From Streptomyces sp. NBC_00525 (GTDB lineage Bacteria; Actinomycetota; Actinomycetes; Streptomycetales; Streptomycetaceae): DNA of 64,000 nucleotides. The DNA is taken from assembly GCF_036346595.1 (NCBI RefSeq), contig NZ_CP107834.1:2604001-2668000 (forward strand). The letters are read 5' to 3'. Below are positions 1 to 64,000 of this stretch, piece after piece. Every line of letters begins with the position of its first letter. Positions within the stretch are counted from its first letter, which is position 1. Both the position numbers and the translations under genes were made by a program. The notes under the pieces were generated by a model. That model did no database searches, was not told where the DNA came from, and saw nothing but the letters and a program-made list of their open reading frames with translations.

Positions 1-1140
1 CACGAGGAGCAGCAGCAGTACCAGCGGCGTCCAGATCTTGACCCGGCGCACCGCCGTGCGGACCGGGGTCTCCGGCGGCGGCGGGGTGTTCGTCAGCTCG
101 GCGAGCAGGTCGAGCGGCGGCTTGGGCGGCATCGGCTGCTGCCGGGTCCGCTCGGCCCCGCTGAGCGCCGCGGCCGGCGCGGGGCTCTCGGGCCTGCGCG
201 GCCCCGGCGTGGGCGCGGGCGCCGGCCGTACGTCGTCGGTGCGCAGCGGTACGAAGGTGCTCTTGCGCTCCGTGAGCGACTCGGACTCCGCCGCGACCGG
301 GCGGCCCGACGCGGACCGGGTGATCTTCAGCGCGGTCGTCGGCTGGTCGACCTGCGGCAGCCGGGGCGCCTTGAAGACGGCGGTGGGCTGATCGACGGGC
401 GGCTCGGCGTCGGGGGCTTCCGACTCGGCGGTGGGCGCCTTCGGCTCGGCCTCGGGGGCGGACTTCTCGCTGGTGGGGGCGGGGTCGTCGGCCGGGGCGT
501 CGTCGGGGCCGGAGGCTTCGGGAGCCTCGGAGGCGTCGGCCTCGGGCCCCTCCTCCTCGGCGGCAGACTCGCCCTCGGCGGCAGACTCGTCCTCGGCGGC
601 CGGCGCCCGCTGCCCACCCTCGTCGGAGGCGTCCGCGTCCGTGCCGCCCTCGCCGTCACCGTCCTCGTCGTCCGTCTTCGACACCCACGCGGCCACCGCC
701 GCCCGCAGCCGCGCGTCGCCCTCGGAGCCGCCCTCCCCGGAGCCGCCGGCCTCGGACTCACCGGCCTCCTCCGCGTCCCCGGCGGCGTCCGACGCCCCCG
801 CAGGCCCCTCCGGGGCGTCCACAGGGCCCTCCGGCGCCTCCTCGGGCGCCTCCGTGAGGTTCGGAGCGCTCTCAGCGTCATCGGCGGCCACGGGGGCCGC
901 CAGCGGCTTCCCGGCGTCCGTGCGCGCGTCGCCGTCCGGGCCCGTGCGCGCGTCACCGTCCGGCTCGGCGGCCGGTTCGGCGGGCGCCGGCTTCTCATCC
1001 GTACCGGACACACCGGACTCCGCCCGGTCCGGTTCGCGGAAGACGCCGAGGCGCGGGTCGCGCTCGTTCCGAGTCGTTCCCGACGACTGCTGCTGCTCCG
1101 ACTTGTCGGGGGACTCGCCCGCCACCGATGCCTCCTCCAT
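1..1140 (-). CDS. Probable D-alanyl-D-alanine carboxypeptidase, N-terminal part (cut by window edge)
   Basis: Only the first 380 codons are present; the gene runs off the left edge. They encode a long Ala/Glu/Asp/Pro/Ser-rich low-complexity region without a signal peptide. It contains two similar Thr-Ala motifs (QPTAVFKAP and QPTTALKITR near residues 260-290) and ends in a basic stretch followed by WTPLVLLLLLV, the start of a membrane segment. Large Streptomyces PBP-type carboxypeptidases have this layout: acidic cytoplasmic tail, one membrane helix, then an extracellular serine-peptidase domain. The catalytic domain lies outside the window, so the function is an inference. The ATG at 1140 is used; an in-frame ATG at 1227 would add 29 residues, and neither has a strong ribosome binding site. 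A Ser/Thr kinase or other single-pass membrane protein is the main alternative. Confidence 0.5.
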   Translation of the reverse strand, partial: MEEASVAGESPDKSEQQQSSGTTRNERDPRLGVFREPDRAESGVSGTDEKPAPAEPAAEPDGDARTGPDGDARTDAGKPLAAPVAADDAESAPNLTEAPEEAPEGPVDAPEGPAGASDAAGDAEEAGESEAGGSGEGGSEGDARLRAAVAAWVSKTDDEDGDGEGGTDADASDEGGQRAPAAEDESAAEGESAAEEEGPEADASEAPEASGPDDAPADDPAPTSEKSAPEAEPKAPTAESEAPDAEPPVDQPTAVFKAPRLPQVDQPTTALKITRSASGRPVAAESESLTERKSTFVPLRTDDVRPAPAPTPGPRRPESPAPAAALSGAERTRQQPMPPKPPLDLLAELTNTPPPPETPVRTAVRRVKIWTPLVLLLLLV

Positions 1141-1319
1141 GCGGCGCGGGGAACCACCCGCGCTGTCCGAACCGTCTACCAGTGTCCCGTGCGAACCCTT
1201 GGCCGGGCTGCTAGACGAGAACGACATACCTACTGGTTCCCGTACAAAGCCACCAGGCACCCTCGACAGACAGATGTGAGAGGGGTCACCCTGTCATTCA
1301 TCCACGCGGGGAGGCATGG

Positions 1320-2042
1320 ATGGGCAGGAGCCGCAGAACAATTCCGGAGGAGCTTCTGCTGCTCGCTCTGGACCCGACCACGGGTACCACAGCGCAGCCG
1401 CAGTCGCTCGACCTCGGTCTCGCCGGAGCCCAGCTAGTGGAGCTGGCCCTGGCAGGACGAATAGCCCCAGACGGGGATCGTATCGCCGTGGTGATGCCAC
1501 GGCCGACAGGAGATCCGACCCTGGACTCCGCACTGGAACTGCTGCGCAGGCGCGGCAGCCCGGTACGGGCGGTCCACTGGATCGGCGGACCCCGGCTGGG
1601 GCTCCGCCAGATCTATCTCGCTCATCTGGAGCGGTGCGGCATGGTGCATGCCGTCGCGGGCCAGATGTGCGGGGTGCTGCCGACGACTCGCTACCAGGCG
1701 ACGGACACGGCGATCAGCCGGGACATCAGGGCCCGGCTGGACAGTGCGATCCGCACCGGCGTACCGCCGGACCCGCGGACCGCGGCGCTCGCCGCGCTGG
1801 CCCACGCGGTCGGACTCGGCAAGCACCTCTACCCCGGGAACGAGGGGCGTTCATCACGCTCCAGGCTCCGGGACCTGATCAGGCACGACCCGATGGGCGG
1901 TCTCGTGGCGCACGCCGTGATGGACGTCCAGAACGGGGCGGTCGCGCAGCCGCGCCGCGGCCAGGCGGCCGGCGTTCCGTTGCAACCGCAAGCGCAGCCC
2001 CCGTCACGCCGAGGCGGCATGGCGCACACCGCGGCCCACTAG
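1320..2042 (+). CDS. GPP34 (GOLPH3/VPS74-like) family protein
   Basis: A 240-aa protein with the GPP34 fold signature. The N-terminus has RTIPEELLLLALDPTTG, followed by the LGLAGAQLVELALAGRI stretch typical of the family, where a repeated helix layer starts with a basic phosphoinositide-binding face. In eukaryotes GOLPH3 binds PI4P on the Golgi. The many actinobacterial copies have no settled role. A GGGGAGG ribosome binding site sits just before the ATG at 1320; an overlapping ATG at 1316 is in another frame. The C-terminal 30 residues are Gln/Pro/Arg rich and probably disordered. It is divergent from the gene on its left and followed by a strong hairpin at 2207-2239. Confidence 0.85.
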   Translation: MGRSRRTIPEELLLLALDPTTGTTAQPQSLDLGLAGAQLVELALAGRIAPDGDRIAVVMPRPTGDPTLDSALELLRRRGSPVRAVHWIGGPRLGLRQIYLAHLERCGMVHAVAGQMCGVLPTTRYQATDTAISRDIRARLDSAIRTGVPPDPRTAALAALAHAVGLGKHLYPGNEGRSSRSRLRDLIRHDPMGGLVAHAVMDVQNGAVAQPRRGQAAGVPLQPQAQPPSRRGGMAHTAAH

Positions 2043-2206
2043 GACCGCGTCGCGCGCACCCCGCGGCCCGTCAGGACCGCATCGCGCGCAACCCTCGTAA
2101 CACCCGCACCATCGCGTCAACGCACCACGACACACGTCAACAATCGAACACCGCCGCACCGTTGTCCTCGCGCGTCGCCGAGACCCGGTTCGGGAGCCGC
2201 ACCAGA

Positions 2207-2239
2207 CGCGGGGCAGCCGGATTCACCGGCTGCCCCGCG
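2207..2239. terminator. Strong hairpin terminator after the GPP34 gene
   Basis: A perfect 14-bp GC-rich stem with the five-base loop ATTCA, 165 bp past the GPP34 stop. There is no following T run, as is common for Streptomyces terminators. It separates the GPP34 gene from the XRE gene. The stretch 2043-2206 before it holds no gene, only two diverged copies of a GGACCGCRTCGCGCGCA element 30 bp apart. Confidence 0.7.
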
Positions 2240-2337
2240 CCGCTGTGTGTGGCCGTTTCCCAGCGGGGCCGGGGGCAGGGGTGGCAATCTGCTCAGCAGT
2301 AGATACGCACAGCTACATAGCCGGAGGTGCCGTTTCC

Positions 2338-3207
2338 GTGCCGTCCAACGTCAATCCCACCGTCAGGCGACGTCGGTTGGGTCAGGAGTTGCGCCGACTG
2401 CGCGAGATCAAGGGGATGACCGCCGAGGAGGTGGCGGAACGGCTGCTGGTCTCGCAGTCGAAGATCAGCCGCCTGGAGAACGGCCGCCGCTCCATCAGCC
2501 AGCGCGACGTGCGCGATCTGTGCGGGGTGTACGAGGTCGAGGACCACCGGGTGGTCGACTCGCTGATGCAGATGGCCAAGGACTCCCGCCAGCAGGGCTG
2601 GTGGCACGCGTTCGGAGACATCCCGTACAGCGTGTACATCGGGCTCGAAACCGACGCGGCGTCGCTGCGGGTGTACGAACCCCAGGTCGTCCCCGGCCTG
2701 CTCCAGAGCCGCCAGTACGCCGAGGCGCTGATCGCCGGCGGGCTGCCGGAGGCGCCGCAGACCGACATCGACAAGCGCGCGGGCGTCCGCACCCGCCGCC
2801 AGGAGAGGATCACCGACCCGGAGCGGCCGCTGCGGATGTGGGCGGTGATCGACGAGGCCGCGCTGCGCCGGATGGTCGGCGGCAAGCAGGTGATGATCGA
2901 GCAGCTGGAACACCTGGTGGAGCTGTCGCACCTGCCGCACGTCACGGTCCAGGTGCTGCCGTTCGAGGTCGGCGCGCACCCGGGAATCAACGGGCAGTAC
3001 GCGATCCTGGAGTTCCCGGACACCACGGACTCCAGCGTCGTCTACATCGAGGGCGTGACGAGCGACCTCTACCTGGAGAAGACCAACGACGTGCAGCGCT
3101 ACAGCGTCATGTACGAGCATCTGCGGGCGCAGGCGCTGAACGTGGAGCAGAGCCGCCAGTTCATCGACCGGATCGCGAAGGAGTACACCCGCCTGACCAC
3201 GGAGTGA
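2338..3207 (+). CDS. XRE-family regulator with DUF5753 domain
   Basis: A 289-aa regulator. Residues ~8-65 form a Cro/C1-type helix-turn-helix (LGQELRRLREIKGMTAEEVA, then SQSKISRLENGRR). The remainder is the DUF5753 domain of WhiJ-like Streptomyces regulators, with the WWHAFGDIP, PQVVPGLLQ and QVLPFEVGAHPG landmarks. The GTG at 2338 is chosen because GGAGG lies 11 bases upstream and the protein then starts where homologues do; extending upstream would only add a non-conserved leader. The next gene is a DUF397 protein, the usual partner. No HATPase gene is present here, unlike the second XRE/DUF397 pair near 28 kb. It probably acts in developmental or antibiotic regulation; its target is unknown. 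Confidence 0.93.
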   Translation: MPSNVNPTVRRRRLGQELRRLREIKGMTAEEVAERLLVSQSKISRLENGRRSISQRDVRDLCGVYEVEDHRVVDSLMQMAKDSRQQGWWHAFGDIPYSVYIGLETDAASLRVYEPQVVPGLLQSRQYAEALIAGGLPEAPQTDIDKRAGVRTRRQERITDPERPLRMWAVIDEAALRRMVGGKQVMIEQLEHLVELSHLPHVTVQVLPFEVGAHPGINGQYAILEFPDTTDSSVVYIEGVTSDLYLEKTNDVQRYSVMYEHLRAQALNVEQSRQFIDRIAKEYTRLTTE

Positions 3208-3440
3208 TTCCGGCCGATGGGCCCCACCCAACCATGTCCGGTTTACGGGGAATTCAACGAAGCGCCGGGAAGGCGGCGGCAAGATACACCGCCGCCAGCT
3301 CCCCACGGAAGGGCTGAGCCCCGGAATCACCCGTTCGGGTGAACGCCCGCTTCACGCAGGGGAGTTGGCGAGTAGCGTCGATCAAGCCAGTCGGAGCCTC
3401 GCTGGCACACCCCACACAACTCTCTGGAACCGGAGTGAAC

Positions 3441-3647
3441 ATGGCTATCCGCCAGGGCGCCACCACCACATGGACGAAGTCGTCGTATTCCGGGCCGAAC
3501 GGAGCCTGCGTCGAGGTCAGGTCCCCGCTCACGCGGGCGGTCGACGTGCGTGACTCGAAGGTGACCGGGGGCCCCTCGGTCACCTTCGTCCCCGGCGCGT
3601 GGAGCGCGTTCGTACGCGAGGTCGCCAAGGGCGTCGCCGACGCCTGA
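3441..3647 (+). CDS. DUF397 domain protein
   Basis: A 68-aa protein with the complete DUF397 pattern: WTKSSYSGPNGACVEV at residues 11-26, VDVRDSK at 34-40, and WSAFV at 54-58. The start is the ATG at 3441, supported by GGAG at 3432-3435. DUF397 proteins are small partners of XRE/DUF5753 regulators and behave as antagonists or toxin-like effectors in the whiJ and Scr systems. Here the gene lies 234 bp behind such a regulator. The gap holds a CACCCG-TT-CGGGTG hairpin near 3328, so the pair may be separately tuned. Confidence 0.93.
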   Translation: MAIRQGATTTWTKSSYSGPNGACVEVRSPLTRAVDVRDSKVTGGPSVTFVPGAWSAFVREVAKGVADA

Positions 3648-3706
3648 CCGATGCCCCCCTTATCGACCGCCGCCGTCGACAACATCGCACCGACCGGCGT
3701 CACCAC

Positions 3707-3745
3707 AGCCCTCTCGACCGGCCCGCCGTCCTGGCCGAGAGGGCT
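3707..3745. terminator. Hairpin terminator after DUF397 gene
   Basis: Stem AGCCCTCTCG / CGAGAGGGCT with a 19-base loop that can fold further, followed by TCCGCCTTTT. It lies between the convergent DUF397 gene and the ADP-ribosylglycohydrolase-like gene and may serve both. Confidence 0.7.
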
Positions 3746-3868
3746 TCCGCCTTTTCCGGGCCCGTTCCCGGACGGCGCGAAGGGGCCGGATCGGCAAGGG
3801 CCGGATCAGCGCGGGTAGCGGGCCAGCCAGCCCGGCGCCGCGGTGTCCGGGCCGTGCAGGGCGGGCCC

Positions 3869-4918
3869 CTAGGTCATCTCCAGGGCGAAGTCGTCGGCGA
3901 GTTCGAGGAGGGTGGCCCGCCCCTCCAGCTCGGCGAGCCAGCCCGGCGGCAGCGCGGTCTCGCCGTGCAGCGCCCCCAGCAGCGCCCCGCACAGCGTGCC
4001 CGTGGCGGCGGACGGCCCGCCGTGGTTCACGGCCAGCCGCAGCCCGTGCCGTACGTCCTCGCCGACCAGGGCGCAGTACACCGCCACCGCCAGCACCTCG
4101 TCGGCGGAGTCGGTGGCGCCCAGGGACTCGATGAGCTCGGGGCCCGGCACGCCCCGGCGCACCGTGTCCAGCGCCCGGCCCAGCGCCTCGGTGACGGGTT
4201 CGTGGCCGGGGCGCTCCGCGAGCAGCCCGAGCGCGTGGCCCACCGAGCCGTCCAGGGTGTCGCCGCGCGCCAGGCCGTGCACGATGACGGCGAAGGCGCC
4301 GGCGGAGAGCAGGGCGGTGGGGTGGCCGTGGGTGTGCGCGGCGCACTCGACGGCGAGCTGGAGCACGAGCTGCGGCTCCCAGCCGACGAGCAGCCCGAAG
4401 GGCGCGGACCGGGTGAGCGCGGCGGCGTCCCGCGCGGCGGGGTGCTTGGGCCGGTCCAGGGTGCCCATGGTGTCGTCGCCGAGGCCGTTGAGGCATTCGC
4501 GGGTGGGGGCGCGGCGTGCGTAGAGCCATTCCAGACCGGCGAGCCAGCCGTTGTCCTCGCGGCGCTCGTCGGGGCCCCAGTCGTGCTGGGTGGCGGCCCA
4601 GCGGAGGTGGGCGCGGTGGACGTCGGTGGGCGGGTGCCAGACGCCGGTGTCGCGGCGGACCTGGGCGCGGATCAGCCCGTCGACGGTGAACAGGGTGAGC
4701 TGGGTGGCGGCGGTGACGGTGCCGCGCGCGCCGTGGGCGGGCACGAAGTCGGTGACGGCGTCGGGCCCGAGCGCGGCGCGCATCTCGTCCAGGGTGAGGG
4801 TGCTGACGCCCGCGCCGAGCGCGTCGCCGATGGCGCCGCCGAGGAGGGTGCCGCGTACCCGGCTCCGGAAGTCCTGCTGCTCGGCCCGGCCCCAGACGGC
4901 CGTGATCCCTGTGCTCAC
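3869..4918 (-). CDS. ADP-ribosylglycohydrolase-family protein lacking metal ligands (probable pseudoenzyme)
   Basis: A 349-aa protein that follows the DraG/ARH fold from FRSRVRGTLLGGAIGDALG (residues 17-35) to LAELEGRATLLELADD near the end. Active members bind two metal ions through a D-D-T segment before QMTLFT and through Asp residues in a G-D-S-D-S-T-G motif. Here these read TAATQLTLFT (residues 69-78) and GGPSAATG (300-307), so all four expected aspartates are missing while the flanking residues stay conserved. I infer loss of de-ADP-ribosylation activity with retained fold, perhaps for binding. The GTG at 4918 has GGGAG upstream. A 19-bp palindrome lies 43 bp upstream, and an APH-like gene is divergent. 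Confidence 0.88.
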   Translation of the reverse strand: MSTGITAVWGRAEQQDFRSRVRGTLLGGAIGDALGAGVSTLTLDEMRAALGPDAVTDFVPAHGARGTVTAATQLTLFTVDGLIRAQVRRDTGVWHPPTDVHRAHLRWAATQHDWGPDERREDNGWLAGLEWLYARRAPTRECLNGLGDDTMGTLDRPKHPAARDAAALTRSAPFGLLVGWEPQLVLQLAVECAAHTHGHPTALLSAGAFAVIVHGLARGDTLDGSVGHALGLLAERPGHEPVTEALGRALDTVRRGVPGPELIESLGATDSADEVLAVAVYCALVGEDVRHGLRLAVNHGGPSAATGTLCGALLGALHGETALPPGWLAELEGRATLLELADDFALEMT

Positions 4919-4960
4919 CGCGCCACTCCCGTATGCCGTGGTTTTCGTTCCCCTGTGCGA

Positions 4961-4979
4961 CTGTGCGGTAACCGCACAG
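4961..4979. promoter_or_regulatory. 19-bp perfect palindrome, candidate operator
   Basis: CTGTGCGGT-A-ACCGCACAG, a perfect inverted repeat with a one-base centre. It lies in the divergent gap between the ADP-ribosylglycohydrolase-like gene (43 bp away) and the APH-like gene (112 bp away). An extra CTGTGCG half-site begins at 4953. Symmetry and position suggest a dimeric repressor site; no adjacent regulator gene is evident. Confidence 0.5.
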
Positions 4980-5090
4980 CACTGTAATCGAACAGCCCCG
5001 CCGCTCCGGGGGTCCTGAACGCTTTTTGTACGGCTCCGAGGCGCATCGAATTCCGTTGCGGCGGGCGGGCGCGGGGCGGATGATCGCCCG

Positions 5091-6011
5091 ATGCCCTCTT
5101 CGTACCCCTCCCCCCGTCCCGACGGCCGCGCGGGCATCGACGCCGCGCTCGTGGAGCGTCTGATCGCCGCGCAGTTCCCGCAGTGGACGGGGTTGCCCGT
5201 GGTCCCCGTCGAGGTGGACGGCTGGGACAACCGGACGTACCGGCTGGGCGACGCGATGACGGTCCGGCTGCCCACCCGCGACTGGTACGCGCCCGCCGTG
5301 GAGAAGGAGCACCACTGGCTGCCGCGCCTGGCCCCGTCGCTCCCGGTCCCCGTGCCACCGGTGCTCGCGCTGGGGGCGCCCGGCGAGGGCTATCCCTTTC
5401 CGTGGTCGGTCCGCCGCTGGCTGCCCGGCGGGACGGCGGCGCGCGAACGCATCGGGGATCTGCCGGGCTTCGCGGTCGCGGTGGCCGGATTCGTGCGCGC
5501 GCTCCAGGGCTGCGACGCCGCCGGCGGTCCGGCGGCCGGCCCGCACAGCTTCCACCGGGGCGCGTCGCCCGCGCGCTACGACGAGGAGACCCGCGGCTGT
5601 CTGGCCGCCGCGGCGGACCGGGTGGACGCGGCCGGCGCGGCGGCGGTGTGGGAAGCGGCCCTGGCCGCCGAGTGGCAGGGGGCGCCGGCGTGGTTCCACG
5701 GCGATCTGGCGGCCGGGAACCTGCTGGTCCGGGACGGCGAGCTGGCGGCCGTCATCGACTTCGGCACCTGCGGGGTGGGCGACCCGGCCTGTGATCTGGT
5801 GATCGCCTGGACGCTGTTCGACGGCGAGAGCAGGGAGGCGTTCCGGGACGCGGTGTGCCAGGACCCCGGCACCTGGGCGCGGGCCCGTGGCTGGGCGCTG
5901 TGGAAGGCGCTGCTCAATCTGACGCGGGACGCGGGGCTGCACGGAACGCCGGAGGAGCGCGAACTGCGCGTGATCGACGCGCTGCTGGCCGACCACGACG
6001 CGTTCGGCTGA
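5091..6011 (+). CDS. Aminoglycoside phosphotransferase-family kinase
   Basis: A 306-aa protein with the APH/choline-kinase fold. WDNRTYRLGDAMTVRLPTRD (residues ~45-64) forms the nucleotide-binding hairpin. WFHGDLAAGNLLV near residue 205 is the catalytic Brenner-type loop with Asp and Asn in place, and VIDFGTCGVGDPACDL supplies the second metal-binding Asp. All catalytic residues are present. The natural substrate is unknown: many chromosomal Streptomyces members of this family phosphorylate small metabolites and do not confer resistance. Divergent from the ADP-ribosylglycohydrolase-like gene; convergent with eccD. Confidence 0.85.
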   Translation: MPSSYPSPRPDGRAGIDAALVERLIAAQFPQWTGLPVVPVEVDGWDNRTYRLGDAMTVRLPTRDWYAPAVEKEHHWLPRLAPSLPVPVPPVLALGAPGEGYPFPWSVRRWLPGGTAARERIGDLPGFAVAVAGFVRALQGCDAAGGPAAGPHSFHRGASPARYDEETRGCLAAAADRVDAAGAAAVWEAALAAEWQGAPAWFHGDLAAGNLLVRDGELAAVIDFGTCGVGDPACDLVIAWTLFDGESREAFRDAVCQDPGTWARARGWALWKALLNLTRDAGLHGTPEERELRVIDALLADHDAFG

Positions 6012-6038
6012 GCGGGGGCCCGGCAGCCGGCCGGCCGG

Positions 6039-7508
6039 TCAGCTGGTCATCGAGCGGGCCGCCGCGTACAGGTCCAGGACGGCCAGGCAGAGCGGGATCA
6101 GGGCCAGGAGCAGCAGTATTTCGGCCAGATCGGACAGGCGGCCCCAGAACGGGGACAGGCCCTTGCGGGGGACGACCAGCGCGATGCCGGTGAGCAGGGC
6201 GGCGCCGGCCGTGACGGCCAGGGCGAGCCACAGCGTACGGAGGTCGAGCGCGCCCGGGTCCTCCCCGGTCAGGATCGCGGCGACGGCGTCGGCCGGCGGG
6301 TGGAGGGCCAGCCCGATCACCAGCAGGCTCAGCGCGGTGATGCCCGCGCCCAGCACGGTGGCGACCTGGGCGGTGTGACGGAAGAGGCGGGCGCGCAGCA
6401 GCGTCGCGAGTCCGGCGACCAGGGCCAGGCCCCGGGCCCAGCCGTCCGCCGAGAAGCCGAGGACGGCGCCCGCCGCGACGACCACGAGGCAGCAGCCCCC
6501 GACGAGGCCGAGGAGGAGTTCGTGCCCGCGCCGGGCCCGTGCCGCGATGCGTTCGGTGTCGACGGGGTCGGGGTCGCCGAGGCCGGGCTCGTCGTCGGGG
6601 TCGGCGTCCGTCGCGGACTGCGGGGCCGCGTACCCGATGGGCAGCCGGGCCACCCGTGCGGAGAGACCGGGCAGGAAGGCGACGGCGCCGATCGCGACGA
6701 CCACGCACACGGCCGCCGTCTCGCGCGGCCGGGCCTCCGCGACGATCGACAGGAACGCGGCGAGGGTGCCGACCGCCGACGCGGACACGACGGCGACGAA
6801 CGGGGCGTCCCCGGCCGGCAGGGCCACGACGAGCCCGGCGGAGACCACGAGCACCGCAGCGCAGCCCAGCATGAACTGGAGGCGGCCCGCCCCGGTGCCC
6901 GGATCGAGGGCCAGCAGCCCGGACCCGGCGATCATCACGTGCGGCAGGGCCGCCAGGCCGAGGGCGACGGCCGATGCCCGGTCCCCGTAACGCCGGGCGC
7001 GGACCCCCGCGAGCACGGCGAGCAGCCCGCCCACGGCGGCGGCGACGATCCCCGGCAGCCCGTGCATGTCGTGCCGGACCGGGTCGGCGAACCAGAGCAC
7101 GAAGGCCGTGAGGACCAGCAGCAGCGCCCCGCCGAAGAGCCCGGCCGCGCCCAGCAGCCGGTCGCTCCACAGGGTGCGGTCGCGCCGGACGGCGGAGGCG
7201 ACCGCGTCGGCGACGTCGTCGAAGACGGCCGGTGGCAGCGACTCGGTGAACGGCCGCAGCCGCAGCACGTCCCCGTCCGGGACGCGCTGCACGCCCAGCG
7301 TGTGGGTGGCGTCCAGGACGGTGTTGTCGCGGCGCGTCAGGTGGAAGCCGGGCGGTGTTCCCGGCGGGACCTCCTGGCCGGTCAGCCGCAGGATCTCCGG
7401 CAGGAGATCGGCGACGGGGACGTCGTCCGGCAGGGCGACGTCGATGCGGCCGTCCGGCGCCACGACCGTTATGCGGCAGAAACCTGCGGTTGTGACGGTC
7501 GAACTCAC
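6039..7508 (-). CDS. eccD: Type VII secretion integral membrane protein EccD
   Basis: A 489-aa protein. Residues ~10-90 are a ubiquitin-like (YukD) domain, with CRITVVAPDGRIDVALPDDVPVADLLP followed by the GFHLTR strand. About eleven hydrophobic segments follow from residue ~120 to the end, matching EccD, the membrane channel component of the ESX core complex, in order and length. It is transcribed away from eccC, with 199 bp between the starts. The encoded membrane core would assemble with EccB, EccC and EccE from the same locus. Confidence 0.92.
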   Translation of the reverse strand: MSSTVTTAGFCRITVVAPDGRIDVALPDDVPVADLLPEILRLTGQEVPPGTPPGFHLTRRDNTVLDATHTLGVQRVPDGDVLRLRPFTESLPPAVFDDVADAVASAVRRDRTLWSDRLLGAAGLFGGALLLVLTAFVLWFADPVRHDMHGLPGIVAAAVGGLLAVLAGVRARRYGDRASAVALGLAALPHVMIAGSGLLALDPGTGAGRLQFMLGCAAVLVVSAGLVVALPAGDAPFVAVVSASAVGTLAAFLSIVAEARPRETAAVCVVVAIGAVAFLPGLSARVARLPIGYAAPQSATDADPDDEPGLGDPDPVDTERIAARARRGHELLLGLVGGCCLVVVAAGAVLGFSADGWARGLALVAGLATLLRARLFRHTAQVATVLGAGITALSLLVIGLALHPPADAVAAILTGEDPGALDLRTLWLALAVTAGAALLTGIALVVPRKGLSPFWGRLSDLAEILLLLALIPLCLAVLDLYAAARSMTS

Positions 7509-7707
7509 CTGCTGTGCCCCCTCGTTCGCTCCCCGGCGCGCCGCCGATCGCTCACGCGCCGGTCAAATCCCCAACCACCGACGGCCGTTACCCTATCCGG
7601 GGCCCGTCCCTTCCCTCGATTAGGATGATCGGCGCGCGGAGCCGAGCCGCTGCCAGGGGGGTGCCGGCACACCATGCTCCGGGCAGCACTGAGGGACTGA
7701 TTCGCCG

Positions 7708-10700
7708 GTGACCCAGATCGTCGTCAAGCGCCCGCCCCGCACGATGCCGCCCGAGGCCGCATCGGCGGAACTGCGGCTGGAGCCGCCGCCCGAGCTGCCG
7801 CGCGGACAGCAGGAGGGCATGGCCATGCAGCTCCTGCCGATGCTCGGCATGGGCTCGTCGGTGGTGTTCTTCTTCATGCCCGGCTCGCATCCGTTCATGA
7901 AGATCATGGGCGTCATGATGCTGCTGTCCACCTGCGCCATGGTCGTGGCCCAGGTGATCCGCCATCGCAAGGGCACCCAGGGCCAGTCGGCGCAGGGCCG
8001 CCGGGACTACCTCAAATACCTGGCGCAGACCCGGCGCAAGGTGCGCCGCACCGCCCGCGCCCAGCGCGACGCCCAGTTCCATCTGCACCCGGACCCGGGC
8101 CAGCTGTGGTGCCTGGTCGCCGAGGGGCAGCGGCTGTGGGAGCGCCGCATCACCGACGACGACTTCGGGCAGGTGCGCGTCGGCCTGGGCCCGCAGCAGC
8201 TGTGGACGCCGCTCGTCGCACCGACGACGGCCCCGGTGGACGAACTGGAGCCGCTGGCGGCGGGCGCCATGCACCGCTTCCTGGCCGCCCACGGCTCGGT
8301 GGACCGGCTCCCCATGGCGGTGTCCCTGCGCGCCTTCTACCACCTCGTGGTCTCCGGCGACCCCGATGCGGTACGCGGCTGCGCCCGGGCGATGGTGGCC
8401 GGACTGACCGCACTGCACTCCCCCGAGGACCTGACGGTCGCGGTGGTGGCCGCCCCGGACACGGCGGACCTGTGGGACTGGACGAAGTGGCTGCCGCACA
8501 CCCAGGTCCCCGGCTCGACGGACGGGGCCGGCACCAAGCGGCTGTTCAGCGACGACCTGGCGGAGGTGGAGGCACTGCTCCACAGCACGCTGGACGGCCG
8601 CTCCCGCTTCAGCCGCGAGGCCACCCCGCTCCTGGACCAGCCGCACGTGGTCCTCGTACTGGACGGCGGCGTCGTGCCCCCGGACTCGCTGTTCGCCTCG
8701 GCGGAGGGGCTCCAGGGGGTCACCGTCGTGGAACTGGTCCCGGAGGACCTGGCGGAGCCGCGCGGCGGACTGCACCTCGCGGTGCGGCCGGACCGGCTGC
8801 GGGTGGAATCGGCCGGCGCCGCCTACCACGGCACGCCCGACCTGCTGCCCGTCGAGGCGGCGGAGGCGCTGGCCCGCCAGCTCGCCCCGTTCCGGCTGGG
8901 CGGCGGCGGGGACGACGACGAACCCCTCCTGGCCAACCTGGACTTCACCGACCTGCTGAACATCGGCGACCCCGCGGCCGTGGACCCGGACACGGTGTGG
9001 CGGCCGCGCTCGGCGGCGGAGCGGCTGCGGGTGCCGATCGGTGTCGGCGAGGACGGCTCCCCCGTCATGCTCGACCTCAAGGAGGCCGCGCAGGAGGGCA
9101 TGGGCCCGCACGGGCTGTGTGTCGGCGCGACCGGTTCCGGCAAGTCCGAACTGCTGCGCACCCTCGTCCTCGGCCTGGCGGTCACCCACTCGTCGGAGAC
9201 CCTCAACTTCGTCCTGGCCGACTTCAAGGGCGGCGCCACGTTCTCCGGGATGTCCAAGCTCCCGCACGTCGCCGCGGTGATCACCAACCTCGCGGACGAC
9301 CTCACCCTGGTCGACCGCATGCGGGACTCCATCACCGGGGAACTCCAGCGCCGCCAGGAGCTGTTGCGGACCGCCGGCAACTACGCCAACCTCACCGATT
9401 ACGAGAAGGCGCGCGCCGCCGGGGCCCCGCTTGAGCCGCTGGCCTCACTCGTCCTGGTGATCGACGAGTTCAGCGAACTCCTCACGGCCAAGCCCGACTT
9501 CATCGACATGTTCATCCAGATCGGCCGCATCGGGCGGTCCCTGGGCGTGCATCTGCTGCTGGCCTCGCAGCGCCTGGAGGAGGGCCGGCTGCGCGGCCTG
9601 GACACCTACCTCTCGTACCGGATCGGTCTGCGGACCTTCTCCGCCGCCGAGTCCCGCACCGCCCTGGGCGTGCCCGACGCCTACCATCTGCCGTCGGTGC
9701 CCGGTTCCGGGTTCCTGAAGTTCGGCACCGAGGGGATGACCCGGTTCAAGGCCGCCTACGTGTCGGGGATCTACCGGCCGGGCACCGCACCGGCCCCCGA
9801 CGACGGGGAGCCCGTCATCGACCGGCGCCCCGTCCTGTTCACCGCCGCCCCGGTCGCGGTCCACTACCCGGAGCCGGAGCCGGAGCCGAGCACCCCCTTC
9901 GTACCCGGACGGACGACACCCGACGCCCTGGCGGACACCGTCCTCGACGTCATCGCCGGCCGGCTGGAGGGCCAGGGCCCCCTCGCCCACCAGGTGTGGC
10001 TGCCGCCGCTCACCGAGGCCCCCTCGCTCGACCGGCTGCTGCCCGCGCTCTCGGTGACGCCCGCGCGCGGCCTGCACGCGCCCGAGTACGCGCGGAACGG
10101 CGGGCTCACGGTGCCGTTCGGCCTGGTGGACAAGCCGTTCGAGCAACGCCGCGACACCCTCGTACGCGACTTCTCCGGCGCCGCCGGACACATGCTGATC
10201 GTGGGCGGGCCGCGCTCCGGGAAGTCCACCCTCGTACGCTCCCTCGTCGGCGCCTTCGCCCTCACCCACACCCCGCACGAGGTGCAGTTCTACGGGCTGG
10301 ACTTCGGCGGCGGAGGCATGACCGCCGTCGAGGGCCTGCCGCACGTCGGCGGAGTCGCCTCCCGGCTCGACCCGGAGAAGATCCGCCGCACGGTCGCCGA
10401 GGTCGCCGGCATCCTCAACCGGCGCGAAGCCCTCTTCCGGGACCGGGGCATCGACTCCATCACCACCTACCGCAGGCTGCGCGCGGCGGGCCGGCTGCCG
10501 GACGAGGCGTGGGGCGACGTCTTCCTGGTGATCGACGGCTGGCAGTCCTTCAAGACGGACTACGAGTTCCTGGAGCCCGTCGTCGCCGACATCGCCGCCC
10601 GCGGCCTCGGCCTCGGCATCCATCTGGTCGCCACCGTCTCCCGGTACATGGAAATGCGCGCCGCGCTCAAGGACCAGCTGCTCAACCGCCTGGAGCTGCG

Positions 10701-11682
10701 CCTCGGCGACCCGACCGACTCCGAACTCGACCGCAAGATCGCCAAGAACGTGCCGGTCGGCACGCCGGGACGCGGCCTGACGGCGGAACGGCTCCACTTC
10801 ATGGGCGCCCTGCCGCGCACCGACGACTCGGCGGGCGGGGGTGGCGACGACCTGTCCGACGCCACCGCCGCGTTCGTCCGCTCGGTGGCCGACGCCTGGC
10901 CCGGCCCGCACGCCCCTGCGGTCCGCATGCTGCCCCGGACGCTCGCCGCCCGCGACCTGCCGACCGGCCCGGACGGGGAGCGCGGCGGCGTCGCGATCGG
11001 CATCGACGAGATGAACCTCGCCCCCGTGTACGTGGACTTCGACACCGACCCGCTGTTCGCGGTGTTCGGCGAGTCGGAGTCCGGGAAGACGGCGCTGCTG
11101 CGGCTCCTCATCCGGCAGATCACCGCCCGCTACACCCCCGCGGAGGCCCTGATCTGCGTCGGCGACTACCGGCGCGGACTGCTGGAGTGCGTGCCCGAGC
11201 CGTACCTGGTCGGCTACGCGACGACGCAGAACACGTTCGAGTCGTACCTCAACGACATGAACACCCTCATCGGCAGCCGTATCCCCGGCCCCGACGTCAC
11301 CCCGCAGCAACTGCGCACCCGCAGCTGGTGGCGCGGCCCGCGCGCCTTCATCATCGTGGACGACTACGACCTGGTCGCCACGTCCTCCGGCAACCCGCTG
11401 GCCCAGCTGGTGGACAACCTGCCCTTCGCCCGCGACACCGGCGTCAACTTCATCATCGCCCGTAGCAGCGCGGGCGCCGGACGCTCCTCGTACGAGCCGT
11501 TCATCCAGCGCTTCAAGGAGCTGGGCGCCCAGGGCGTCCTCCTGTCCGGCCACCCCAACGAGGGCGAGCTCCTGGGCAGCGTGAAGGCCCGCCCGCTGCC
11601 CCCGGGCCGCGGCGTATTCGTCGCCCGCCGGGGCACACCGGCCCTGATCCAGACGGGGTGGCTGGCGCCGGAGACGGATTAG
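7708..11682 (+). CDS. eccC: Type VII secretion ATPase EccC (three FtsK/SpoIIIE-type domains, unsplit)
   Basis: A 1324-aa motor ATPase of the ESX system. Two membrane helices lie near residues 38-85 (LLPMLGMGSSVVFFFM and MMLLSTCAMVVAQVI), followed by a cytoplasmic stalk and three P-loop domains. The Walker A motifs are GATGSGKS (473-480), GGPRSGKS (833-840) and GESESGKT (1121-1128). The Walker B of the first domain is LVLVIDEFSEL. Domain 1 carries the full catalytic set. Domains 2 and 3 normally bind substrate C-termini (the YxxxD/E signal). The start is a GTG. The TAG stop shares four bases with the TAA of the convergent mycosin gene. Actinobacteria sometimes split this gene into eccCa/eccCb; here it is one chain. 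Confidence 0.96.
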   Translation: MTQIVVKRPPRTMPPEAASAELRLEPPPELPRGQQEGMAMQLLPMLGMGSSVVFFFMPGSHPFMKIMGVMMLLSTCAMVVAQVIRHRKGTQGQSAQGRRDYLKYLAQTRRKVRRTARAQRDAQFHLHPDPGQLWCLVAEGQRLWERRITDDDFGQVRVGLGPQQLWTPLVAPTTAPVDELEPLAAGAMHRFLAAHGSVDRLPMAVSLRAFYHLVVSGDPDAVRGCARAMVAGLTALHSPEDLTVAVVAAPDTADLWDWTKWLPHTQVPGSTDGAGTKRLFSDDLAEVEALLHSTLDGRSRFSREATPLLDQPHVVLVLDGGVVPPDSLFASAEGLQGVTVVELVPEDLAEPRGGLHLAVRPDRLRVESAGAAYHGTPDLLPVEAAEALARQLAPFRLGGGGDDDEPLLANLDFTDLLNIGDPAAVDPDTVWRPRSAAERLRVPIGVGEDGSPVMLDLKEAAQEGMGPHGLCVGATGSGKSELLRTLVLGLAVTHSSETLNFVLADFKGGATFSGMSKLPHVAAVITNLADDLTLVDRMRDSITGELQRRQELLRTAGNYANLTDYEKARAAGAPLEPLASLVLVIDEFSELLTAKPDFIDMFIQIGRIGRSLGVHLLLASQRLEEGRLRGLDTYLSYRIGLRTFSAAESRTALGVPDAYHLPSVPGSGFLKFGTEGMTRFKAAYVSGIYRPGTAPAPDDGEPVIDRRPVLFTAAPVAVHYPEPEPEPSTPFVPGRTTPDALADTVLDVIAGRLEGQGPLAHQVWLPPLTEAPSLDRLLPALSVTPARGLHAPEYARNGGLTVPFGLVDKPFEQRRDTLVRDFSGAAGHMLIVGGPRSGKSTLVRSLVGAFALTHTPHEVQFYGLDFGGGGMTAVEGLPHVGGVASRLDPEKIRRTVAEVAGILNRREALFRDRGIDSITTYRRLRAAGRLPDEAWGDVFLVIDGWQSFKTDYEFLEPVVADIAARGLGLGIHLVATVSRYMEMRAALKDQLLNRLELRLGDPTDSELDRKIAKNVPVGTPGRGLTAERLHFMGALPRTDDSAGGGGDDLSDATAAFVRSVADAWPGPHAPAVRMLPRTLAARDLPTGPDGERGGVAIGIDEMNLAPVYVDFDTDPLFAVFGESESGKTALLRLLIRQITARYTPAEALICVGDYRRGLLECVPEPYLVGYATTQNTFESYLNDMNTLIGSRIPGPDVTPQQLRTRSWWRGPRAFIIVDDYDLVATSSGNPLAQLVDNLPFARDTGVNFIIARSSAGAGRSSYEPFIQRFKELGAQGVLLSGHPNEGELLGSVKARPLPPGRGVFVARRGTPALIQTGWLAPETD

Positions 11683-12926
11683 GGGCGGTACGTGGTGCTC
11701 CGGCGCCGCAGCAGGATCGCGCCTACGGCGACGGCTGCGGCGAGGGCCGCCCCGGCGGTGATCCACACGCCCGTGCCGATGGCCTTCCCGCCGCTCTCGC
11801 CGGCCGCCTCGGGGGCCGCCGTCGGCTGCTCCGCACGGGTCGCGGTGCCACCGGCGGCGGACGCGGCCGGTGTCGGAGACGCGGCCGCGCGGGCCGCGAC
11901 GAGCGGGTTCACGTCGGCGGGGCCGGGGTCGCCCGGATCACCGAGGACGGCGATGCGGGGGCGGACCGTGCCGTATCCGATGTAACGGCTGGGCACCTCG
12001 CCCTCGGTCGGCCGGGCCGCGGTGTTCATCAGGACGCGCAGCACTTGGTTCCCGGTCCAGTCGGGGTGCATGGACCAGATGAGGGCGGCGGAGGCGGATG
12101 CGATGGCGGTGGCTTGGCTGGTGCCGTTGCTCTTGCAGTATCCCTCTACGCCGCCGCCGCACGGGACCGGAATCTCGTCTCCCGGCGCCGCAAGAGCCAC
12201 CTGGGGACCGGACACCGAAAACTTCGTTACCGTCGACATCTTGTCGACAGCTGCAATGCCCGCGACACCGAGACTCGCTGCGGGGTACCCCTTGTCATTC
12301 CCCTGTTCTCCGGAGTTTCCGGTAGCCGCCAGCACCAACTTGCCACGCTGCACGGCGTAGTCAACGGCTCGTTGGATCTCCTCCCGCTCGTCACCTTCAA
12401 GCTCGTGGTCCCTGAATCCCAAGGACAGGTTGATGATCCGGGCGTCGCTGTCAGCGGCGTACCGGATGGCCTCAATCACCGCGCGAACGCTGTTGGTTCC
12501 GGATTCCTTGGAAGACCCGAAGACGGTGAGCGGAAAAATACGTGCATCAGGTGCAAGCCCCTGCACGCCCTGGCCGTTCACCCCGTTGCCAGCGATGAGC
12601 GACGCCATCCCTGTGCCGTGACCGTCCTTGTCCCGGTGTGCTCCGCGTTCGGGCTCCACGAAGTTCTTTCCCTGGAGTACCTTCCCCGTCAACTCCGGCA
12701 CGGTGGGGTCTACCCCTGTATCAAGCAGAGCGACGGTAATCCCCTTACCGGTACTGACTTTCCACATCTCCGGAGCCTGCATCCGGTCCAGGTACCACTC
12801 ACGCTCACGCACGGTGTCCGCTGTCGCGGCCGGTGCGAGGGCACCACCGAGAAGGAGCAGGGCGCCCAACGCCGACGCCGCCACCGAAGCACGCCGCCGC
12901 CCGGCCGTTGACCTCATGCCACCCAT
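11679..12926 (-). CDS. mycP: Type VII secretion-associated serine protease (mycosin), copy 1
   Basis: A 415-aa subtilisin-like protease with a signal peptide (residues 1-37), catalytic Asp in VALLDTGVD (D69), His in DGHGTGMAS (H103) and Ser in SNGTSQATA (S270), a Pro/Ala linker, and a C-terminal anchor helix (residues ~385-405, ending in RRR). Mycosins sit outside the membrane, stabilise the ESX core and process substrates. It is the last gene of the run 478-aa WXG gene to mycP and starts 9 bp after the preceding stop. The gene body (about 12.1-12.8 kb) is noticeably less GC-rich than its neighbours, with codons such as AGT, GGT and TTG, which hints at a different history. Its 3' end overlaps eccC. 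Confidence 0.94.
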   Translation of the reverse strand: MGGMRSTAGRRRASVAASALGALLLLGGALAPAATADTVREREWYLDRMQAPEMWKVSTGKGITVALLDTGVDPTVPELTGKVLQGKNFVEPERGAHRDKDGHGTGMASLIAGNGVNGQGVQGLAPDARIFPLTVFGSSKESGTNSVRAVIEAIRYAADSDARIINLSLGFRDHELEGDEREEIQRAVDYAVQRGKLVLAATGNSGEQGNDKGYPAASLGVAGIAAVDKMSTVTKFSVSGPQVALAAPGDEIPVPCGGGVEGYCKSNGTSQATAIASASAALIWSMHPDWTGNQVLRVLMNTAARPTEGEVPSRYIGYGTVRPRIAVLGDPGDPGPADVNPLVAARAAASPTPAASAAGGTATRAEQPTAAPEAAGESGGKAIGTGVWITAGAALAAAVAVGAILLRRRSTTYRP

Positions 12927-12934
12927 TCGTGTTC

Positions 12935-14371
12935 CTAGTCGATTACGGGCGGGACCACACCGTCGTCACCGGTCGCCCAGGTCTCCTCGTCCTCGGTGAG
13001 GTAGTCCGGGGACTCGCCGTCCCGTTGCGTACGCCGCCGGGCGCTCTGGGCACCGGCCATCGGCCCCATCGCACCCATACCCGCCGGACCTCGGACGAGA
13101 CCGCTACCCCCAGGTGTGAACTCCCTCGCCGCTCCCGTCTCGCGCGGTGCCCGCACCGTACCGCCGGGCCGGGTAACCAGACGCTGCGAACCGCCGATGG
13201 CACCCCCACGCCCCATCGGCGTGCCGACAGCTCCGACCCCATGGCCACCCATCATTCCGGGGCCGGTCACAGGTCGTTCCCCGCCGATCACCGTGCCACG
13301 AGGACCGCCTCCGGTCGGACCGGTGACCGGCCTGGCCGGTGTCCCGCCGTGGACACCCGGATCGGCCCGGACGGTCGCAGGCGGCCGGACGCTCTCGATG
13401 CCTCCTCTGCCCACCGGCCCGACCGGCTCCCCCCGCCGCGTACCACCGCCGCCGGGACCGATCGGCCCCGTCCGCGAGGGCAGTACTACGGGCGGAAGTG
13501 GGGTCTGGCCCCCACCACCTGCCGGAATCTGCGGCACGGGCGTGCCCGTGGCCGGAGGCGCCGTGACCACCGGGGCCTCCGGCAGCGTCACCGTGTCGAT
13601 GTTCGTGCCCGTAGTGTCCGGGGCCCCAGAAACGATGGGAATCTGCTGCGGTGTGTGGGTGGATACGCTGGCGACGGACGATGATCCGCCTTCGAAGTGC
13701 TGCACCGTACCCGCATAGGAACTGCCCACCGAGCCCACGGTTACCGGCACACTGGACTCCGAGGGCGGGGCCACAGAGGAGTCGGATGAGCCGTATGGCT
13801 TCGACATCCAGGCATAGTCGTCTCCCGGCATCACCTCTGTCGGCAACGGCCGAAAGTTCGGTTCTTCCTGTGCCGCGATCGTCTGCTGCGCCATCAGGTA
13901 GTACGAGGCGAGCTTGTTCATCTGCGGAATCGCCTCGTTCCGCGCCTTCTCGACGGCCTCCAGTCGGGCCTTCTCCTTCTCCGCGTCCGCGTAGCACATC
14001 GCGGTGGCGTCGGGATGGCCCTGCATTGCCGCAGTGACCTCGCTGAGGGCCTGGCCGGCCGTCTGGAGCGAGGTGCCGGCGGCGCCCGCGTAGTCGGCCA
14101 GCTTGAGCGTCTCCCTGGCGAACTCGTCGCCCCACTCGTGGAACGCGTCGCCGCCCTTGCCCTTCCATGTGGTGCGGCTGACGTGCTCCTTGAGTTCGGT
14201 GCCGATCTTCTCGATCTCCGCCTGCGCGTCCACGAGCGCCGTGCCCCGGTCCATGATCGCCGTGGGGTTCACCCCTCGGATCATGCGGAGCATGTCCTCG
14301 TACGGCATGTTCTCGAAATCGGTCGTGTGGTACTGCGCGTTGAGCGGCGGCAGCTTGCCCTTGTCGCCCAT
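12935..14371 (-). CDS. WXG-domain ESX substrate with long Gly/Pro-rich tail (EspB/PPE-like)
   Basis: A 478-aa protein. Residues ~25-150 are predicted helical with a WXG turn at W69-K70-G71 (TTWKGKGGDAFHEW). Residues ~190-440 are Gly/Pro/Val/Thr-rich low complexity. The last 24 residues form an acidic conserved-looking end with Y457-LTE-D461, a perfect YxxxD secretion signal, followed by a Trp and VPPVID. This is the plan of large secreted ESX substrates such as EspB and PPE proteins. There is no signal peptide, as expected for ESX export. GAGGGGG precedes the ATG. It sits between the 164-aa gene and the mycosin. Function after secretion is unknown. Confidence 0.8.
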   Translation of the reverse strand: MGDKGKLPPLNAQYHTTDFENMPYEDMLRMIRGVNPTAIMDRGTALVDAQAEIEKIGTELKEHVSRTTWKGKGGDAFHEWGDEFARETLKLADYAGAAGTSLQTAGQALSEVTAAMQGHPDATAMCYADAEKEKARLEAVEKARNEAIPQMNKLASYYLMAQQTIAAQEEPNFRPLPTEVMPGDDYAWMSKPYGSSDSSVAPPSESSVPVTVGSVGSSYAGTVQHFEGGSSSVASVSTHTPQQIPIVSGAPDTTGTNIDTVTLPEAPVVTAPPATGTPVPQIPAGGGGQTPLPPVVLPSRTGPIGPGGGGTRRGEPVGPVGRGGIESVRPPATVRADPGVHGGTPARPVTGPTGGGPRGTVIGGERPVTGPGMMGGHGVGAVGTPMGRGGAIGGSQRLVTRPGGTVRAPRETGAAREFTPGGSGLVRGPAGMGAMGPMAGAQSARRRTQRDGESPDYLTEDEETWATGDDGVVPPVID

Positions 14372-14406
14372 GGTCCGTTCCCCCTCGCCCCGTTCGGATC
14401 GCGTGG

Positions 14407-14901
14407 CTAGAAACCGTCGGGGCCGCTGGAGGTACCCGTGCCCGTGGGCGGAACGTCCTTCGGCTGCCCGGTGTCCGGGCCCGCCTCCGGCTTCTGGTAG
14501 CCGGCCGCGACGCGCTTCTGGATCGCGTGCAGGCGCTCCGCGTACTCCTGGTCCACGTTCTCGTACCCCCGGTCGGCCAGGTCGACGGTGATGCCCATCG
14601 CCTCCAGCTGCTCACCGAGCGTCCTGGAGAGCTGGGTGAGCCGCAGGTGGACCACCTTGTAGGTGACCGACAACATCATCGCTTCCGCGAAATCGGTCCC
14701 GTACGCGGCGGCCTGGATCTCCTGTTCCCCGATGCGGCTGTGGGCGGCCGGTGAACCGTCGAGCTTCGTGAGGAGCAGGTCCACGCGTGTCTTGAACTTC
14801 TTCAGCGACTCACCCGGTGTGGCCAGGTCCGGCGCTCCGGGCCCCCCGCCCGGATGGCTCGGGTCGTTCAGCGGTGGGTCGTCCGGAAGACGCAATCCCA
14901 T
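14407..14901 (-). CDS. ESX-locus conserved protein with YxxxD motif
   Basis: A 164-aa protein without signal peptide or membrane segment. A Pro/Gly-rich N-terminus (1-30) leads into helices (residues ~31-135), then a Pro/Gly/Thr-rich tail. Y113-ENV-D117 fits the YxxxD export signal directly after the helical part. There is no clear WXG. Its place between esxA and the 478-aa WXG protein, on the same strand with gaps of only 36 bp on each side, suggests either a co-secreted partner or a dedicated chaperone (EspG-like in role, not visibly in sequence). I do not recognise a named family. Confidence 0.75.
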   Translation of the reverse strand: MGLRLPDDPPLNDPSHPGGGPGAPDLATPGESLKKFKTRVDLLLTKLDGSPAAHSRIGEQEIQAAAYGTDFAEAMMLSVTYKVVHLRLTQLSRTLGEQLEAMGITVDLADRGYENVDQEYAERLHAIQKRVAAGYQKPEAGPDTGQPKDVPPTGTGTSSGPDGF

Positions 14902-14937
14902 GCCCGCACCCCCCTATGGTGCCGTGATGCCCGCAGG

Positions 14938-15219
14938 TCAGCCGTGGAAGCGACGGGACTGGGCGAGGTCGTTCGCCGCGTAGCCCTCGGTCGCCTCCAG
15001 AAGCTTGTTCGCGATCGTCGTCAGCGTCTCGTGCATGTGGTTCACCTTGAGGTCCCAGCCGGCGTGGCGGTCGTAGAACGCCCGCTGCGTCTCACCGTCC
15101 CAGGTCGCGACGACGGCCTTGACCTTCGTGTTGAGCTCGTCGAGCTGGGTCTTGATGGTGCCGGCGGTGGTCCTGACCTGGTTGGATGCCTCGACGACAC
15201 CCGAGTATGTGATTTCCAT
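14938..15219 (-). CDS. esxA: WXG100 family protein, EsxA-like
   Basis: A 93-aa helical hairpin protein with the WXG turn at W40-D41-G42 and a C-terminal Y80-AAN-D84 secretion signal. Both match the WXG100 family in length and spacing. It would form a heterodimer with the product of the upstream esxB, only one partner (this one) carrying the YxxxD tail, as in EsxA/EsxB pairs of other actinobacteria. AGGAGA lies 12 bases before the ATG. In Streptomyces the Esx proteins are secreted and linked to sporulation rather than virulence. Confidence 0.94.
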   Translation of the reverse strand: MEITYSGVVEASNQVRTTAGTIKTQLDELNTKVKAVVATWDGETQRAFYDRHAGWDLKVNHMHETLTTIANKLLEATEGYAANDLAQSRRFHG

Positions 15220-15236
15220 GGAACGGTCTGTCTCCT

Positions 15237-15310
15237 GAACGAAGGAACGAGGGAACGAAGGAACGAAGGTACGAAAACGGGTACAGGTACGAGTACGGGT
15301 ACGGGTACCG
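15237..15310. repeat. Short tandem repeats in the esxB-esxA gap
   Basis: About seven head-to-tail units in two styles: GAACGAAG/GAACGAGG units at 15237-15270, then GGTACGAGTAC/GGGTACG units to 15310. They fill most of the 109-bp spacer between esxB and esxA. They are not GC-skewed like normal Streptomyces spacers and look like replication-slippage DNA. They could alter spacing, secondary structure or relative esxA expression. Confidence 0.75.
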
Positions 15311-15328
15311 GCCGCGCGGAGGCGGCGG

Positions 15329-15679
15329 CTAGGAGACCTGGAACCGGTCCAGGATGCCGTTGCTGCCCGTGTGGTCGACGCCGTCGATGCCCTTGAAGCT
15401 GTTGAGGCGCTCGACCTCCTCGGCGTCGAAGCCGTCGCGGCTCATCTGAACCGCTTCCTTCGTGAAGGCCAGGAGCTCCTTCAGGTTCCGCACATCGAGG
15501 TTGACCTGCGCCTGAAGGCCGTTGTACGCGTTGGCCGCGACGCCCTTCCAGTGGCCCTCCACGGCGTCGATGACCCCGTTGAGCTGGGTGATCCTGCCTT
15601 CGAGCGTGTCGTGCATGTGACCCAGCTCGATGATGAGCTTGTCGATCTGTTCGGATGAAAGCTTGAGCCTGTCTCCCAT
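15329..15679 (-). CDS. esxB: WXG100 family protein, EsxB-like
   Basis: A 116-aa protein, slightly longer than the ~100-aa family norm, with the WXG turn at W44-K45-G46 and amphipathic helices on both sides. No YxxxD is seen at the C-terminus, so export probably depends on pairing with EsxA. The ATG at 15679 is chosen because GGGGGAAGG precedes it; a longer frame upstream would run through the AT-rich promoter region. It is the first gene after a 145-bp gap and likely begins the esxB-esxA-164aa-478aa-mycP transcription unit. Confidence 0.92.
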   Translation of the reverse strand: MGDRLKLSSEQIDKLIIELGHMHDTLEGRITQLNGVIDAVEGHWKGVAANAYNGLQAQVNLDVRNLKELLAFTKEAVQMSRDGFDAEEVERLNSFKGIDGVDHTGSNGILDRFQVS

Positions 15680-15824
15680 GACGTGCCTTCCCCCAGGAGT
15701 GGACGGTGCGGGGTACAGGCCACCCGCTGTCGCGTCTGGGCCCCCGCACCACTTTTTTTGCTGTTTCACTTTAGCTACGCGCAGCAACTATTCCAACATG
15801 CTTATGCGCCAAGCGAGTTGTTAC
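15680..15824 (-). promoter_or_regulatory. AT-rich promoter region of the esx substrate operon
   Basis: A 145-bp gap between the second mycosin and esxB. Positions 15755-15824 are markedly AT-rich for this genome, with a run of seven T on the plus strand, and include an imperfect inverted repeat (GAGTTGTTACTC near 15818). AT-rich upstream DNA with symmetric elements is typical for a strongly regulated Streptomyces promoter. No sigma-specific consensus could be assigned with certainty. Confidence 0.45.
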
Positions 15825-17144
15825 TCATTCACCTATTTCCGGGTGCTCGTCGTCCCGAGTGCGCAGCAGGACCGCGACCCCCGCGATCACCATCGCGAGC
15901 ACGCCCGTCACGGCCAGGACGTACGTCGCGAGCCGGGTCATGCGCTCCTGCCGGGTCTCCCCCAGCTGGAGCGCCACCGGCTCCGGCCCGACCGGCCCGT
16001 CCGAGACCGCCCGGTCCGGGGTGGGCGCGTCCACCGGGTGCTCGTCGTCGTTGAGCGCGCGCACCGGGTCCACCACACCCCACCCGATGAAGTCGTCCCG
16101 GCCGTTCACCGCGCGCTCGGCGGTCTGCTCGATCTGGGCCACCACCTGGCCCTGCGTCCAGCGCGGGTGCTTGGCGCGGATGAGCGCGGCCACCCCCGCG
16201 ACGTACGGCGCCGAGAAGCTGGTGCCGTTGTCCACGCACTGGCCGCCGCCGGGCACGGTGGACACCATGTCCACGCCCGGCGCCGCGACGCCGATGAAGT
16301 CCCCGGTCTGCGAGAAGGGCGCCCGCTCGTCGTTCCGGTCCGACGCGGCCACCGCGAGCACCCCCGGATACGCCGCCGGGTACGTCTTCTCGACCCGGTC
16401 GGTGAGCCCGTCGTTGCCCGCCGACGCGACCACCACGATGTCCTTGTCCAGCGCCTCGCGCACCGCGCGCGCCAGGTCGGAGTCGGCGCGCAGCGGCTTC
16501 GCGGTGTCCTGGGAGATGTTGATGACCCGGGCGTCCTCGCTGATGGCGTGCCGGATGGCCGTGGCCAGGGTCGCGGCGGTGCCGGTGCCCCGGTCGTCGT
16601 TCTGCCGGATCGGGATGATCGTCGCCTCGGGTGCGATGCCGACGAACCCGGTGCCCGCGCGGGGGCGGGCCGCGATGATCCCGGCGACCTTGGTGCCGTG
16701 GCCGACGCGGTCGGCGGTGGCGTCACCGCGCCCCCTCGCCTTGCCCTTGCCCTTGCCGCCGGCCTTCTCCCCCGCCGCCGAGCCGTCCGGCTTCTCCGGC
16801 GGGAGCAGGTCGAGGCCGGCCGCGCGATCCACGGCGGTGCGCAGTTGGGGGTTGACGGCGTCCACCCCGGTGTCGATGACGGCGACCCGGACCCCCTTGC
16901 CCCTGGTGTCCTGCCAGAGCTGATCGAACACCAGCCGCTGGAGCGACCAGGGGCGGCCCCGGATCTGCTTCGGCATCGGAAAAGTGCACTCGCCGCTGCC
17001 CTCGGCGCCCGTTTGCGGAACGGAATCCTCGGCGGCGGCGGGCGCCACGGGCAGGACCGGAATCCCTCCGGCCGCCGTGAGCGTCAGCAGCAGTACGGCA
17101 GCGGCCCTGCGCGCCGGAAGAGCGATCGCACCATGGGTGATCAT
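15825..17144 (-). CDS. mycP: Type VII secretion-associated serine protease (mycosin), copy 2
   Basis: A 439-aa subtilisin-like protease: signal peptide (1-39), catalytic Asp in VAVIDTGVD (D91), His in VGHGTKVAG (H149), Ser in DNGTSFSAP (S309), and a C-terminal membrane helix (residues ~405-427). A Gly/Lys-rich insert at about residues 119-145 lies between Asp and His. It differs strongly from copy 1 and keeps normal high-GC codon use. It follows eccB by 25 bp, so the two are probably cotranscribed. Two mycosins in one ESX locus are common in Streptomyces-type systems; what divides their labour is not known to me. Confidence 0.95.
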   Translation of the reverse strand: MITHGAIALPARRAAAVLLLTLTAAGGIPVLPVAPAAAEDSVPQTGAEGSGECTFPMPKQIRGRPWSLQRLVFDQLWQDTRGKGVRVAVIDTGVDAVNPQLRTAVDRAAGLDLLPPEKPDGSAAGEKAGGKGKGKARGRGDATADRVGHGTKVAGIIAARPRAGTGFVGIAPEATIIPIRQNDDRGTGTAATLATAIRHAISEDARVINISQDTAKPLRADSDLARAVREALDKDIVVVASAGNDGLTDRVEKTYPAAYPGVLAVAASDRNDERAPFSQTGDFIGVAAPGVDMVSTVPGGGQCVDNGTSFSAPYVAGVAALIRAKHPRWTQGQVVAQIEQTAERAVNGRDDFIGWGVVDPVRALNDDEHPVDAPTPDRAVSDGPVGPEPVALQLGETRQERMTRLATYVLAVTGVLAMVIAGVAVLLRTRDDEHPEIGE

Positions 17145-17169
17145 CTCGTAGATCCCCTCCCCCTCTCTC

Positions 17170-18723
17170 TCAGGAACTCTGCGGCTGCTTGGCGCTGTTG
17201 GTGTCGAGGCGGGGCCCCTTGGGCAGCAGGTTCGACCAGTTCTCCGGCACCGGGACCGGCCGGACGTTGCGGTAACCGAGCCTGATCTGCGTCTGGTTGA
17301 CCTCGACGGTCCGCTCCCCGGGGGCGCCGGGTTTCGCCGTCTCGCCGATCTCCGAGGGGTCGGCGCTGCTGTCGTTGTTGGTCTGCACCGCGTACCGCAG
17401 CCCCGTGTCCGTGACCAGGAAGAGCGAGCCGGTGGTCGGCGACGCCCCGCTGAACTGCCGGTACAGCACCCCGCTGCCCGGCGTCACGTAGGCGCTGGTC
17501 GCCCCGTCCAGGAAGCTCACCGGGTAGCGCGGGCCGGCCCAGGTCGTCAGCTCGGCCACCCCCTTGGCGTCCACCCCGTGCAGCACGTTGCAGACCGTTC
17601 CGGTACGGGCGGCCGTGTCGTTGGCCTGGACGGGGATGCTCGCGGGCCAGCCCTTGTCCGCGTAGAACTCGTCCGGCGAGGGCGTGAACGACTGCGGGGC
17701 GACCTCCGCGGCCTGTGCCTTCTGGCCCAGCACCGCCGCCTCCGGGCTCGTCAGGAGCAGCCGGGCGACGAAGTCGGACACGGGTGCCACCTCGCCGGGC
17801 AGCACGACGTAGTGCTGCATCCCGGTGCCGGCGACGGCCTTGAGGACCATGCCCACCTTGTCCAGTCGGGCGTCCAGGCCGCCGCCCACCCCGGCCGGGG
17901 CGCCGGCCTTGCCGGGCAGCTTCGGGAAGTCGATGGCGCTGCCGGTGTGCAGGGTGCGCAGCCAGTCGTCGGTGACCCGCTGGGGCCGGGCGCCGTCGCC
18001 GAACAGGGAGCGGCGCAGCACCTCCTCGCGGGCCGGCGGCCGGTCGCCTCCGGTGGTCCCCACGGCGTGCCGTGTGCCGTCCGGTTCCACCAGGTACCGG
18101 GTGGCCTCGTCGCCGTCCGCCTCGACGTAGAGCGCCTGGCCCTCGTGCAGCCGCCGCTTGCCGCCGACCTTGCCGGCCTCCCGGTCGGCGAGCAGGAAGA
18201 CGGCCTTCTGCACGGTGCGCCCCGCGCCGGCGCCGGGCTGTTCGCAGACCACCCACAGCTTGCCGCGCCCCGCCTCGGCGGCGCTGGGCAGCCGGTCGGG
18301 TGCGTAGGGGATGCCGAGCATGGGGCCGCGCTGGATGCCGCCGCCGTCGAGTACGGACTCGGGGACCTGCATCACCGAGGAGTTGTCCGGGTCGAGCAGC
18401 AGTTTCGCCGAGGCGAAGTTGAGCACCGGGTGCAGGCGCTTGACGCCCTTGGTCTCCAGGACGACGTACCGGGTGGTGGATTCGCTGCCGACGATGACGT
18501 GGGCGCCGGGGGCGCTCCAGCCGTTCGGCACCTTCGGTTTGAAGATGCCCCAGGCGCCGAATCCGGCCAGCAGCAGGGCGCCCACCACCAGCCCCGGCAG
18601 CACGGCGCGCAGCGGGCGCGGTGCCGCCTCGTCCGTGCCGGCCGCCGAGGGTTGCAGAAAGGCGGCGACCAGTCGCTTCTTCGCGAAGGTGTAGGCATTG
18701 AGTTCGTCACGCCGTGATGCCAT
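17170..18723 (-). CDS. eccB: Type VII secretion protein EccB
   Basis: A 517-aa protein. The N-terminus MASRRDELNAYTFAKKRLVAAFLQP is the EccB hallmark, followed by one membrane helix (residues ~42-65, LPGLVVGALLLAGFGAWGIF) and a large extracellular domain with the repeat regions of this family. Cysteines near residues 162 and 370 could form the family disulfide. EccB is part of the ESX membrane core. The ATG at 18723 has GGGGGAAG upstream; it is divergent from eccE across 181 bp. With the mycosin behind it, it forms a two-gene unit. Confidence 0.95.
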   Translation of the reverse strand: MASRRDELNAYTFAKKRLVAAFLQPSAAGTDEAAPRPLRAVLPGLVVGALLLAGFGAWGIFKPKVPNGWSAPGAHVIVGSESTTRYVVLETKGVKRLHPVLNFASAKLLLDPDNSSVMQVPESVLDGGGIQRGPMLGIPYAPDRLPSAAEAGRGKLWVVCEQPGAGAGRTVQKAVFLLADREAGKVGGKRRLHEGQALYVEADGDEATRYLVEPDGTRHAVGTTGGDRPPAREEVLRRSLFGDGARPQRVTDDWLRTLHTGSAIDFPKLPGKAGAPAGVGGGLDARLDKVGMVLKAVAGTGMQHYVVLPGEVAPVSDFVARLLLTSPEAAVLGQKAQAAEVAPQSFTPSPDEFYADKGWPASIPVQANDTAARTGTVCNVLHGVDAKGVAELTTWAGPRYPVSFLDGATSAYVTPGSGVLYRQFSGASPTTGSLFLVTDTGLRYAVQTNNDSSADPSEIGETAKPGAPGERTVEVNQTQIRLGYRNVRPVPVPENWSNLLPKGPRLDTNSAKQPQSS

Positions 18724-18904
18724 CTGCCGGGCTTCCCCCTGGTTGTGTACGCCTCGCGAACCGCACCCACTATGCCCGCCCGGCCGGAGTCTCGCTGTAC
18801 GGGCCCCGTTTTCGGGGCAGTTGGCGGCCGGCCGTCGTCGTGCCGATAGCGTGGGTGCGCTCGCGGATGCCGAAGTGCCGTGACGCGGAGGGGACATAGC
18901 GGGG

Positions 18905-20149
18905 ATGAGCAGCACGACGAGTACGGTGACGAGGTTGCGATCGCATCCCCGGCCGGGACGGATCGGCGGTGTGCGGCTGCATCAGTTGGTGCTGCTGGAG
19001 GCGGCCGGTGCGCTGGTGCTGGTCGCGTGGGCCGCGCACCGCGCCCTGCTGGTGCCGGCGGCCGTGGTCGCCGCCCTTCTGGTGCTGGTCGCGGCCCTGC
19101 GCAGGCGGGGGCGTCCGGCGCTGGAGTGGTGCGCGACGGCGCTGGCGCTGCGGGCACGGCTGCGCGCGGCGCGCAGGCCGTGGTCCGCCGAGGGCGTCGA
19201 TCCCGTCCTGGCACCGGTCCTGGAGTGCGCGGGCGCGCTGCGCACGTACACCTACCGGGACCGGAAGCGGGAGCGCGGGATCGGCATGGTGGGCGACGGC
19301 TCGTTCCTGACCGCGCTGCTTCTCGTGCAGGCCCGCAACGAGCCGCTGCGGGCGGAGCGTGCGGCGCGGCCGCTGGAGCTGGGGCTGCTGTATGAGGCCC
19401 TGGAGGTGGACGGCGTCCGGCTGGAGTCGGCGCAGGTCGTGCAGCACACCCGGCCCGCGCCCGGCCCGCAGCTTCCGCAGGATTCCCCGGCCACCCGGTC
19501 GTACGCGTCGCTCCAGGCCGCATCGGGCACTCCGGCGGTCCGACTGACGTGGATCGCCCTGAAGCTCGACCCGGCCCTGTGCCCGGAGGCGGTACGGGCG
19601 CGCGGCGGCGGGCTCGGCGGGGCGCAGCGGGCGTTGCTGCGGGCGGCGGACCAGCTGGCGAGCCGGCTGGCGGCGGCCGGGTTCGAGGTGTCGCTGCTGT
19701 CCGAGGAGCAGGTGGTGTCCGCGCTGGCGACGTCGGCCGGGGTGTCCGCGCAGGCCGGTCCGCCGGGGGCGGGGCCGGACGGGTCGGTGCGGCGGACGGC
19801 GGAGTCGGGCCGGGCCTGGCGCTGCGACAACCGCTGGCACACCACGTACTGGGTGGGGCGCTGGCCCCGGCTGGGTGCGGGGGCGGCGGCCTCGGCGGAG
19901 TTGGTGGCGCTGCTGACGTCGGCGCCGGCTCCGGTGAGTACGTTCAGTCTGACGGTATCGCGCGGTACGGGCGGGGCGCCGGCCGTCACCGGTCATGTGC
20001 GGCTGACGGCGCACGGCGCGCAGGAGCTGGCCGGGGCGGGTCGCCGGCTGGAGCGCGCGGCGCGCGGTGCGAAGGTCGGCCTGGTGCGGCTGGATCGCGA
20101 ACAGCTGCCCGGTGTGCTCGCCACTCTGCCGCTCGGAGGTGTCCGGTGA
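18905..20149 (+). CDS. eccE: Type VII secretion protein EccE
   Basis: A 414-aa protein with two adjacent membrane helices (residues ~24-65: LHQLVLLEAAGALVLVAWAA and AAVVAALLVLVAAL), then the soluble EccE domain carrying the VGDGSFLTALLLVQ and WHTTYWVGRWP segments. EccE stabilises the periphery of the ESX core. Its stop overlaps the GTG of the next gene (GTGA), so the two are translationally coupled. Identity rests on topology, length and locus, since EccE is the least conserved core component. Confidence 0.88.
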   Translation: MSSTTSTVTRLRSHPRPGRIGGVRLHQLVLLEAAGALVLVAWAAHRALLVPAAVVAALLVLVAALRRRGRPALEWCATALALRARLRAARRPWSAEGVDPVLAPVLECAGALRTYTYRDRKRERGIGMVGDGSFLTALLLVQARNEPLRAERAARPLELGLLYEALEVDGVRLESAQVVQHTRPAPGPQLPQDSPATRSYASLQAASGTPAVRLTWIALKLDPALCPEAVRARGGGLGGAQRALLRAADQLASRLAAAGFEVSLLSEEQVVSALATSAGVSAQAGPPGAGPDGSVRRTAESGRAWRCDNRWHTTYWVGRWPRLGAGAAASAELVALLTSAPAPVSTFSLTVSRGTGGAPAVTGHVRLTAHGAQELAGAGRRLERAARGAKVGLVRLDREQLPGVLATLPLGGVR

Positions 20150-20865
20150 CCGCTCCCCGTACCCGCTTCCGGGCCGGGCTCGGGCTGTTCGGCCCGCGCC
20201 GGGGCCGGCACACGCTGCCCGTGGACCGGCTCGCCGCGCTGCGGCTGCCGGTGGGGGACGACGGCGTCGTGGCGGGCAGCGACGCGCACGGGCGGCCCGC
20301 CGTGCTCGGCCTGTTCCGTCCGGAGCCGCTGGACGTGGTGCTCATCGGGGGTGTGTGGACGGCCCAGGTACTGGCGCTGCGCGCGGCCGGTACGGGGGCG
20401 CGCGTCGCGATCGAGACGGCCCGGCCGCAGGCGTGGTCGGGGCTCGCGCGGTCCGTGGCCGGCGGCGAGCCGTCGATGACCGTGCACGAGGTGCAGCGGG
20501 TGGCTCCGCAGGGCGCGTCGGCGTCCGGCCCGGTCCTGGTGGTCCGGGACTGCGGCATGCGGCCCCCGCGCAGCCGGCTGGCCCCCGGGCCCTGGCAGTC
20601 CGTGCTGACGCTGCTGCCGTTCCCGGGCCCGGCGGCGCCGAGGCTGGTGGAGCACGCCGGGCTCGTCGGTGTCCAGCGGGTCTCGCCGGAGGAGGCGGCG
20701 GTGCTGGGCCGGGTGCTGCGGCTGCCGCGCGTGAACGCGGAGGCGCTGTCGCAGCTCGGCGACGACATGGTCCTGTGGTGCGCTCCGGGCCACCACAAGC
20801 TGGTCAAGCTGCTGCCGACGGACGTCGAGACGGGCCTGCTGGGCGCGCCCCGCCGCCTGGACTGA
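20146..20865 (+). CDS. Conserved ESX-locus protein coupled to EccE, unknown function
   Basis: A 239-aa soluble protein starting at a GTG that overlaps the eccE stop, with GGAGG six bases upstream. It has alternating beta/alpha character (DVVLIGGVWTAQVLALRAAG, VLVVRDCG, QSVLTLLPF) resembling a nucleotide-binding-like fold, but no Walker or dinucleotide motif. The GLFGPRRGRHTLPVDRLAALRLP start looks like the cytosolic region that often follows EccE helices. It may be a split-off cytoplasmic arm of EccE or an EccC-contacting accessory. I do not recognise a named family. Confidence 0.8.
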   Translation: MTAPRTRFRAGLGLFGPRRGRHTLPVDRLAALRLPVGDDGVVAGSDAHGRPAVLGLFRPEPLDVVLIGGVWTAQVLALRAAGTGARVAIETARPQAWSGLARSVAGGEPSMTVHEVQRVAPQGASASGPVLVVRDCGMRPPRSRLAPGPWQSVLTLLPFPGPAAPRLVEHAGLVGVQRVSPEEAAVLGRVLRLPRVNAEALSQLGDDMVLWCAPGHHKLVKLLPTDVETGLLGAPRRLD

Positions 20866-20932
20866 CCGGGGCCACCGGCCCCACCGGGCGCGCCGCCGAC
20901 CCGTCAGCCCCGGTGGCGCACCGACCCCGCGC

Positions 20933-23515
20933 TCACTCCGGCAGCAGCGGCAGCAGTTCCGGCAGGTGTCCGTCCGATGCGGCGGCCGCCGCGACGCGTT
21001 CCGCCGGGACCTCCTCGTACAGCGTGGTGCGCGGCTTCGCCGGACGGCCGGCGAGTTCGGCGATGGCGGTCAGGTCGCGAACCGAGCGGTACGAGCCGTA
21101 ACTCGACCCGGCCATACGGGAGATGGTCTCCTCCATCAGGGTGCCGCCCAGGTCGTTGGCGCCGGAGCGGAGCATTTCCGCCGCACCCTCCGTGCCGAGC
21201 TTGACCCAGCTGGTCTGGATGTTGGTGATGTGCGGGTGCAGCAGGAGCCGGGCCATCGCGGTGACGGCCCGGTTGTCGCGGTCGGTGGGGCCGGGGCGGG
21301 CGATGCCGGCGAGGTAGACCGGGGCGTTGGTGTGGATGAAGGGCAGCGTCACGAACTCGGTGAAGCCGCCGGTCTCCTGCTGGAGCGCGGCCAGCGTGCG
21401 CAGGTGGCCCAGCCAGTGGCGGGGCTGGTCGACGTGCCCGTACATCATGGTCGAGGAGGAGCGCAGGCCCACCTCGTGGGCGGTTTTGATGACCTCAAGC
21501 CAGGTCGCGGTGGGCAGCTTGCCCTTGGTGAGGACCCAGCGGACCTCGTCGTCGAGGATCTCGGCGGCGGTGCCGGGGATGGAGCCGAGCCCGGCCTCCT
21601 TCGCGGCGATCAGCCAGTCCCGGATGGACAGGCCGGTGCGGGTGGCGCCGTTGACGACCTCCATGGGTGAGAAGGCGTGGACATGCATGCCGGGCACGCG
21701 CTCCTTCACCGCGCGGGCGATGTCGAAGTACGCCGTGCCGGGCAGGTCCGGGTGGATGCCGCCCTGCATGCAGACCTCGACGGCGCCCACGTCCCACGCC
21801 TGCGCGGCCCGGTCGGCGACCTGGTCCAGGGAGAGGGTGTAGGCGTCGGCGTCGGTGCGGCGCTGGGCGAAGGCGCAGAAGCGGCAGCCGGTGTAGCAGA
21901 CGTTGGTGAAGTTGATGTTGCGGGTGACGATGTACGTGACGTCGTCGCCGACCACGTCCCGGCGCAGGGTGTCCGCGATCCGGCACAGCTCGTCCAGGGC
22001 CGGGCCGTCCGCGTGCAGCAGGGTGAGCGCCTGGTCGTCGGTGAGGCGGGTCGGGTCGTCGGCGGCCCGGCTCAGCGCGGCCCGCACGTCCCCGTCGATC
22101 CGCGAGGGCACCATGCCGGGGGCCGCCGCCTCGCGCAGCGCCTCCCAGTCCCCGTAGACGACGTCGAAGTCGTCGCGGCGGTCGGCGGTGCGGCCCTCGG
22201 TGTCGATGGTGCGGTGCAGGTCGGTGCGGCCGGAGGCGTTGAACCCCTCGTCGGGCTCCTGCCAGGGCAGCCCCTCGGGGATCGCGCCCTCCTTGGCGAG
22301 CCCGGTCTCCGGGTCGGCGAGCGCGCGTACGTGCGGCAGGAGGCGCGGGTCGAGCCAGGGTTCGCCGCGCCGGATGAACTCCGGGTAGATGGTGAGGCGT
22401 TCCCGCAGGGTGAACCCGGACTCGGCGGTGCGGGCGGCGAGTTCGTCGATGTGCGGCCAGGGGCGCTCGGGGTTGACGTGGTCCGGGGTGAGCGGCGAGA
22501 CGCCGCCCCAGTCGTCGATGCCGGCGCCGATGAGCAGGGCGTACTCGGCGTCCACGAGGTTCGGCGGGGCCTGGATGCGGGCGGAGGGGCCGAGGATGTG
22601 GCGGGCGACGGCGATCGCGGCGGCCAGCTCCTCCAGCTCGGCGTCGGGCATGCCGCGCATCGCGGTGTCGGGCTTGGCCCGGAAGTTCTGGACGATGACT
22701 TCCTGGATGCCGTGGTAGGCGCGGGCGGTGCGGCGCAGCGCGAAGAGGGCGTCGGCGCGTTCCTCGTACGTCTCGCCGATGCCGATGAGGAGGCCGGTGG
22801 TGAACGGCACGTTGGACCGTCCGGCGTCCTCCAGGACGCGCAGCCGTACGGCGGGCTCCTTGTCCGGGGAGCCGTGGTGCGGGCCGCCGGGCTCGGACCA
22901 GAGCCGGGTGGCGGTGGTCTCCAGCATCATGCCCATGGAGGGGGCGACGGGCTTGAGGCGCTGGAGGTCGGTCCAGGTCAGCACGCCGGGGTTGAGGTGG
23001 GGCAGCAGCCCGGTCTCCTCCAGGACCCGGATCGCCATGGCGCGTACGTAGGCGAGGGTGTCGTCGTATCCCTCGGCCTCCAGCCACTGCCGGGCCTCGG
23101 GCCAGCGGTCCTCGGGCCGGTCCCCCAGCGTGAACAGGGCCTCCTTGCAGCCCATCGCGGCGCCCTCGCGGGCGATGGCCAGCACCTCGTCGGGCGACAG
23201 GAACATGCCGTGCCCGGCGCGGCGGAGCTTGCCGGGCACGGTGACGAACGTGCAGTAGTGGCACTTGTCGCGGCAGAGCCGGGTGAGCGGGATGAAGACC
23301 TTGCGGGAGTACGTGATGACCCCCGGCCGCCCCGCTGCTTCCAGGCCCGCGTCCCGCACCCTGGCGGCGGACGCGGCGAGGTCTCTCAGGTCCTCGCCGC
23401 GCGCCCGGAGCAGCACGGCGGCCTCCGCCTCGTCGAGGGCGACACCGTCACGGGCACGCTTGAGGGCACGCCGCATGGCGTTGGTGGTGGGGAGTCCGCG
23501 CTGGGGGTCGGTCAT
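20933..23515 (-). CDS. fbiC: FbiC, bifunctional FO synthase (CofG/CofH fusion)
   Basis: An 860-aa two-domain radical SAM enzyme that makes 7,8-didemethyl-8-hydroxy-5-deazariboflavin (FO), the chromophore of coenzyme F420, from tyrosine and the flavin precursor 5-amino-6-ribitylaminouracil. The CofG half has its iron-sulfur motif CRDKCHYC at residues 81-88; the CofH half has CYTGCRFC near 540-547. Actinobacteria have the fused form, archaea two proteins. Length is normal. It is convergent with the ESX unit and monocistronic by spacing. The likely F420 user in this window is the LLM oxidoreductase at 38.3 kb. Confidence 0.97.
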
Positions 23516-23602
23516 GCTCCGAGCATACGAGCGGGACCCCGGCGGCGGCCCGACCGGATCTCGCCGCAGGTCACCACGGTCCGGCCGACACCGCGCGGGG
23601 CG

Positions 23603-24115
23603 TCACCAACTGGTGCCCGCGGGCTCCTCGATGGTGGCGTTGATGCGGTTGAACAGGTTGGTGAGGCCGATCATCAGGATGATGGCGGAGAGCTGCTCCT
23701 CGGTGAAGTGGTCGGCGGCCTCGTTCCACAGCTCGTCGGAGACCGCCTTGCCGGAGCGGTCGGCGAGCCGGGTGGCCGCCTCGGTCAGTGCGAGGGCGGC
23801 GCGTTCCTCGTCGGTGAAGAAGGGAGCCTCGCGCCAGGCGGCCACGGCGTGCAGCCGCTCGTCGGACTCGCCGTGCTTCTTCGCTCCGGCGACCCCGGCG
23901 AAGACGCAGGCGCTGCACCCGTTGATCTGACTGGCCCGCAGATGCACCAGTTCCAGGATCTGCGGGGCGACCCCGCCCTGGTACATGGCCTTGTAGATGT
24001 TCTGGATGCCCTTCATGGCGTCCGGCAGCACCATGGCGGGGTTCTTCATCCGGGCGGACAGGGCGGGGGTGGTGCCGTGGGTGGTGGTGGTGCTGTTGCT
24101 GTTGTCGGTGCTCAT
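23603..24115 (-). CDS. Carboxymuconolactone decarboxylase/AhpD-like protein (ECF41 partner)
   Basis: A 170-aa protein with the AhpD-like core. GCSACVFAG supplies the C-x-x-C pair, followed by a downstream His-containing helix, as in peroxidase-related members. The ATG at 24115 is used. It is transcribed divergently from an ECF41 sigma factor gene. Such genes are the most frequent targets of ECF41 sigma factors, and the gap holds a matching promoter (24158-24184). The substrate is unknown; a redox or peroxide role is inferred from the cysteine pair. Confidence 0.92.
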   Translation of the reverse strand: MSTDNSNSTTTTHGTTPALSARMKNPAMVLPDAMKGIQNIYKAMYQGGVAPQILELVHLRASQINGCSACVFAGVAGAKKHGESDERLHAVAAWREAPFFTDEERAALALTEAATRLADRSGKAVSDELWNEAADHFTEEQLSAIILMIGLTNLFNRINATIEEPAGTSW

Positions 24116-24157
24116 CTCTGGTGATCTCCCGTGATCCGTTAGCGTGTTCACCGGATC

Positions 24158-24184
24158 GACGTATCCGCGCACGGGGGTGTGACA
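24158..24184 (-). promoter_or_regulatory. ECF41-type promoter for the AhpD-like gene
   Basis: Reading on the minus strand: TGTCACA (24184-24178), 16 bases, then CGTC (24161-24158). This equals the reported ECF41 target consensus TGTCACA-N16-CGTC. The transcript would start about 35 bases before the ATG at 24115. The -35 element also lies directly before the sigma gene start (ATG 24186) and overlaps the spacer after its GGGGG ribosome binding site, so sigma translation signals and target promoter share DNA. Confidence 0.8.
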
Positions 24185-24185
24185 G

Positions 24186-25070
24186 ATGAACGGAACTTTT
24201 TCCGCGACGGACCGGTTCGAGGCCGAACGGCCGGGACTGCACGCGGTCGCCTACCGGATGCTCGGCTCGCTCGCCGAGGCGGACGACGCCGTTCAGGAGG
24301 CGTGGCTGCGGCTGGAGCGCAGCGATGTGAGCGAGGTCAGGAATCTGGGCGCCTGGCTCACGACCGTCGTCGGCCGGATCTGTCTGGACCTGCTCAGGGC
24401 GCGGACGACGCGGCGCGAGGAGCCGCTGCCCGAGCAGGACGGGTCTGTGCGGCTGCCGGACCCGGTGGTCACCGAGCTGCGGCGGGTCGATCCGGAGCGC
24501 GAGGTGCTGATCGCGGACTCGGTGGGCATCGCCCTGATGATCGTGCTGGAGACCCTGTCCCCGGCCGAACGCCTCGCCTTCGTGCTGCACGACATGTTCG
24601 ACGTGCCCTTCGACGACATCGCGCCCGTCCTGGGCCGGACGACGGTCTCCACCCGGCAGCTCGCCAGCCGGGCCCGCCGCCGTGTCCAGGGCGCGGCCCC
24701 GGCCGCCGACACGGACAACGCCCGCAAGCACGGCGTGGTCGAGGCGTTCCTGAGCGCGTCGCGCGGCGGCGACTTCGAGGCGCTGCTGGCGGTGCTCGAC
24801 CCGGACGTGGTGGCGCGGTCGGACGGCGGGGCGCTGCTGCCGAGCCTGCTGCGGCGCGGTGCGGCGGACGTGGCGTCGCAGGCGATAACCTTCGCCCGGT
24901 TCGCCGCCGAGTCCCGGATCGTGCTGGTCAACGGCACGCCGGGGGTCGTCGCGTACGCCGACGGCCGCCCGCTGTCCGTGATGTCGTTCACCGTCCGGGA
25001 CGGCCGCGTCGCCGGGCTCGACATCCTCACCGACCCCGACCGGCTGGCCGGGCTGGGCCTGGCGGCCTGA
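24186..25070 (+). CDS. ECF41-family RNA polymerase sigma factor (SigJ-like) with SnoaL-like C-terminus
   Basis: A 294-aa sigma factor. Region 2 spans residues ~10-75 (YRMLGSLAEADDAVQEAWLRL), and region 4 spans ~115-165 (LSPAERLAFVLHDMFDVPFDDIAPVLGR...TRQLASRARRRV). A C-terminal SnoaL/NTF2-like extension follows (~178-290). ECF41 factors lack a conventional anti-sigma factor; the extension itself controls activity, including through a DGG motif, seen here as SDGGALLPS. It is divergent from the AhpD-like target gene. Likely autoregulated or responsive to a small molecule bound by the extension, which is inference. Confidence 0.94.
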   Translation: MNGTFSATDRFEAERPGLHAVAYRMLGSLAEADDAVQEAWLRLERSDVSEVRNLGAWLTTVVGRICLDLLRARTTRREEPLPEQDGSVRLPDPVVTELRRVDPEREVLIADSVGIALMIVLETLSPAERLAFVLHDMFDVPFDDIAPVLGRTTVSTRQLASRARRRVQGAAPAADTDNARKHGVVEAFLSASRGGDFEALLAVLDPDVVARSDGGALLPSLLRRGAADVASQAITFARFAAESRIVLVNGTPGVVAYADGRPLSVMSFTVRDGRVAGLDILTDPDRLAGLGLAA

Positions 25071-25074
25071 CGGC

Positions 25075-25104
25075 GGGCCCGGACGGCGGGCGCCGTCCGG
25101 GCCC
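25075..25104. terminator. Bidirectional hairpin between sigma and DUF4333 genes
   Basis: Perfect 13-bp stem GGGCCCGGACGGC / GCCGTCCGGGCCC with a four-base loop, placed 4 bp after the sigma stop and 8 bp before the convergent lipoprotein stop. It can terminate both transcripts. Confidence 0.8.
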
Positions 25105-25112
25105 CGAAGGGG

Positions 25113-25742
25113 TCAGCCGCCCGCCGTCTGGTCCACCTTGAAGTCCATGTGGACGGTGCCGCCGGAGATCGACTGCGCGGTGACCGTCACGCCGTACTGG
25201 CTGCCCCCGTCCGTGAGCCGGCAGCGAACCATGGCGCCGACCCGGGCCGGCAGGTCCTGGGGGCAGGTGAAGGTGTCGGGCTCCTTGCCCACCTGGGCGG
25301 CGAGGGCGGCCCTGCCCTGCCGGGCGACCTCGGCCTTGTCCACGGCGCCGGCCGTGCCGGTGGCGCCGGACGGGGAGCCGGAGGGCTGCGGGTCGGCGGA
25401 CGCGCCGGAGTCCGCGCCACCGTCCACCTTGTAGTCCATCTTCACGTCGTCACCGTCGACGCTGCGCACGGTGACGGTCATGCCGAGCTTCTTGCCGCCG
25501 TCCGTGAGCGTGCAGCGCACCGACGCGCCGACCTCGGCCTTGAGGTCGTCCTCACAGGTCACGTCCTCGGGGGCGCGCCCGACCTGCTTCTCCAGTCCGG
25601 CGGACGCCTGCTCGGCGACCTCGTCCTTCTTGACGACCTTGTCGCCGCCGAAGCTGAACGAACAACCGGAGACGAGGAACAGAGCCAGCGTCCCGGCCGA
25701 CACCGCGGCCAACCCCCGGCCGCGCCGCACGGACTTCCTCAT
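25113..25742 (-). CDS. Lipoprotein with two DUF4333 repeats
   Basis: A 209-aa protein. The signal peptide ends in the lipobox LVSGC (Cys near residue 27). Two homologous DUF4333 modules follow (residues ~33-105 and ~130-209), joined by a Ser/Pro/Gly linker. Each has a conserved Cys pair: VTCEDDL...VRCTLTDGG and FTCPQDL...VRCRLTDGG. The start is the ATG at 25742, since the longer frame adds a non-signal leader. Surface-exposed, function unknown. The duplication is internal, as the modules are clearly similar but diverged. Confidence 0.9.
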   Translation of the reverse strand: MRKSVRRGRGLAAVSAGTLALFLVSGCSFSFGGDKVVKKDEVAEQASAGLEKQVGRAPEDVTCEDDLKAEVGASVRCTLTDGGKKLGMTVTVRSVDGDDVKMDYKVDGGADSGASADPQPSGSPSGATGTAGAVDKAEVARQGRAALAAQVGKEPDTFTCPQDLPARVGAMVRCRLTDGGSQYGVTVTAQSISGGTVHMDFKVDQTAGG

Positions 25743-25888
25743 GGTTCCCCCTCGGTACGGTGTACACATCAAAATCAGCCATCCACGCTAGCACCGGGCC
25801 CGGCGGCGCCCCGGACCGGCTGTCGGCCGGCCCACCGCAGCGGCAGATCCCCGGGTATGTGTTCGGCCCCTCGCGTACCGTTCCGCCC

Positions 25889-27649
25889 ATGACTGCGGGT
25901 TTCGAGGGACGCGTGATCGATGGGCGCTTCGAACTGCTGGAGCGGCTCGGTGGCGGAGGCATGGGGCTGGTCTGGCGGGCGCGTGACATCGTCCTGCACC
26001 GGGAAGTGGCGCTGAAGGAGGTACGGCCGCCCGATCCGGAGCTGCTGCGGCTGCGCCCGGACGCGCCGGAGATGCTGCGGAAGCGGGTGCTGCGCGAGGC
26101 CGTGTCGCTGGCCCGGATCACCCACCCGAACGTGGTGACCATCCACCACATCGTGAGTTCGCCGGAGGTGGAGCACCCCTGGCTGGTGATGGAGCTGGTC
26201 TCGGGCGGCTCGCTCCAGGACCGGCTGGAGCGCGGCCTGTGCACGCCGGCCGAGGCGGCGCTGCTGGGCCGGGGCGTGCTGGCCGGGCTGCGGGCCGCGC
26301 ACGAGGCGGGCATCCTGCACCGTGACGTGAAGCCGGGCAACGTGCTGCTGCGTACGGACGGCACACCGCTGCTCACGGACTTCGGGATCGCCGCCGTACG
26401 CGAGGCGACCAGCCTCACCAACACCGGTGAACTGGTGGGCTCCCCCGACTACATGGCTCCGGAGCGGCTGCGCGGGCACGACGACGAGCCGTCGTCGGAC
26501 CTGTGGTCGCTGGCGATGATGCTGTACGTCGCGGTGGAGGGCCACCATCCGATGCGCCGCTCGTCCACCCTCGCGACGCTGGCCGCGATCCTGGAGGAGG
26601 ACGTTCCGGGCCCCCGCCAGGCGGGGGCACTCGGCCCCGTACTGCGGTCCGTCCTGGTCAAGGACGTCGCCTCGCGGCCGGACGCGGAGCGGCTGGACCG
26701 GCTGCTCGCCGAGGTGGCGGACGAGCGTCCCGCGACGGTCGTCGAGGACGCGCGACCGGCGTCCGGCCCCTCGGCCGCGTACACCCCGACCGCGCCCGGA
26801 ACCCCGGCGCCGACGGCCGGCTACACGCCCACGGAGCCGGGAACCCCGGTGCCGCCGGGTGCTTCTCAGCCGCCGCGGCCGGAACCGGCCGACGCCCGTC
26901 CGGGCGGGGACACCGAGGGACGGGGCGAGCCCTCGGCGACGACGGGCCGGACGCCTGTGCAGGGCACCGGGAGCAACCGGGCCGTGCGCCGGGTGCTGAT
27001 ACCCGGAGTCCTGCTGACGGCCGTGGTGGCCGGGCTGCTGAACAGGGGGCTCATACCCGGCCTCGGCGACGACGACAACGCGTCCGCGGGCGCCAAGCCC
27101 ACGCGGTCCGCGACCCACTCCCCCTCCTCCACACCGAGCCCGACACCGACGCCCTCCCTCACTCCCACGCCCTCCGCCACACCGACCGAGGACACGGACC
27201 TCGTCAGCGCGGCGGGCGGCCGGCGGATCGTCAAGGAACTCAAAGCGGTGACGGGCGGAACGAAGGTGCTCGCCTGGTTCTCCATCCATCAGAGCCACGC
27301 CTCGGGCAACGTGCCCGTGAAGGACAAGAAGATGCCGAACGACCGGGTCTACGACGGCTTCTCGTACAACGACGGCTCCGGCAAGCTCGACGGCAACAAG
27401 GGCATCCTCGACGGTCAGACCCCGATGGACCTCAGCAAGGTCGACTGGGACAGCTTCCCCCGCCTCCTGCGCGTCGGCTACAAGGAGATGGGCGTACGGA
27501 ACGCGGACCCCACGAAGACGTATGTGATCTTCGACTGGGAAGACGGCAAGCAGGCCATGCGGTTCTACATCAACGGCGACTACCGGACCTCGGCCATGCT
27601 CACCGCCTCGTTCGACGGCACGATCCTCCGGCGGCACAACGCACGCTGA
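25889..27649 (+). CDS. Transmembrane serine/threonine protein kinase (PASTA-less)
   Basis: A 586-aa kinase. The P-loop is LGGGGMGLVWRA (20-31), the ATP-anchoring lysine K43 is in VALKEV, the catalytic loop is HRDVKPGN (144-151, D146) and the metal-binding DFG is at 164-166. A Pro/Thr-rich juxtamembrane linker follows (~285-365), with two similar YTPT-x-PGTP motifs, then one membrane helix (~371-390) and a Ser/Thr/Pro stalk. The extracellular domain of ~150 residues holds the sequences AWFSIHQSHASG and YVIFDWEDGKQAMRFYINGDY. The ectodomain is not PASTA and I do not recognise it; it is presumably the sensor. The kinase active site looks intact. Confidence 0.92.
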   Translation: MTAGFEGRVIDGRFELLERLGGGGMGLVWRARDIVLHREVALKEVRPPDPELLRLRPDAPEMLRKRVLREAVSLARITHPNVVTIHHIVSSPEVEHPWLVMELVSGGSLQDRLERGLCTPAEAALLGRGVLAGLRAAHEAGILHRDVKPGNVLLRTDGTPLLTDFGIAAVREATSLTNTGELVGSPDYMAPERLRGHDDEPSSDLWSLAMMLYVAVEGHHPMRRSSTLATLAAILEEDVPGPRQAGALGPVLRSVLVKDVASRPDAERLDRLLAEVADERPATVVEDARPASGPSAAYTPTAPGTPAPTAGYTPTEPGTPVPPGASQPPRPEPADARPGGDTEGRGEPSATTGRTPVQGTGSNRAVRRVLIPGVLLTAVVAGLLNRGLIPGLGDDDNASAGAKPTRSATHSPSSTPSPTPTPSLTPTPSATPTEDTDLVSAAGGRRIVKELKAVTGGTKVLAWFSIHQSHASGNVPVKDKKMPNDRVYDGFSYNDGSGKLDGNKGILDGQTPMDLSKVDWDSFPRLLRVGYKEMGVRNADPTKTYVIFDWEDGKQAMRFYINGDYRTSAMLTASFDGTILRRHNAR

Positions 27650-27664
27650 CCCCGGCTACGGGGT
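27649..27664. terminator. Small hairpin spanning two convergent stops
   Basis: ACCCCG-GCTA-CGGGGT between the kinase stop and the HATPase stop, only 6 bp apart. Short stem, so a weak or partial terminator at best. Confidence 0.4.
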
Positions 27665-28081
27665 GCCCGGTGCCACCCGCGCCCACACCGTCTTCCCGAT
27701 GACCCGGTCCGCCACACCCCACTCCGCCGCCAGCGCAGCCACCAGCCGCAGCCCGTACCCCGACTCCGCGTCGGGCCCGCCCGCGCACAGCTCGGGCCGC
27801 CGCTCGCCACGTGCGTCCGACACCTCGACGCGGAACCCGCCCGCCTCCTCGGGCAGCACCCGCAGCTCGAAGTCCCGCCCCGTCACGCGGCCGTGCAGCA
27901 CCGCGTTGGCCGCCAGCTCGGCCACGACGACGGCCACGTCGTCGGACAGCGCGCTCCCGTAGGGCACGCCCCAGGCGTCCAGCTGTTGCACGGCGAGGCG
28001 GCGGGCGAGCCGGGCCCCGCGACGTGAGGCACTGAAACGCTGGACGAATTCGGTACCCACAAGAGTGATTTCGGCGTTCAT
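27656..28081 (-). CDS. HATPase_c anti-sigma-like regulatory kinase (AbaA-type)
   Basis: A 141-aa protein of the RsbW/SpoIIAB-like ATPase family. The N-box is VAVVVAELAANAVLHG with the Glu and Asn in place. The G1-like segment is SDARGER, and the GYGLRLVAALA stretch closes the ATP lid. It lies divergent from an XRE regulator whose DUF397 partner follows, matching the three-gene arrangement of whiJ/abaA-type loci that affect sporulation and antibiotic production in Streptomyces. Its partner sigma factor or antagonist is not identifiable from sequence. Confidence 0.88.
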   Translation of the reverse strand: MNAEITLVGTEFVQRFSASRRGARLARRLAVQQLDAWGVPYGSALSDDVAVVVAELAANAVLHGRVTGRDFELRVLPEEAGGFRVEVSDARGERRPELCAGGPDAESGYGLRLVAALAAEWGVADRVIGKTVWARVAPGTP

Positions 28082-28215
28082 GTGACTCAGCGTGGCCGCG
28101 TACTCGTACGCTGACCAGGAGTGACACCACGACTCCGTGGAGCGGTACGGCCCTGCCCTACCGGCTGTACGGGAAGTCGGCCGTGACCGGACGGACAGAG
28201 GCGGTACGGGGCTAG

Positions 28216-29082
28216 ATGACGAACACGCAACGTGAGGAACGACCGGAGCGCCCGGTCGAATCGGACGGGACGGCGCACCTGTTCAGGGCGCTGGGCCGCC
28301 AGTTGAAGTTCCTGCGCGAACAGGCGGGCATGAGCCAACGGGAGTTGGCCCAGGCGACGCACTGCGGCGAGGACCTGATCTCCGCGATGGAACGGGGCGT
28401 ACGCACGCCCCAGGTGGAGTTCCTGGCCCTGGCGGACAGGGCGCTGAAAACGGGTGGGCTGCTGTCGTCGGCGGCGGAGGAGGTGAGGGAAGCGCTGGGC
28501 CGCGTCCGGACGCGGCATCCGGGGTGGTTCCGGGACTACGCGCGGACGGAGGCGGAGGCAGTAGCCGTCCACGGATACAGCGCCCAGGCGATTCCTGGTC
28601 TGCTCCAGACGGAGGCATACGCGCGAGCGACGTTCATCCAGCGTCGACCGTTGCTGAGCGAGGAGACCATCGAGAAGCGGGTCGCCGATCGCCTCGCGCG
28701 ACAACAGGTCTTCGAGCGCTGGCCTCCGCCCACCTTCAGCTACGTCCTGGAGGAGACCGCCTTACGCCGTCCGCTCGGCGGGCGGGATGTCCACGCGGAA
28801 CAGTTGCGGCGCATCATGCACTTCGGGCGCCTGCGCAATGTGGAGATCCAGGTCATGCCCACGGACCGGGAGGAACACGCAGCACTCGACGGCACGTTCA
28901 CACTGATCGACCCCAAGGGCCGCCCTCAAGTTGCCTACACCGAGCTCTACGGGAAGGCGAGGCTGATCACCGACCAAAACGAGGTGCGTGTGTACAGCGA
29001 ACGCTATGGGATCATCCGAGCGCAGGCACTCTCCCCGAGGGAGTCCCTGACGTTCATTGAGAAGGTGTTGGGAGACCGATGA
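28216..29082 (+). CDS. XRE-family regulator with DUF5753 domain (WhiJ-like)
   Basis: A 288-aa protein. Residues ~20-75 form the HTH (LGRQLKFLREQAGMSQRELA...EDLISAMERGVRTP), followed by DUF5753 with AQAIPGLLQTEAYARA and IQVMPTDREEHAALDG. Its stop overlaps the start of the DUF397 gene (ATGA), so the pair is translationally coupled. With the divergent HATPase it forms a whiJ/abaA-like set. The 134-bp divergent gap contains both promoters. Confidence 0.93.
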   Translation: MTNTQREERPERPVESDGTAHLFRALGRQLKFLREQAGMSQRELAQATHCGEDLISAMERGVRTPQVEFLALADRALKTGGLLSSAAEEVREALGRVRTRHPGWFRDYARTEAEAVAVHGYSAQAIPGLLQTEAYARATFIQRRPLLSEETIEKRVADRLARQQVFERWPPPTFSYVLEETALRRPLGGRDVHAEQLRRIMHFGRLRNVEIQVMPTDREEHAALDGTFTLIDPKGRPQVAYTELYGKARLITDQNEVRVYSERYGIIRAQALSPRESLTFIEKVLGDR

Positions 29083-29324
29083 ACACTGAGCAACTGCACT
29101 GGTTCAAGAGCAGCTACAGCACAGGTGAGGGCGGCAACTGCATCGAGGTCGCCTTCGACTGGCGCAAGTCGAGCTACAGCACGGGCGAGGGCGGGGAGTG
29201 CATTGAGGTCGCGTCGTGCGACTCCGCCGTGCATGTGCGCGACTCGAAGAACATCCCCGGCCCCCACTTCGACGTGGCGCCCACGGCCTGGTCCGCGTTC
29301 GTCACGTACGCCCGCCAGGGCTGA
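29079..29324 (+). CDS. DUF397 domain protein with a duplicated N-terminal motif
   Basis: An 81-aa protein, longer than the ~65-aa norm. An 18-residue block is present twice: WFKSSYSTGEGGNCIEVA and, exactly 20 residues later, WRKSSYSTGEGGECIEVA. The usual VHVRDSK and WSAFVTYARQ then follow once. In DNA the units are at 29100-29153 and 29160-29213, offset by 60 bp. The copies differ at several synonymous sites, so the duplication is not brand new, or one copy came from another DUF397 gene. It is coupled to the XRE gene by an ATGA overlap. Confidence 0.93.
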   Translation: MNTEQLHWFKSSYSTGEGGNCIEVAFDWRKSSYSTGEGGECIEVASCDSAVHVRDSKNIPGPHFDVAPTAWSAFVTYARQG

Positions 29325-29332
29325 CCTGCCCC

Positions 29333-29368
29333 GGACGGCGAGCCCCGCCCAGGGCGCTCGCCGTCCGC
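29333..29368 (+). terminator. Hairpin terminator after the XRE/DUF397 pair
   Basis: Eleven-bp stem CGGACGGCGAG / CTCGCCGTCCG with a 14-base loop, starting 9 bp past the DUF397 stop. It isolates the pair from the downstream deacetylase gene. Confidence 0.75.
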
Positions 29369-29416
29369 CTGCCGGAGGCGTATGTTCCGCTTAGTGACCG
29401 AGTATTGACTCTCCGC

Positions 29417-29430
29417 TTGGTCTATACCAA
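29417..29430. promoter_or_regulatory. DasR-like (dre) box at the deacetylase start
   Basis: TTGGTCTATACCAA contains TGGTCTATACCA, one base away from the dre core TGGTCTAGACCA bound by DasR, the GntR repressor of chitin and N-acetylglucosamine genes. It lies directly on the 5' edge of the polysaccharide deacetylase gene. It also contains TATACC, so it may overlap a -10 element. No dasR gene is in the window. Confidence 0.6.
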
Positions 29431-30161
29431 TGATTCGACGCATGCCGAATCTGAGAAGAACTCTCGCCGTGCTCGCGCCACTGCTGCTGGCCGCGGGCCT
29501 TGCCGCCCCCGCCTCGGCGGCCCCGGCCCCCGCCGGCTCCGCTGCCTGGCCGCCGCCCGCCACCGCCTACAACCACGTCGACACCGACGACCCGGTCCTC
29601 TTCATCACCATCGACGACGGCTGGGGCACCGAGGACGCCGCCGGGGCCCAACGCCTGCTCATCGAGCGGCGGGTCCCCGCCTCGCTGTTCCTGCTGCCCG
29701 ACGCCTACAAGCGCGACCCGGCCTACTACCGCACCCTGCTCGCCAACAGCCCGGCGCGGGTGGAGAACCACACCCTGACCCACCGTGACATGACCACCCT
29801 CAGCGAGGCCGAGCAGCGCCAGGAGATCTGCGGGGCCCGCGACCGCCAGCTCGCCGCCTTCGGCGACAGCCCCCAGCTCTTCCGCCCGGCGGGCGGCGCG
29901 ACCTACCAGTGGCCGTACTACAACGACGCGACCCGGACCGCCGCCGCTGCCTGCGGCGCCCGCTCCGTCGTCACCTGGACCCACGACCTGACGACCTGGG
30001 GCGAGTGGTCACCCGAGGTGCCCGAGCTGAAGTCCGGGGACATCGTGCTCCTCCACATGGGACCGCAGCTGGAGGGCGACCTGCGCCGCGTCCTCGCCGC
30101 CGCGGACGAGGCGAACCTCACCCCGGCCCGACTGCGCGACTACCTCCGCAACGCCTCCTGA
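29430..30161 (+). CDS. Secreted polysaccharide deacetylase (NodB fold)
   Basis: A 243-aa protein with a signal peptide (MPNLRRTLAVLAPLLLAAGL through ASA, residues ~5-31) and the NodB catalytic motifs: TIDDGW (D62-D63, the base and metal Asp), ENHTLTH (H114 and H118, metal ligands) and FRPAGG. It probably removes acetyl groups from chitin-like or peptidoglycan sugars outside the cell. The frame starts at ATG 29430; ATG 29442 fits a normal signal peptide equally well, and neither has a clear ribosome binding site. The dre-like box fits control by GlcNAc availability. Confidence 0.9.
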   Translation: MIRRMPNLRRTLAVLAPLLLAAGLAAPASAAPAPAGSAAWPPPATAYNHVDTDDPVLFITIDDGWGTEDAAGAQRLLIERRVPASLFLLPDAYKRDPAYYRTLLANSPARVENHTLTHRDMTTLSEAEQRQEICGARDRQLAAFGDSPQLFRPAGGATYQWPYYNDATRTAAAACGARSVVTWTHDLTTWGEWSPEVPELKSGDIVLLHMGPQLEGDLRRVLAAADEANLTPARLRDYLRNAS

Positions 30162-30310
30162 CCCCAGACCGGCGGCGCCGCGATCCGGGTGCTGATCCTC
30201 TCGGAGAAGACCGGATCGCATCCGGCTTCCGCCAGGGCGTCGAGCCGGCTCTGGAGTTCTTGCTGGGCGGTACTGCAACGCGCGTACCCCACTCTCGTGG
30301 GCTTCGTCAC
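30140..30310 (-). pseudogene. Remnant of a serine recombinase (resolvase/invertase) N-terminus
   Basis: The GTG at 30310 opens TKPTRVGYARCSTAQQELQS, then RLDALAEAGCDPVFSERIS. This is the first ~45 residues of a resolvase-type catalytic domain, including the catalytic Ser of the YAR-x-ST motif. The homology stops near 30178; unrelated codons and a stop follow inside the 3' end of the deacetylase gene. Full proteins have ~190 residues or more, so this is a truncated relic. Its start overlaps the stop of the truncated isomerase gene. Confidence 0.75.
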
Positions 30311-30969
30311 GGACTTCCGGGCGGGCACCTCACAGGTGGGGCAGTCGCACTGTTGGACGACATTTGCGAGAGCCGCGGACTACCGCCAACCCGCCGACCC
30401 GGGTCGTGATGCCCGCCGGCCCGCGTGCGGACTCGGAGCAGCGCCGACCGGTCGTGGACCGGTACCAGCATGCGTGGTGCGCCGGGCGCGGCGATCCGTG
30501 GCGCGTCGGTCGGATGCGGATCGTCCGCGGTGAGCCCGAGCGCGGCGACGATCGCGGCGCGCTCGTCCGGTGCCGGGTGACGCAGCGCGACGAGGCCCTG
30601 GTCGAACCACACCTCGATGCCGGCGGGGCGGCGGATCGCGACGGTGTCGAATGTGCGCCCGCCGGTGTGTTGGCGGTCGTTCAGCTCGCCCAGCGCGGTG
30701 CGGGTCAACCGGACGGCCTGCGCGGCAACGGTGCCGTGGCCGCAGCCGGACAGTTCGGCGGAGGCGGTGAAGAACCGGACCGGCCGGCCACCGTCCGGCG
30801 TCCGCCCCGGACCGAGGAACGCCGCGTGCGAGGTCCCGGCCGCGGCAGCGACCGCACGCCGGTTCGCGTCCGTCGCCTCCGGGTCGTCGTCGGTGACAGC
30901 CGTGGGGCTGCCGCCCCGGCCGTCGCGCCGCACGCACGCATCAACCACCGTCACATCCGGCCAGGACAT
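30307..30969 (-). pseudogene. PhzF-family isomerase, C-terminally truncated
   Basis: The frame codes for 220 residues. The first ~150 follow the PhzF N-terminal half: DVTVVDACVRRDGRGGSPTAV at the start (family VDVFT-x-R-x-GRGNPLAVV) and VRFFTASAELSGCGHGTVAA (family RFFTP-x-x-ELPFCGHAT). After MLVPVHDRSALLRVR the homology ends, and a ~40-residue tail leads to the recombinase remnant. Normal proteins have 260-300 residues in two half-barrels, with the second half missing here. Probably non-functional, although the frame itself is open. Confidence 0.65.
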
Positions 30970-31436
30970 CGGCCCCCCTTTGACCCTCGACGCACCGGCA
31001 ACCGCGAACGGCGTTCCGGAGATGGCCGGGACCTGGCCGCGACGGCACGCTCCGAACGCGTCCCGGAGCGTCCCGGCCTGCCTCGGCCGGTGCCGTCCTG
31101 CACCGGATAGTCGATGACGACCACACCGCCGGTGGCGTAGTTGGCGACATCGGCGGCCAGCCGCCGGCCTTGCGGCGACGACCGCGCCGCGGCCAGGGCG
31201 GTGGCGTCGGCGAAGTCGGCCTCGAAGACCGCGAAGTACGGCGCTTCTCCGTTGGTCGCCGCCACGTCGAAGCTGTAGCGCCACGCAAGCAGGCCGGGCC
31301 AATCCATGACCAGCGGAAGGTGGTTGTTCACGTAGTAGTCGCGGAAGTGGTCAGGGTCGGCGGGCTTGGGATACAGGACCACCAACTTATGCATGACGGC
31401 CTGTCGCGCCTCGGAGTACTCCTGGGCAGTGCTCAT
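30951..31436 (-). CDS. EthD-family protein
   Basis: A 161-aa frame. Residues ~15-110 match the EthD dimeric alpha/beta-barrel family (MHKLVVLYPKPADPDHFRDY, then NNHLPLV, EADFADATALAAA and a final VVVIDYPVQ strand). The last ~50 Arg/Gly-rich residues are atypical and overlap the start of the truncated PhzF gene by 19 bp, so the true C-terminus may be altered. The ATG at 31436 overlaps the stop of the AhpD-like gene (ATGA), indicating coupling. EthD proteins support degradation or ring chemistry of small organic molecules; the substrate is unknown. Confidence 0.8.
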   Translation of the reverse strand: MSTAQEYSEARQAVMHKLVVLYPKPADPDHFRDYYVNNHLPLVMDWPGLLAWRYSFDVAATNGEAPYFAVFEADFADATALAAARSSPQGRRLAADVANYATGGVVVIDYPVQDGTGRGRPGRSGTRSERAVAARSRPSPERRSRLPVRRGSKGGRCPGRM

Positions 31437-32017
31437 CGGCTGGTCCCGGTCGTGAGGGGGAGAAAGTCGGCGAAGCGAGGCGCGCCGGACTCGTGCGGCA
31501 CGCGCGTGGCGCGCGCGGCGAAGCTGACGGCGTGGTACCACCCGCACAGCAGAAGCAGATCGAGCAGCTGGAGCTCATCGAAGACCGACACGAGCCGTGT
31601 CCACAGCGCGTCGTCGATGTCGGAACACTCGTGCAGCGCATCGACAGCGAGAATGAGCAGCCGTTCCCTCTCGGACGTCCAGCACTCGTCAGCGGGGCCG
31701 CCGTGCACCAGGGATACCGCCTGCTCGCGGGTGAGTCCGACCCGGTCGGCGAACGTCATCATGTGCACGCCCCACTCGTACTCGCAGCCGCACAGCGCGC
31801 ACGTCCGGTCGATGACGATCTCGCGTTCCCGCATGGTCAGGGTCAGCTGTCTGCCCAACTCGTAGCGGCCCCACCCGTGCATGGCGTCGGCCATGGGGAT
31901 GTTTCTGGCGAACATCCGGAACAGCCCGATCGGCGGGGCGTCCCCGGCCATCATGCGCGCCAGCAGTGTGCCGGCCCGGTCGGTGTACGGCGGGTCCAGC
32001 AGGGCTATCCGCGACAT
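31433..32017 (-). CDS. Carboxymuconolactone decarboxylase/AhpD-like protein
   Basis: A 194-aa protein of the CMD family with the redox-type motif C-A-L-C-G-C-EYEWGVHM (residues ~74-86): a C-x-x-C plus a following Glu and His, the AhpD-like proton relay layout. It is divergent from an HxlR regulator and coupled to an EthD gene. The HxlR regulator binds, by inference, two identical palindromes in the gap. Probably part of a small detoxification or ring-modification operon. Confidence 0.88.
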   Translation of the reverse strand: MSRIALLDPPYTDRAGTLLARMMAGDAPPIGLFRMFARNIPMADAMHGWGRYELGRQLTLTMREREIVIDRTCALCGCEYEWGVHMMTFADRVGLTREQAVSLVHGGPADECWTSERERLLILAVDALHECSDIDDALWTRLVSVFDELQLLDLLLLCGWYHAVSFAARATRVPHESGAPRFADFLPLTTGTSR

Positions 32018-32036
32018 CGGCTCTCCCGTCCAGTTC

Positions 32037-32087
32037 GTTTCGAAATCAGAAACGCCGAGTGGATGCTAGTGTTTCGAATAACGAAAC
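32037..32087. promoter_or_regulatory. Two identical-type operators for the HxlR regulator
   Basis: Two copies of GTTTC-N7-GAAAC: 32037-32053 (spacer GAAATCA) and 32071-32087 (spacer GAATAAC). Their centres are 34 bp apart, about three helical turns, so two dimers could bind on one face. They lie in the 88-bp gap between the divergent AhpD-like gene and the hxlR-type gene, and the sequence after each site is again similar (GC). Confidence 0.8.
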
Positions 32088-32105
32088 GCAAGGACTAGGA
32101 GGGGT

Positions 32106-32459
32106 ATGCCGACGCCGCGCCCAGGAACACCGGTTCGTGGATCGACGACCGGCCGTCCCCTCATGGCCGCGATGGACCTGTTCGGCCGTCGGTGGGCGCT
32201 GCGGATTCTCTGGGAACTGCGTGCGGGTCCGCTCGGCGCCCGCGCACTGCTGGCACGGTGCGAAGGGCTGTCGTCCAGCGTCCTCTACCAGCGACTCCGT
32301 GAACTCGCATCGAGCGGGATCATCGCCCCCTCAGCCGATGGCTACGAGCTGACCCGGCTGGGGACAGCACTCCGTGATGCCCTCCATCCGCTCGACGAAT
32401 GGGCGATCACCTGGGCGCAGGAGCAGGGACACAACGATCAGGAGCCCACGGAGACGTGA
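32106..32459 (+). CDS. HxlR-family transcriptional regulator
   Basis: A 117-aa winged-helix regulator: MAAMDLFGRRWALRILWELR (residues ~20-39), the recognition region SSVLYQRLRELASSGII, and a basic wing. HxlR proteins often sense reactive aldehydes, quinones or disulfide stress through a cysteine near the N-terminus of the HTH; this one has a Cys in LARCEGLSSS instead. AGGAGGGG precedes the ATG. It probably controls the divergent AhpD-like/EthD operon and itself through the paired operators. Confidence 0.93.
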   Translation: MPTPRPGTPVRGSTTGRPLMAAMDLFGRRWALRILWELRAGPLGARALLARCEGLSSSVLYQRLRELASSGIIAPSADGYELTRLGTALRDALHPLDEWAITWAQEQGHNDQEPTET

Positions 32460-32493
32460 AGGTCACGCCCGACCAGGTGGAGCGGTGATCTGA

Positions 32494-32658
32494 CGGCCGC
32501 CGACTCGGGACACGGACTCACGCGGCCTGCCCCAAGGGGCCGCACCCAACGGCTCCGCCATGCGGCGCCGCATACACGTCGGACGCTACCGAGTGCTGTA
32601 CGAGGTCATGGAGGCTCGGGTCACCGTCATCGTGATCCACGTCGGCCGCGTCGGCTGA
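32494..32658 (+). pseudogene. Remnant of a RelE/ParE-type toxin C-terminus
   Basis: The frame after the stop at 32491 ends with MRRRIHVGRYRVLYEV and VTVIVIHVGRVG, the last two strands of a RelE-fold mRNA interferase. The N-terminal half and any antitoxin gene are missing. An ATG at 32560 opens only 32 codons. It marks another degraded mobile-type gene in this segment. The rest of the 32460-32692 gap holds nothing recognisable. Confidence 0.65.
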
Positions 32659-32692
32659 ACTCCTGGCCCCACACCGGCCGGCCCCGGTCCCC

Positions 32693-33298
32693 TCACCCCA
32701 GCCCGCGCTTCGCGCGCTCCGCTGCGGTCAGGGTTTCCAGGAGCTTCGCCGGGTCCACGTGGTAGTCGCGCTCGTCCAGGGCGTCGTAGTCACGGGTGGC
32801 CGGCGGCAGCCCCAGGGCGTCGAGTTGGGCGACGATCTGCCCGTACGCGAGGCGCTCGTCCGGTTCGTCCTGGTAGGCGGACTGTTCGGCGGCGGCGGCC
32901 TCGGTGAGGGTGGTGCCGCGCATGTGCCACAGGGTGAACTCGGTGTCGAGGCCGATGGGGCGCCAGGCCGGGGACGCGGGCTCGTCGGGGTGCAGCCAGT
33001 AGCCGACCCAGCCCATCCCGCCCTTGGCCACGAGCTTGACGTGTTCGGCCATCTGCGCGACGGCGGCGTTGACGGCCTGCATCTCCGGGGCCGCCAACTC
33101 CTCCTCGCTGAGGTAGTCGGTGTCCAGGAAGGGGTGGAGTTCGTCCGGCTCGAAGAACTCCAGGTCGAGCAGGCGCGCGAAGTCGCTCCGGCCCTCCCAC
33201 TGCGCGATCAGCAGCGTGCGCAGATCATCCGGCACCGGGCGTCCGTCCAGCCGCTCCCGCGAGAACTCCGCGAGCTGTTCGTCGTACAGGGCGTCCAC
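32693..33298 (-). CDS. SMI1/KNR4-like protein
   Basis: A 201-aa acidic protein with the pattern of the SMI1/KNR4 (SUKH) superfamily: VPDDLRTLLIAQWEGRSDF early, FEPDELHPFLD, then the strand pair GGMGWVGYWLHPDE and PIGLDTEFTLW. GTG start with AGGAGGGG upstream. SUKH proteins are often immunity proteins of polymorphic toxins, but many Streptomyces copies stand alone. No toxin gene is adjacent, so the role is unknown. Confidence 0.7.
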   Translation of the reverse strand: MDALYDEQLAEFSRERLDGRPVPDDLRTLLIAQWEGRSDFARLLDLEFFEPDELHPFLDTDYLSEEELAAPEMQAVNAAVAQMAEHVKLVAKGGMGWVGYWLHPDEPASPAWRPIGLDTEFTLWHMRGTTLTEAAAAEQSAYQDEPDERLAYGQIVAQLDALGLPPATRDYDALDERDYHVDPAKLLETLTAAERAKRGLG

Positions 33299-33376
33299 GT
33301 GGCCCCTCCTGTGGGGTCGGTCCTCGATGCTGCCGCCAACGTAACAGCGACCTCGGACAACGACCCCCGCCCCTGG

Positions 33377-33847
33377 TCAGGAGTAGGTCCAGCGCCAGGC
33401 GCTCCCGCTGTAGCTGCACTTGATCCGCGCCCCGGTCGCCGTGGTGGTCACCGCGCCGTGGTCGCCGCCCCGGCAGAACTGCCCGGCCCGGTAGCAGTTG
33501 CCCGCGTTGGACTTGATGGAACACGTGCCGGTGGCCTGGGAACCGCCGCCGCCGGACCCCGAGGAGGTCGCCCTGGTGACCCGCACCGTGACGGTCGGGC
33601 CGGGAACCTCCACCTTCTTCGTCCGGGTCACGGTGACCGTGGGCACCGGAGCGGGCGACGCGGTCTCGGTGGCCGTGGCGGTGGCGGTGGCGGTGGCGGT
33701 CACCGTGACCGTGGCCGCCGGCTTCGCACTCACCGTCGCAGCACCCGAGCCACCCTGCCCGGACTCCGAACAACCGACGGCCCCCAGAGCCAGCAGGGCC
33801 ACCCCGCCGATCCACATCTGCCTGCGCCGACTCAACACCTTGCCCAT
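33377..33847 (-). CDS. Small lipoprotein with Thr/Val/Ala repeat stalk
   Basis: A 156-aa protein. The signal peptide ends in LGAVGC (Cys near residue 26). A low-complexity stalk of alternating Thr with Val or Ala (TVTVTATATATATATE) and VTVTR units follows. The C-terminal domain of ~50 residues has four cysteines (TGTCSIKS, GNCYRAGQFC, IKCSYSGSAWRW), likely two disulfides. Start ATG 33847. The stalk DNA is a GGCGGT-type tandem repeat near 33680-33705 and may be length-variable. Surface protein of unknown function, downstream of the RiPP genes on the same strand but 149 bp away. Confidence 0.85.
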   Translation of the reverse strand: MGKVLSRRRQMWIGGVALLALGAVGCSESGQGGSGAATVSAKPAATVTVTATATATATATETASPAPVPTVTVTRTKKVEVPGPTVTVRVTRATSSGSGGGGSQATGTCSIKSNAGNCYRAGQFCRGGDHGAVTTTATGARIKCSYSGSAWRWTYS

Positions 33848-33996
33848 GCGGTCCCCCCACACGTCTCGTCCCATTCCACGTCAAGCGAAGTGACCGTATT
33901 ACCTCGAACGAGTTGTGGGGGAACCAAGGAGGATCAGTGACCCTATTGTGATCACCGCCAAGTGTTCTCAGTGGCCGGGGTGTACCACTGCGGACC

Positions 33997-35190
33997 TCAA
34001 AAGCCTTGTGTGTCCACAGACAGGAGAGGGTGGTGCCAGCGCAGCTGCGGGTGCCCGTCGATCCAGTACGTATGGGCCTCTCGGGTAACACGGAGCCGTA
34101 CGTCGGTGATGTCGGCGCGGTTCGTGGCCTGCCACTCCGTAAGGGACTGCTCGATCGTGTCCCACAGCGCCACTGGCCCTCCCTGGCGAACCGTCCAGCC
34201 CCCACCGCTCTCCGTGAACGCGGCGAACGACTCACGGTCCGGGTCGAAGAGGTACAGCAACCGGCCTCCCTCCGGCGTGGTGGCGCGGATGAACCGCGCC
34301 CCTGGGGCGGCGAGTTGCGCGACGAAGGCCGGCATCCAGTCCTCCAGCAGTAGCGGGGACACCTTGGCCGCGCGTTCCGTTTCGGCGTAGGCGGTTCGGG
34401 CGGAAAGATCGCCGTCGATCGGTGCCTGCGCCTGGGAGCGGGCCTGCATGAACGAACTGCGGCCAACGATCCTGCCCTCGGCGGTCCCGTCCTCGGCGAC
34501 CGTCACCTTCGCCAGCCCCGTCCCGTACCCCCATGTCCCGCCCACCGTGGCGAGGACAATGCCTCCTGACGCGGTCTGCCTGATCCAGGTGTACGGGATG
34601 CGGCGAACCGCGCACGTGGCGATGACGCGGTCGTACGGGGCGCGGCGGGGATGGCCGAGGAGACCGTCTCCGGTGACGGTCCAAGTCGAGTGTCCTGCGG
34701 TCTCCAGGGCGGCATCCGCTCGGGCTGCGACGTCCGTGTCCACCTCGACGGTGGTGACGTTGTCCTCCCCGAGACGGCTGCACATCAGGGCGCAGGAGTA
34801 TCCGGTTCCCGTACCGATCTCCAGGACCCGGTGGCCGTCTTCCACATCCAGCTTCTCCAGCATGTCCACGACGGTGAACGGGGTGGTGGACGACGAGGTG
34901 GGGGAGCCGGACACGAGGTCGCTTACCTGGTCGGCGGTGAGGTGCCCGTCGAGCTGGGTTGTCAGGGACTCGTCGCGGTAGGCGATCCGCATCCACTCGG
35001 CCGGGGCAGTTCCCACGGCGGTCACGGGACGCCACCGACCGCCCTCCACGGGCAGGAAGACTCCAGGATTCAGGAACAACTCGCGCGGAACGGCCTCCAC
35101 CGCCGCCCGCCAGCCGGGGTGGGTGAGGACCCCGGCCCGTGTCAGACGGGCGGCGAGGGAGTGGCGCTCGTGGAGAGTGTCGGCGGTCAT
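33997..35190 (-). CDS. PIMT-like O-methyltransferase of ATP-grasp RiPP system
   Basis: A 397-aa protein. Residues ~1-215 resemble protein-L-isoaspartate methyltransferase, with SAM-binding motif VLEIGTGTGYS (122-132) and the VETVEVD-like NVTTVEVDTDV segment. The extra ~180-residue C-terminal domain is characteristic of methyltransferases linked to ATP-grasp-modified peptides. In related graspetide, lanthipeptide and lasso clusters such enzymes methylate an Asp side chain, which then closes to an aspartimide. I infer the same here. Its ATG overlaps the ATP-grasp stop (ATGA), so it is translationally coupled and third in the operon. Confidence 0.9.
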   Translation of the reverse strand: MTADTLHERHSLAARLTRAGVLTHPGWRAAVEAVPRELFLNPGVFLPVEGGRWRPVTAVGTAPAEWMRIAYRDESLTTQLDGHLTADQVSDLVSGSPTSSSTTPFTVVDMLEKLDVEDGHRVLEIGTGTGYSCALMCSRLGEDNVTTVEVDTDVAARADAALETAGHSTWTVTGDGLLGHPRRAPYDRVIATCAVRRIPYTWIRQTASGGIVLATVGGTWGYGTGLAKVTVAEDGTAEGRIVGRSSFMQARSQAQAPIDGDLSARTAYAETERAAKVSPLLLEDWMPAFVAQLAAPGARFIRATTPEGGRLLYLFDPDRESFAAFTESGGGWTVRQGGPVALWDTIEQSLTEWQATNRADITDVRLRVTREAHTYWIDGHPQLRWHHPLLSVDTQGF

Positions 35191-36146
35191 GGGGCGGCTC
35201 CTTCGGTGAGCAGTGTGGCGAATGCGGCGGACATGGCGAGGCCGGTGGCTTCTTCCAGCCACCCCCACTGTCCGTTCGGGTTCAGCTCCAGCCACCAGAG
35301 GTCACCGGCACGGTCCACGGCGAGGTCGAAGCTCCCCGAGGCCAGTCCGAAGTGATCGAGGTAGGCGAGGAGCGCCTTCTCCGTCCGGCTGGGCAGGTTC
35401 ACCACGCGGTAGGACAGGGCCGAGTAGTCCTTGCGCCAGTCGAGCAGCCCGGACTCGATCCGTACGGCGAACACCTCACCACCGACAACCAGCACGCGGA
35501 GGTCGGCCGCCTTGTCCACGACGGCCTGGAACAGGTGCGGCACCAGGGCCACGCTCGCGTCGATCTCCTCGGCGGTGACCGGATCGGCCCAGCCGGTGAC
35601 GGGGACGCCGTCGCGTCGGCAGGGCGTCCAACGGAGGATTTTGAAGAGCACCTGGCCGTGGTTGTCGATGAAGGCTCGTGCCTCGTCCGGGTCGTTCGTG
35701 ACCAGCGTCGGAGGGACGGCCAGCCCAAGGCGCTGGGCAACAGCGAGCTGAGCGGGTTTGTAGTCGGCGGCGGCGTTGCGCAGCGGATGGTTGACCCACA
35801 GCGGCCCGTCCAGGGCGTACAGGACCCCGCCGAGGCCGTACCGGACCTGAGCGGACGCGAACCGCGCTTCGTCCGCGCCGAGGTGATCGAAGGTGGGCCA
35901 CACCGGGCGGCGCCAGTAGACCGACCGAACGTGGGTCAGGTCCACGGTCCTGGACGGAGTACGAAGCTGCCCGCCCACCGGGGCCGGGCAGCTTCCGAAC
36001 CGGGCGGAGACCGTCAGGGCCGAGCCGATGTCGGCCGGGTTGAACCTGGTCACGGGTACGTTGCGCCGGCCCAGCTCGGCGATCACCATGTCGGCGGTCA
36101 GGTCGTCCGCCTCGGTCACCACCAGCACCGGCCTCTCGTCGGTCAT
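35187..36146 (-). CDS. ATP-grasp RiPP maturase (TgmB-like)
   Basis: A 319-aa ATP-grasp ligase. The N-terminal pre-ATP-grasp region has VLVVTEADDLTADMVIAELG and VYWRRP. The central lysine region is VLFKILRW. The C-terminal metal-binding motif LWWLELNPNGQWGW has the Glu and Asn that hold magnesium. This matches the SAV_5884/TgmB family of ribosomal-peptide maturases, which form ester or amide links between Asp/Glu side chains and Thr/Ser/Lys. It starts 3 bp after the precursor gene stop and is coupled to the methyltransferase. The expected active-site residues are all present. Confidence 0.92.
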   Translation of the reverse strand: MTDERPVLVVTEADDLTADMVIAELGRRNVPVTRFNPADIGSALTVSARFGSCPAPVGGQLRTPSRTVDLTHVRSVYWRRPVWPTFDHLGADEARFASAQVRYGLGGVLYALDGPLWVNHPLRNAAADYKPAQLAVAQRLGLAVPPTLVTNDPDEARAFIDNHGQVLFKILRWTPCRRDGVPVTGWADPVTAEEIDASVALVPHLFQAVVDKAADLRVLVVGGEVFAVRIESGLLDWRKDYSALSYRVVNLPSRTEKALLAYLDHFGLASGSFDLAVDRAGDLWWLELNPNGQWGWLEEATGLAMSAAFATLLTEGAAP

Positions 36147-36149
36147 CGG

Positions 36150-36404
36150 TCAGTCCTGCTGGGAGTCCTGGTCGTGGCCCTGGTCGTTCTGGGAGTCGCT
36201 GTTCGTGACCGTGCTCGTCTCGGTGCCCTTGCTGGTGCCGTGCTTGCCCATCTCGATCACGGTGCCCGTGTGGTCGGTGTAGACGCCGAGTTGCGTGTCG
36301 GGGTCGAGCACGACCGACGTGTGGGGGCGGCGGGTGACGGTCGGGTACGGGGTGAGCCTGCCGGCTCCCCAGGGACGCGTCACGGTCCCGGCTGCGGTGG
36401 ACAT
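36150..36404 (-). CDS. Precursor peptide of the ATP-grasp RiPP (TgmA-like)
   Basis: An 84-aa peptide. The leader carries the family landmark RPWGAGRLTPYP (residues 10-21), the expected docking site for the ATP-grasp enzyme. The middle (residues 34-55) is VLDPDTQLGVYTDHTGTVIE, with Thr/Asp/Glu pairs fit for side-chain cross-linking. The end (60-84) is Thr then Asp/Gln/Asn rich (SDSQNDQGHDQDSQQD) and contains N-D, G-H-D and Q-D steps where an aspartimide could form. GAGG precedes the ATG. It is the first gene of the operon with ligase and methyltransferase; the divergent XRE gene starts 120 bp away. The exact cross-links and cleavage site cannot be read from sequence. Confidence 0.88.
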   Translation of the reverse strand: MSTAAGTVTRPWGAGRLTPYPTVTRRPHTSVVLDPDTQLGVYTDHTGTVIEMGKHGTSKGTETSTVTNSDSQNDQGHDQDSQQD

Positions 36405-36524
36405 CTTGGCCTCCTCGAAGACAGTGAGTGGTTGTTGCCGAATCCGAAGCTACGGTCGCGGCGAATCGAGTAGGACTGACTGTGGGTACGGGTTCGATGA
36501 CCGAGCGCGTACGAAGGGGGTGGC

Positions 36525-37628
36525 ATGGGGGCGGCGGAAGGTGCACGCGGGCGTGCCCGCACCGGCCTGATCGCCGGGTTCGTTCTGCGTGTGGCCCGAG
36601 AGAGTACGGCCGTCCACACGCAGGCCGGCATGGCGGAGGTGATGGGGGTCGATCTCGCCACGTGGCAAGGGTGGGAGACGGGGCGGCGGCCCCTGGTCAA
36701 CGTGAAGGCCGGTGCGCTGCTCGACATCCGGCGCCGGTTGCTCGCGCTGGGCGCGGACCCGCGTGTCCTCCATCTCCTCGATCCCGCGATGGACGCGGAC
36801 CGCGTCATCGCCGCGACGCTTCACCCGGATGTCAACGCCCGTCACCCCCTCGCACACTGGGTACACACGCGCGACACCGCCCACATGATCGCCTGGGCGC
36901 TGAACGGAACCGTTCCACCAACTCTCAGGCGCAGGGCGCCGGTCGGGCGCCGCGGCCCGGTCGCCAAGGCGCCGCTCCTCTCCACGCCCGACCGCGCCCT
37001 CTTCTTCGACCGTCTCCGGGAGACCGCCGAGTCCGCGTCGCGCACCGGGGACGACGGGTTGCTGCTGCACCGCCAGACCCTCTACCTCTGTTCCTACGAC
37101 CGGACCTTGGAGGCCAAGACATGGACGGCGCACGCCCTGCACAGCCGCCGCGATCTGATCGCCTCCCATGGATGGACACCGTTCTGGGCCACATCGCGCT
37201 CAACTGCCACCGCACTGGCCAGGCTCGGCGATCGGCAGCCGCTCCTCGACTTCATCGAAAAGGGGCTGGCTGGTGATGACAAGGGCGAGACAGCAAACCT
37301 GAACTACTGGGCGTACTGGCTGGGTTCGATGCGGGAGCCACAATCGGACGACACGTTCATGCGGCACGGGCCGACCGACTGGGACCCCGTACGGCTCCTG
37401 CGCGGCCTCACAGACGGCCTCCACCGGGCTCCGGTGTACACGGATCTGTACGTGCACTCGCTATGGGCCCTGCTGACCACCAACCGATGGCTGCCACTGG
37501 CAGACCCCACCCTCGCTGCCGAACTGGCCACGTATTCCGGCCAACTCCTGGACCGAAGCGGGGTATCCCCGCGAGCTCGGCGGGAACTCAGCACAGTGCA
37601 TTACGTTCTACGCAAGAACCGCACATGA
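36525..37628 (+). CDS. XRE-family regulator associated with the ATP-grasp RiPP cluster
   Basis: A 367-aa protein. The N-terminal HTH (residues ~15-70: LIAGFVLRVARESTAVHTQA, then MGVDLATWQGWETGRRP) is followed by a long helical domain with TPR-like periodicity to the end. Regulators of this layout commonly lie next to TgmA/TgmB genes in Streptomyces. It is transcribed divergently from the precursor gene across a 120-bp gap that must hold both promoters, so it is the likely controller of RiPP production. The inducing signal is unknown. Confidence 0.85.
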   Translation: MGAAEGARGRARTGLIAGFVLRVARESTAVHTQAGMAEVMGVDLATWQGWETGRRPLVNVKAGALLDIRRRLLALGADPRVLHLLDPAMDADRVIAATLHPDVNARHPLAHWVHTRDTAHMIAWALNGTVPPTLRRRAPVGRRGPVAKAPLLSTPDRALFFDRLRETAESASRTGDDGLLLHRQTLYLCSYDRTLEAKTWTAHALHSRRDLIASHGWTPFWATSRSTATALARLGDRQPLLDFIEKGLAGDDKGETANLNYWAYWLGSMREPQSDDTFMRHGPTDWDPVRLLRGLTDGLHRAPVYTDLYVHSLWALLTTNRWLPLADPTLAAELATYSGQLLDRSGVSPRARRELSTVHYVLRKNRT

Positions 37629-37646
37629 CACATCGGAGGCGCATTC

Positions 37647-38228
37647 ATGGCGGACGCAGAGCAGGAGCAGGTCAAGGGGACCGCGGGGTTTCTGCTGGAG
37701 ATGGGGATGCTCAAGCGCGCCAAGCGGAGCGGCTGGTGGATCGCCGGGGTGAAGGACCCCGAGACCATCGCGGAGCACAGCTTCCGGGTCGCGCTCATCG
37801 GCTCCGTGCTCGCCATGATGGAAGGCGCCGACCCCGCGAAGACGGCGCTCCTCGGCCTGTGGCACGACACGCAGGAGACCCGCGTCGGCGACATCCCGCA
37901 CATCGGCCGCCGCTACCTCGAAGCCGCGAGCAACGAGAAGGTCACCGCGGACCAGGTGTCCGCCGCGCACCCCTCCGTGCGCGCCGGCGCCCAGCGGATC
38001 GTGGAGGAGTACGAGAACGGGGACTCCCCCGAAGTCGTCTGCGCGCATGACGCCGACAAGCTGGAATGCCTCATCCAGGCCGTCGAGTACCGCGAACAGG
38101 GCTGCGCGAACGTGCAGCCCTGGATCGACAGCAGCATCGCCAAGCTGAAGACGGCCTCCGCCCAGGCCCTCGCGGAGGCCGCGCTCACCATGACGTCGAT
38201 CGAGTGGCAGCAGACGTACCTCCGCTGA
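37647..38228 (+). CDS. HD-domain phosphohydrolase (YfbR/HDDC2-like)
   Basis: A 193-aa metal-dependent phosphohydrolase. The signature residues are in AEHSFRVALIG (first His), GLWHDTQETRVGDIP (the HD pair plus Glu) and CAHDADKLECLIQA (the distal Asp). The length and the DADKLE motif fit the 5'-deoxynucleotidase YfbR/HDDC2 group. GGAGG precedes the ATG by seven bases. It starts 18 bp after the XRE gene and could share its transcript. A nucleotide-pool role is the default; a link to the RiPP cluster is possible but unproven. Confidence 0.88.
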   Translation: MADAEQEQVKGTAGFLLEMGMLKRAKRSGWWIAGVKDPETIAEHSFRVALIGSVLAMMEGADPAKTALLGLWHDTQETRVGDIPHIGRRYLEAASNEKVTADQVSAAHPSVRAGAQRIVEEYENGDSPEVVCAHDADKLECLIQAVEYREQGCANVQPWIDSSIAKLKTASAQALAEAALTMTSIEWQQTYLR

Positions 38229-38258
38229 GGCGCCCGGCCGGTGGTGCCGGTGGCGGGG

Positions 38259-39089
38259 TCAGAGGTATGCCGCGTACGCGTCCAGGGTGCGTAGTACCTC
38301 CGGTTCCCGTGTCGGGGGGAGTTGGAGGACCACCTCCTCGATGCCCAGGTCCGCGTAGTGGGACAGCTTGCCGGGGGTGGGGTTGACCGCGTACGGGACG
38401 ACGTGGAGGTCCTTCGGGTCGCGGCCGGCGGCTTCCCAGGCCGTACGGAGGCGGGGGACGGAGTCCGTGAGGCCGCGGCCGCCGATGGGGAGCCAGCCGT
38501 CCGCCGTGCGGGCGATGCGGTCGAACAGCCGGGGGCCCTCCGCGCCGCCGAGCAGGGTGCGGGGGCCGCGCTCCCGGTGCGGCTTCGGGTGGGCGTGGCT
38601 GGCGCGTACGGAGCCGAACTCACCCTCGTACGCCGTGGGTTCGGACGCCCACAGGGCCCGCATCAGGGCCAGCCGCTCGTCGGCGAGGCGGCGGCGGGTC
38701 GACCAGTCCACGCCGTGGTCGGCGGCCTCCTCGACGTTCCAGCCGTAGCCGATGCCGAGGGTGAAGCGGCCGCCGGAGAGGTGGTCGAGCGTGGCGATCT
38801 GCTTGGCCAGGTCGATCGGGTCGTGCTGGGCGATGAGCGTGATGCCGGTGCCGAGGGTCAGCCGTTCCGTCACCGCGGCGGCCTGGGCGAGCGCGACGAA
38901 GGGGTCCAGGGTGCGGCCGTACTCGCGGGGCAGTTCGCCGCCCGCCGGGTAGGGCGTCTCGCGGCCGGCCGGGATGTGGGTGTGCTCGGGCAGATAGAGC
39001 CCGGCGAAGCCGCGCTGTTCGAGCTGGCGCGCCAGGCGTACCGGGGTGATGGTCTCGTCGGTGAGGAAGATCGTGGTGGCGATCCGCAT
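38259..39089 (-). CDS. LLM-class F420-dependent oxidoreductase
   Basis: A 276-aa luciferase-like TIM-barrel protein: RQLEQRGFAGLYLPEHTHIP at the N-terminus, LTLGTGITLIAQHDPIDLAKQIATLDHLSGGRFTLGIGYGW in pieces through residues ~75-115, and a C-terminal LGIEEVVLQLP strand. These features match the F420-dependent LLM subfamily (TIGR03619-like) in preference to FMN luciferases. The hydride carrier would be F420, whose FO moiety is made by FbiC at 21-23.5 kb. The substrate is unknown. GGAGG lies before the ATG. Its upstream region is shared with the iron-box-controlled siderophore-interacting gene. Confidence 0.9.
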   Translation of the reverse strand: MRIATTIFLTDETITPVRLARQLEQRGFAGLYLPEHTHIPAGRETPYPAGGELPREYGRTLDPFVALAQAAAVTERLTLGTGITLIAQHDPIDLAKQIATLDHLSGGRFTLGIGYGWNVEEAADHGVDWSTRRRLADERLALMRALWASEPTAYEGEFGSVRASHAHPKPHRERGPRTLLGGAEGPRLFDRIARTADGWLPIGGRGLTDSVPRLRTAWEAAGRDPKDLHVVPYAVNPTPGKLSHYADLGIEEVVLQLPPTREPEVLRTLDAYAAYL

Positions 39090-39180
39090 GCGAAGGCACC
39101 TCCGTCGTTGTCCCGTGGCGCTCCAACGTATGCCGTTCCGCGCCGCGAAGCGGAGACCGCGCCCACCCGGAGCGCAAAAC

Positions 39181-39199
39181 TTAGGTTAGGCTCACCTAA
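39181..39199. promoter_or_regulatory. Iron box (DmdR1/IdeR operator)
   Basis: TTAGGTTAGGCTCACCTAA, a 19-bp site equal to the actinobacterial IdeR/DmdR1 consensus with symmetric TTAGG/CCTAA ends. It lies 30 bp upstream of the siderophore-interacting gene and 92 bp from the divergent LLM gene, so iron-loaded repressor would shut the siderophore gene and possibly affect the LLM gene. Confidence 0.92.
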
Positions 39200-39228
39200 A
39201 CAAACCGCCGATGCGGAGGGGTACGGTC

Positions 39229-39954
39229 ATGGGGCACGGCTGGGAGGGCGTCGTCCTCAAGCTCATGCGGGGGCGCGACTTCACGTTCACCGTCACCGCG
39301 ACCGAGCCGCCCGCCGGCGGCTTCCGGCGCCTCACCGTCACGGACGGCGGGCTGCTCGCCGCGACCGGCGGGGCGCACCCGACGATGTGGGTGCGGCTCT
39401 GGTTCGACCGGGCCGGCAAACCGCACCAGCGCGCCTACACCCTGGTCGACCCGGACCCGGAGGCCGGCGCCTTCACCCTGGAGTTCGCGCTCCACGAGGG
39501 CCCCGCCACCGAATGGGCGCTGGCGGCCCGGCCCGGGGACACGATCGAGGCCACGCTCCAGGGCACCGGATTCACCCTGCCCGAGCCGGCCCCCGCCCGG
39601 CTCTTCGTGATCGGCGACCCGGCCTCGCTGCCCGCGATCAACTCCCTGCTGGACGCCCTTCCGGCGACCCCGGCCACCGTCTGGTACGAGACCCCGCCCG
39701 GCGAGGACACCGAGCCGCCGCTGCGCCTGGTTCCCGGCCGCCACACGCTGCACCGGGTGGAGCGGCGGGGCGGCGCGCTGGCCGACGCGGTGCGGTCCGG
39801 GCTGCCGGGCCTGCTGGGCACCGATGCCTCGGACGCGTACGTGTGGATCGCCTGCGACACGACGACGACCAGGTCCCTGTCCGCGTACATACGCAAGGAA
39901 CTGGCCGTTCCCAGGGAGCGCGTGCACGCCCTGGGCTACTGGCGCGCGACCTGA
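39229..39954 (+). CDS. Siderophore-interacting FAD-binding protein
   Basis: A 241-aa protein of the SIP/ViuB family. The FAD-binding barrel covers ~1-105 (RDFTFTVTATEPPAGGFRRL, HPTMWVRLWF, QRAYTLVDPDPEAGAF with the R-x-Y-T flavin motif). A C-terminal NAD(P)H-like domain follows (LFVIGDPASLPAINSLLDAL). It reduces ferric siderophores in the cytoplasm to release iron. The ATG at 39229 is favoured over 39211 since GGAGG lies nine bases before it. Regulation by iron is supported by the operator 30 bp upstream. Confidence 0.93.
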   Translation: MGHGWEGVVLKLMRGRDFTFTVTATEPPAGGFRRLTVTDGGLLAATGGAHPTMWVRLWFDRAGKPHQRAYTLVDPDPEAGAFTLEFALHEGPATEWALAARPGDTIEATLQGTGFTLPEPAPARLFVIGDPASLPAINSLLDALPATPATVWYETPPGEDTEPPLRLVPGRHTLHRVERRGGALADAVRSGLPGLLGTDASDAYVWIACDTTTTRSLSAYIRKELAVPRERVHALGYWRAT

Positions 39955-39978
39955 CCGCCGCGCCGGGCGGGGCTCCTC

Positions 39979-40191
39979 CTACTCCTCCGCGCCGGCCTCG
40001 CGGCGGGGGCCGGGGAAGAGCAGCCGCGCGCTGCCCGTGACCAGGCCCAGGGACGCCAGCACGACGGCGGAACGCGCCCAGCGCATCCCGCCGTGCCAGC
40101 CCTGGGGGTCGCCCAGGGCCGCCCACAGCACTCCGGCCAGTCCGATCAGCAGCAGAAGCACACCCGAAGCACGACTCGGCGCAGTGTTCAT
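39979..40191 (-). CDS. Small two-helix membrane protein
   Basis: A 70-aa protein with two hydrophobic helices (residues ~9-26, GVLLLLIGLAGVLWAALG, and ~42-60, SAVVLASLGLVTGSARLLF) and a basic then acidic tail (PGPRREAGAEE). Start ATG at 40191. It stands between the siderophore-interacting gene and the MFS gene; function unknown. Confidence 0.7.
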   Translation of the reverse strand: MNTAPSRASGVLLLLIGLAGVLWAALGDPQGWHGGMRWARSAVVLASLGLVTGSARLLFPGPRREAGAEE

Positions 40192-40238
40192 GGGCCCATG
40201 ATGACGTGGCCCCCGGCACCGGCACACCCGTATTCCGT

Positions 40239-41528
40239 TCAGCCGCTCGTGCGCGTCCCCGCTCCGCTCGCCGGGTCCCGCGCCTCCTCCATCGACGCCA
40301 ACCGCGCGGCGCAGCAACGCCGTTGGACCGCCGCCAGTCCGGCCACCGCCGCGCCCAGGGCCAGCCAGCCCGCCGGGCCCGCGGCCATCACGACGCCCGT
40401 CAGCAGGGGCGGGCCCGCCGACTTCTGGATGGACTGGGACATGCCGGCCACGCCCAGATAGGCGGCGCGTTCGCCGGGCGGGGCGAGCAGGACGGCCAGT
40501 TCCCAGGAGCTGACCGAGCGCATCAGCTCCGCCATCGTGACCAGGACGGCGGCCACGAGCAGCACGACCGCCGCCGTCCAGGTGCCGGCGCTCGCCGCCC
40601 AGGCGGGCAGGGCGCAGCACACGCACATCAGGGCGCCGTACAGGCCGAGCGCCCGCACGGCGCCCCGCGGGCCCTCCGCCCGTCGGGAGACGGCGAGTTG
40701 GAGCAGGACGACGAGGACGGTGTTGATGACCAGGAACGCCGGGACGAGGGCGTGCGGGGCGGAGGTCTCGCTGACGAGCCAGAGCGGGAGGCCGACGCCC
40801 AGGATCGAGTCGTCCAGGTTCATCGGGATGTCGAGGAGCACGAAGCGGAGGTAACCCCGGTCCCGCCAGGGGCCCTTGGGGCTGACCGGCCCGCCTGCCG
40901 GGCGCGGCTCCCCGACCGTACGGGCGCCCGGCCCGCTCGTACGCCACACCAGCGCGGCGGCGACGACGAAGGAGAGGGCGTTGCCGATGATCAGCGCGCG
41001 GTACGCATCCGTCGTGCCGACCGCCAGGCCGAGCGCGGCGATCCCCGCGCCGAAGCCGTAACCCGCGTTGGACGCGCTGCGGGACAGCGCCTGGTACGCG
41101 GCTCGCCGGTCGCCCGCCGCGCGGGTGGCGAACAGCATCTCCAGGGTCTTGGCCGCCCGGTCCCCGAGGTAGGTCACCGCGACCACGACGAGCAGCGCCT
41201 CGAACCGCGTACAGACCAGCACCAGCGTGAGCGTCACCAGCCGCAGCAGATGGCAGCCGATCAGCAGAGTGCGCACGGGGAGCCGGCCGGCCAGGCGACC
41301 CGCGAGCGGGGAGCCCGCGATGCCGGCGACGCCCGCCGCGCCGAGCAGGACGCCGATCTGCTGGGCGCTCAGATGTGTGACGAAGGTGAGGTAGAGGACC
41401 GAGGAGGCCGCCCACAGCCCGGTGCCGGTGCGGTCCACCGCCAGCGCGCGCAGCATGATCCGGGCGTCCCGGCCACCCGGCGGATTCCTCAACTGGGCGA
41501 ACAGCCCCGCCTCCCGGCGCTTCTCCAC
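40239..41528 (-). CDS. MFS transporter, drug-efflux type
   Basis: A 429-aa membrane protein with about twelve helices. The loop 2-3 region GSPLAGRLAGRLPVRTLLI carries the G-x-L-a-G-R-x-G/P-R motif of proton-coupled exporters. GTG start at 41528 with GGGGGTGGG upstream. Two operator-like sites lie within 85 bp upstream, but no regulator gene is adjacent, so an unlinked MarR- or TetR-type regulator is likely. The substrate is unknown. Confidence 0.9.
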   Translation of the reverse strand: MEKRREAGLFAQLRNPPGGRDARIMLRALAVDRTGTGLWAASSVLYLTFVTHLSAQQIGVLLGAAGVAGIAGSPLAGRLAGRLPVRTLLIGCHLLRLVTLTLVLVCTRFEALLVVVAVTYLGDRAAKTLEMLFATRAAGDRRAAYQALSRSASNAGYGFGAGIAALGLAVGTTDAYRALIIGNALSFVVAAALVWRTSGPGARTVGEPRPAGGPVSPKGPWRDRGYLRFVLLDIPMNLDDSILGVGLPLWLVSETSAPHALVPAFLVINTVLVVLLQLAVSRRAEGPRGAVRALGLYGALMCVCCALPAWAASAGTWTAAVVLLVAAVLVTMAELMRSVSSWELAVLLAPPGERAAYLGVAGMSQSIQKSAGPPLLTGVVMAAGPAGWLALGAAVAGLAAVQRRCCAARLASMEEARDPASGAGTRTSG

Positions 41529-41545
41529 CGCCGCCCACCCCCAAG

Positions 41546-41610
41546 TATCTCGACATCAAGAGACCTACCGACGCGCGGTAGCCTGCCCGCACATTCTCTT
41601 GATGTCAAGA
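41546..41610. promoter_or_regulatory. Pair of near-palindromic operators upstream of the MFS gene
   Basis: Two related sites: TCTCGA-CA-TCAAGA (41548-41561) and TCTTGA-TG-TCAAGA (41597-41610), both within extended T/A-flanked contexts. Centre spacing is 49 bp. Their symmetry and TCAAGA half-sites resemble MarR-family operators. The second site also faces the 3' end of the ABC permease gene. The 155-bp gap between the two genes is otherwise empty. Confidence 0.6.
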
Positions 41611-41683
41611 TGCTTGAGGCCGAGATACATGCGGGAGCAGGCGGCGGGAACAACCCGCCGCCTGCTCTCCGGGACCGCCACCC

Positions 41684-42460
41684 CTACTTCGGGTCGCGGT
41701 TGAACTGCGCCCTGGACCAGAGGTATCCGAGGACGGTGAGCGCGACGCACCAGCCGGCCGCGAGCCACCCGTTGTGGCCGATCTCCGTGCCGAGCAGCAG
41801 CCCGCGCAGGGTCTCGATCGTCGGGGTGAACGGCTGGTACTCGGCGATCGGCCGGAACCAGCCGGGCATCGACTCCAGCGGGACGAACGCGCTGGAGATC
41901 AGCGGCAGCAGGATCAGCGGAGTGGCGTTGTTGCTCGCGGCCTCCACGTTGGGGCTGCCCAGGCCCATGCCCACGGCGATCCAGGTGAAGGCCAGCGCGA
42001 ACAGGGCGAGCAGGCCGAAGGCGGCCAGCCACTCCAGGGCGGTGGCGCCGGTGGAGCGGAAGCCCATGGCGACCCCGACCGCGCCGACGATCACGACGCT
42101 CAGCAGCGTACGCAGAACGCTCCCGGCGACATGGCCGAACAGGACCGATCCCCGGTGGATGGCCATGGTGCGGAAGCGGGCGACGATGCCCTCGGTCATG
42201 TCCATCGTCACGGAGACGGCGGTGCCGACGGTGGTCGAGCCGATGGTCATCAGCAGGATGCCCGGCACGATGTAAGCGATGTACGCGTCCCGGCCGGCGC
42301 CGCCGCTCATGGTGTCGCCGAAGACGTAGACGAACAGCAGGAGCAGCATCACCGGGGTGAGCAGCAGGTTCAGCGTGAGCGACGGATAGCGCCGGGCGTG
42401 CAGCAGGTTGCGGCGCAGCATGGTCGCCGAGTCGCGGGCGGCGAGGGACAGGGTGCTCAT
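41684..42460 (-). CDS. ABC-2 type exporter permease (DrrB-like)
   Basis: A 258-aa membrane protein with six predicted helices, among them LTLNLLLTPVMLLLLFVYVFG and LLALFALAFTWIAVGMGLG. The conserved segment VEAASNNATPLILLPLISSAFVPLESMPGWFRP is typical for DrrB-type drug exporters. Its ATG overlaps the ATPase stop (ATGA). Together they form a complete exporter of two half-size subunits. Confidence 0.92.
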   Translation of the reverse strand: MSTLSLAARDSATMLRRNLLHARRYPSLTLNLLLTPVMLLLLFVYVFGDTMSGGAGRDAYIAYIVPGILLMTIGSTTVGTAVSVTMDMTEGIVARFRTMAIHRGSVLFGHVAGSVLRTLLSVVIVGAVGVAMGFRSTGATALEWLAAFGLLALFALAFTWIAVGMGLGSPNVEAASNNATPLILLPLISSAFVPLESMPGWFRPIAEYQPFTPTIETLRGLLLGTEIGHNGWLAAGWCVALTVLGYLWSRAQFNRDPK

Positions 42461-43419
42461 CGGGCGGTCTCCTTGGACGGGGCGGGAGCGGCGGCGTCGG
42501 TGAGGGCGAAGAAGACGTCGTCGAGGTCGGGCGTGTGCACGGTGAACTCGTCGGCCTCGATGCCGGCGGCGTCCAGCCGGTCGAGGATGGAGCGCAGGAT
42601 GCTCTGGGTGCCGTCGCCGGGGAGGCGCAGGGCCAGCGCCTCGTCGTCGCGGGCGGCGTCGGCGGCGAGGTGGCCGGCGGCCTCGCGGTAGGCGGCCGGG
42701 TCGCTGAAGCGGAGCCGGACGTGGCCGCCAGGGACGATCCGCTTCAACTCGTCGGCGGTGCCCTCGGCGGCGATCCGCCCGTTGTTCAGTACGGCGATGC
42801 GGTCCGCGAGTTCGTCGGCCTCCTCCAGGTACTGGGTGGTGAGGAAGACGGTCACGCCGCCGGCGACCAGGCCCCGGACGACCTGCCACATGTCGTGCCG
42901 GGAGCGCGGGTCGAGTCCGGTGGTCGGCTCGTCCAGGAAGATGATCCGGGGGGCGCCGACCAGCGTCATCGCGATGTCGAGTCGGCGCTTCATGCCGCCG
43001 GAGTAGGTGGCGGCGGGCTTCTTCGCCGCGTCGGTGAGGTCGAAGCGTTCCAGCAGCTCCGCGGTGACGCGCCGGCCCTCCGCCTTGGACAGGTGGTGCA
43101 GGTCGGCCATCAGGAGCATGTTCTCCTCGCCGGTGATCAGGCCGTCCACCGCCGAGAACTGGCCGGTCACGCCGATCGCCGCGCGCACGGCCCGGGGGTC
43201 CGAGGCCAGGTCGTGGCCGGCCACCGTGATCGGGCCGGAGCCGGGGCCGGGCGAGATGAGCGTGGAGAGGATCTTGACGGCGGTGGTCTTGCCGGCGCCG
43301 TTCGGCCCGAGCAGGGCGAACACCGTTCCGGCCGGGATGCGCAGATCGATGCCGTCGAGGACGGTCTTGTCGCCGTACGCCTTGCGCAGGCCGGTCACGG
43401 CGATGGCCGGGTTCGTCAT
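42457..43419 (-). CDS. ABC exporter ATPase (DrrA-like)
   Basis: A 320-aa ATPase with Walker A LLGPNGAGKTTAVK, signature TYSGGMKRRLDIAM, Walker B RIIFLDEPTTGLDPRSR and switch His in FLTTQYLEEADEL. The C-terminal ~80 residues are the DrrA-type regulatory extension. It is the partner of the downstream permease. The gene order DUF4097-ATPase-permease on one strand, with 33 bp and overlapping junctions, indicates an operon, probably controlled by the divergent HTH regulator. Confidence 0.94.
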   Translation of the reverse strand: MTNPAIAVTGLRKAYGDKTVLDGIDLRIPAGTVFALLGPNGAGKTTAVKILSTLISPGPGSGPITVAGHDLASDPRAVRAAIGVTGQFSAVDGLITGEENMLLMADLHHLSKAEGRRVTAELLERFDLTDAAKKPAATYSGGMKRRLDIAMTLVGAPRIIFLDEPTTGLDPRSRHDMWQVVRGLVAGGVTVFLTTQYLEEADELADRIAVLNNGRIAAEGTADELKRIVPGGHVRLRFSDPAAYREAAGHLAADAARDDEALALRLPGDGTQSILRSILDRLDAAGIEADEFTVHTPDLDDVFFALTDAAAPAPSKETAR

Positions 43420-43452
43420 GGGAGGGGCTCCTTCGGGGTGCGGGGAGGAGAG

Positions 43453-44121
43453 TCAGAGGCTCTGGGCGGTGATGTCGCCCTTGGTGGTGGTCGCCCTGAT
43501 CGTCAGGACGGGCGAGCCGTCGTTGCGGAGGGTGTTGGCGACGCGGCCGAGCACGGTGCCGGCGTCGAGCACGGCCGCGACGCCGCGCGCCGCGCCGACC
43601 GTGATGTCGCCGAGCTGGGTGCTGAGGGTGAGGACGCCCCCGGTCGCCTCGTGCACGGTCACGTTGCCGCGCTGGGTGCTGAGTTCGCCGGGTCCGGTGA
43701 GGCGGCGGACGGTGACGGCACCGTCGTGTGCGGCGAGCCGGGCGCTCGCGGCCTCGTCGAGCTTGACCGAGCGGTAGCCGCCCTCGAAGACGACGTTCCC
43801 GAGGCGTCCGACGCCCCGGAACTCCGCGGCACCGGCCTTCGCCTCGACGTGCGAGCCGGCCGGGAGCTGGACGGTGATTTCGACGGAGCCGGTGTCGCCG
43901 AGGAGCCGGCTGCGCGGGCCCTTGGCGGTCCGGACGTCCAGGACGCCGTCCGCGTAGGCCACTTCGACGCGCTCGGCGGCCTTGGTGTCGCGGCTCCTGG
44001 CGGCGTCGGCGGGCCGTACCTCGACCACGGTGTCGGCGCGGTCGGCGGCGATGAACCGGATGTGGCCGGCGGGGATGTCGACGCGGGCGGTGATGGCGGC
44101 GGGGGTGTCGAACTTCGGCAT
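43453..44121 (-). CDS. DUF4097-family beta-helix protein
   Basis: A 222-aa protein without signal peptide, built from repeated short beta strands (for example VEITVQLPAGSHVEAKAGAAEF and GNVTVHEATGGVLTLST), the DUF4097 pattern of a right-handed beta solenoid. AAGGAGCG precedes the ATG. First gene of a likely operon with the ABC exporter. Function unknown; in other bacteria such proteins accompany envelope-stress or export genes. Confidence 0.88.
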   Translation of the reverse strand: MPKFDTPAAITARVDIPAGHIRFIAADRADTVVEVRPADAARSRDTKAAERVEVAYADGVLDVRTAKGPRSRLLGDTGSVEITVQLPAGSHVEAKAGAAEFRGVGRLGNVVFEGGYRSVKLDEAASARLAAHDGAVTVRRLTGPGELSTQRGNVTVHEATGGVLTLSTQLGDITVGAARGVAAVLDAGTVLGRVANTLRNDGSPVLTIRATTTKGDITAQSL

Positions 44122-44226
44122 GACGCGCTCCTTCTGCGGAGGCGAGTCCGGGTGACCCGCGCTTTCCGACAACAGAAACGCTACGTTGCATTCACCACTT
44201 CGGCAACGCACTTGTTGCATCAAAAG

Positions 44227-44250
44227 CCTGTAATCGCACGTCATTACAGG
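44227..44250. promoter_or_regulatory. Palindromic operator between DUF4097/ABC operon and HTH regulator
   Basis: Perfect 8-bp arms CCTGTAAT / ATTACAGG around an 8-base spacer, in a markedly AT-rich gap of 263 bp. The gap also has repeated GTTGCA/TGCAAC elements (near 44185, 44203, 44214, 44259, 44276 and 44303), several in inverted pairs such as GCAACG and CGTTGC. Probably the binding region of the divergent regulator. Confidence 0.65.
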
Positions 44251-44384
44251 GAAGTTGGTGCAATCGTCTCGCGCGCAACGCAACGAGCAGGAGCAGGCTT
44301 CGTTGCAATGGATTGTCGGCGAACGCTATAGTCGGCACACCGGCCGCCCTGCGGCCGCACCCGCGCCACGAAGGAGGGGGCCCG

Positions 44385-45128
44385 ATGCCGGGAGGCAGGC
44401 TCACCCAGCAGGAACGCCGCCGGATCGCCCGCGGTCTGGCGGACGGCCTGGCCTACGCCGAGATCGCCCGGCAGCTCGACCGGCCGACCTCGACCATCAC
44501 CCGCGAGGTCACGCGCAACGGCGGCCCCGCCGGCTACCGCGCCGACCTCGCCCACCGCGCCACCGAGCAGCGCTCCCGGCGCGGGAAACCGGCCGCCCCC
44601 CGCGCCGCCCGCCCGGACGCCGCCCCGCAGCCGTACGGGCGGGACGCCGAGGAGGTGAGCGCGTACGAGGAGGTGCTCACGAACATGCTGCTGGCGTCGG
44701 GCGCGCCGCTGATGATGTCCCGGGTGCTGGCCGCCCTGAGCATCAGCGACTCCGGCAGCCTCACCGCCGGTGAACTCGCCGAGCGCCTGCGGGTCAGCCC
44801 GGCCTCGGTGTCCAAGGCGGTCGCGTTCCTGGAGACGCAGAGCATGGTCCGCCGGGAGCGCGAGGGGCGGCGCGAGCGGTACGTCGTGGACGACGACATC
44901 ATGCACCAGTCGATGATGGCGAGCGCCCGCTCGACCGCCCAGCTCGCCGAGACCGCGCGCCGGGGCGTCCCCGTGCTCGGCCGGGACAGCCCGGCGGGCA
45001 ACCGGCTGGAGAACATGGCCCGTTATCTGGACTTCGTCTCCGAGTCCATCGAGCGGGCCGCCGTGCAGGCCCGCGAGATCCTGCACACCAGGGCGCCGGG
45101 CCTCCCGGAGGAGGACGCCCCGGCCTGA
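44385..45128 (+). CDS. Regulator with HTH_38 (IS30-like) and MarR/GbsR winged-helix domains
   Basis: A 247-aa protein. Residues ~5-50 are an HTH_38 domain of the kind in IS30 transposases (LTQQERRRIARGLADGLAYAEIA, then LDRPTSTITREV). Residues ~90-200 are a MarR/GbsR-type winged helix (GELAERLRVSPASVSKAVAFLE, then REREGRRERYVV). No transposase catalytic domain is present, so it is a two-HTH regulator and not an IS relic. AAGGAGGGGG precedes the ATG at 44385. Divergent from the DUF4097/ABC exporter operon, which it probably represses. Confidence 0.88.
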   Translation: MPGGRLTQQERRRIARGLADGLAYAEIARQLDRPTSTITREVTRNGGPAGYRADLAHRATEQRSRRGKPAAPRAARPDAAPQPYGRDAEEVSAYEEVLTNMLLASGAPLMMSRVLAALSISDSGSLTAGELAERLRVSPASVSKAVAFLETQSMVRREREGRRERYVVDDDIMHQSMMASARSTAQLAETARRGVPVLGRDSPAGNRLENMARYLDFVSESIERAAVQAREILHTRAPGLPEEDAPA

Positions 45129-45171
45129 CGCGTACGCACGCGGGCCGGGGCCGGCCCCCGTACGGTTCGGC

Positions 45172-47091
45172 TCACTTGCGGTACAGCTCCTCGATCTCCG
45201 CCGCGAAGTCCCGCGCGATGGCGTCGCGTTTCAGCTTGAGCGACGGCGTCAGATGGCCGCCCTCCTCGGTGAAGTCGACCGGCAGGACCGTGAACTCGCG
45301 GATCGACTCGGCCCGCGAGACCAGCTTGTTCGCCTCGTCCACCGCGCGCTGGAGCGCCGTACGCAGCTCCTCGTCGCGCACGAGGTCGCGCAGCGGGATG
45401 TCCTCCTTCTTGCGCATCCGGCACCAGTGCGCGAGCCCGTCCGGCTCCAGCGTGATCAGGGCGGTGATGAACTTGCGGTTGTCGCCGACCACCATGCACT
45501 GGCTGACCAGCGGATGGGCGCGCAGCCAGTCCTCCAGCGGGGCCGGGGCGACGTTCTTGCCGCCCGAGGTGATGATGATGTCCTTCTTGCGCCCGGTGAT
45601 CGTGAGGTAGCCGTCCTCGTCGAGCGCGCCCAGGTCCCCGGTCGCGAACCAGCCGCCGTCCAGCACCGGTACGGCCGTGCCGCTCGCCCCGTCCCAGTAC
45701 CCCTGGAAGACCTGGCCGCCGCTGAGCAGCACCTCCCCGTCGTCGGCCAGCCGTACGGCGGTGCCGGGCATCGGCCAGCCGACCGTGCCCAGGCGGGGCC
45801 TGAGCGGCGGGGTGACCGTGGCGGCGGCGGTCGTCTCGGTCAGCCCGTAGCCCTCGAAGATCTCGATGCCGGCGCCCGCGTAGAAGGCGGCGAGCCGGCG
45901 CCCCAGCGGGGAGCCGCCGCAGATCGCGTACCGGACGTGGCCGCCGAGCGCGGCCCGGATGCGGCGGTAGACCAGCGGGTCGTACAGCGCGCGGGCGGCG
46001 CGCAGCCCGAGGCCGGGTCCGGGGCCGGTGCCGTGTTCGGCGGCCTCGACGGCCCGGCCGTATCGCTGGGCGATCCGGGCGGCCCGGTCGAAGGAGGAGG
46101 CGCGCCCCATCTTCTCGGCGGTGGCCCGGCCCGTGTTGTAGACCTTCTCCAGGACGTACGGGATCGCCAGCAGGAACGACGGTTTGAACCCGGCCAGGTC
46201 GGCGAGCAGGTCCTCCGTCCTGATGGAGGGCGCGTGGCCCAGGCGGACGCGGGCGCGCAGACAGCCGATGGCGACCATCCGGCCGAAGACGTGCGACAGC
46301 GGCAGGAACAGCAGGGTGGCCGCCGGGTACTTGCTGACCGACTTGAACACCGGGTGCAGCAGTTCGATGGCGTTGTCCACCTCGGCGAAGAAGTTGCCGT
46401 GGGTCAGGACGCAGCCCTTGGGGCGGCCGGTGGTGCCGGAGGTGTAGATGAGGGTGGCCGGGGTCTCCGGGGCCAGGGTGGCGCGGCGCTCGGTGACCAG
46501 GGCGTCCGGAATGTATGCGCCGCGCTTCCGGAGCCGGTCGAGCGCGCCCGTGTCGAGCTGCCAGAGGTGGGCGAGCGAGGGCAGGTTCCTGCGTTCCTGG
46601 CTGACGGTCCGGCCCTGGTCGGCGGTCTCGACCGCGCAGGCGACGGCCCCGGAGTCCTGGAGTATCCAGCGGGCCTGGAGGGCGGACGAGGTCGGGTAGA
46701 TGGGGACGGTGACCAGTCCCGCCGCCCAGGCCGCGAAGTCGAGCAGGGTCCACTCGTAGGTCGTACGCGCCATGATCGCGAGGCGGTCGCCTGCGCGCAG
46801 CCCCTCCGCGACGAGGCCCTTGGCGACGGCCAGCACCTCGGCGGCGAACTCCGCCGCCGTCACGTCCTGCCAGCCGCCGTCCGGCTGCTTGCGGCTGAGG
46901 ACGGCGTCGCCGGGGGCCTCGCGGGCGTTGTCGAACGGGATGTCGGCGAGCGAGCCGCGCCGGACGGGCGGCGCGAACGCCGGTACGGAGACCTGCCGGA
47001 CGGCGCCTCGGGCGTCGCGCACGAGCGTCGGCTCGACCAGGGCGGGGACGGCGTGCGCGGTCGCGGGGGACGGGGTGGGTGGCGTGGACAC
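45172..47091 (-). CDS. Long-chain acyl-CoA synthetase (AMP-binding)
   Basis: A 639-aa adenylate-forming ligase. P-loop LIYTSGTTGRPKG near residue 215-227, the A5-like EGYGLTETTAA segment, GDLGALDEDGYLTITGRKKD (A7-A8) and a C-terminal KLKRDAI lysine motif. It activates long-chain fatty acids to acyl-CoA through acyl-AMP. The GTG at 47091 is chosen for the AGGAG six bases upstream. It lies 112 bp behind the thiolase gene on the same strand, in a fatty-acid gene group. Length is normal for the FadD15-like bacterial group. Confidence 0.94.
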   Translation of the reverse strand: MSTPPTPSPATAHAVPALVEPTLVRDARGAVRQVSVPAFAPPVRRGSLADIPFDNAREAPGDAVLSRKQPDGGWQDVTAAEFAAEVLAVAKGLVAEGLRAGDRLAIMARTTYEWTLLDFAAWAAGLVTVPIYPTSSALQARWILQDSGAVACAVETADQGRTVSQERRNLPSLAHLWQLDTGALDRLRKRGAYIPDALVTERRATLAPETPATLIYTSGTTGRPKGCVLTHGNFFAEVDNAIELLHPVFKSVSKYPAATLLFLPLSHVFGRMVAIGCLRARVRLGHAPSIRTEDLLADLAGFKPSFLLAIPYVLEKVYNTGRATAEKMGRASSFDRAARIAQRYGRAVEAAEHGTGPGPGLGLRAARALYDPLVYRRIRAALGGHVRYAICGGSPLGRRLAAFYAGAGIEIFEGYGLTETTAAATVTPPLRPRLGTVGWPMPGTAVRLADDGEVLLSGGQVFQGYWDGASGTAVPVLDGGWFATGDLGALDEDGYLTITGRKKDIIITSGGKNVAPAPLEDWLRAHPLVSQCMVVGDNRKFITALITLEPDGLAHWCRMRKKEDIPLRDLVRDEELRTALQRAVDEANKLVSRAESIREFTVLPVDFTEEGGHLTPSLKLKRDAIARDFAAEIEELYRK

Positions 47092-47145
47092 GTGCGACTC
47101 CTGGACTTCGGGGACGGGCGGTTCACCGGGGGGACGGCCGTGCAC

Positions 47146-47198
47146 GGGTGGGGGGTGCGGGTGGGGGCATGCGCGGGTGGGGGGGCGCTGGTGGTGGG
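47146..47198 (+). other. Run of G tracts with quadruplex potential
   Basis: The plus strand holds at least five runs of three or more G within 53 bases (GGG-T-GGGGGG, GGG, GGGGG, GGG, GGGGGGG), between the thiolase stop and the ligase start. The minus-strand transcript would be C-rich here. It could fold as a G-quadruplex on the template-opposite strand or simply be slippage-prone. Confidence 0.6.
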
Positions 47199-47203
47199 CG
47201 GGC

Positions 47204-48481
47204 TCACGCCCGTTCGAGGATCGCCGTGACGCCCTGGCCACCGGCGGCGCAGATCGAGATCAGCCCCCGGCCGGGCGCGTCCCGCTCCGCGAGGAGCTTG
47301 GCGAGCGTGGCGACGATGCGGGCGCCGGTCGCGGCGAAGGGGTGGCCGGTGGCCAGCGAGGACCCGGCGACGTTGAGCCGGTCGCGGTCCACGGGCGCGA
47401 GCCCCTGCTTCTCCCAGGCGGCCAGCGTGGCCAGCACCTGCGAGGCGAACGCCTCATGGACCTCGACCAGGTCGAAGTCGTCCATGGAGAGCCCGGCCCG
47501 CTCCAGGAGCCGGGGCACGGCGTACGCGGGCGCCATCAGCAGCCCGTCCTCGCCGTTCACGTAGTCCACCGCGGCCGTCTCGTACAGCGAGAGGTACGCC
47601 TGCGGCTCCAGGCCGTGCGCGGCGGCCCACTCCTCGCTCGCCAGCAGCACGGTCGCGGCGCCGTCCGTGAGCGGCGTCGAGTTGCCCGCGGTCATCGTCG
47701 CGCCGGGCCGGTCCGTGCCGAACACCGGCTTGAGCGCGCCCAGTTTCTCGACGGTGGAGCCGGGTCGCAGGTTCTGGTCGCGCTCCAGGCCGCGGTACGG
47801 GACGACCAGGTCGTCCAGGAAGCCCCGGTCGTACGCGGCGGCGAGCCGCTGGTGGCTGGTGGCGGCGAGCAGGTCCTGCTCGGCGCGGCCGATGTCCCAC
47901 TTCCGGGCGGTGAGCGCCGCGTGCTCGCCCATCGAGAGCCCGGTGCGGGGTTCGGCGTTGCGCGGGATGTCCGGGACGAGGTGGCGGGGGCGTACGCCGG
48001 TGAGGGCCTTCGCGCGGGCGCCCGCCGACCGGGCGCGCCGGACGGACAGCAGCAGCCTGCGCAGTTCGTCGTTGACGCCGAGCGGGGCGTCGCTCGCGGT
48101 GTCGGTGCCGCCGGCGATCGCGGAGTCGATCGCGCCGAGCATGATCTTGTTCGCGGCGCCGATCACCGCCTGGAGGCCCGTGCCGCACGCCTGCTGGACG
48201 TCGTACGCGGGGGTGCGCGGGTCCAGCCGCGAGCCGAGAACGGTCTCGCGGGCCAGGTTGAAGTCGCGGCTGTGCTTGAGGACCGCGCCCGCGGCGAACT
48301 CGCCGATCCGCTCGCCCCCGAGCCCGAACCGCTCGACCAGGCCGTCGAGCGCGGCGGTCAGCATCTGCTGGTTGGACGCCTGCGCGTAGGGCCCGTCGGA
48401 GCGGGCGAAGGGAATGCGGCTGCCACCGATGACCGCGACCCGGCGGGGCTGCGGGAGTGCGAGGGGAATCAACTCGACCAA
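47204..48481 (-). CDS. Acetyl-CoA C-acetyltransferase (thiolase, FadA2/FadI-like)
   Basis: A 425-aa thiolase. The nucleophilic Cys is in QQACGTGLQ (C99), HEAF supplies the His, and the second Cys is in SICAAGGQG near the end; all three catalytic elements are intact. It cleaves or condenses 3-ketoacyl-CoA. The start codon is uncertain: a TTG at 48481 is the furthest plausible one, because the sequence from residue ~14 (RRVAVIGGSRIPF) is already family-conserved. Divergent from the large FabG gene, with a triple-half-site operator between them. Confidence 0.93.
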   Translation of the reverse strand: MVELIPLALPQPRRVAVIGGSRIPFARSDGPYAQASNQQMLTAALDGLVERFGLGGERIGEFAAGAVLKHSRDFNLARETVLGSRLDPRTPAYDVQQACGTGLQAVIGAANKIMLGAIDSAIAGGTDTASDAPLGVNDELRRLLLSVRRARSAGARAKALTGVRPRHLVPDIPRNAEPRTGLSMGEHAALTARKWDIGRAEQDLLAATSHQRLAAAYDRGFLDDLVVPYRGLERDQNLRPGSTVEKLGALKPVFGTDRPGATMTAGNSTPLTDGAATVLLASEEWAAAHGLEPQAYLSLYETAAVDYVNGEDGLLMAPAYAVPRLLERAGLSMDDFDLVEVHEAFASQVLATLAAWEKQGLAPVDRDRLNVAGSSLATGHPFAATGARIVATLAKLLAERDAPGRGLISICAAGGQGVTAILERA

Positions 48482-48507
48482 CTCATCTCGACCAGCTCCT
48501 GACTCTT

Positions 48508-48529
48508 GAGTAACCTTACTCCGGAGTAA
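48508..48529. promoter_or_regulatory. Overlapping palindromes between thiolase and FabG genes
   Basis: Three half-sites in alternating orientation: GAGTAA (48508-48513), TTACTC (48516-48521), GAGTAA (48524-48529). They give GAGTAA-CC-TTACTC and the perfect 14-bp TTACTCCGGAGTAA, sharing the middle half-site. It lies 27 bp from the thiolase start and 29 bp from the FabG start. The TetR regulator at 50.7-51.3 kb is the natural candidate to bind it. Confidence 0.75.
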
Positions 48530-48557
48530 ATCTACGACCGAGCAGGGAGTCTGGACA

Positions 48558-49877
<1,320 letters not shown>

Positions 49878-49881
49878 CCCG

Positions 49882-50697
49882 GTGACGAGCCTGACCCTCT
49901 CGCTGGTCCGGGGCGCCGTCTCCGCCCCCTTCAAGCGCCCCGGCCGCCCCGGCGCCACGCTCCCCGCCGGCCGCGCGCACCGGCCGGCCGCCCCCGCCGC
50001 TCCCGGACCGCTGGCCGCCTACCGCCGGATCTGCGGCTTCGCGGCGGACGGCCCGCTGCCGGTGACGTACCCGCACGTGCTGGCGTTCCCGCAGGCCATG
50101 CGGCTGATGACCCGCCGCGGCTTCCCGCTCCCGGTGACCGGACTCGTCCACACCTGGATCGAGATCGACGCCCACCGCACCCTGCGGCCCGAGGACCCCC
50201 TGGAACTCACGGTGTACGCCCGCGAGCTGGCCCCGCACCGGCGCGGCACCGAGGTCACGATGGTCACCGAGGCGCGCCTGGCGGGCGCACTCGTCTGGGA
50301 GTCCCGCAGCGGCTACCTCTCCCGGCACGCGACGCGCACCGAGGAGCCGCCCCGCGCGGACCCGCCGCCGCTCCTGCCCGCCGTCGCCGAGTGGCGGCTG
50401 CCCGGCAACCTCGGACGCCGGTACGCGGCGGCCTCCGGCGACCGCAACCCGATCCACCTCCACCCGCTCACCGCCCGGCCGTTCGGCTTCCCGCACGCCA
50501 TCGCCCACGGCATGTGGACCGTCGCCCGCTGCCTGGCCGCCACCGAGGACCCGGCCGCCCTCCGCACCGTCCGCGCCGACTTCCGCGCCCCGGTCCCACT
50601 CCCCACCACGGTCACCTACGCCACCGAGGGCACCGCGTTCCAGCTACGCGACGGCAGGAACGGCGACCGCGTCCACCTGACGGGGACTACGGGCTAG
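49882..50697 (+). CDS. MaoC-like hydratase/dehydratase (HtdX-like)
   Basis: A 271-aa double-hotdog-type protein. Residues ~60-150 are the first hotdog, and the catalytic hydratase-2 motif lies in GDRNPIHLHPLTARPFGFPHAIAHGMW (written in parts near residues 190-215: D-x-N-P-I-H and the following G-H-MW). It hydrates 2-enoyl-CoA/ACP to the 3R-hydroxy form, the substrate for the adjacent FabG. GTG start 4 bp after fabG. The stop overlaps the convergent TetR gene by 11 bp. Confidence 0.92.
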   Translation: MTSLTLSLVRGAVSAPFKRPGRPGATLPAGRAHRPAAPAAPGPLAAYRRICGFAADGPLPVTYPHVLAFPQAMRLMTRRGFPLPVTGLVHTWIEIDAHRTLRPEDPLELTVYARELAPHRRGTEVTMVTEARLAGALVWESRSGYLSRHATRTEEPPRADPPPLLPAVAEWRLPGNLGRRYAAASGDRNPIHLHPLTARPFGFPHAIAHGMWTVARCLAATEDPAALRTVRADFRAPVPLPTTVTYATEGTAFQLRDGRNGDRVHLTGTTG

Positions 50698-51331
50698 GCA
50701 CCTGCCAGGAGCGGCCGTTCATCAGGTTCTCCAGGCCCGCCCAGGAGAAGTTCATCAGGGTGGCCGCCGCCTCGTGGGCCGAGATGCCCGGAGTCTCGTT
50801 GGCCCAGCCGGCCAGCGACTCCGCGGCGCCCACCAGGGCCTGGGCCAGTCCGGCCACGTCCCGGTCCGGGAGCGCCCGGTCGTGGTGCGCCTCGCGGGCG
50901 GCGGCGCCGATGAGACCGGTCACGAAGGCGACGATCTCCTCGCGCATGGCGTGCACCTCGGTGGCGAACGGCTCGCCGTGCGTCCGGGCCTGCCGGTAGA
51001 GCACCGCCCAGCCGTCCTGGTTCTCCGCGGTGTGCGTGAAGAACGCCTGGAGCCCCTGCCAGAGCTGGCGGTCGGCCGGGAGGCCCGGCTCGGCGCCCGC
51101 CCGGACCGCTTCCAGCAGGGCCCGCGCCTCGCGCCGGATGCAGGCGGTGAACAGCTCGTCCTTGGAGTTCAGGTAGAGGTACACCAGCGGCTTGGACACC
51201 CCGGCCAGCTCGGCGATCTCGTCCATCGAGGCGGCCCGGTACCCGCGCTGCCCGAACGTCCGGACCGCGGCGTCCATCATCTGCCGCTCCCGCACCGCCC
51301 TCGGCATCCGCTTGTTGCGTCCCGCACTCAC
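50687..51331 (-). CDS. TetR-family regulator of the fatty-acid module
   Basis: A 214-aa protein. The N-terminal HTH is MMDAAVRTFGQRGYRAASMD with the recognition segment AGVSKPLVYLYLNSKDELF. The C-terminal ligand domain is helical. GTG start at 51331. Its position, convergent and overlapping with the MaoC gene, and the palindromes in the thiolase-FabG gap suggest it represses the fadA/fabG/maoC genes in response to an acyl-CoA. This is inference. Confidence 0.92.
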   Translation of the reverse strand: MSAGRNKRMPRAVRERQMMDAAVRTFGQRGYRAASMDEIAELAGVSKPLVYLYLNSKDELFTACIRREARALLEAVRAGAEPGLPADRQLWQGLQAFFTHTAENQDGWAVLYRQARTHGEPFATEVHAMREEIVAFVTGLIGAAAREAHHDRALPDRDVAGLAQALVGAAESLAGWANETPGISAHEAAATLMNFSWAGLENLMNGRSWQVPSP

Positions 51332-51409
51332 GTCGACTCCTCCCGCCCCCCCGGCACTACTCCTCGGTAAGGGTACGGGGCGCGCCGGGCCCCGTCGTAC
51401 GCCGCACGG

Positions 51410-51447
51410 CCGAGGGCCCCTCCTCCGCGGGGAGAAGGGGCCCTCGG
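51410..51447 (-). terminator. Hairpin terminator after the symporter gene
   Basis: Twelve-bp perfect stem CCGAGGGCCCCT / AGGGGCCCTCGG with a 14-base loop, 15 bp past the symporter stop and 78 bp before the TetR start on the same strand. Confidence 0.8.
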
Positions 51448-51462
51448 GCGCGTATGGCGTGG

Positions 51463-52836
51463 TCAGACGGCTGCCGGGACGCGCTCCGGCTCGGCGGCCG
51501 GTGCCCCGGTGCCCGCCGGCTCGGCGTCCTTCGGCTCGATGTCGTCCACCGGGGAGGCCGAGGCCGCGTGGTAGGCGTCGAGGTCGAGGATCTTCTCGCG
51601 GGCCGAGACGATCACCGGGACGAGCGCCTGGCCGGCCACGTTGGTGGCGGTCCGCATCATGTCCAGGATCGGGTCGATGGCCATCAGCAGGCCGACGCCC
51701 TCCAGCGGGAGGCCCAGCGTGGACAGGGTCAGGGTCAGCATGACCGTGGCGCCGGTCAGACCGGCGGTGGCCGCCGAGCCGATGACCGAGACGAACGCGA
51801 TCAGGAGGTAGTCGCCGATGCCCAGCTGCACGTCGAAGATCTGCGCGATGAAGATCGCGGCGAGCGCCGGGTAGATCGCGGCGCAGCCGTCCATCTTGGT
51901 GGTGGCGCCGAACGGGACGGAGAAGGAGGCGTACTCCTTCGGGACGCCGAGGCGCTCGGTGACCTTCTGGGTGACCGGCATGGTGCCGACCGAGGAGCGG
52001 GAGACGAACGCGAGCTGGATCGCGGGCCAGGCGCCCTTGAAGAACTGAAGCGGGCTGACCTTGGCGACGGTGGCGAGCAGCAGCGGGTAGACGCCGAACA
52101 TCACCAGCGCGCAGCCGATGTAGACGTCGGCGGTGAACGTCGCGTACTTGCCGATCAGGTCCCAGCCGTAGTCGGCGATCGCGTAGCCGATGAGGCCGAC
52201 GGTGCCGAGGGGGGCGAGGCGGATGACCCACCACAGGGCCTTCTGCAGCAGCTCCAGGACCGATTCGCTGAGGGTCAGGATCGGCTGGGCCTTCTCGCCG
52301 AGCTGGAGGGCGGCGATACCGGCGACGGCGGCCATGAAGACGATCTGGAGCACGTTCAGCTCGGCGAACGGCGTGATGACGTTGTTCGGGACGATCCCGG
52401 TCAGGAAGTCGAGCCAGGAGCCGGCGTGCTCGGGGAGCTTGCCGTCCCGGGGGGTCAGGCCGGTGCCGGAGCCCGGATTGGTGACCAGGCCGATCCCGAG
52501 GCCGATGGCGACGGCGATCAACGAGGTGATCATGAACCAGAGCAGGGTGCGGGTGGCCAGCCGGGCGGCGTTGTTGACCTTGCGCAGGTTGGTGATCGAC
52601 ACCAGGATCGCGAAGAAGACCAGGGGCGCGACGGCCAGCTTCAGCAGCTGGACGAAGATGTGGCCGATCTTGTCGAGCGTGGTGTAGAGCCAGTCGATGT
52701 CCTGGCTGCGGGTGAGCCAGCCGAGCAGGACGCCGAGGACGAGACCGGCGACGATCTGGGCCCAGAACGGGACCTTGGGTATGCGGAAGCCGGAGCCTGC
52801 GGGCTTCTCGGCGGTGGACGCGGGGTTCGCGGACAC
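51463..52836 (-). CDS. Dicarboxylate/amino-acid:cation symporter (DAACS)
   Basis: A 457-aa membrane protein of the GltP/DctA family with eight helices and two re-entrant loops. The serine-rich hairpin is FVSRSSVGTMPVT; the substrate and cation region is FGATTKMDGCAAIYPALAAIF and later MLTLTLSTLGLP...DPILDMMRTATNVAGQA. It imports C4-dicarboxylates, glutamate/aspartate or cystine-like substrates with Na+ or H+. The GTG at 52836 is preferred because GGAG lies seven bases before it; an upstream ATG at 52860 is possible. A Cys-rich leader peptide lies 118 bp upstream. Confidence 0.93.
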   Translation of the reverse strand: MSANPASTAEKPAGSGFRIPKVPFWAQIVAGLVLGVLLGWLTRSQDIDWLYTTLDKIGHIFVQLLKLAVAPLVFFAILVSITNLRKVNNAARLATRTLLWFMITSLIAVAIGLGIGLVTNPGSGTGLTPRDGKLPEHAGSWLDFLTGIVPNNVITPFAELNVLQIVFMAAVAGIAALQLGEKAQPILTLSESVLELLQKALWWVIRLAPLGTVGLIGYAIADYGWDLIGKYATFTADVYIGCALVMFGVYPLLLATVAKVSPLQFFKGAWPAIQLAFVSRSSVGTMPVTQKVTERLGVPKEYASFSVPFGATTKMDGCAAIYPALAAIFIAQIFDVQLGIGDYLLIAFVSVIGSAATAGLTGATVMLTLTLSTLGLPLEGVGLLMAIDPILDMMRTATNVAGQALVPVIVSAREKILDLDAYHAASASPVDDIEPKDAEPAGTGAPAAEPERVPAAV

Positions 52837-52954
52837 GGACACACTCCAGATGTGACGCATCGGGACGCACGGGGACGGTGTGCGGAGGGGGACGGGGGTG
52901 CGGCGCCCGCGTCAGGGCAGAACCCGGAGGGCGACGCCGCTGCATGTGCCGGAA

Positions 52955-53062
52955 TCAGACGTTGCGGCAACAGACCGCGGACATACAGCGGCAGAGATCG
53001 ACATGCAGGCGCTCCACGAGCGGGGTGCCCGTGGCAGATCGGAGGCGCACAGCAGTCTTCAT
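52955..53062 (-). CDS. Cys-rich leader peptide upstream of the symporter gene
   Basis: A 35-aa open frame: MKTAVRLRSATG, then a middle with LVERLHVDL, then CRCMSAVCCRNV. Four cysteines lie in nine residues near the end. Short actinobacterial leader peptides with this R-HVDL-R-x-x-SA-CC shape stand before sulfur-related or transport genes, and polycysteine leaders are known cysteine-responsive attenuators in mycobacteria. It has no clear ribosome binding site. Starvation for Cys-tRNA would stall ribosomes at the Cys codons and could free the downstream symporter. That suggests the symporter carries cystine or a related compound, which is inference. Confidence 0.75.
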   Translation of the reverse strand: MKTAVRLRSATGTPLVERLHVDLCRCMSAVCCRNV

Positions 53063-53084
53063 GCCGAACACGTTAACACTTGAA

Positions 53085-53101
53085 CTTTGAGAGCCTCAAA
53101 G
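53085..53101. promoter_or_regulatory. Palindrome upstream of the leader peptide
   Basis: CTTTGAG-AGC-CTCAAAG, perfect 7-bp arms, 23 bp before the leader ATG in an AT-rich stretch (53062-53120). It is placed to overlap the promoter of the leader-symporter transcript. The regulator is not identifiable. Confidence 0.6.
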
Positions 53102-53179
53102 GTCTTCTTTGGTACAAGAGAGCGCTCCCAGCCCCCGCGCGGCCGGCCGGAGCCCCCAACTCCGCCTGGATACACGAAA

Positions 53180-53217
53180 AACCCCAGTACAGGAGCGGTT
53201 GCTCCTGCGCCGGGGTT
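53180..53217 (-). terminator. Intrinsic terminator of the DUF4229 gene
   Basis: On the minus strand: AACCCC...AGGAGC-loop-GCTCCT...GGGGTT followed directly by a T run. The two-part stem and T tract are unusually classical for this genome. It lies 63 bp past the DUF4229 stop and shields the leader peptide promoter. Confidence 0.85.
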
Positions 53218-53279
53218 CGACGGGAAAAGAAGCCGGGATGTGAGGTAACTTACGCCGTTCTTACGGGGTGACGGCGTTG

Positions 53280-53576
53280 TTACGGGGTGACGCCGTCCTC
53301 GCGGGTGCGGTTGGCCTCCAGGCGCGCCTTGGCCCGGCCGACCGAGTCGACGATCTGCTCGGACATCTCGTCACGCTGCTTGCGCAGCACGACGAAGCTG
53401 AGCGGCGCGGACAGCACCAGGGCGAGCAGGATCACCCACACGAGGTTGGAGCCCCCGACCCCGGACGGCACCACTCCGAAGTGGACGGCGACGGCCGCGA
53501 TGACGAAGCAGCCGACGAAGATGCTGAGACGCATCGCGGTGTACCGGATCGTTGCGCTCGGCTTGGCAGCGGACAC
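53280..53576 (-). CDS. DUF4229 small membrane protein
   Basis: A 98-aa protein: two helices (residues ~16-36, MRLSIFVGCFVIAAVAVHFG, and ~45-68, VWVILLALVLSAPLSFVVL), then a basic helical tail (RKQRDEMSEQIVDSVGRAKAR). GTG start at 53576 with GAGAGAAGG upstream. The family is conserved near the menaquinone genes of Streptomyces; function unknown. Confidence 0.88.
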   Translation of the reverse strand: MSAAKPSATIRYTAMRLSIFVGCFVIAAVAVHFGVVPSGVGGSNLVWVILLALVLSAPLSFVVLRKQRDEMSEQIVDSVGRAKARLEANRTREDGVTP

Positions 53577-53668
53577 AGCTGGCCTTCTCTCTACGTACGA
53601 CAGTCCTGCCCGACCAGTGAAGCATGCCCCGCAATCGATCGATTCGCAGGGCCGCGTCCCGGCGGTGC

Positions 53669-54193
53669 TCAGAGCAGCGGCAGCAGCATCGTGATGTCGT
53701 CGCGGTCGTCCCCGTCGGCCACCCGGATCGCCCCCGGAACGCGTCCGACCTCCTTGTAGCCGCAGGCCGCGTAGAAGCGGTCGGCGCCCGTGCCGCCCCG
53801 GCAGGTGAGCCGGAGCGCCTCGATGCCCTCGGTGGCGCGGGCCGCGTCCGCGACCACCTCCATCAGGTCCCGGCCGTACCCACGGCCCTGGTGACGGGGG
53901 TGGACCATCACGGTGTACACCCACAGCCAGTGGCGCATCAGCCGGTGCGTGTTGCGGGCGAGGAAGGCGGTGGCGGCGACGGCGCCCTCCGCGTCGTGGC
54001 CGACGACCAGCCGGGTGCGTCCCTCGGTCAGCCCGAGCTGGTGCTTCAGCAGCTCGGGCCGTACGTCCTCCTCCGACACGGGCGGTACGAAGCCCACCGC
54101 GCCGCCGGCGTTGGACACGTCGACCCAGAGCGCGACGATGCCGTCGCCCAGAGGCGCGTCGAAGGGCGGATCGACCACAAAGGTAAGACTCAT
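53669..54193 (-). CDS. GNAT-family N-acetyltransferase
   Basis: A 174-aa protein with the GNAT core: motif A is VYTVMVHPRHQGRGYGRDLM (the Q-x-x-G-x-G/A acetyl-CoA loop), followed by EALRLTCRGG and GADRFYAACGYKEVGR at the end. The substrate is unknown. Only weak start signals are seen at ATG 54193. It lies upstream of DUF4229 and downstream of mqnE's terminator. Confidence 0.88.
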   Translation of the reverse strand: MSLTFVVDPPFDAPLGDGIVALWVDVSNAGGAVGFVPPVSEEDVRPELLKHQLGLTEGRTRLVVGHDAEGAVAATAFLARNTHRLMRHWLWVYTVMVHPRHQGRGYGRDLMEVVADAARATEGIEALRLTCRGGTGADRFYAACGYKEVGRVPGAIRVADGDDRDDITMLLPLL

Positions 54194-54231
54194 AACCGCA
54201 GATTAACTATTACCAGCACGCGGCACAAGAA

Positions 54232-54260
54232 AGCTCCGGCCGGGGACGGTGGCCGGAGCT
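54232..54260 (-). terminator. Terminator of mqnE
   Basis: Perfect 10-bp stem AGCTCCGGCC / GGCCGGAGCT with a 9-base loop; on the minus strand it is followed by TTTCTT. It lies 33 bp past the mqnE stop. Confidence 0.8.
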
Positions 54261-54292
54261 CTCGTACGCGTGGCGCCGCGCGGCGCGCCGGG

Positions 54293-55456
54293 TCAGACCC
54301 GCATCGGCTGCGGCGACTCGCGCCGCTCCGCGTCCGGTCCGGGGTACTCGCGGATGATCTCGTACCGGGTGTTGCGCTCCACCGGGCGGAAACCGGCGTC
54401 CCGGATCAGGTCGAGCAGATCCTCGCGGGTCAGCTTGTTCGGCGTGCCGTAGTTGTCCGCGTCGTGCGTGATCTTGTACTCGACGACCGAGCCGTCCATG
54501 TCGTCCGCGCCGTGCTGGAGGGCGAGCTGCGCGGTCTGCACGCCGTGCATCACCCAGAACACCTTGACGTGCGGCACGTTGTCGAACAGCAGCCGGGAGA
54601 CGGCGAAGGTTTTCAGCGCCTCGGCGCCGGTCGCCATCGTGGTCCGCGCCTGGAGCTTGTTGCGGACCTTGCCGTCCTTCATGTCCACGAAGTCGTGCTG
54701 GTAGCGCAGCGGGATGAAGACCTGGAAGCCGCCGGTCTCGTCCTGGAGCTCACGCAGCCGCAGGACGTGGTCCACCCGGTGCCGGGGCTCCTCGATGTGC
54801 CCGTAGAGCATGGTCGCCGGCGTCTTGAGCCCCTTCTCGTGGGCGAGCCGGTGGATGCGCGACCAGTCCTCCCAGTGCGTCCGGTGGTCCACGATGTGCT
54901 GGCGGACCTCCCAGTCGAAGATCTCCGCGCCGCCGCCGGTCAGCGACTCCAGACCGGCCTCGATCAGCTCGTCCAGGATGTCCGATGCGGACATGCCGGA
55001 GATCGTCTCGAAGTGGTGGATCTCGGTGGCGGTGAACGCCTTGAGGGAGACCTGCGGCAGCGCCTCCTTGAGCGCGCTCAGCGAGCGCGGGTAGTAGCGC
55101 CACGGCAGCGAGGGGTGCAGCCCGTTGACGATGTGCAGCTCGGTGAGGTTCTCGCCCTCCATCGCCTTGGCGAGCTTCACCGCCTCCTCGATGCGCATGG
55201 TGTACGCGTCCTTCTCCCCCGGCTTGCGCTGGAAGGAGCAGTACGCGCACGAGGCGGTGCACACGTTGGTCATGTTGAGGTGCCGGTTGACGTTGAAGTG
55301 GACGACGTCGCCGTTCTTGCGCGTACGCACCTCATGGGCCAGCCCGCCGAGCCAGGCCAGGTCGTCGGACTCGTAGAGCGCGATCCCGTCCTCGCGGGTC
55401 AGCCGCTCACCGGCCCCGACCTTCTGCTCCAGCTCGCGCTTGAGTCCCGCGTCCAC
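54293..55456 (-). CDS. mqnE: Aminofutalosine synthase MqnE
   Basis: A 387-aa radical SAM enzyme with the iron-sulfur motif CTASCAYC (C66, C70, C73), after the family stretch VVHFNVNRHLNMTNV. It joins the chorismate-derived enol ether to adenosine in the futalosine pathway to menaquinone. Homology to CofG/CofH/MqnC is visible, but the NRHLNMTNVC context and the neighbours (UbiX/UbiA/UbiD genes) support MqnE. GTG start at 55456 with GGAGG eight bases upstream. It is followed by its own terminator. Confidence 0.95.
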   Translation of the reverse strand: MDAGLKRELEQKVGAGERLTREDGIALYESDDLAWLGGLAHEVRTRKNGDVVHFNVNRHLNMTNVCTASCAYCSFQRKPGEKDAYTMRIEEAVKLAKAMEGENLTELHIVNGLHPSLPWRYYPRSLSALKEALPQVSLKAFTATEIHHFETISGMSASDILDELIEAGLESLTGGGAEIFDWEVRQHIVDHRTHWEDWSRIHRLAHEKGLKTPATMLYGHIEEPRHRVDHVLRLRELQDETGGFQVFIPLRYQHDFVDMKDGKVRNKLQARTTMATGAEALKTFAVSRLLFDNVPHVKVFWVMHGVQTAQLALQHGADDMDGSVVEYKITHDADNYGTPNKLTREDLLDLIRDAGFRPVERNTRYEIIREYPGPDAERRESPQPMRV

Positions 55457-55502
55457 CAGTGCGCCTCCATGTCTTCCGTACCGGACCCGCCCCACCGTAC
55501 GC

Positions 55503-55958
55503 CTAGGCGGGCTCGGGCAGCTCTCCGACCCGGTTCTCCCACTTGGTGGAGAGCACGATGGTGGTACGGGTGCGCGAGACGCCCTTGGTGCTGCTCAGGC
55601 GGCGGATGGTCCGCTCCAGGCCGTCCACGTCGCCGACGCGCACCTTGAGCATGTAGGAGTCGTCGCCCGCGATGAACCAGGCGTCCTCGATCTCCGCGAG
55701 GTCCTTGAGGCGGTGCGCCACGTCCTCGTGGTCGGCGTCGTCGGACAGCGAGATGCCGATCAGCGCGGTGACCCCGAGGCCGAGCGAGGTCGCGTCCACG
55801 GTGGCGCGGTAGCCGGTGATGACCCCGGCGGATTCCAGCCGGTTGATGCGGTCGGTGACGCTGGGCCCGGAGAGCCCCACGAGCCGTCCCAGCTCGGCGT
55901 ACGAGGCCCTGCCGTTCTCCCGGAGGGCCTGGATGAGCTGCCTGTCCACCGCGTCCAT
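55503..55958 (-). CDS. Lrp/AsnC-family regulator
   Basis: A 151-aa protein with an N-terminal HTH (DAVDRQLIQALRENGRASYA, then LVGLSGPSVTDRINRLESAG) and a C-terminal RAM effector domain (VTALIGISLSDDADHEDVAH...YMLKVRVGDVDGLE). It senses an amino acid by oligomer rearrangement. Start ATG 55958 with GGAAGG ten bases before it; an ATG at 55976 adds six residues and lacks a ribosome site. Placed between mqnE and the ubi genes, so menaquinone genes may be among its targets. Confidence 0.93.
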   Translation of the reverse strand: MDAVDRQLIQALRENGRASYAELGRLVGLSGPSVTDRINRLESAGVITGYRATVDATSLGLGVTALIGISLSDDADHEDVAHRLKDLAEIEDAWFIAGDDSYMLKVRVGDVDGLERTIRRLSSTKGVSRTRTTIVLSTKWENRVGELPEPA

Positions 55959-56090
55959 ATGACTGAAACCTTCCATTGTTCAGCAGTACCGCAAGTCTAC
56001 GTGTAGAATCTAAGGCGTGCAGGCATTAGAGCCTGCAAATCTTCTCGCACAATCAAAAACCGCTTACGAATCTTCAGGAGTGACTGCCCC

Positions 56091-56228
56091 GTGTACACGA
56101 TCGAGATGGCCTACGCCCGGATGCGCGAGCTTCAGGACCTGGCCAACCGCTCGCGTGCCCACCACCCCGCCGCCGCCCTCCGGCTCGACCGGGCCCGCGG
56201 CCCGCGCCGCGCCGGCAAGAAGCGCTGA
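56091..56228 (+). CDS. Conserved 45-aa basic protein
   Basis: GTG at 56091 with AGGAG ten bases upstream opens VYTIEMAYARMRELQDLANR, then a basic Ala/Arg-rich tail ending RRAGKKR. It is one amphipathic helix plus a positively charged end. The frame has a proper ribosome site, and very similar tiny proteins are familiar next to the menaquinone genes of other Streptomyces. Function unknown; nucleic-acid or membrane contact is conceivable. Confidence 0.75.
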   Translation: MYTIEMAYARMRELQDLANRSRAHHPAAALRLDRARGPRRAGKKR

Positions 56229-56238
56229 CCCGGCCGGA

Positions 56239-56922
56239 TCAGCCACCGGAGCCACCACCGAGCTCCCCCTCCCAGCGGCGGTACAGCCGGTGCGGCACCC
56301 CCGCCGCGTCCAGCACCCGCCCGGCGACGAAGTCCACCAGATCCTGGATGTGCGTCGCCCCCGCGTAGAAGCCCGGCGAGGCGGGCAGCACGACCGCGCC
56401 CGCCTCGTCCAGGGCCACCAGCTGCTTCAGCGTCGCCCCGCTCAACGGCGTCTCGCGCACCGCGACCACCAGCTTCCGCCGCTCCTTGAGCGTCACGCCC
56501 GCGGCCCGCTGCAACAGGTCCTTCGACAGCCCGAGCGCCACCCCCGCCACGCACGCCGTGGACGCCGGCACGATCAGCATCCCCTTGGCCGGGTACGACC
56601 CGGAGGACGGCCCCGCGGCCAGATCGCCGGCCGCCCAGTGGCGTACGCCGGACACGTCCACGTCGAAGGTGTGCGGCTTGCCGTCCGCGCCCCGCGCCAG
56701 CCAGGCCGCCAGGTCCTCGCGCCAGTGCGCGTCCCGGTAGGCGATCCCGGTCTCGTCCAGGAGCGTGAGCCGCGAGGCCCGGCTCACCACCAGATCGACG
56801 CTCTCCCCCGCCGCCAGCAGCCCCCGCAGCACCGAGGCCGCGAAAGGGGTGCCCGAAGCGCCGGAAACCCCGACAATCCAAGGCGAACGCGGCGACTGAC
56901 TCACTGAAGACCCGGAATCCAC
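56239..56922 (-). CDS. UbiX-type flavin prenyltransferase
   Basis: A 227-aa protein with the UbiX landmarks: PWIVGVSGASGTPFAASVLRGL (FMN site), the VPASTACVAGVALGLSKDLLQRAA region and ERRKLVVAVRETPLS (phosphate site). It prenylates FMN to the cofactor used by UbiD decarboxylases; the UbiD gene lies two genes upstream in the same direction. It starts 23 bp after the UbiA gene. GTG at 56922, with another GTG seven codons later. Confidence 0.94.
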   Translation of the reverse strand: MDSGSSVSQSPRSPWIVGVSGASGTPFAASVLRGLLAAGESVDLVVSRASRLTLLDETGIAYRDAHWREDLAAWLARGADGKPHTFDVDVSGVRHWAAGDLAAGPSSGSYPAKGMLIVPASTACVAGVALGLSKDLLQRAAGVTLKERRKLVVAVRETPLSGATLKQLVALDEAGAVVLPASPGFYAGATHIQDLVDFVAGRVLDAAGVPHRLYRRWEGELGGGSGG

Positions 56923-56945
56923 ACCACCAGGCTATCCGGCACCGC

Positions 56946-57863
56946 TCACACGGTGAGCCCGCGCACCACCAGGTCCAGCAGCGCGCACACGAACAGCGCG
57001 ATGCCGATGAAGCCGTTGACCGAGAAGAACGCCCGGTTCAGCCGGGACAGATCGTGCGGCCGCACCACGCGGTGCTCGTACACGAAGGCCACCGCGACGA
57101 CCGCCATGCCGATCCAGTAGAACGCCTGCGCGTCCGTGGCCAGCCCGAACCACACCAGCAGGGCCGTCGTCACCACGTGGCAGACCCGCGCGCCCCACAG
57201 CGCGGCCGGGATGCCGAAGCGCGCCGGGAAGGAGAGCACCCCGTGGGCCCGGTCCGCCCGCACGTCCTGGCAGGCGAAGATCAGGTCGAAGCCGCCGATC
57301 CAGATGCCGACCGCGAGCCCCAGGATCACCGCGTCCCACGACCAGCTGCCCGTCACCGCCAGCCAGGCCCCGATCGGCCCGATGGCCTGGGCGAGCCCCA
57401 GGATCGCGTGCGGGAAGTTCGTGAACCGCTTGCCGTACGGGTAGACCACCATCGGGACCACCGCGACCGGCGCCAGCGCCAGACAGAGCGGGTTCAGCAG
57501 GGCCGCCGCCCCGAGGAACACCACGAGCGCGACGAGCGCCCCCGTCCACGCCGACTTCACCGACACCGCGCCGGTGACCAGCTCGCGGCCGGCCGTGCGC
57601 GGATTACGGGCGTCGAGCTCACGGTCGATGATCCGGTTCGCCGCCATCGCGAACGTCCGCAGCCCGACCATCGCCAGCGTGACCAGCAGCAGCGTGCCCC
57701 AGTGGACGTGCTCGTCGAGCTGGAACATCGCGGTCAGGGCGGCGATGTAGGCGAAGGGCAGCGCGAAGACGGAGTGCTCGATCATGACGAGCCGCAGGAA
57801 CGCCCTCACCTTGCCGCTCGGCTGCGCCGGCCCCGAACCGAGGGCCGCTTCGGCTGCGCTCAC
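56946..57863 (-). CDS. mqnP: UbiA-type prenyltransferase for menaquinone (MqnP)
   Basis: A 305-aa membrane protein with eight to nine helices. The two Asp-rich motifs are NRIIDRELD and DVRADRAHG, which bind the polyprenyl diphosphate through magnesium. In the futalosine pathway it attaches the prenyl chain to the naphthoate ring before decarboxylation. Its GTG overlaps the UbiD stop (GTGA), giving coupled translation UbiD-UbiA-UbiX. Confidence 0.94.
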   Translation of the reverse strand: MSAAEAALGSGPAQPSGKVRAFLRLVMIEHSVFALPFAYIAALTAMFQLDEHVHWGTLLLVTLAMVGLRTFAMAANRIIDRELDARNPRTAGRELVTGAVSVKSAWTGALVALVVFLGAAALLNPLCLALAPVAVVPMVVYPYGKRFTNFPHAILGLAQAIGPIGAWLAVTGSWSWDAVILGLAVGIWIGGFDLIFACQDVRADRAHGVLSFPARFGIPAALWGARVCHVVTTALLVWFGLATDAQAFYWIGMAVVAVAFVYEHRVVRPHDLSRLNRAFFSVNGFIGIALFVCALLDLVVRGLTV

Positions 57864-59317
57864 AGTCCGTATTCCTTCCACCGGCGGTCGACCAGCGTCG
57901 CCGTCTCCGGGTCCGACTCGACCATGTCCGGCCAGCCGCCGTCCCGCGTGTAGCCCTCCTCGGGCCACTTCTTCGTCGCGTCGATGCCGGCCTTGCCGCC
58001 CCAGAACTGCTGGTACGAGGCGTGGTCCAGGTGGTCGACGGGGCCCTCTGCGACCGTCAGGTCGCGCGCGTAGTCCGTGTTGCCCAGCGCCCGCCAGGCC
58101 ACCTCGTGCAGATCGTGGACGTCGCAGTCGGAGTCCACGACGACGATCAGCTTCGTCAGCGACATCATGTGCGCGCCCCAGATGGCGCTCATCACCTTCT
58201 GCGCGTGCTTCGGGTACTTCTTGTCGATCGAGACGATCGCGCAGTTGTGGAAGCCGCCCGCCTCCGGCAGGTGGTAGTCCACGATGTCCGGGACGATGAT
58301 CTTGAGGAGCGGCAGGAAGAACCGCTCGGTGGCCCGCCCCAGCGGGCCGTCCTCGGTCGGCGGCCGGCCCACCACGATCGACTGGAGCAGCGGCCGCTTC
58401 CGCATGGTCACGCAGTCGATGGTCAGTGCGGGGAACGGTTCCTGCGGGGTGTAGAAGCCGGTGTGGTCGCCGAACGGGCCCTCGGGCAGCATCGTGCCGG
58501 GCTCCAGCCAGCCCTCGATGACGACCTCGGCGTTGGCCGGGACCTGGAGCGGCACGGTCTTGCAGTCCACCATCTCGATCCGCTTGCCCTGGAGGAACCC
58601 GGCGAACAGGTACTCGTCGATCTCCTCGGGCAGCGGCGCGGTGGAGGCGTAGGTGACGGCGGGCGGCGCGCCGAACGCGACCGCGACGGGCAGCCGTTCC
58701 CCGCGCCGGGCGGCGACCTGGTAGTGGTTGCGGCTGTCCTTGTGGATCTGCCAGTGCATCCCGATGGTGCGCCGGTCGTGGCGCTGGAGCCGGTAGAGCC
58801 CGAGGTTGCGGACGCCGGTCTCCGGGTGCTTGGTGTGGGTGAGGCCCAGGTTGAAGAAGGAGCCGCCGTCCTTGGGCCAGGTGAACAGCGCGGGCAGCCG
58901 GTCCAGGTCGACGTCGTCGCCGGTGAGGACGACCTCCTGGACGGGGGCGTTCTCGCCCTTCACCTTCTTCGGCGGTACGTGGACCATCGAGCCGAGCTTG
59001 CCGAACGCCTCCCGGACGCCGACGAAGCCCTGCGGCAGTTCGGGCCGGAGCAGCCCGCCGATCTTCTCGCCGATCTCGGCGTAGGACGTGAGCCCGAGCG
59101 CCTTGAGCAGCCGCTTGTCGGTGCCGAAGACGTTCATGGCCAGGGGCATGGAGGAGCCCTTGACGTTCTCGAAGAGCAGCGCGGGGCCGCCGGCCTTGTT
59201 CACCCGGTCGACGATCTCGCCGATCTCCAGGTGGGGGTCGACCTCGGCCTTGATGCGCTTGAGCTCGCCCTCGCGCTCCAGGGCCCGGAGGAGGGAACGA
59301 AGATCGTCGTAAGCCAT
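57860..59317 (-). CDS. UbiD-family decarboxylase for menaquinone
   Basis: A 485-aa prenyl-FMN-dependent decarboxylase. The MAYDDLRSLLRALEREGELK start, the NVFGTDKR segment and the active-site Glu region EGPFGDHTGFY are typical. With UbiX and UbiA it carries out the late ring decarboxylation step. The ATG at 59317 is the conserved start; an upstream ATG is not supported. First gene of the three-gene ubi unit. Confidence 0.95.
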   Translation of the reverse strand: MAYDDLRSLLRALEREGELKRIKAEVDPHLEIGEIVDRVNKAGGPALLFENVKGSSMPLAMNVFGTDKRLLKALGLTSYAEIGEKIGGLLRPELPQGFVGVREAFGKLGSMVHVPPKKVKGENAPVQEVVLTGDDVDLDRLPALFTWPKDGGSFFNLGLTHTKHPETGVRNLGLYRLQRHDRRTIGMHWQIHKDSRNHYQVAARRGERLPVAVAFGAPPAVTYASTAPLPEEIDEYLFAGFLQGKRIEMVDCKTVPLQVPANAEVVIEGWLEPGTMLPEGPFGDHTGFYTPQEPFPALTIDCVTMRKRPLLQSIVVGRPPTEDGPLGRATERFFLPLLKIIVPDIVDYHLPEAGGFHNCAIVSIDKKYPKHAQKVMSAIWGAHMMSLTKLIVVVDSDCDVHDLHEVAWRALGNTDYARDLTVAEGPVDHLDHASYQQFWGGKAGIDATKKWPEEGYTRDGGWPDMVESDPETATLVDRRWKEYGL

Positions 59318-59330
59318 GGCGCCCAGTCTG

Positions 59331-60143
59331 TCATCCCACCGGTCGCGGGCCACCGGTGGCCGGGCCCGCGAGGGGGTCGGCGGCGAGCGCGGGGGCCCGG
59401 TCGTCGCCGAGGACCAGGTCCGGGTCGAACATGACGATGGTCGCCGCGACGACGAGCATCACGAACGGACCGGCCACCATGGTGAGCAGGAAGGCGAGCT
59501 GGTCGATCGAGGACTGGGCGGACGCGGCCGACGAGGGGTCCACGTGGACGCTCACGGCGGCCATGCCGGTGTAGTGCATCCCGGTGACGGCGATGCCCAT
59601 GACGAGGCTGGCCCCGAGGCTGGCCCACAGGCCGCGGATGGAGACCGCCGCCCACAGGGCCGCGGTGGCGGCGGCCACGGCGATGAGCACGGACAGGGCG
59701 ACGGTCGGCACGGAGTACTCCATGGTGCCGTGCACCCGCATGGCGGCCATGCCGATGTAGTGCATGCCGGCCACGCCGAGGCCCATGAACACCCCGGCGG
59801 CCGTCAGGACCTTGGGCTGCGAGCCCCGGTGGCCGACGAGGAAGACGCCCACGGCGGTGACCACGATGGCGACGACGAGGCTCAGCACGGTGAGCCCGGT
59901 GTCGTACGAGATGTCCGAGCCCTCGGCCCGGAAGCCCATCATCGCGATGAAGTGCATGGTCCAGATGCCGCAGCCGAGCGAGACGGCGGCCAGGGACAGC
60001 CAGCCGTTGCTGTTGCCCCGGTCCCGGCGCAGCAGGGACCGCACGGTGCAGCGCAGTCCGAGCGCGGACCCCAGGCAGGCCATCAGGTAGGCGGCGACGG
60101 GCGTCACCGCGCCGTAGTGGAACTCGGTCACCGTGGCGGCCAC
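59331..60143 (-). CDS. MHYT-domain membrane sensor
   Basis: A 270-aa protein with seven helices and three copies of the signature: MHFIAM, MHYIGM and MHYTGM (the namesake motif), proposed to hold copper and to sense O2, CO or NO. There is no attached GGDEF/EAL or kinase domain, so it is a bare sensor module. The 287-bp region before its start holds no gene, only a small GTGAT-T-ATCAC palindrome near 60277. It ends 13 bp before the UbiD start on the same strand. Confidence 0.93.
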   Translation of the reverse strand: MAATVTEFHYGAVTPVAAYLMACLGSALGLRCTVRSLLRRDRGNSNGWLSLAAVSLGCGIWTMHFIAMMGFRAEGSDISYDTGLTVLSLVVAIVVTAVGVFLVGHRGSQPKVLTAAGVFMGLGVAGMHYIGMAAMRVHGTMEYSVPTVALSVLIAVAAATAALWAAVSIRGLWASLGASLVMGIAVTGMHYTGMAAVSVHVDPSSAASAQSSIDQLAFLLTMVAGPFVMLVVAATIVMFDPDLVLGDDRAPALAADPLAGPATGGPRPVG

Positions 60144-60430
60144 GACGCGATCCTTTACTCAAGAGTTCCATCGGGACGGGACACCGGGGAACGGCTGAAC
60201 TGGGCGGTCGCAGACGGCGGACCGCGCCGCCCAATCAACCACATGCCGCTCATCACCCTGAACTTATGATCTTGTGGTGATTATCACGCGCTGATCCGCT
60301 ATGCGGCTTTTCACAGAGAAGGGGGAGAACCGTCCGCGGCGGTGGCCCGGTCCGGACCACCGGTTACCCTGGGCGCGTCACCGGGGCGGTGCGCTGCCCC
60401 GCCGAATCTCCGCTGGGGGACCTTTCCACG

Positions 60431-60826
60431 ATGCTCCGGGCACTGATCTACCTTCTGCCGCTGGCGCTGACGATCTTCGCGTTCATCGACTGCCTCAACA
60501 CCCCCGAGGACGAGGCCAAGCACCTGCCCAAGATCGCCTGGGTGTTCATCATCCTGCTGTTCTGGGTCGTCGGCCCGATCGTCTGGCTGGCCGCCGGCAA
60601 GGTCCGCGGGGCGCCCGCCGGGGGTGGTACGCCCTCCGAGTGGCACCGCGGCCGGCGCCGGCAGTGGGTGGCGCCGGACGACAACCCGGACTTCCTGAAC
60701 TCCCTCAAGGGGGAGAACAAGCCGGACGAGAAGAAGGACGAGGCGCTCCTCAAGGACTGGGAGGCGGACCTGCGCCGCCGCGAGGAGGAGCTGAAGCGCC
60801 GCGAGAACGACAGCGACGCCTCGTAG
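60431..60826 (+). CDS. PLDc_N-domain membrane protein
   Basis: A 131-aa protein. Two helices (LIYLLPLALTIFAFIDCL and IAWVFIILLFWVVGPIVWLAAG) make the PLDc_N module found before phospholipase D domains, here alone. A charged Lys/Glu helical tail follows (EADLRRREEELKRREND). ATG at 60431 with GGGGGA ten bases before it. Function unknown. Confidence 0.88.
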   Translation: MLRALIYLLPLALTIFAFIDCLNTPEDEAKHLPKIAWVFIILLFWVVGPIVWLAAGKVRGAPAGGGTPSEWHRGRRRQWVAPDDNPDFLNSLKGENKPDEKKDEALLKDWEADLRRREEELKRRENDSDAS

Positions 60827-60834
60827 CGCCTGCC

Positions 60835-60892
60835 CCCTGTACGCCGACTGCCCGCCACCGGAGGTCCGGTGGCGGGCAGTCGGCGTACAGGG
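60835..60892. terminator. Very long perfect hairpin between convergent genes
   Basis: Arms of 27 bp (60835-60861 and 60866-60892), fully complementary, with the tetraloop AGGT that can close by one more A-T pair. It sits 8 bp past the PLDc_N stop and 6 bp before the ccsB stop and can end both transcripts. The outer flanks stay partly complementary (CTGCC/GGCAG). Confidence 0.9.
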
Positions 60893-60898
60893 CAGGGA

Positions 60899-61987
60899 TC
60901 AGACGCCGGCGTAGGAGTGCTTGCCGGTGACGAAGATGTTGACGCCGTAGTAGTTGAACAGCCAGCAGCCGAAGGCGATCATGGCCAGGTAGGCGGCCTT
61001 GCGGCCCTTCCAGCCGGCCGTGGCGCGGGCGTGCAGATAGGCGGCGTAGGCGACCCAGGTGATGAAGGACCAGACCTCCTTGGGGTCCCAGCCCCAGTAG
61101 CGGCCCCAGGCGTCGCCCGCCCAGATCGCGCCCGCGATGATCGTGAACGTCCACAGCGGGAAGACGGCGGCGTTGATCCGGTACGAGAACTTGTCGAGGC
61201 TGGACGCGGCGGGCAGCCGGGACAGCACGGACCGCGCGAAGGCGCTCGGCTCCCCGCCGCTCGCGAGCTTGTTCTCGTAGCTGTCGCGGAAGAGGTAGAG
61301 CAGCGTGCCGACGGCGCCGATGTAGAAGACGGCGCCGCAGGTGATGGCGGTGGAGACGTGAATCCACAGCCAGTACGAGTGCAGCGCGGGCACCAGCTGG
61401 TCGCTGTCGGTGTAGAGCCAGGTGGTGGCGATGCCGAGGTCCAGCAGGACGGTGGTGACCAGCACCAGACCCATCCAGCGGACGTTCTTCTTCAGCACCA
61501 GCAGGGTGAGGTACGTTCCGACCGCCACCGTGGAGAAGGTGATGGAGAACTCGTACATGTTGCCCCAGGGCGCGCGCCGCACGGACATCGCGCGGGCGAC
61601 GACACCGGCCGCCTGCACGAGGAACGCCAGCACGGTCAGCGAGACCGCGATCCGTCCGTAGAGGTCGCCCTTGAACGTGCCGCCGGCGGCGCCGGGGCCG
61701 TCCGGCACGTCACGCGATCCGGCCGCGGCGCGGGTGACGACCTTCGGCCGCTCCAGTACGGCGGTGCTCCCGCCCTTGGCGGTGGCCTGGACCCGCACCG
61801 GGTCGGCCGCGGCGGTGGCTTCCTCGGTGGTGAGCGCGGCGGCGGTGCGGCCGACCTTGCTGCGGCTGCCGAACACCCACTCCGCGATGTGCGCGAGGAA
61901 GGCCAGCGTGTAGACGGCCATCGAGGAATAGATCAGCACATTGCTGGTGTGTGCCAGGTTCTCGTTGGTTGCGGCGGCGAGATTCAC
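60899..61987 (-). CDS. ccsB: Cytochrome c biogenesis protein CcsB (ResC/CcsA type)
   Basis: A 362-aa membrane protein with about eight helices and the heme-handling WWD-type motif GRYWGWDPKEVWSFITW near residues 295-311. It works with ResB to move heme across the membrane and attach it to apocytochromes (System II). Its GTG overlaps the resB stop (GTGA). A long Ala/Thr-rich cytoplasmic loop follows the first helix, usual in actinobacteria. Confidence 0.95.
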   Translation of the reverse strand: MNLAAATNENLAHTSNVLIYSSMAVYTLAFLAHIAEWVFGSRSKVGRTAAALTTEEATAAADPVRVQATAKGGSTAVLERPKVVTRAAAGSRDVPDGPGAAGGTFKGDLYGRIAVSLTVLAFLVQAAGVVARAMSVRRAPWGNMYEFSITFSTVAVGTYLTLLVLKKNVRWMGLVLVTTVLLDLGIATTWLYTDSDQLVPALHSYWLWIHVSTAITCGAVFYIGAVGTLLYLFRDSYENKLASGGEPSAFARSVLSRLPAASSLDKFSYRINAAVFPLWTFTIIAGAIWAGDAWGRYWGWDPKEVWSFITWVAYAAYLHARATAGWKGRKAAYLAMIAFGCWLFNYYGVNIFVTGKHSYAGV

Positions 61988-63705
61988 TTCTCAGCCCCTT
62001 CGGCGGGTTCTACGGAGGACGCCTCGGCGACGTCGCTGTCGGTGCCGGGCGCGGTGGGCGCCTCGGCGTTGAGCATGACCGCGAGGTCGGCCAGCTCCTC
62101 GGGAAGCTTCGCGGACTCGCTGCGGCCGAGTCCGGCCATCTCGACGACGGTGATCCCGTCGTCGCCGCGTACGGCCCGCAGCCAGACGCGTCGGCGCTGG
62201 ATGAAGAGGGAGCCGGCCAGGCCGGCGATGGCGGCGACGGCGCCGGTGAGCGCCCAGCCGCTGGCGGGCTGCTTGGAGATCTGGAAGCTCGCCCACTCCT
62301 GGAGGCCTTCGAAGGTGATGGAGCCCGCGCCGTCGGGCAGTTCCATCGTCTCGCCGACGAGGAGGCGCTGCTTGAGCTTCTCGCCCTTGGCGTCCTTGAA
62401 CTCCTTCATCTTGGACGTGTCGAGCTGGTACACGTTCTGCGCGATGCCGGAGTCCACGCCGAGCGAGCCGTGGTAGCCGTTCAGCGCGAGGACGGGGAAG
62501 TCGGCGGCCGGGAACTGCGACCACATGGTGCCCTTGCCCTTGCCGGCGAAGGTCGGCACGAAGAACGCCTGGAAGCCCAGCTGCTCCTTCTTGCCGTTCT
62601 TGTCGCGGTAGCCGTCCAGCACCTTGATGGCGCCGCTGGAGGTGACGTTGTTGTCCAGGGGCAGCAGCGGGACGGCGGTCCGGTAGACCTCCTTGCCCCG
62701 GCCGTCCTTGACGGAGATGACGGGCGCGTAGCCGTGGGCGTTGAGGTAGACCTTGGTGCCGTCGACGTCGAGGGGCTCGTTGACCTTGATGACCTTCTTC
62801 TGCGGCTTGCCGTACGCCCCGTCCGAGAACGTCACGTGCGCCTCGTACGTGCGCGGGGTGCCGATCTGCGGTCCGCTGCGTTCGTACGTACCGATGAAGT
62901 CGTCCAGGACGAAGCTGAACGGGGTCAGCTCGTCGTTGTCGAAGAGCGTGCCGGCCTTGAAGTCGTCGTACTGGGTGATCGTGTTGGCGAAGCCGTCGCC
63001 CTCGACGACGAGCTTGGCGCCCTCGGACTTGAAGAGCTGCCCCCAGGCGAAGGCGATGAGCATCACGATGAGCGCGACGTGGAAGACCAGGTTGCCGGCC
63101 TCGCGCAGATAGCCCTTCTCGGCGGCGACGGCGTCCCCGGCGACATGGGCCCGGTAGCGGCGCTTGCGGACGACGGCGAGCGCGGCCTCGTGGACCTCCT
63201 CGGGGGTCGCCTCGGTGCGCCAGGTGGTGTACGCGGGCAGCCGGGTGAGGCGCTTGGGGGCGCCCGGCGGGCGGCTGGTGAGCTGGCCGACGAAGGTGGC
63301 GGTGCGCGGGACGATGCAGCCGATGAGCGAGATGAACAGCAGGAGGTAGATCGCGGAGAACCACACCGAGCTGTAGACGTCGAAGAACTGGAGCTTCTCG
63401 TAGATCGGCGTGACGACGGTGTGCGCGTCCTTGAAGGTCTGCACCTTCATCTCGTCCACGCTGTTCTGCGGGATCAGCGAGCCGGGGATGGCGCCGAGGG
63501 AGAGCAGGAAGAGCAGGATCAGCGCGACCCGCATGGAGGTGAGCTGGCGCCAGAACCAGCGCGCCCAGCCGACGACGCCCATGGCGGGCAGGTTGGCGAG
63601 GGCCTCCTCGCGGGGGGCGGTGGAGAGCTGGGAACCGGCGGCGCCCAGCTCAGCGGCGTTCTCCCGGTCCCGGTCCTGGGAGGGGTTGGACGTGGTGTTG
63701 CTCAT
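61984..63705 (-). CDS. resB: Cytochrome c biogenesis protein ResB
   Basis: A 573-aa protein with three N-terminal helices (for example MRVALILLFLLSLGAIPGSLIPQ and VWFSAIYLLLFISLIGCIVPR), a helix near residue 220, a large extracytoplasmic domain (~230-470) and a final helix near 490. The layout and the order with ccsB are those of the System II heme lyase. The C-terminal tail is acidic Ala/Glu-rich. It follows ccdA by 6 bp. Confidence 0.95.
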   Translation of the reverse strand: MSNTTSNPSQDRDRENAAELGAAGSQLSTAPREEALANLPAMGVVGWARWFWRQLTSMRVALILLFLLSLGAIPGSLIPQNSVDEMKVQTFKDAHTVVTPIYEKLQFFDVYSSVWFSAIYLLLFISLIGCIVPRTATFVGQLTSRPPGAPKRLTRLPAYTTWRTEATPEEVHEAALAVVRKRRYRAHVAGDAVAAEKGYLREAGNLVFHVALIVMLIAFAWGQLFKSEGAKLVVEGDGFANTITQYDDFKAGTLFDNDELTPFSFVLDDFIGTYERSGPQIGTPRTYEAHVTFSDGAYGKPQKKVIKVNEPLDVDGTKVYLNAHGYAPVISVKDGRGKEVYRTAVPLLPLDNNVTSSGAIKVLDGYRDKNGKKEQLGFQAFFVPTFAGKGKGTMWSQFPAADFPVLALNGYHGSLGVDSGIAQNVYQLDTSKMKEFKDAKGEKLKQRLLVGETMELPDGAGSITFEGLQEWASFQISKQPASGWALTGAVAAIAGLAGSLFIQRRRVWLRAVRGDDGITVVEMAGLGRSESAKLPEELADLAVMLNAEAPTAPGTDSDVAEASSVEPAEGAEK

Positions 63706-63711
63706 TGGTAC

Positions 63712-64000
63712 TCAGATCCCCACCTGGAAGTCGGCCGACCAGCCCTGCAGATCCTGCATCATGCTGCTCCACACACCGGTCAGCAGGAGCAGCCCGGTCA
63801 CGATCATCATGCCGCCGCCGATGCGCATGACCCACGCGTAGTGGCGCTTGACCCAGCCGAACGCGCCGAGCGCCTTGCGGAAGGCGACGGCGGCGAGCAC
63901 GAAGGGAATGCCCAGGCCCATGCAGTAGGCGACGGTCAGTATGGCGCCGCGCCCGGCGGTGCCCTGCTCGATGGCGAGCATGGACACCGAGCTGAGCGTG
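63712..64000 (-). CDS. ccdA: Cytochrome c biogenesis protein CcdA (C-terminal part, cut by window edge)
   Basis: The last ~96 residues of a DsbD-type membrane thiol transporter: EQGTAGRGAILTVAYCMGLG, then PFVLAAVAFRKALGAFGWVKRH and a last helix GGGMMIVTGLLLLTGVW. CcdA passes electrons outward to keep the heme-binding cysteines of cytochrome c reduced. It is upstream of resB and ccsB in one unit. The start is beyond the right edge. Confidence 0.9.
   Translation of the reverse strand, partial: TLSSVSMLAIEQGTAGRGAILTVAYCMGLGIPFVLAAVAFRKALGAFGWVKRHYAWVMRIGGGMMIVTGLLLLTGVWSSMMQDLQGWSADFQVGI

Follow-up and report, generated by a model that had tools for sequence, protein, structure and literature searches.

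The 64,000-nucleotide stretch of Streptomyces sp. NBC_00525 analysed here (referred to as the window) carries a small precursor gene next to two genes for peptide-modifying enzymes, raising the question of which product this locus makes and which residues of the precursor would become joined.

A gene cluster of a named class

The precursor peptide of 84 aa (36150..36404, minus strand; TIGR04186 at 95.1 bits against a cut-off of 25, PF14408 at 87.6 bits) is followed after a 3-bp gap by an ATP-grasp peptide maturase, i.e., a predicted ester-forming macrocyclase (35187..36146, minus strand; TIGR04187 at 401.6 bits against 350), which in turn shares a 4-bp ATGA overlap with a PIMT-like L-aspartyl O-methyltransferase bearing an extra C-terminal domain (33997..35190, minus strand; TIGR04188 at 471 bits against 380). 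The initial annotation had proposed this tight gene order and a RiPP system pairing an ATP-grasp enzyme with a PIMT-like methyltransferase, and both proposals hold, with all three genes scoring above the curated NCBIfam cut-offs. Its description of the methyltransferase as a two-domain protein likewise agrees with a structure model, which spans the two-domain 1dl5. A repair PIMT that merely sits beside an unrelated ATP-grasp enzyme was rejected, since the methyltransferase stays under the pimt equivalog cut-off (TIGR00080, 79.5 bits vs. 159.05) while exceeding that of the grasp-system family.

Structural relatives of the ligase in the PDB are 9bou, 7m4s, 5ig8, 7mgv, 5ig9, and 7drm. The microviridin-type ligases MvdD and MvdC share the ATP-grasp family and the predicted ester chemistry with the window ligase. 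An equivalog-level match to them is absent, however, the scores lying far under the cut-offs (128.7 bits vs. 475 and 147.8 bits vs. 425, respectively).

Among 80 related loci anchored on the ligase, 79 had a methyltransferase match and 78 a precursor match, and the methyltransferase exceeded its cut-off in 80 of 199 Streptomyces genomes, making the cluster a common one. By its sequence, the window locus is a cluster of the group-13 graspetides ("graspimiditides"), an already-named and widespread subclass for which PMC13001092 gives four characterised products and about 1,000–1,400 listed clusters, and it holds no new combination of genes. By analogy with those four relatives, the product is very probably a multiply esterified peptide bearing an aspartimide or isoAsp (PMC13001092).

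Control of the operon by a divergent XRE regulator, as suggested initially, found little backing: the putative HTH regulator (36525..37628, plus strand) matches HTH_31 at 20.9 bits, under the cut-off of 27, and is present in 7 of the 80 loci. The adjoining HD-domain (YfbR-like) protein (37647..38228, plus strand; PF13023 at 94.3 bits) occurs in the same seven loci only, so that both were rejected as core parts, and a role of the HD protein in the pathway is doubtful. When crudely called genes around the 80 loci were clustered and clusters in at least six loci (besides the cluster's own genes) were considered, no conserved protease or dedicated transporter was found. Recurrent neighbours were represented by an HATPase_c_2 protein (33 loci) and an XRE-DUF5753 protein (29 loci), next to several that were judged by eye, namely HTH-like, MerR-like, acetyltransferase-like, and RNase-like proteins and one of 107 aa (14 loci); an ABC-ATPase-like protein occurred at scattered positions in 10 loci. 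A promoter and terminator scan yielded no promoter-like site and one terminator-like site, where 0.8 were expected.

The initial annotation had further seen no obvious known product for the core. Nevertheless, the published numbering of SsfA(BM) from Streptomyces sp. F-3, whose cluster has the same three-gene content and whose PIMT homologue acts on a loop Asp, fits the core spacing (PMC10787088). SsfA comprises 97 aa, with GluC cutting after residue 62 and trypsin after residue 65, Thr78, loop residues D81-G82, and four Asp but no Glu in its last 12 residues. Judged by this numbering only, its spacing fits a long-loop class making up 22 of the 253 cores parsed in this study, 21 of them likewise with four Asp among their final 12 residues; the position of SsfA Ser89, however, is Gly in all 22. 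SsfA also differs from the window core in having Gly instead of Ser after the loop Asp and two more loop residues. It is nonetheless the best-fitting characterised relative by published numbering, and its architecture looks the same. According to PMC10787088, SsfA contains five esters, one of which is thought to use the C-terminus, with a connectivity that could not be solved by MS; its authors assign all five ring carboxylates to the final 12 residues, where the four Asp lie.

Ring register of the core

The precursor is divided into a leader (about residues 1–52, with the motif RPWGAGRLTPYP) and a core (about residues 53–84, GKHGTSKGTETSTVTNSDSQNDQGHDQDSQQD). A search returned 174 related proteins at E ≤ 0.001 (own entry counted), and among the best 119 listed of these the mean identity to the window precursor was 87% in the core and 64% in the leader, while T57, T61, T63, T65, T67, D70, D74, D78, D80, and D84 were each kept in at least 99%. 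Searches of the PDB with the precursor gave just two weak, unrelated matches, and none with the core of a paralogue encoded elsewhere in the same genome. In the literature search, "ATP-grasp-modified RiPP" combined with Streptomyces gave 0 matches, as did the core letters GHDQDS, a large-scale graspimiditide survey, in which this core may already figure, lying outside the reach of this search.

The window core carries Thr on its N side (T57, T61, T63, T67), D70 in the loop, and D74, D78, D80, and D84 on its C side, in a spacing that permits nesting. The register i+j=141 yields four Thr–Asp pairs and every other register fewer (shuffle p = 0.0105, rising to 0.177 once Ser and Glu count too). 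Across 29 representative cores, picked by hand, the Thr–Asp shuffle p was below 0.05 in just 9 and at least 0.27 in 10 distant core types, and for 10 of the 29 no clear register was found.

Covariation was examined in a set of 260 cores (P0195 and P0198 omitted; 7 unparsed, 253 parsed), drawn from the best listed matches (up to 120 each, of 174 and 564) and thus partial and skewed to the window type. The pair table covers the 231 cores sharing one N-strand length; its counts are not independent because the cores are related, and some cores scored as distinct differ solely upstream of the His. Positions 63 and 78 were T/D in 162 cores, P/G in 67, and otherwise in 2, with positions 65 and 76 reading T/G in 162, T/D in 67, and otherwise in 2. 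Thr59 and Asp82 occurred together in 5 cores, Thr alone in 9, Asp alone in 1, and neither in 216. On a tree of 103 of the 147 labelled ligases (type A sampled at every third row plus five named ones, all other types in full), the Thr59/Asp82 state required three changes, at least two of them forced by starred branches. These changes support the predicted nested pairs T57-D84, T61-D80, and T63-D78. The pair T67-D74 is predicted less firmly: it lacks covariation, type-B cores retaining Asp74 while Thr67 is replaced by V or I, and the constancy of Asp74 is partly built in, as the parse itself fixes column 74 as Asp.

As the innermost ring, T67-D74 would leave a loop of 6 residues, and the searchable literature held no ring-mapped graspimiditide with a loop that short. 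A ladder shifted to i+j=145 (T61-D84, T65-D80, T67-D78), with the same chemistry and with T57, T63, and D74 outside the rings, would have a loop of 10 residues, in agreement with the 10–12 described for graspimiditides in PMC12291112, and this register is one of the two next-best, with three Thr–Asp pairs in mirror spacing. Still, we regard it as very improbable. In L057-type cores the missing Thr and Asp mirror each other in register 141 rather than 145, and a new 141 pair arises; in all 13 cores whose N strand is one residue longer (two of them identical from the His onward), the Thr at the 65 position is absent while the remaining four Thr and all four Asp persist. Moreover, the shifted ladder leaves T57 without use, although position 57 is Thr in 228 of the 231 cores, and the four C-terminal Asp of SsfA are read as ring-forming (PMC10787088).

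Strict nesting of five rings (T67-D74, T65-D78, T63-D80, T61-D84, and T57 with the C-terminal carboxylate outermost) would consume all five conserved Thr together with five carboxylates, the same numbers as in SsfA, with none left over, and 160 of 164 type-A cores, vs. 55 of 67 type-B cores, indeed have their last Asp as the final residue of the peptide. Yet the remaining four type-A cores extend past that Asp at the C-terminus, the register of such rings would vary (i+j of 141, 143, 143, and 145), covariation joins 63 with 78 and 59 with 82 instead, and T65 is missing from the 13 longer-strand cores, so that we hold this arrangement to be unlikely.

In the preferred register 141, T65 would be the spare Thr because its mirror partner is Gly. 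A pentacyclic ladder, i.e., four nested Thr–Asp esters around a tight six-residue loop, a T65–C-terminus ester, and an aspartimide at Asp-Ser, is put forward tentatively for this widespread Streptomyces sub-type, as a possible but rather unlikely outcome; the searchable literature contained no mapped side-chain-to-C-terminus ring in graspimiditides. The Gly that all 22 long-loop cores have in place of SsfA Ser89 made both this reading and the strictly nested five-ring one slightly less likely.

Loop aspartate and methyltransferase

Sequence comparison supports D70-S71 in the loop as the predicted methylation site. The notion that the loop Asp always lies at the register centre is true for the window core and was rejected as a rule, since it fails in the long-loop relatives. 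An Asp-Ser site occurs in none of the four characterised graspimiditides in the searchable literature, all of which have Gly after the Asp. Amycolimiditide (Amycolatopsis cihanbeyliensis) has four nested esters in a stem-loop and a loop aspartimide, but its loop has 10 residues and Asp-Gly, against the predicted 6 residues and Asp-Ser of the window (PMC13003496 and PMC13001092). Fuscimiditide (Thermobifida fusca) has nested Thr–Asp esters (T7-D18 and T3-D22) in a constant register, and its PIMT homologue modifies the core only once this is cross-linked; fuscimiditide differs from the window prediction in its two esters, 10-residue loop, and Asp-Gly (PMC12291112 and PMC13003496). Elsewhere in this genome, a second cluster (L083, its precursor lying in L002 as well) has the same three kinds of gene side by side, with a methyltransferase 47% identical to that of the window over the aligned part and a type-B core with three predicted pairs, a 10-residue loop, and Asp-Gly in place of Asp-Ser.

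A WXXXGXP motif near the methyltransferase C-terminus is reported as conserved in graspimiditides, not as defining them (PMC13001092), and was found within the last 120 residues of 93 of the 120 matched frames listed (the window's own copy being among the 120). The window methyltransferase instead reads WQATNRA. It departs at three positions from residues common to at least 90% of the others, which have Gly where it has N357 (95 of 104) and Pro where it has A359 (101 of 104) and S208 (97 of 106). The sibling L003 (WQDANRP) retains the Pro, and L071 reads WQDAGRP. With this proposed substrate-recognition motif changed, the enzyme might be impaired or otherwise employed, leaving an esterified peptide only. 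This is improbable, as the frame is full-length with conserved SAM-binding residues present, dN/dS is about 0.2 (0.19–0.26 for ligase and methyltransferase vs. five relatives), the pLDDT is 91, and the role of the motif is a proposal of PMC13001092.

We thus consider it highly probable that the locus is a graspimiditide operon specifying four nested esters, perhaps a fifth to the C-terminus, and methylation of D70 leading to an aspartimide. The ligase would bind the leader and phosphorylate the carboxylates of core Asp residues, upon which Thr hydroxyls would attack to form omega-esters, folding the core into a hairpin ladder nested as T57-D84, T61-D80, T63-D78, and T67-D74; a fifth ester might link the C-terminal carboxylate to T65, by analogy with SsfA. 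The methyltransferase would then recognise the cross-linked hairpin and methylate D70, whose methyl ester would close onto the S71 amide to give an aspartimide that may open to isoAsp/Asp, as in SsfA, with leader removal and export presumably left to proteins encoded outside the cluster. The untagged full-length precursor lacking Met has a calculated mass of 8848.2 Da, which would fall by 18.01 per ester to 8776.2 with four and 8758.1 with five, and the trypsin site K59 lies within the predicted T57-D84 ring. Four esters plus one aspartimide are isobaric with five esters, which is a trap in the mass test that accompanied the initial annotation.

Meaning for graspimiditides

The cluster itself is ordinary, and the benefit of the aspartimide to graspimiditides is still an open question in the field, according to PMC13001092. 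Its value lies in a testable prediction of ring connectivity, including which Thr is spare. The rings of SsfA could not be solved by MS; natural covariation among relatives here offers a concrete prediction for what seems to be the same architecture. The locus may also serve as a test bed for whether these PIMT homologues require Gly behind the Asp they modify, and whether they can do without the WXXXGXP motif.

A probable graspimiditide operon and its relatives

The minus strand of the window carries a precursor gene (36150-36404, 84 aa), followed after a 3-base gap by an ATP-grasp ligase gene (35187-36146, 319 aa) and then by a methyltransferase gene (33997-35190, 397 aa), with an ATGA overlap at the stop of the ligase. 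The products score above the curated cut-offs of TIGR04186, TIGR04187 and TIGR04188, respectively (i.e., the NCBIfam families for this trio), with a further PF14408 match for the precursor, confirming the three-gene operon proposed in the initial annotation. Its interpretation as the source of a multiply cross-linked, aspartimide-bearing peptide was in essence right, but the cluster belongs to a named, common kind, designated graspimiditides in a review (PMC13001092). That review describes four characterised members (fuscimiditide, amycolimiditide, albusimiditide, and SsfA(BM)) as Thr-Asp ester stem-loops with a methylated Asp in the loop, followed by Gly; residues other than Gly at this position, including Ser, appear there as sequence-based prediction only.

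TIGR04188 was found above cut-off in 80, and TIGR04186 in 142, of 199 Streptomyces genomes, the latter count taking in a sub-family with a distant ligase. The window precursor was matched at E ≤ 1e-8 in 71 of the 199, and, across the class, 46 of 394 genomes gave a TIGR04187 score above the cut-off. Of 10 short loci in the distant-ligase sub-family, 9 (L088-L092, L094-L097) lacked a methyltransferase match in the fetched stretch, and the two precursors seen (L088 and L126) end in TTTSTAGSKTHFDD. The fetched stretches of Streptomyces loci L121 and L125-L127 of this sub-family likewise held no methyltransferase match.

The window methyltransferase deviates at residues 208, 357, and 359, at each of which at least 90% of its relatives agree; two of these three residues fall within the WXXXGXP motif.

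Predicted ring map of the core

In the window core, T57, T61, T63, and T67 mirror D84, D80, D78, and D74, respectively (precursor numbering; positions summing to 141), with D70|S71 as the centre and T65 opposite G76. This register alone gives four Thr-Asp pairs, and two other registers give three. With the residues of the two sides of the centre shuffled independently, at least four Thr-Asp pairs arose in 1.05% of shuffles, rising to 17.7% with Ser and Glu counted too. The Thr-Asp p-value was below 0.05 in 9 of 29 hand-picked cores, and at least 0.27 in ten distant types.

The changes among relatives provide stronger evidence for the ring map than this register shuffling. Among 231 cores sharing one N-strand length, the 63/78 pair reads T/D in 162 cores and P/G in 67 (others, 2), and the 65/76 pair reads T/G in 162 cores and T/D in 67 (others, 2). 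Both swaps divide type A (the core class of the window) from type B (that of a second cluster in the same genome), and count as one event since the five type-B rows form a single clade in the ligase tree. Moreover, a new mirror pair, Thr59 with Asp82, occurs complete in five of these cores (Thr alone in nine, Asp alone in one, neither in 216), with positions 61/80 then reading V/N (1), T/G (3), or T/E (1). This state requires three changes on the ligase tree, at least two of them forced by starred branches. Where the N strand is longer by one residue (13 cores), the T65 position is always Pro or Ala, and the other four Thr and four Asp are retained. The T67-D74 pair lacked covariation backing, as D74 is retained where type B has V or I at 67; it is supported by the register and by how SsfA is read.

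Type-A cores contain five conserved Thr and, loop Asp excluded, five carboxylates including the C-terminus; type-B cores have no spare Thr. The last Asp is the C-terminal residue in 160 of 164 type-A cores and in 55 of 67 type-B cores (Fisher p of 1e-4, ignoring kinship). This pattern is compatible with a C-terminal ester in type A but does not establish one.

The second cluster of the window's genome is complete (precursor, ligase, and methyltransferase; plus strand, L083:4519-6875, i.e., G000:C1:3895518-3897874; its precursor also located at L002:1462-1734), with a type-B core, a KDGK loop, and three predicted pairs. Another type-B core, P0148 from Streptomyces alboflavus, has Gly in place of both the loop Asp (VGKGGK) and the Asp predicted to pair with the second Thr, and is possibly a decaying or unmethylated version.

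SsfA as the probable closest characterised relative

As reported (PMC10787088), SsfA spans 97 aa, with a GluC fragment 63-97, a tryptic fragment 66-97, Thr78, Asp81-Gly82, and four Asp but no Glu in residues 86-97. These numbers match the spacing of a long-loop sub-type (E-M-G-K-H...T..D-G.....D...D.D...D; locus L032 and others), and 21 of its 22 cores place four Asp within their final 12 residues; the Ser89 position of SsfA, however, is Gly in all 22. With this reserve, and comparing by published numbering only, we infer the closest characterised relative of the window core to be SsfA. The window loop is two residues shorter, and has Asp-Ser where SsfA has Asp-Gly; the residue after the loop Asp is Ser in 138, Gly in 92, and Asn in 1 of the 231 cores. 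The same report states that the ring connectivity of SsfA could not be determined, that its methyltransferase requires the fully cyclised peptide, and that the product is an isoAsp/Asp mixture.

Neighbourhood and novelty

A ligase-anchored search of genome contigs yielded 228 related stretches, the best 80 of which were kept. In these, tblastn with the window genes revealed a methyltransferase match in 79 and a precursor match in 78. Upstream of the window operon lie a divergent putative HTH gene (36525-37628, plus strand; sub-threshold HTH matches) and then an HD-domain gene on the same strand, together spanning 36525-38228. Both occur in the same 7 of the best 80 loci and thus form a local companion pair, perhaps a small regulatory or stress unit in its own right.

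Flanking gene clusters with a HATPase_c_2 or an XRE-DUF5753 representative recur in 33 and 29 of these 80 loci, respectively, and group 13 has already been reported to co-occur with DUF397/DUF5753 genes (PMC13097080). A separate XRE-DUF5753 regulator (28216-29082, plus strand; DUF5753 at 175 bits) lies ca. 5 kb from the window cluster, and genes of this type likewise recur beside related clusters. A protein of ca. 107 aa occurs in 14 of the 80 loci (e.g., L074:8180-8500), in most cases encoded immediately after the methyltransferase gene and in the same orientation. Among the recurring flank genes of the 80 loci, most of which were judged by eye, none was recognised as a leader protease or a dedicated transporter; a native protease is described as known for no graspimiditide (PMC12291112).

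In Amycolatopsis rhizosphaerae (L053:5657-6966), a precursor and a ligase grouping with type-A ligases were found with no methyltransferase match, the core being a long Ser/Thr-Asp repeat. Although the surrounding genes match in L076, L077, L078, L081, and L082, the best ligase-match piece there covers only 0.6-0.7 of the query; broken copies may thus be present in some strains (or draft assemblies).

Within what is a named and common kind of system, the modest novelties are the Asp-Ser target, the predicted short loop, and a methyltransferase recognition motif that departs from that of its relatives. Also new is a predicted ring map, based on covariation, of an architecture for which the literature searched (the main large-scale study, PMC10993234, excepted) gives no established connectivity.
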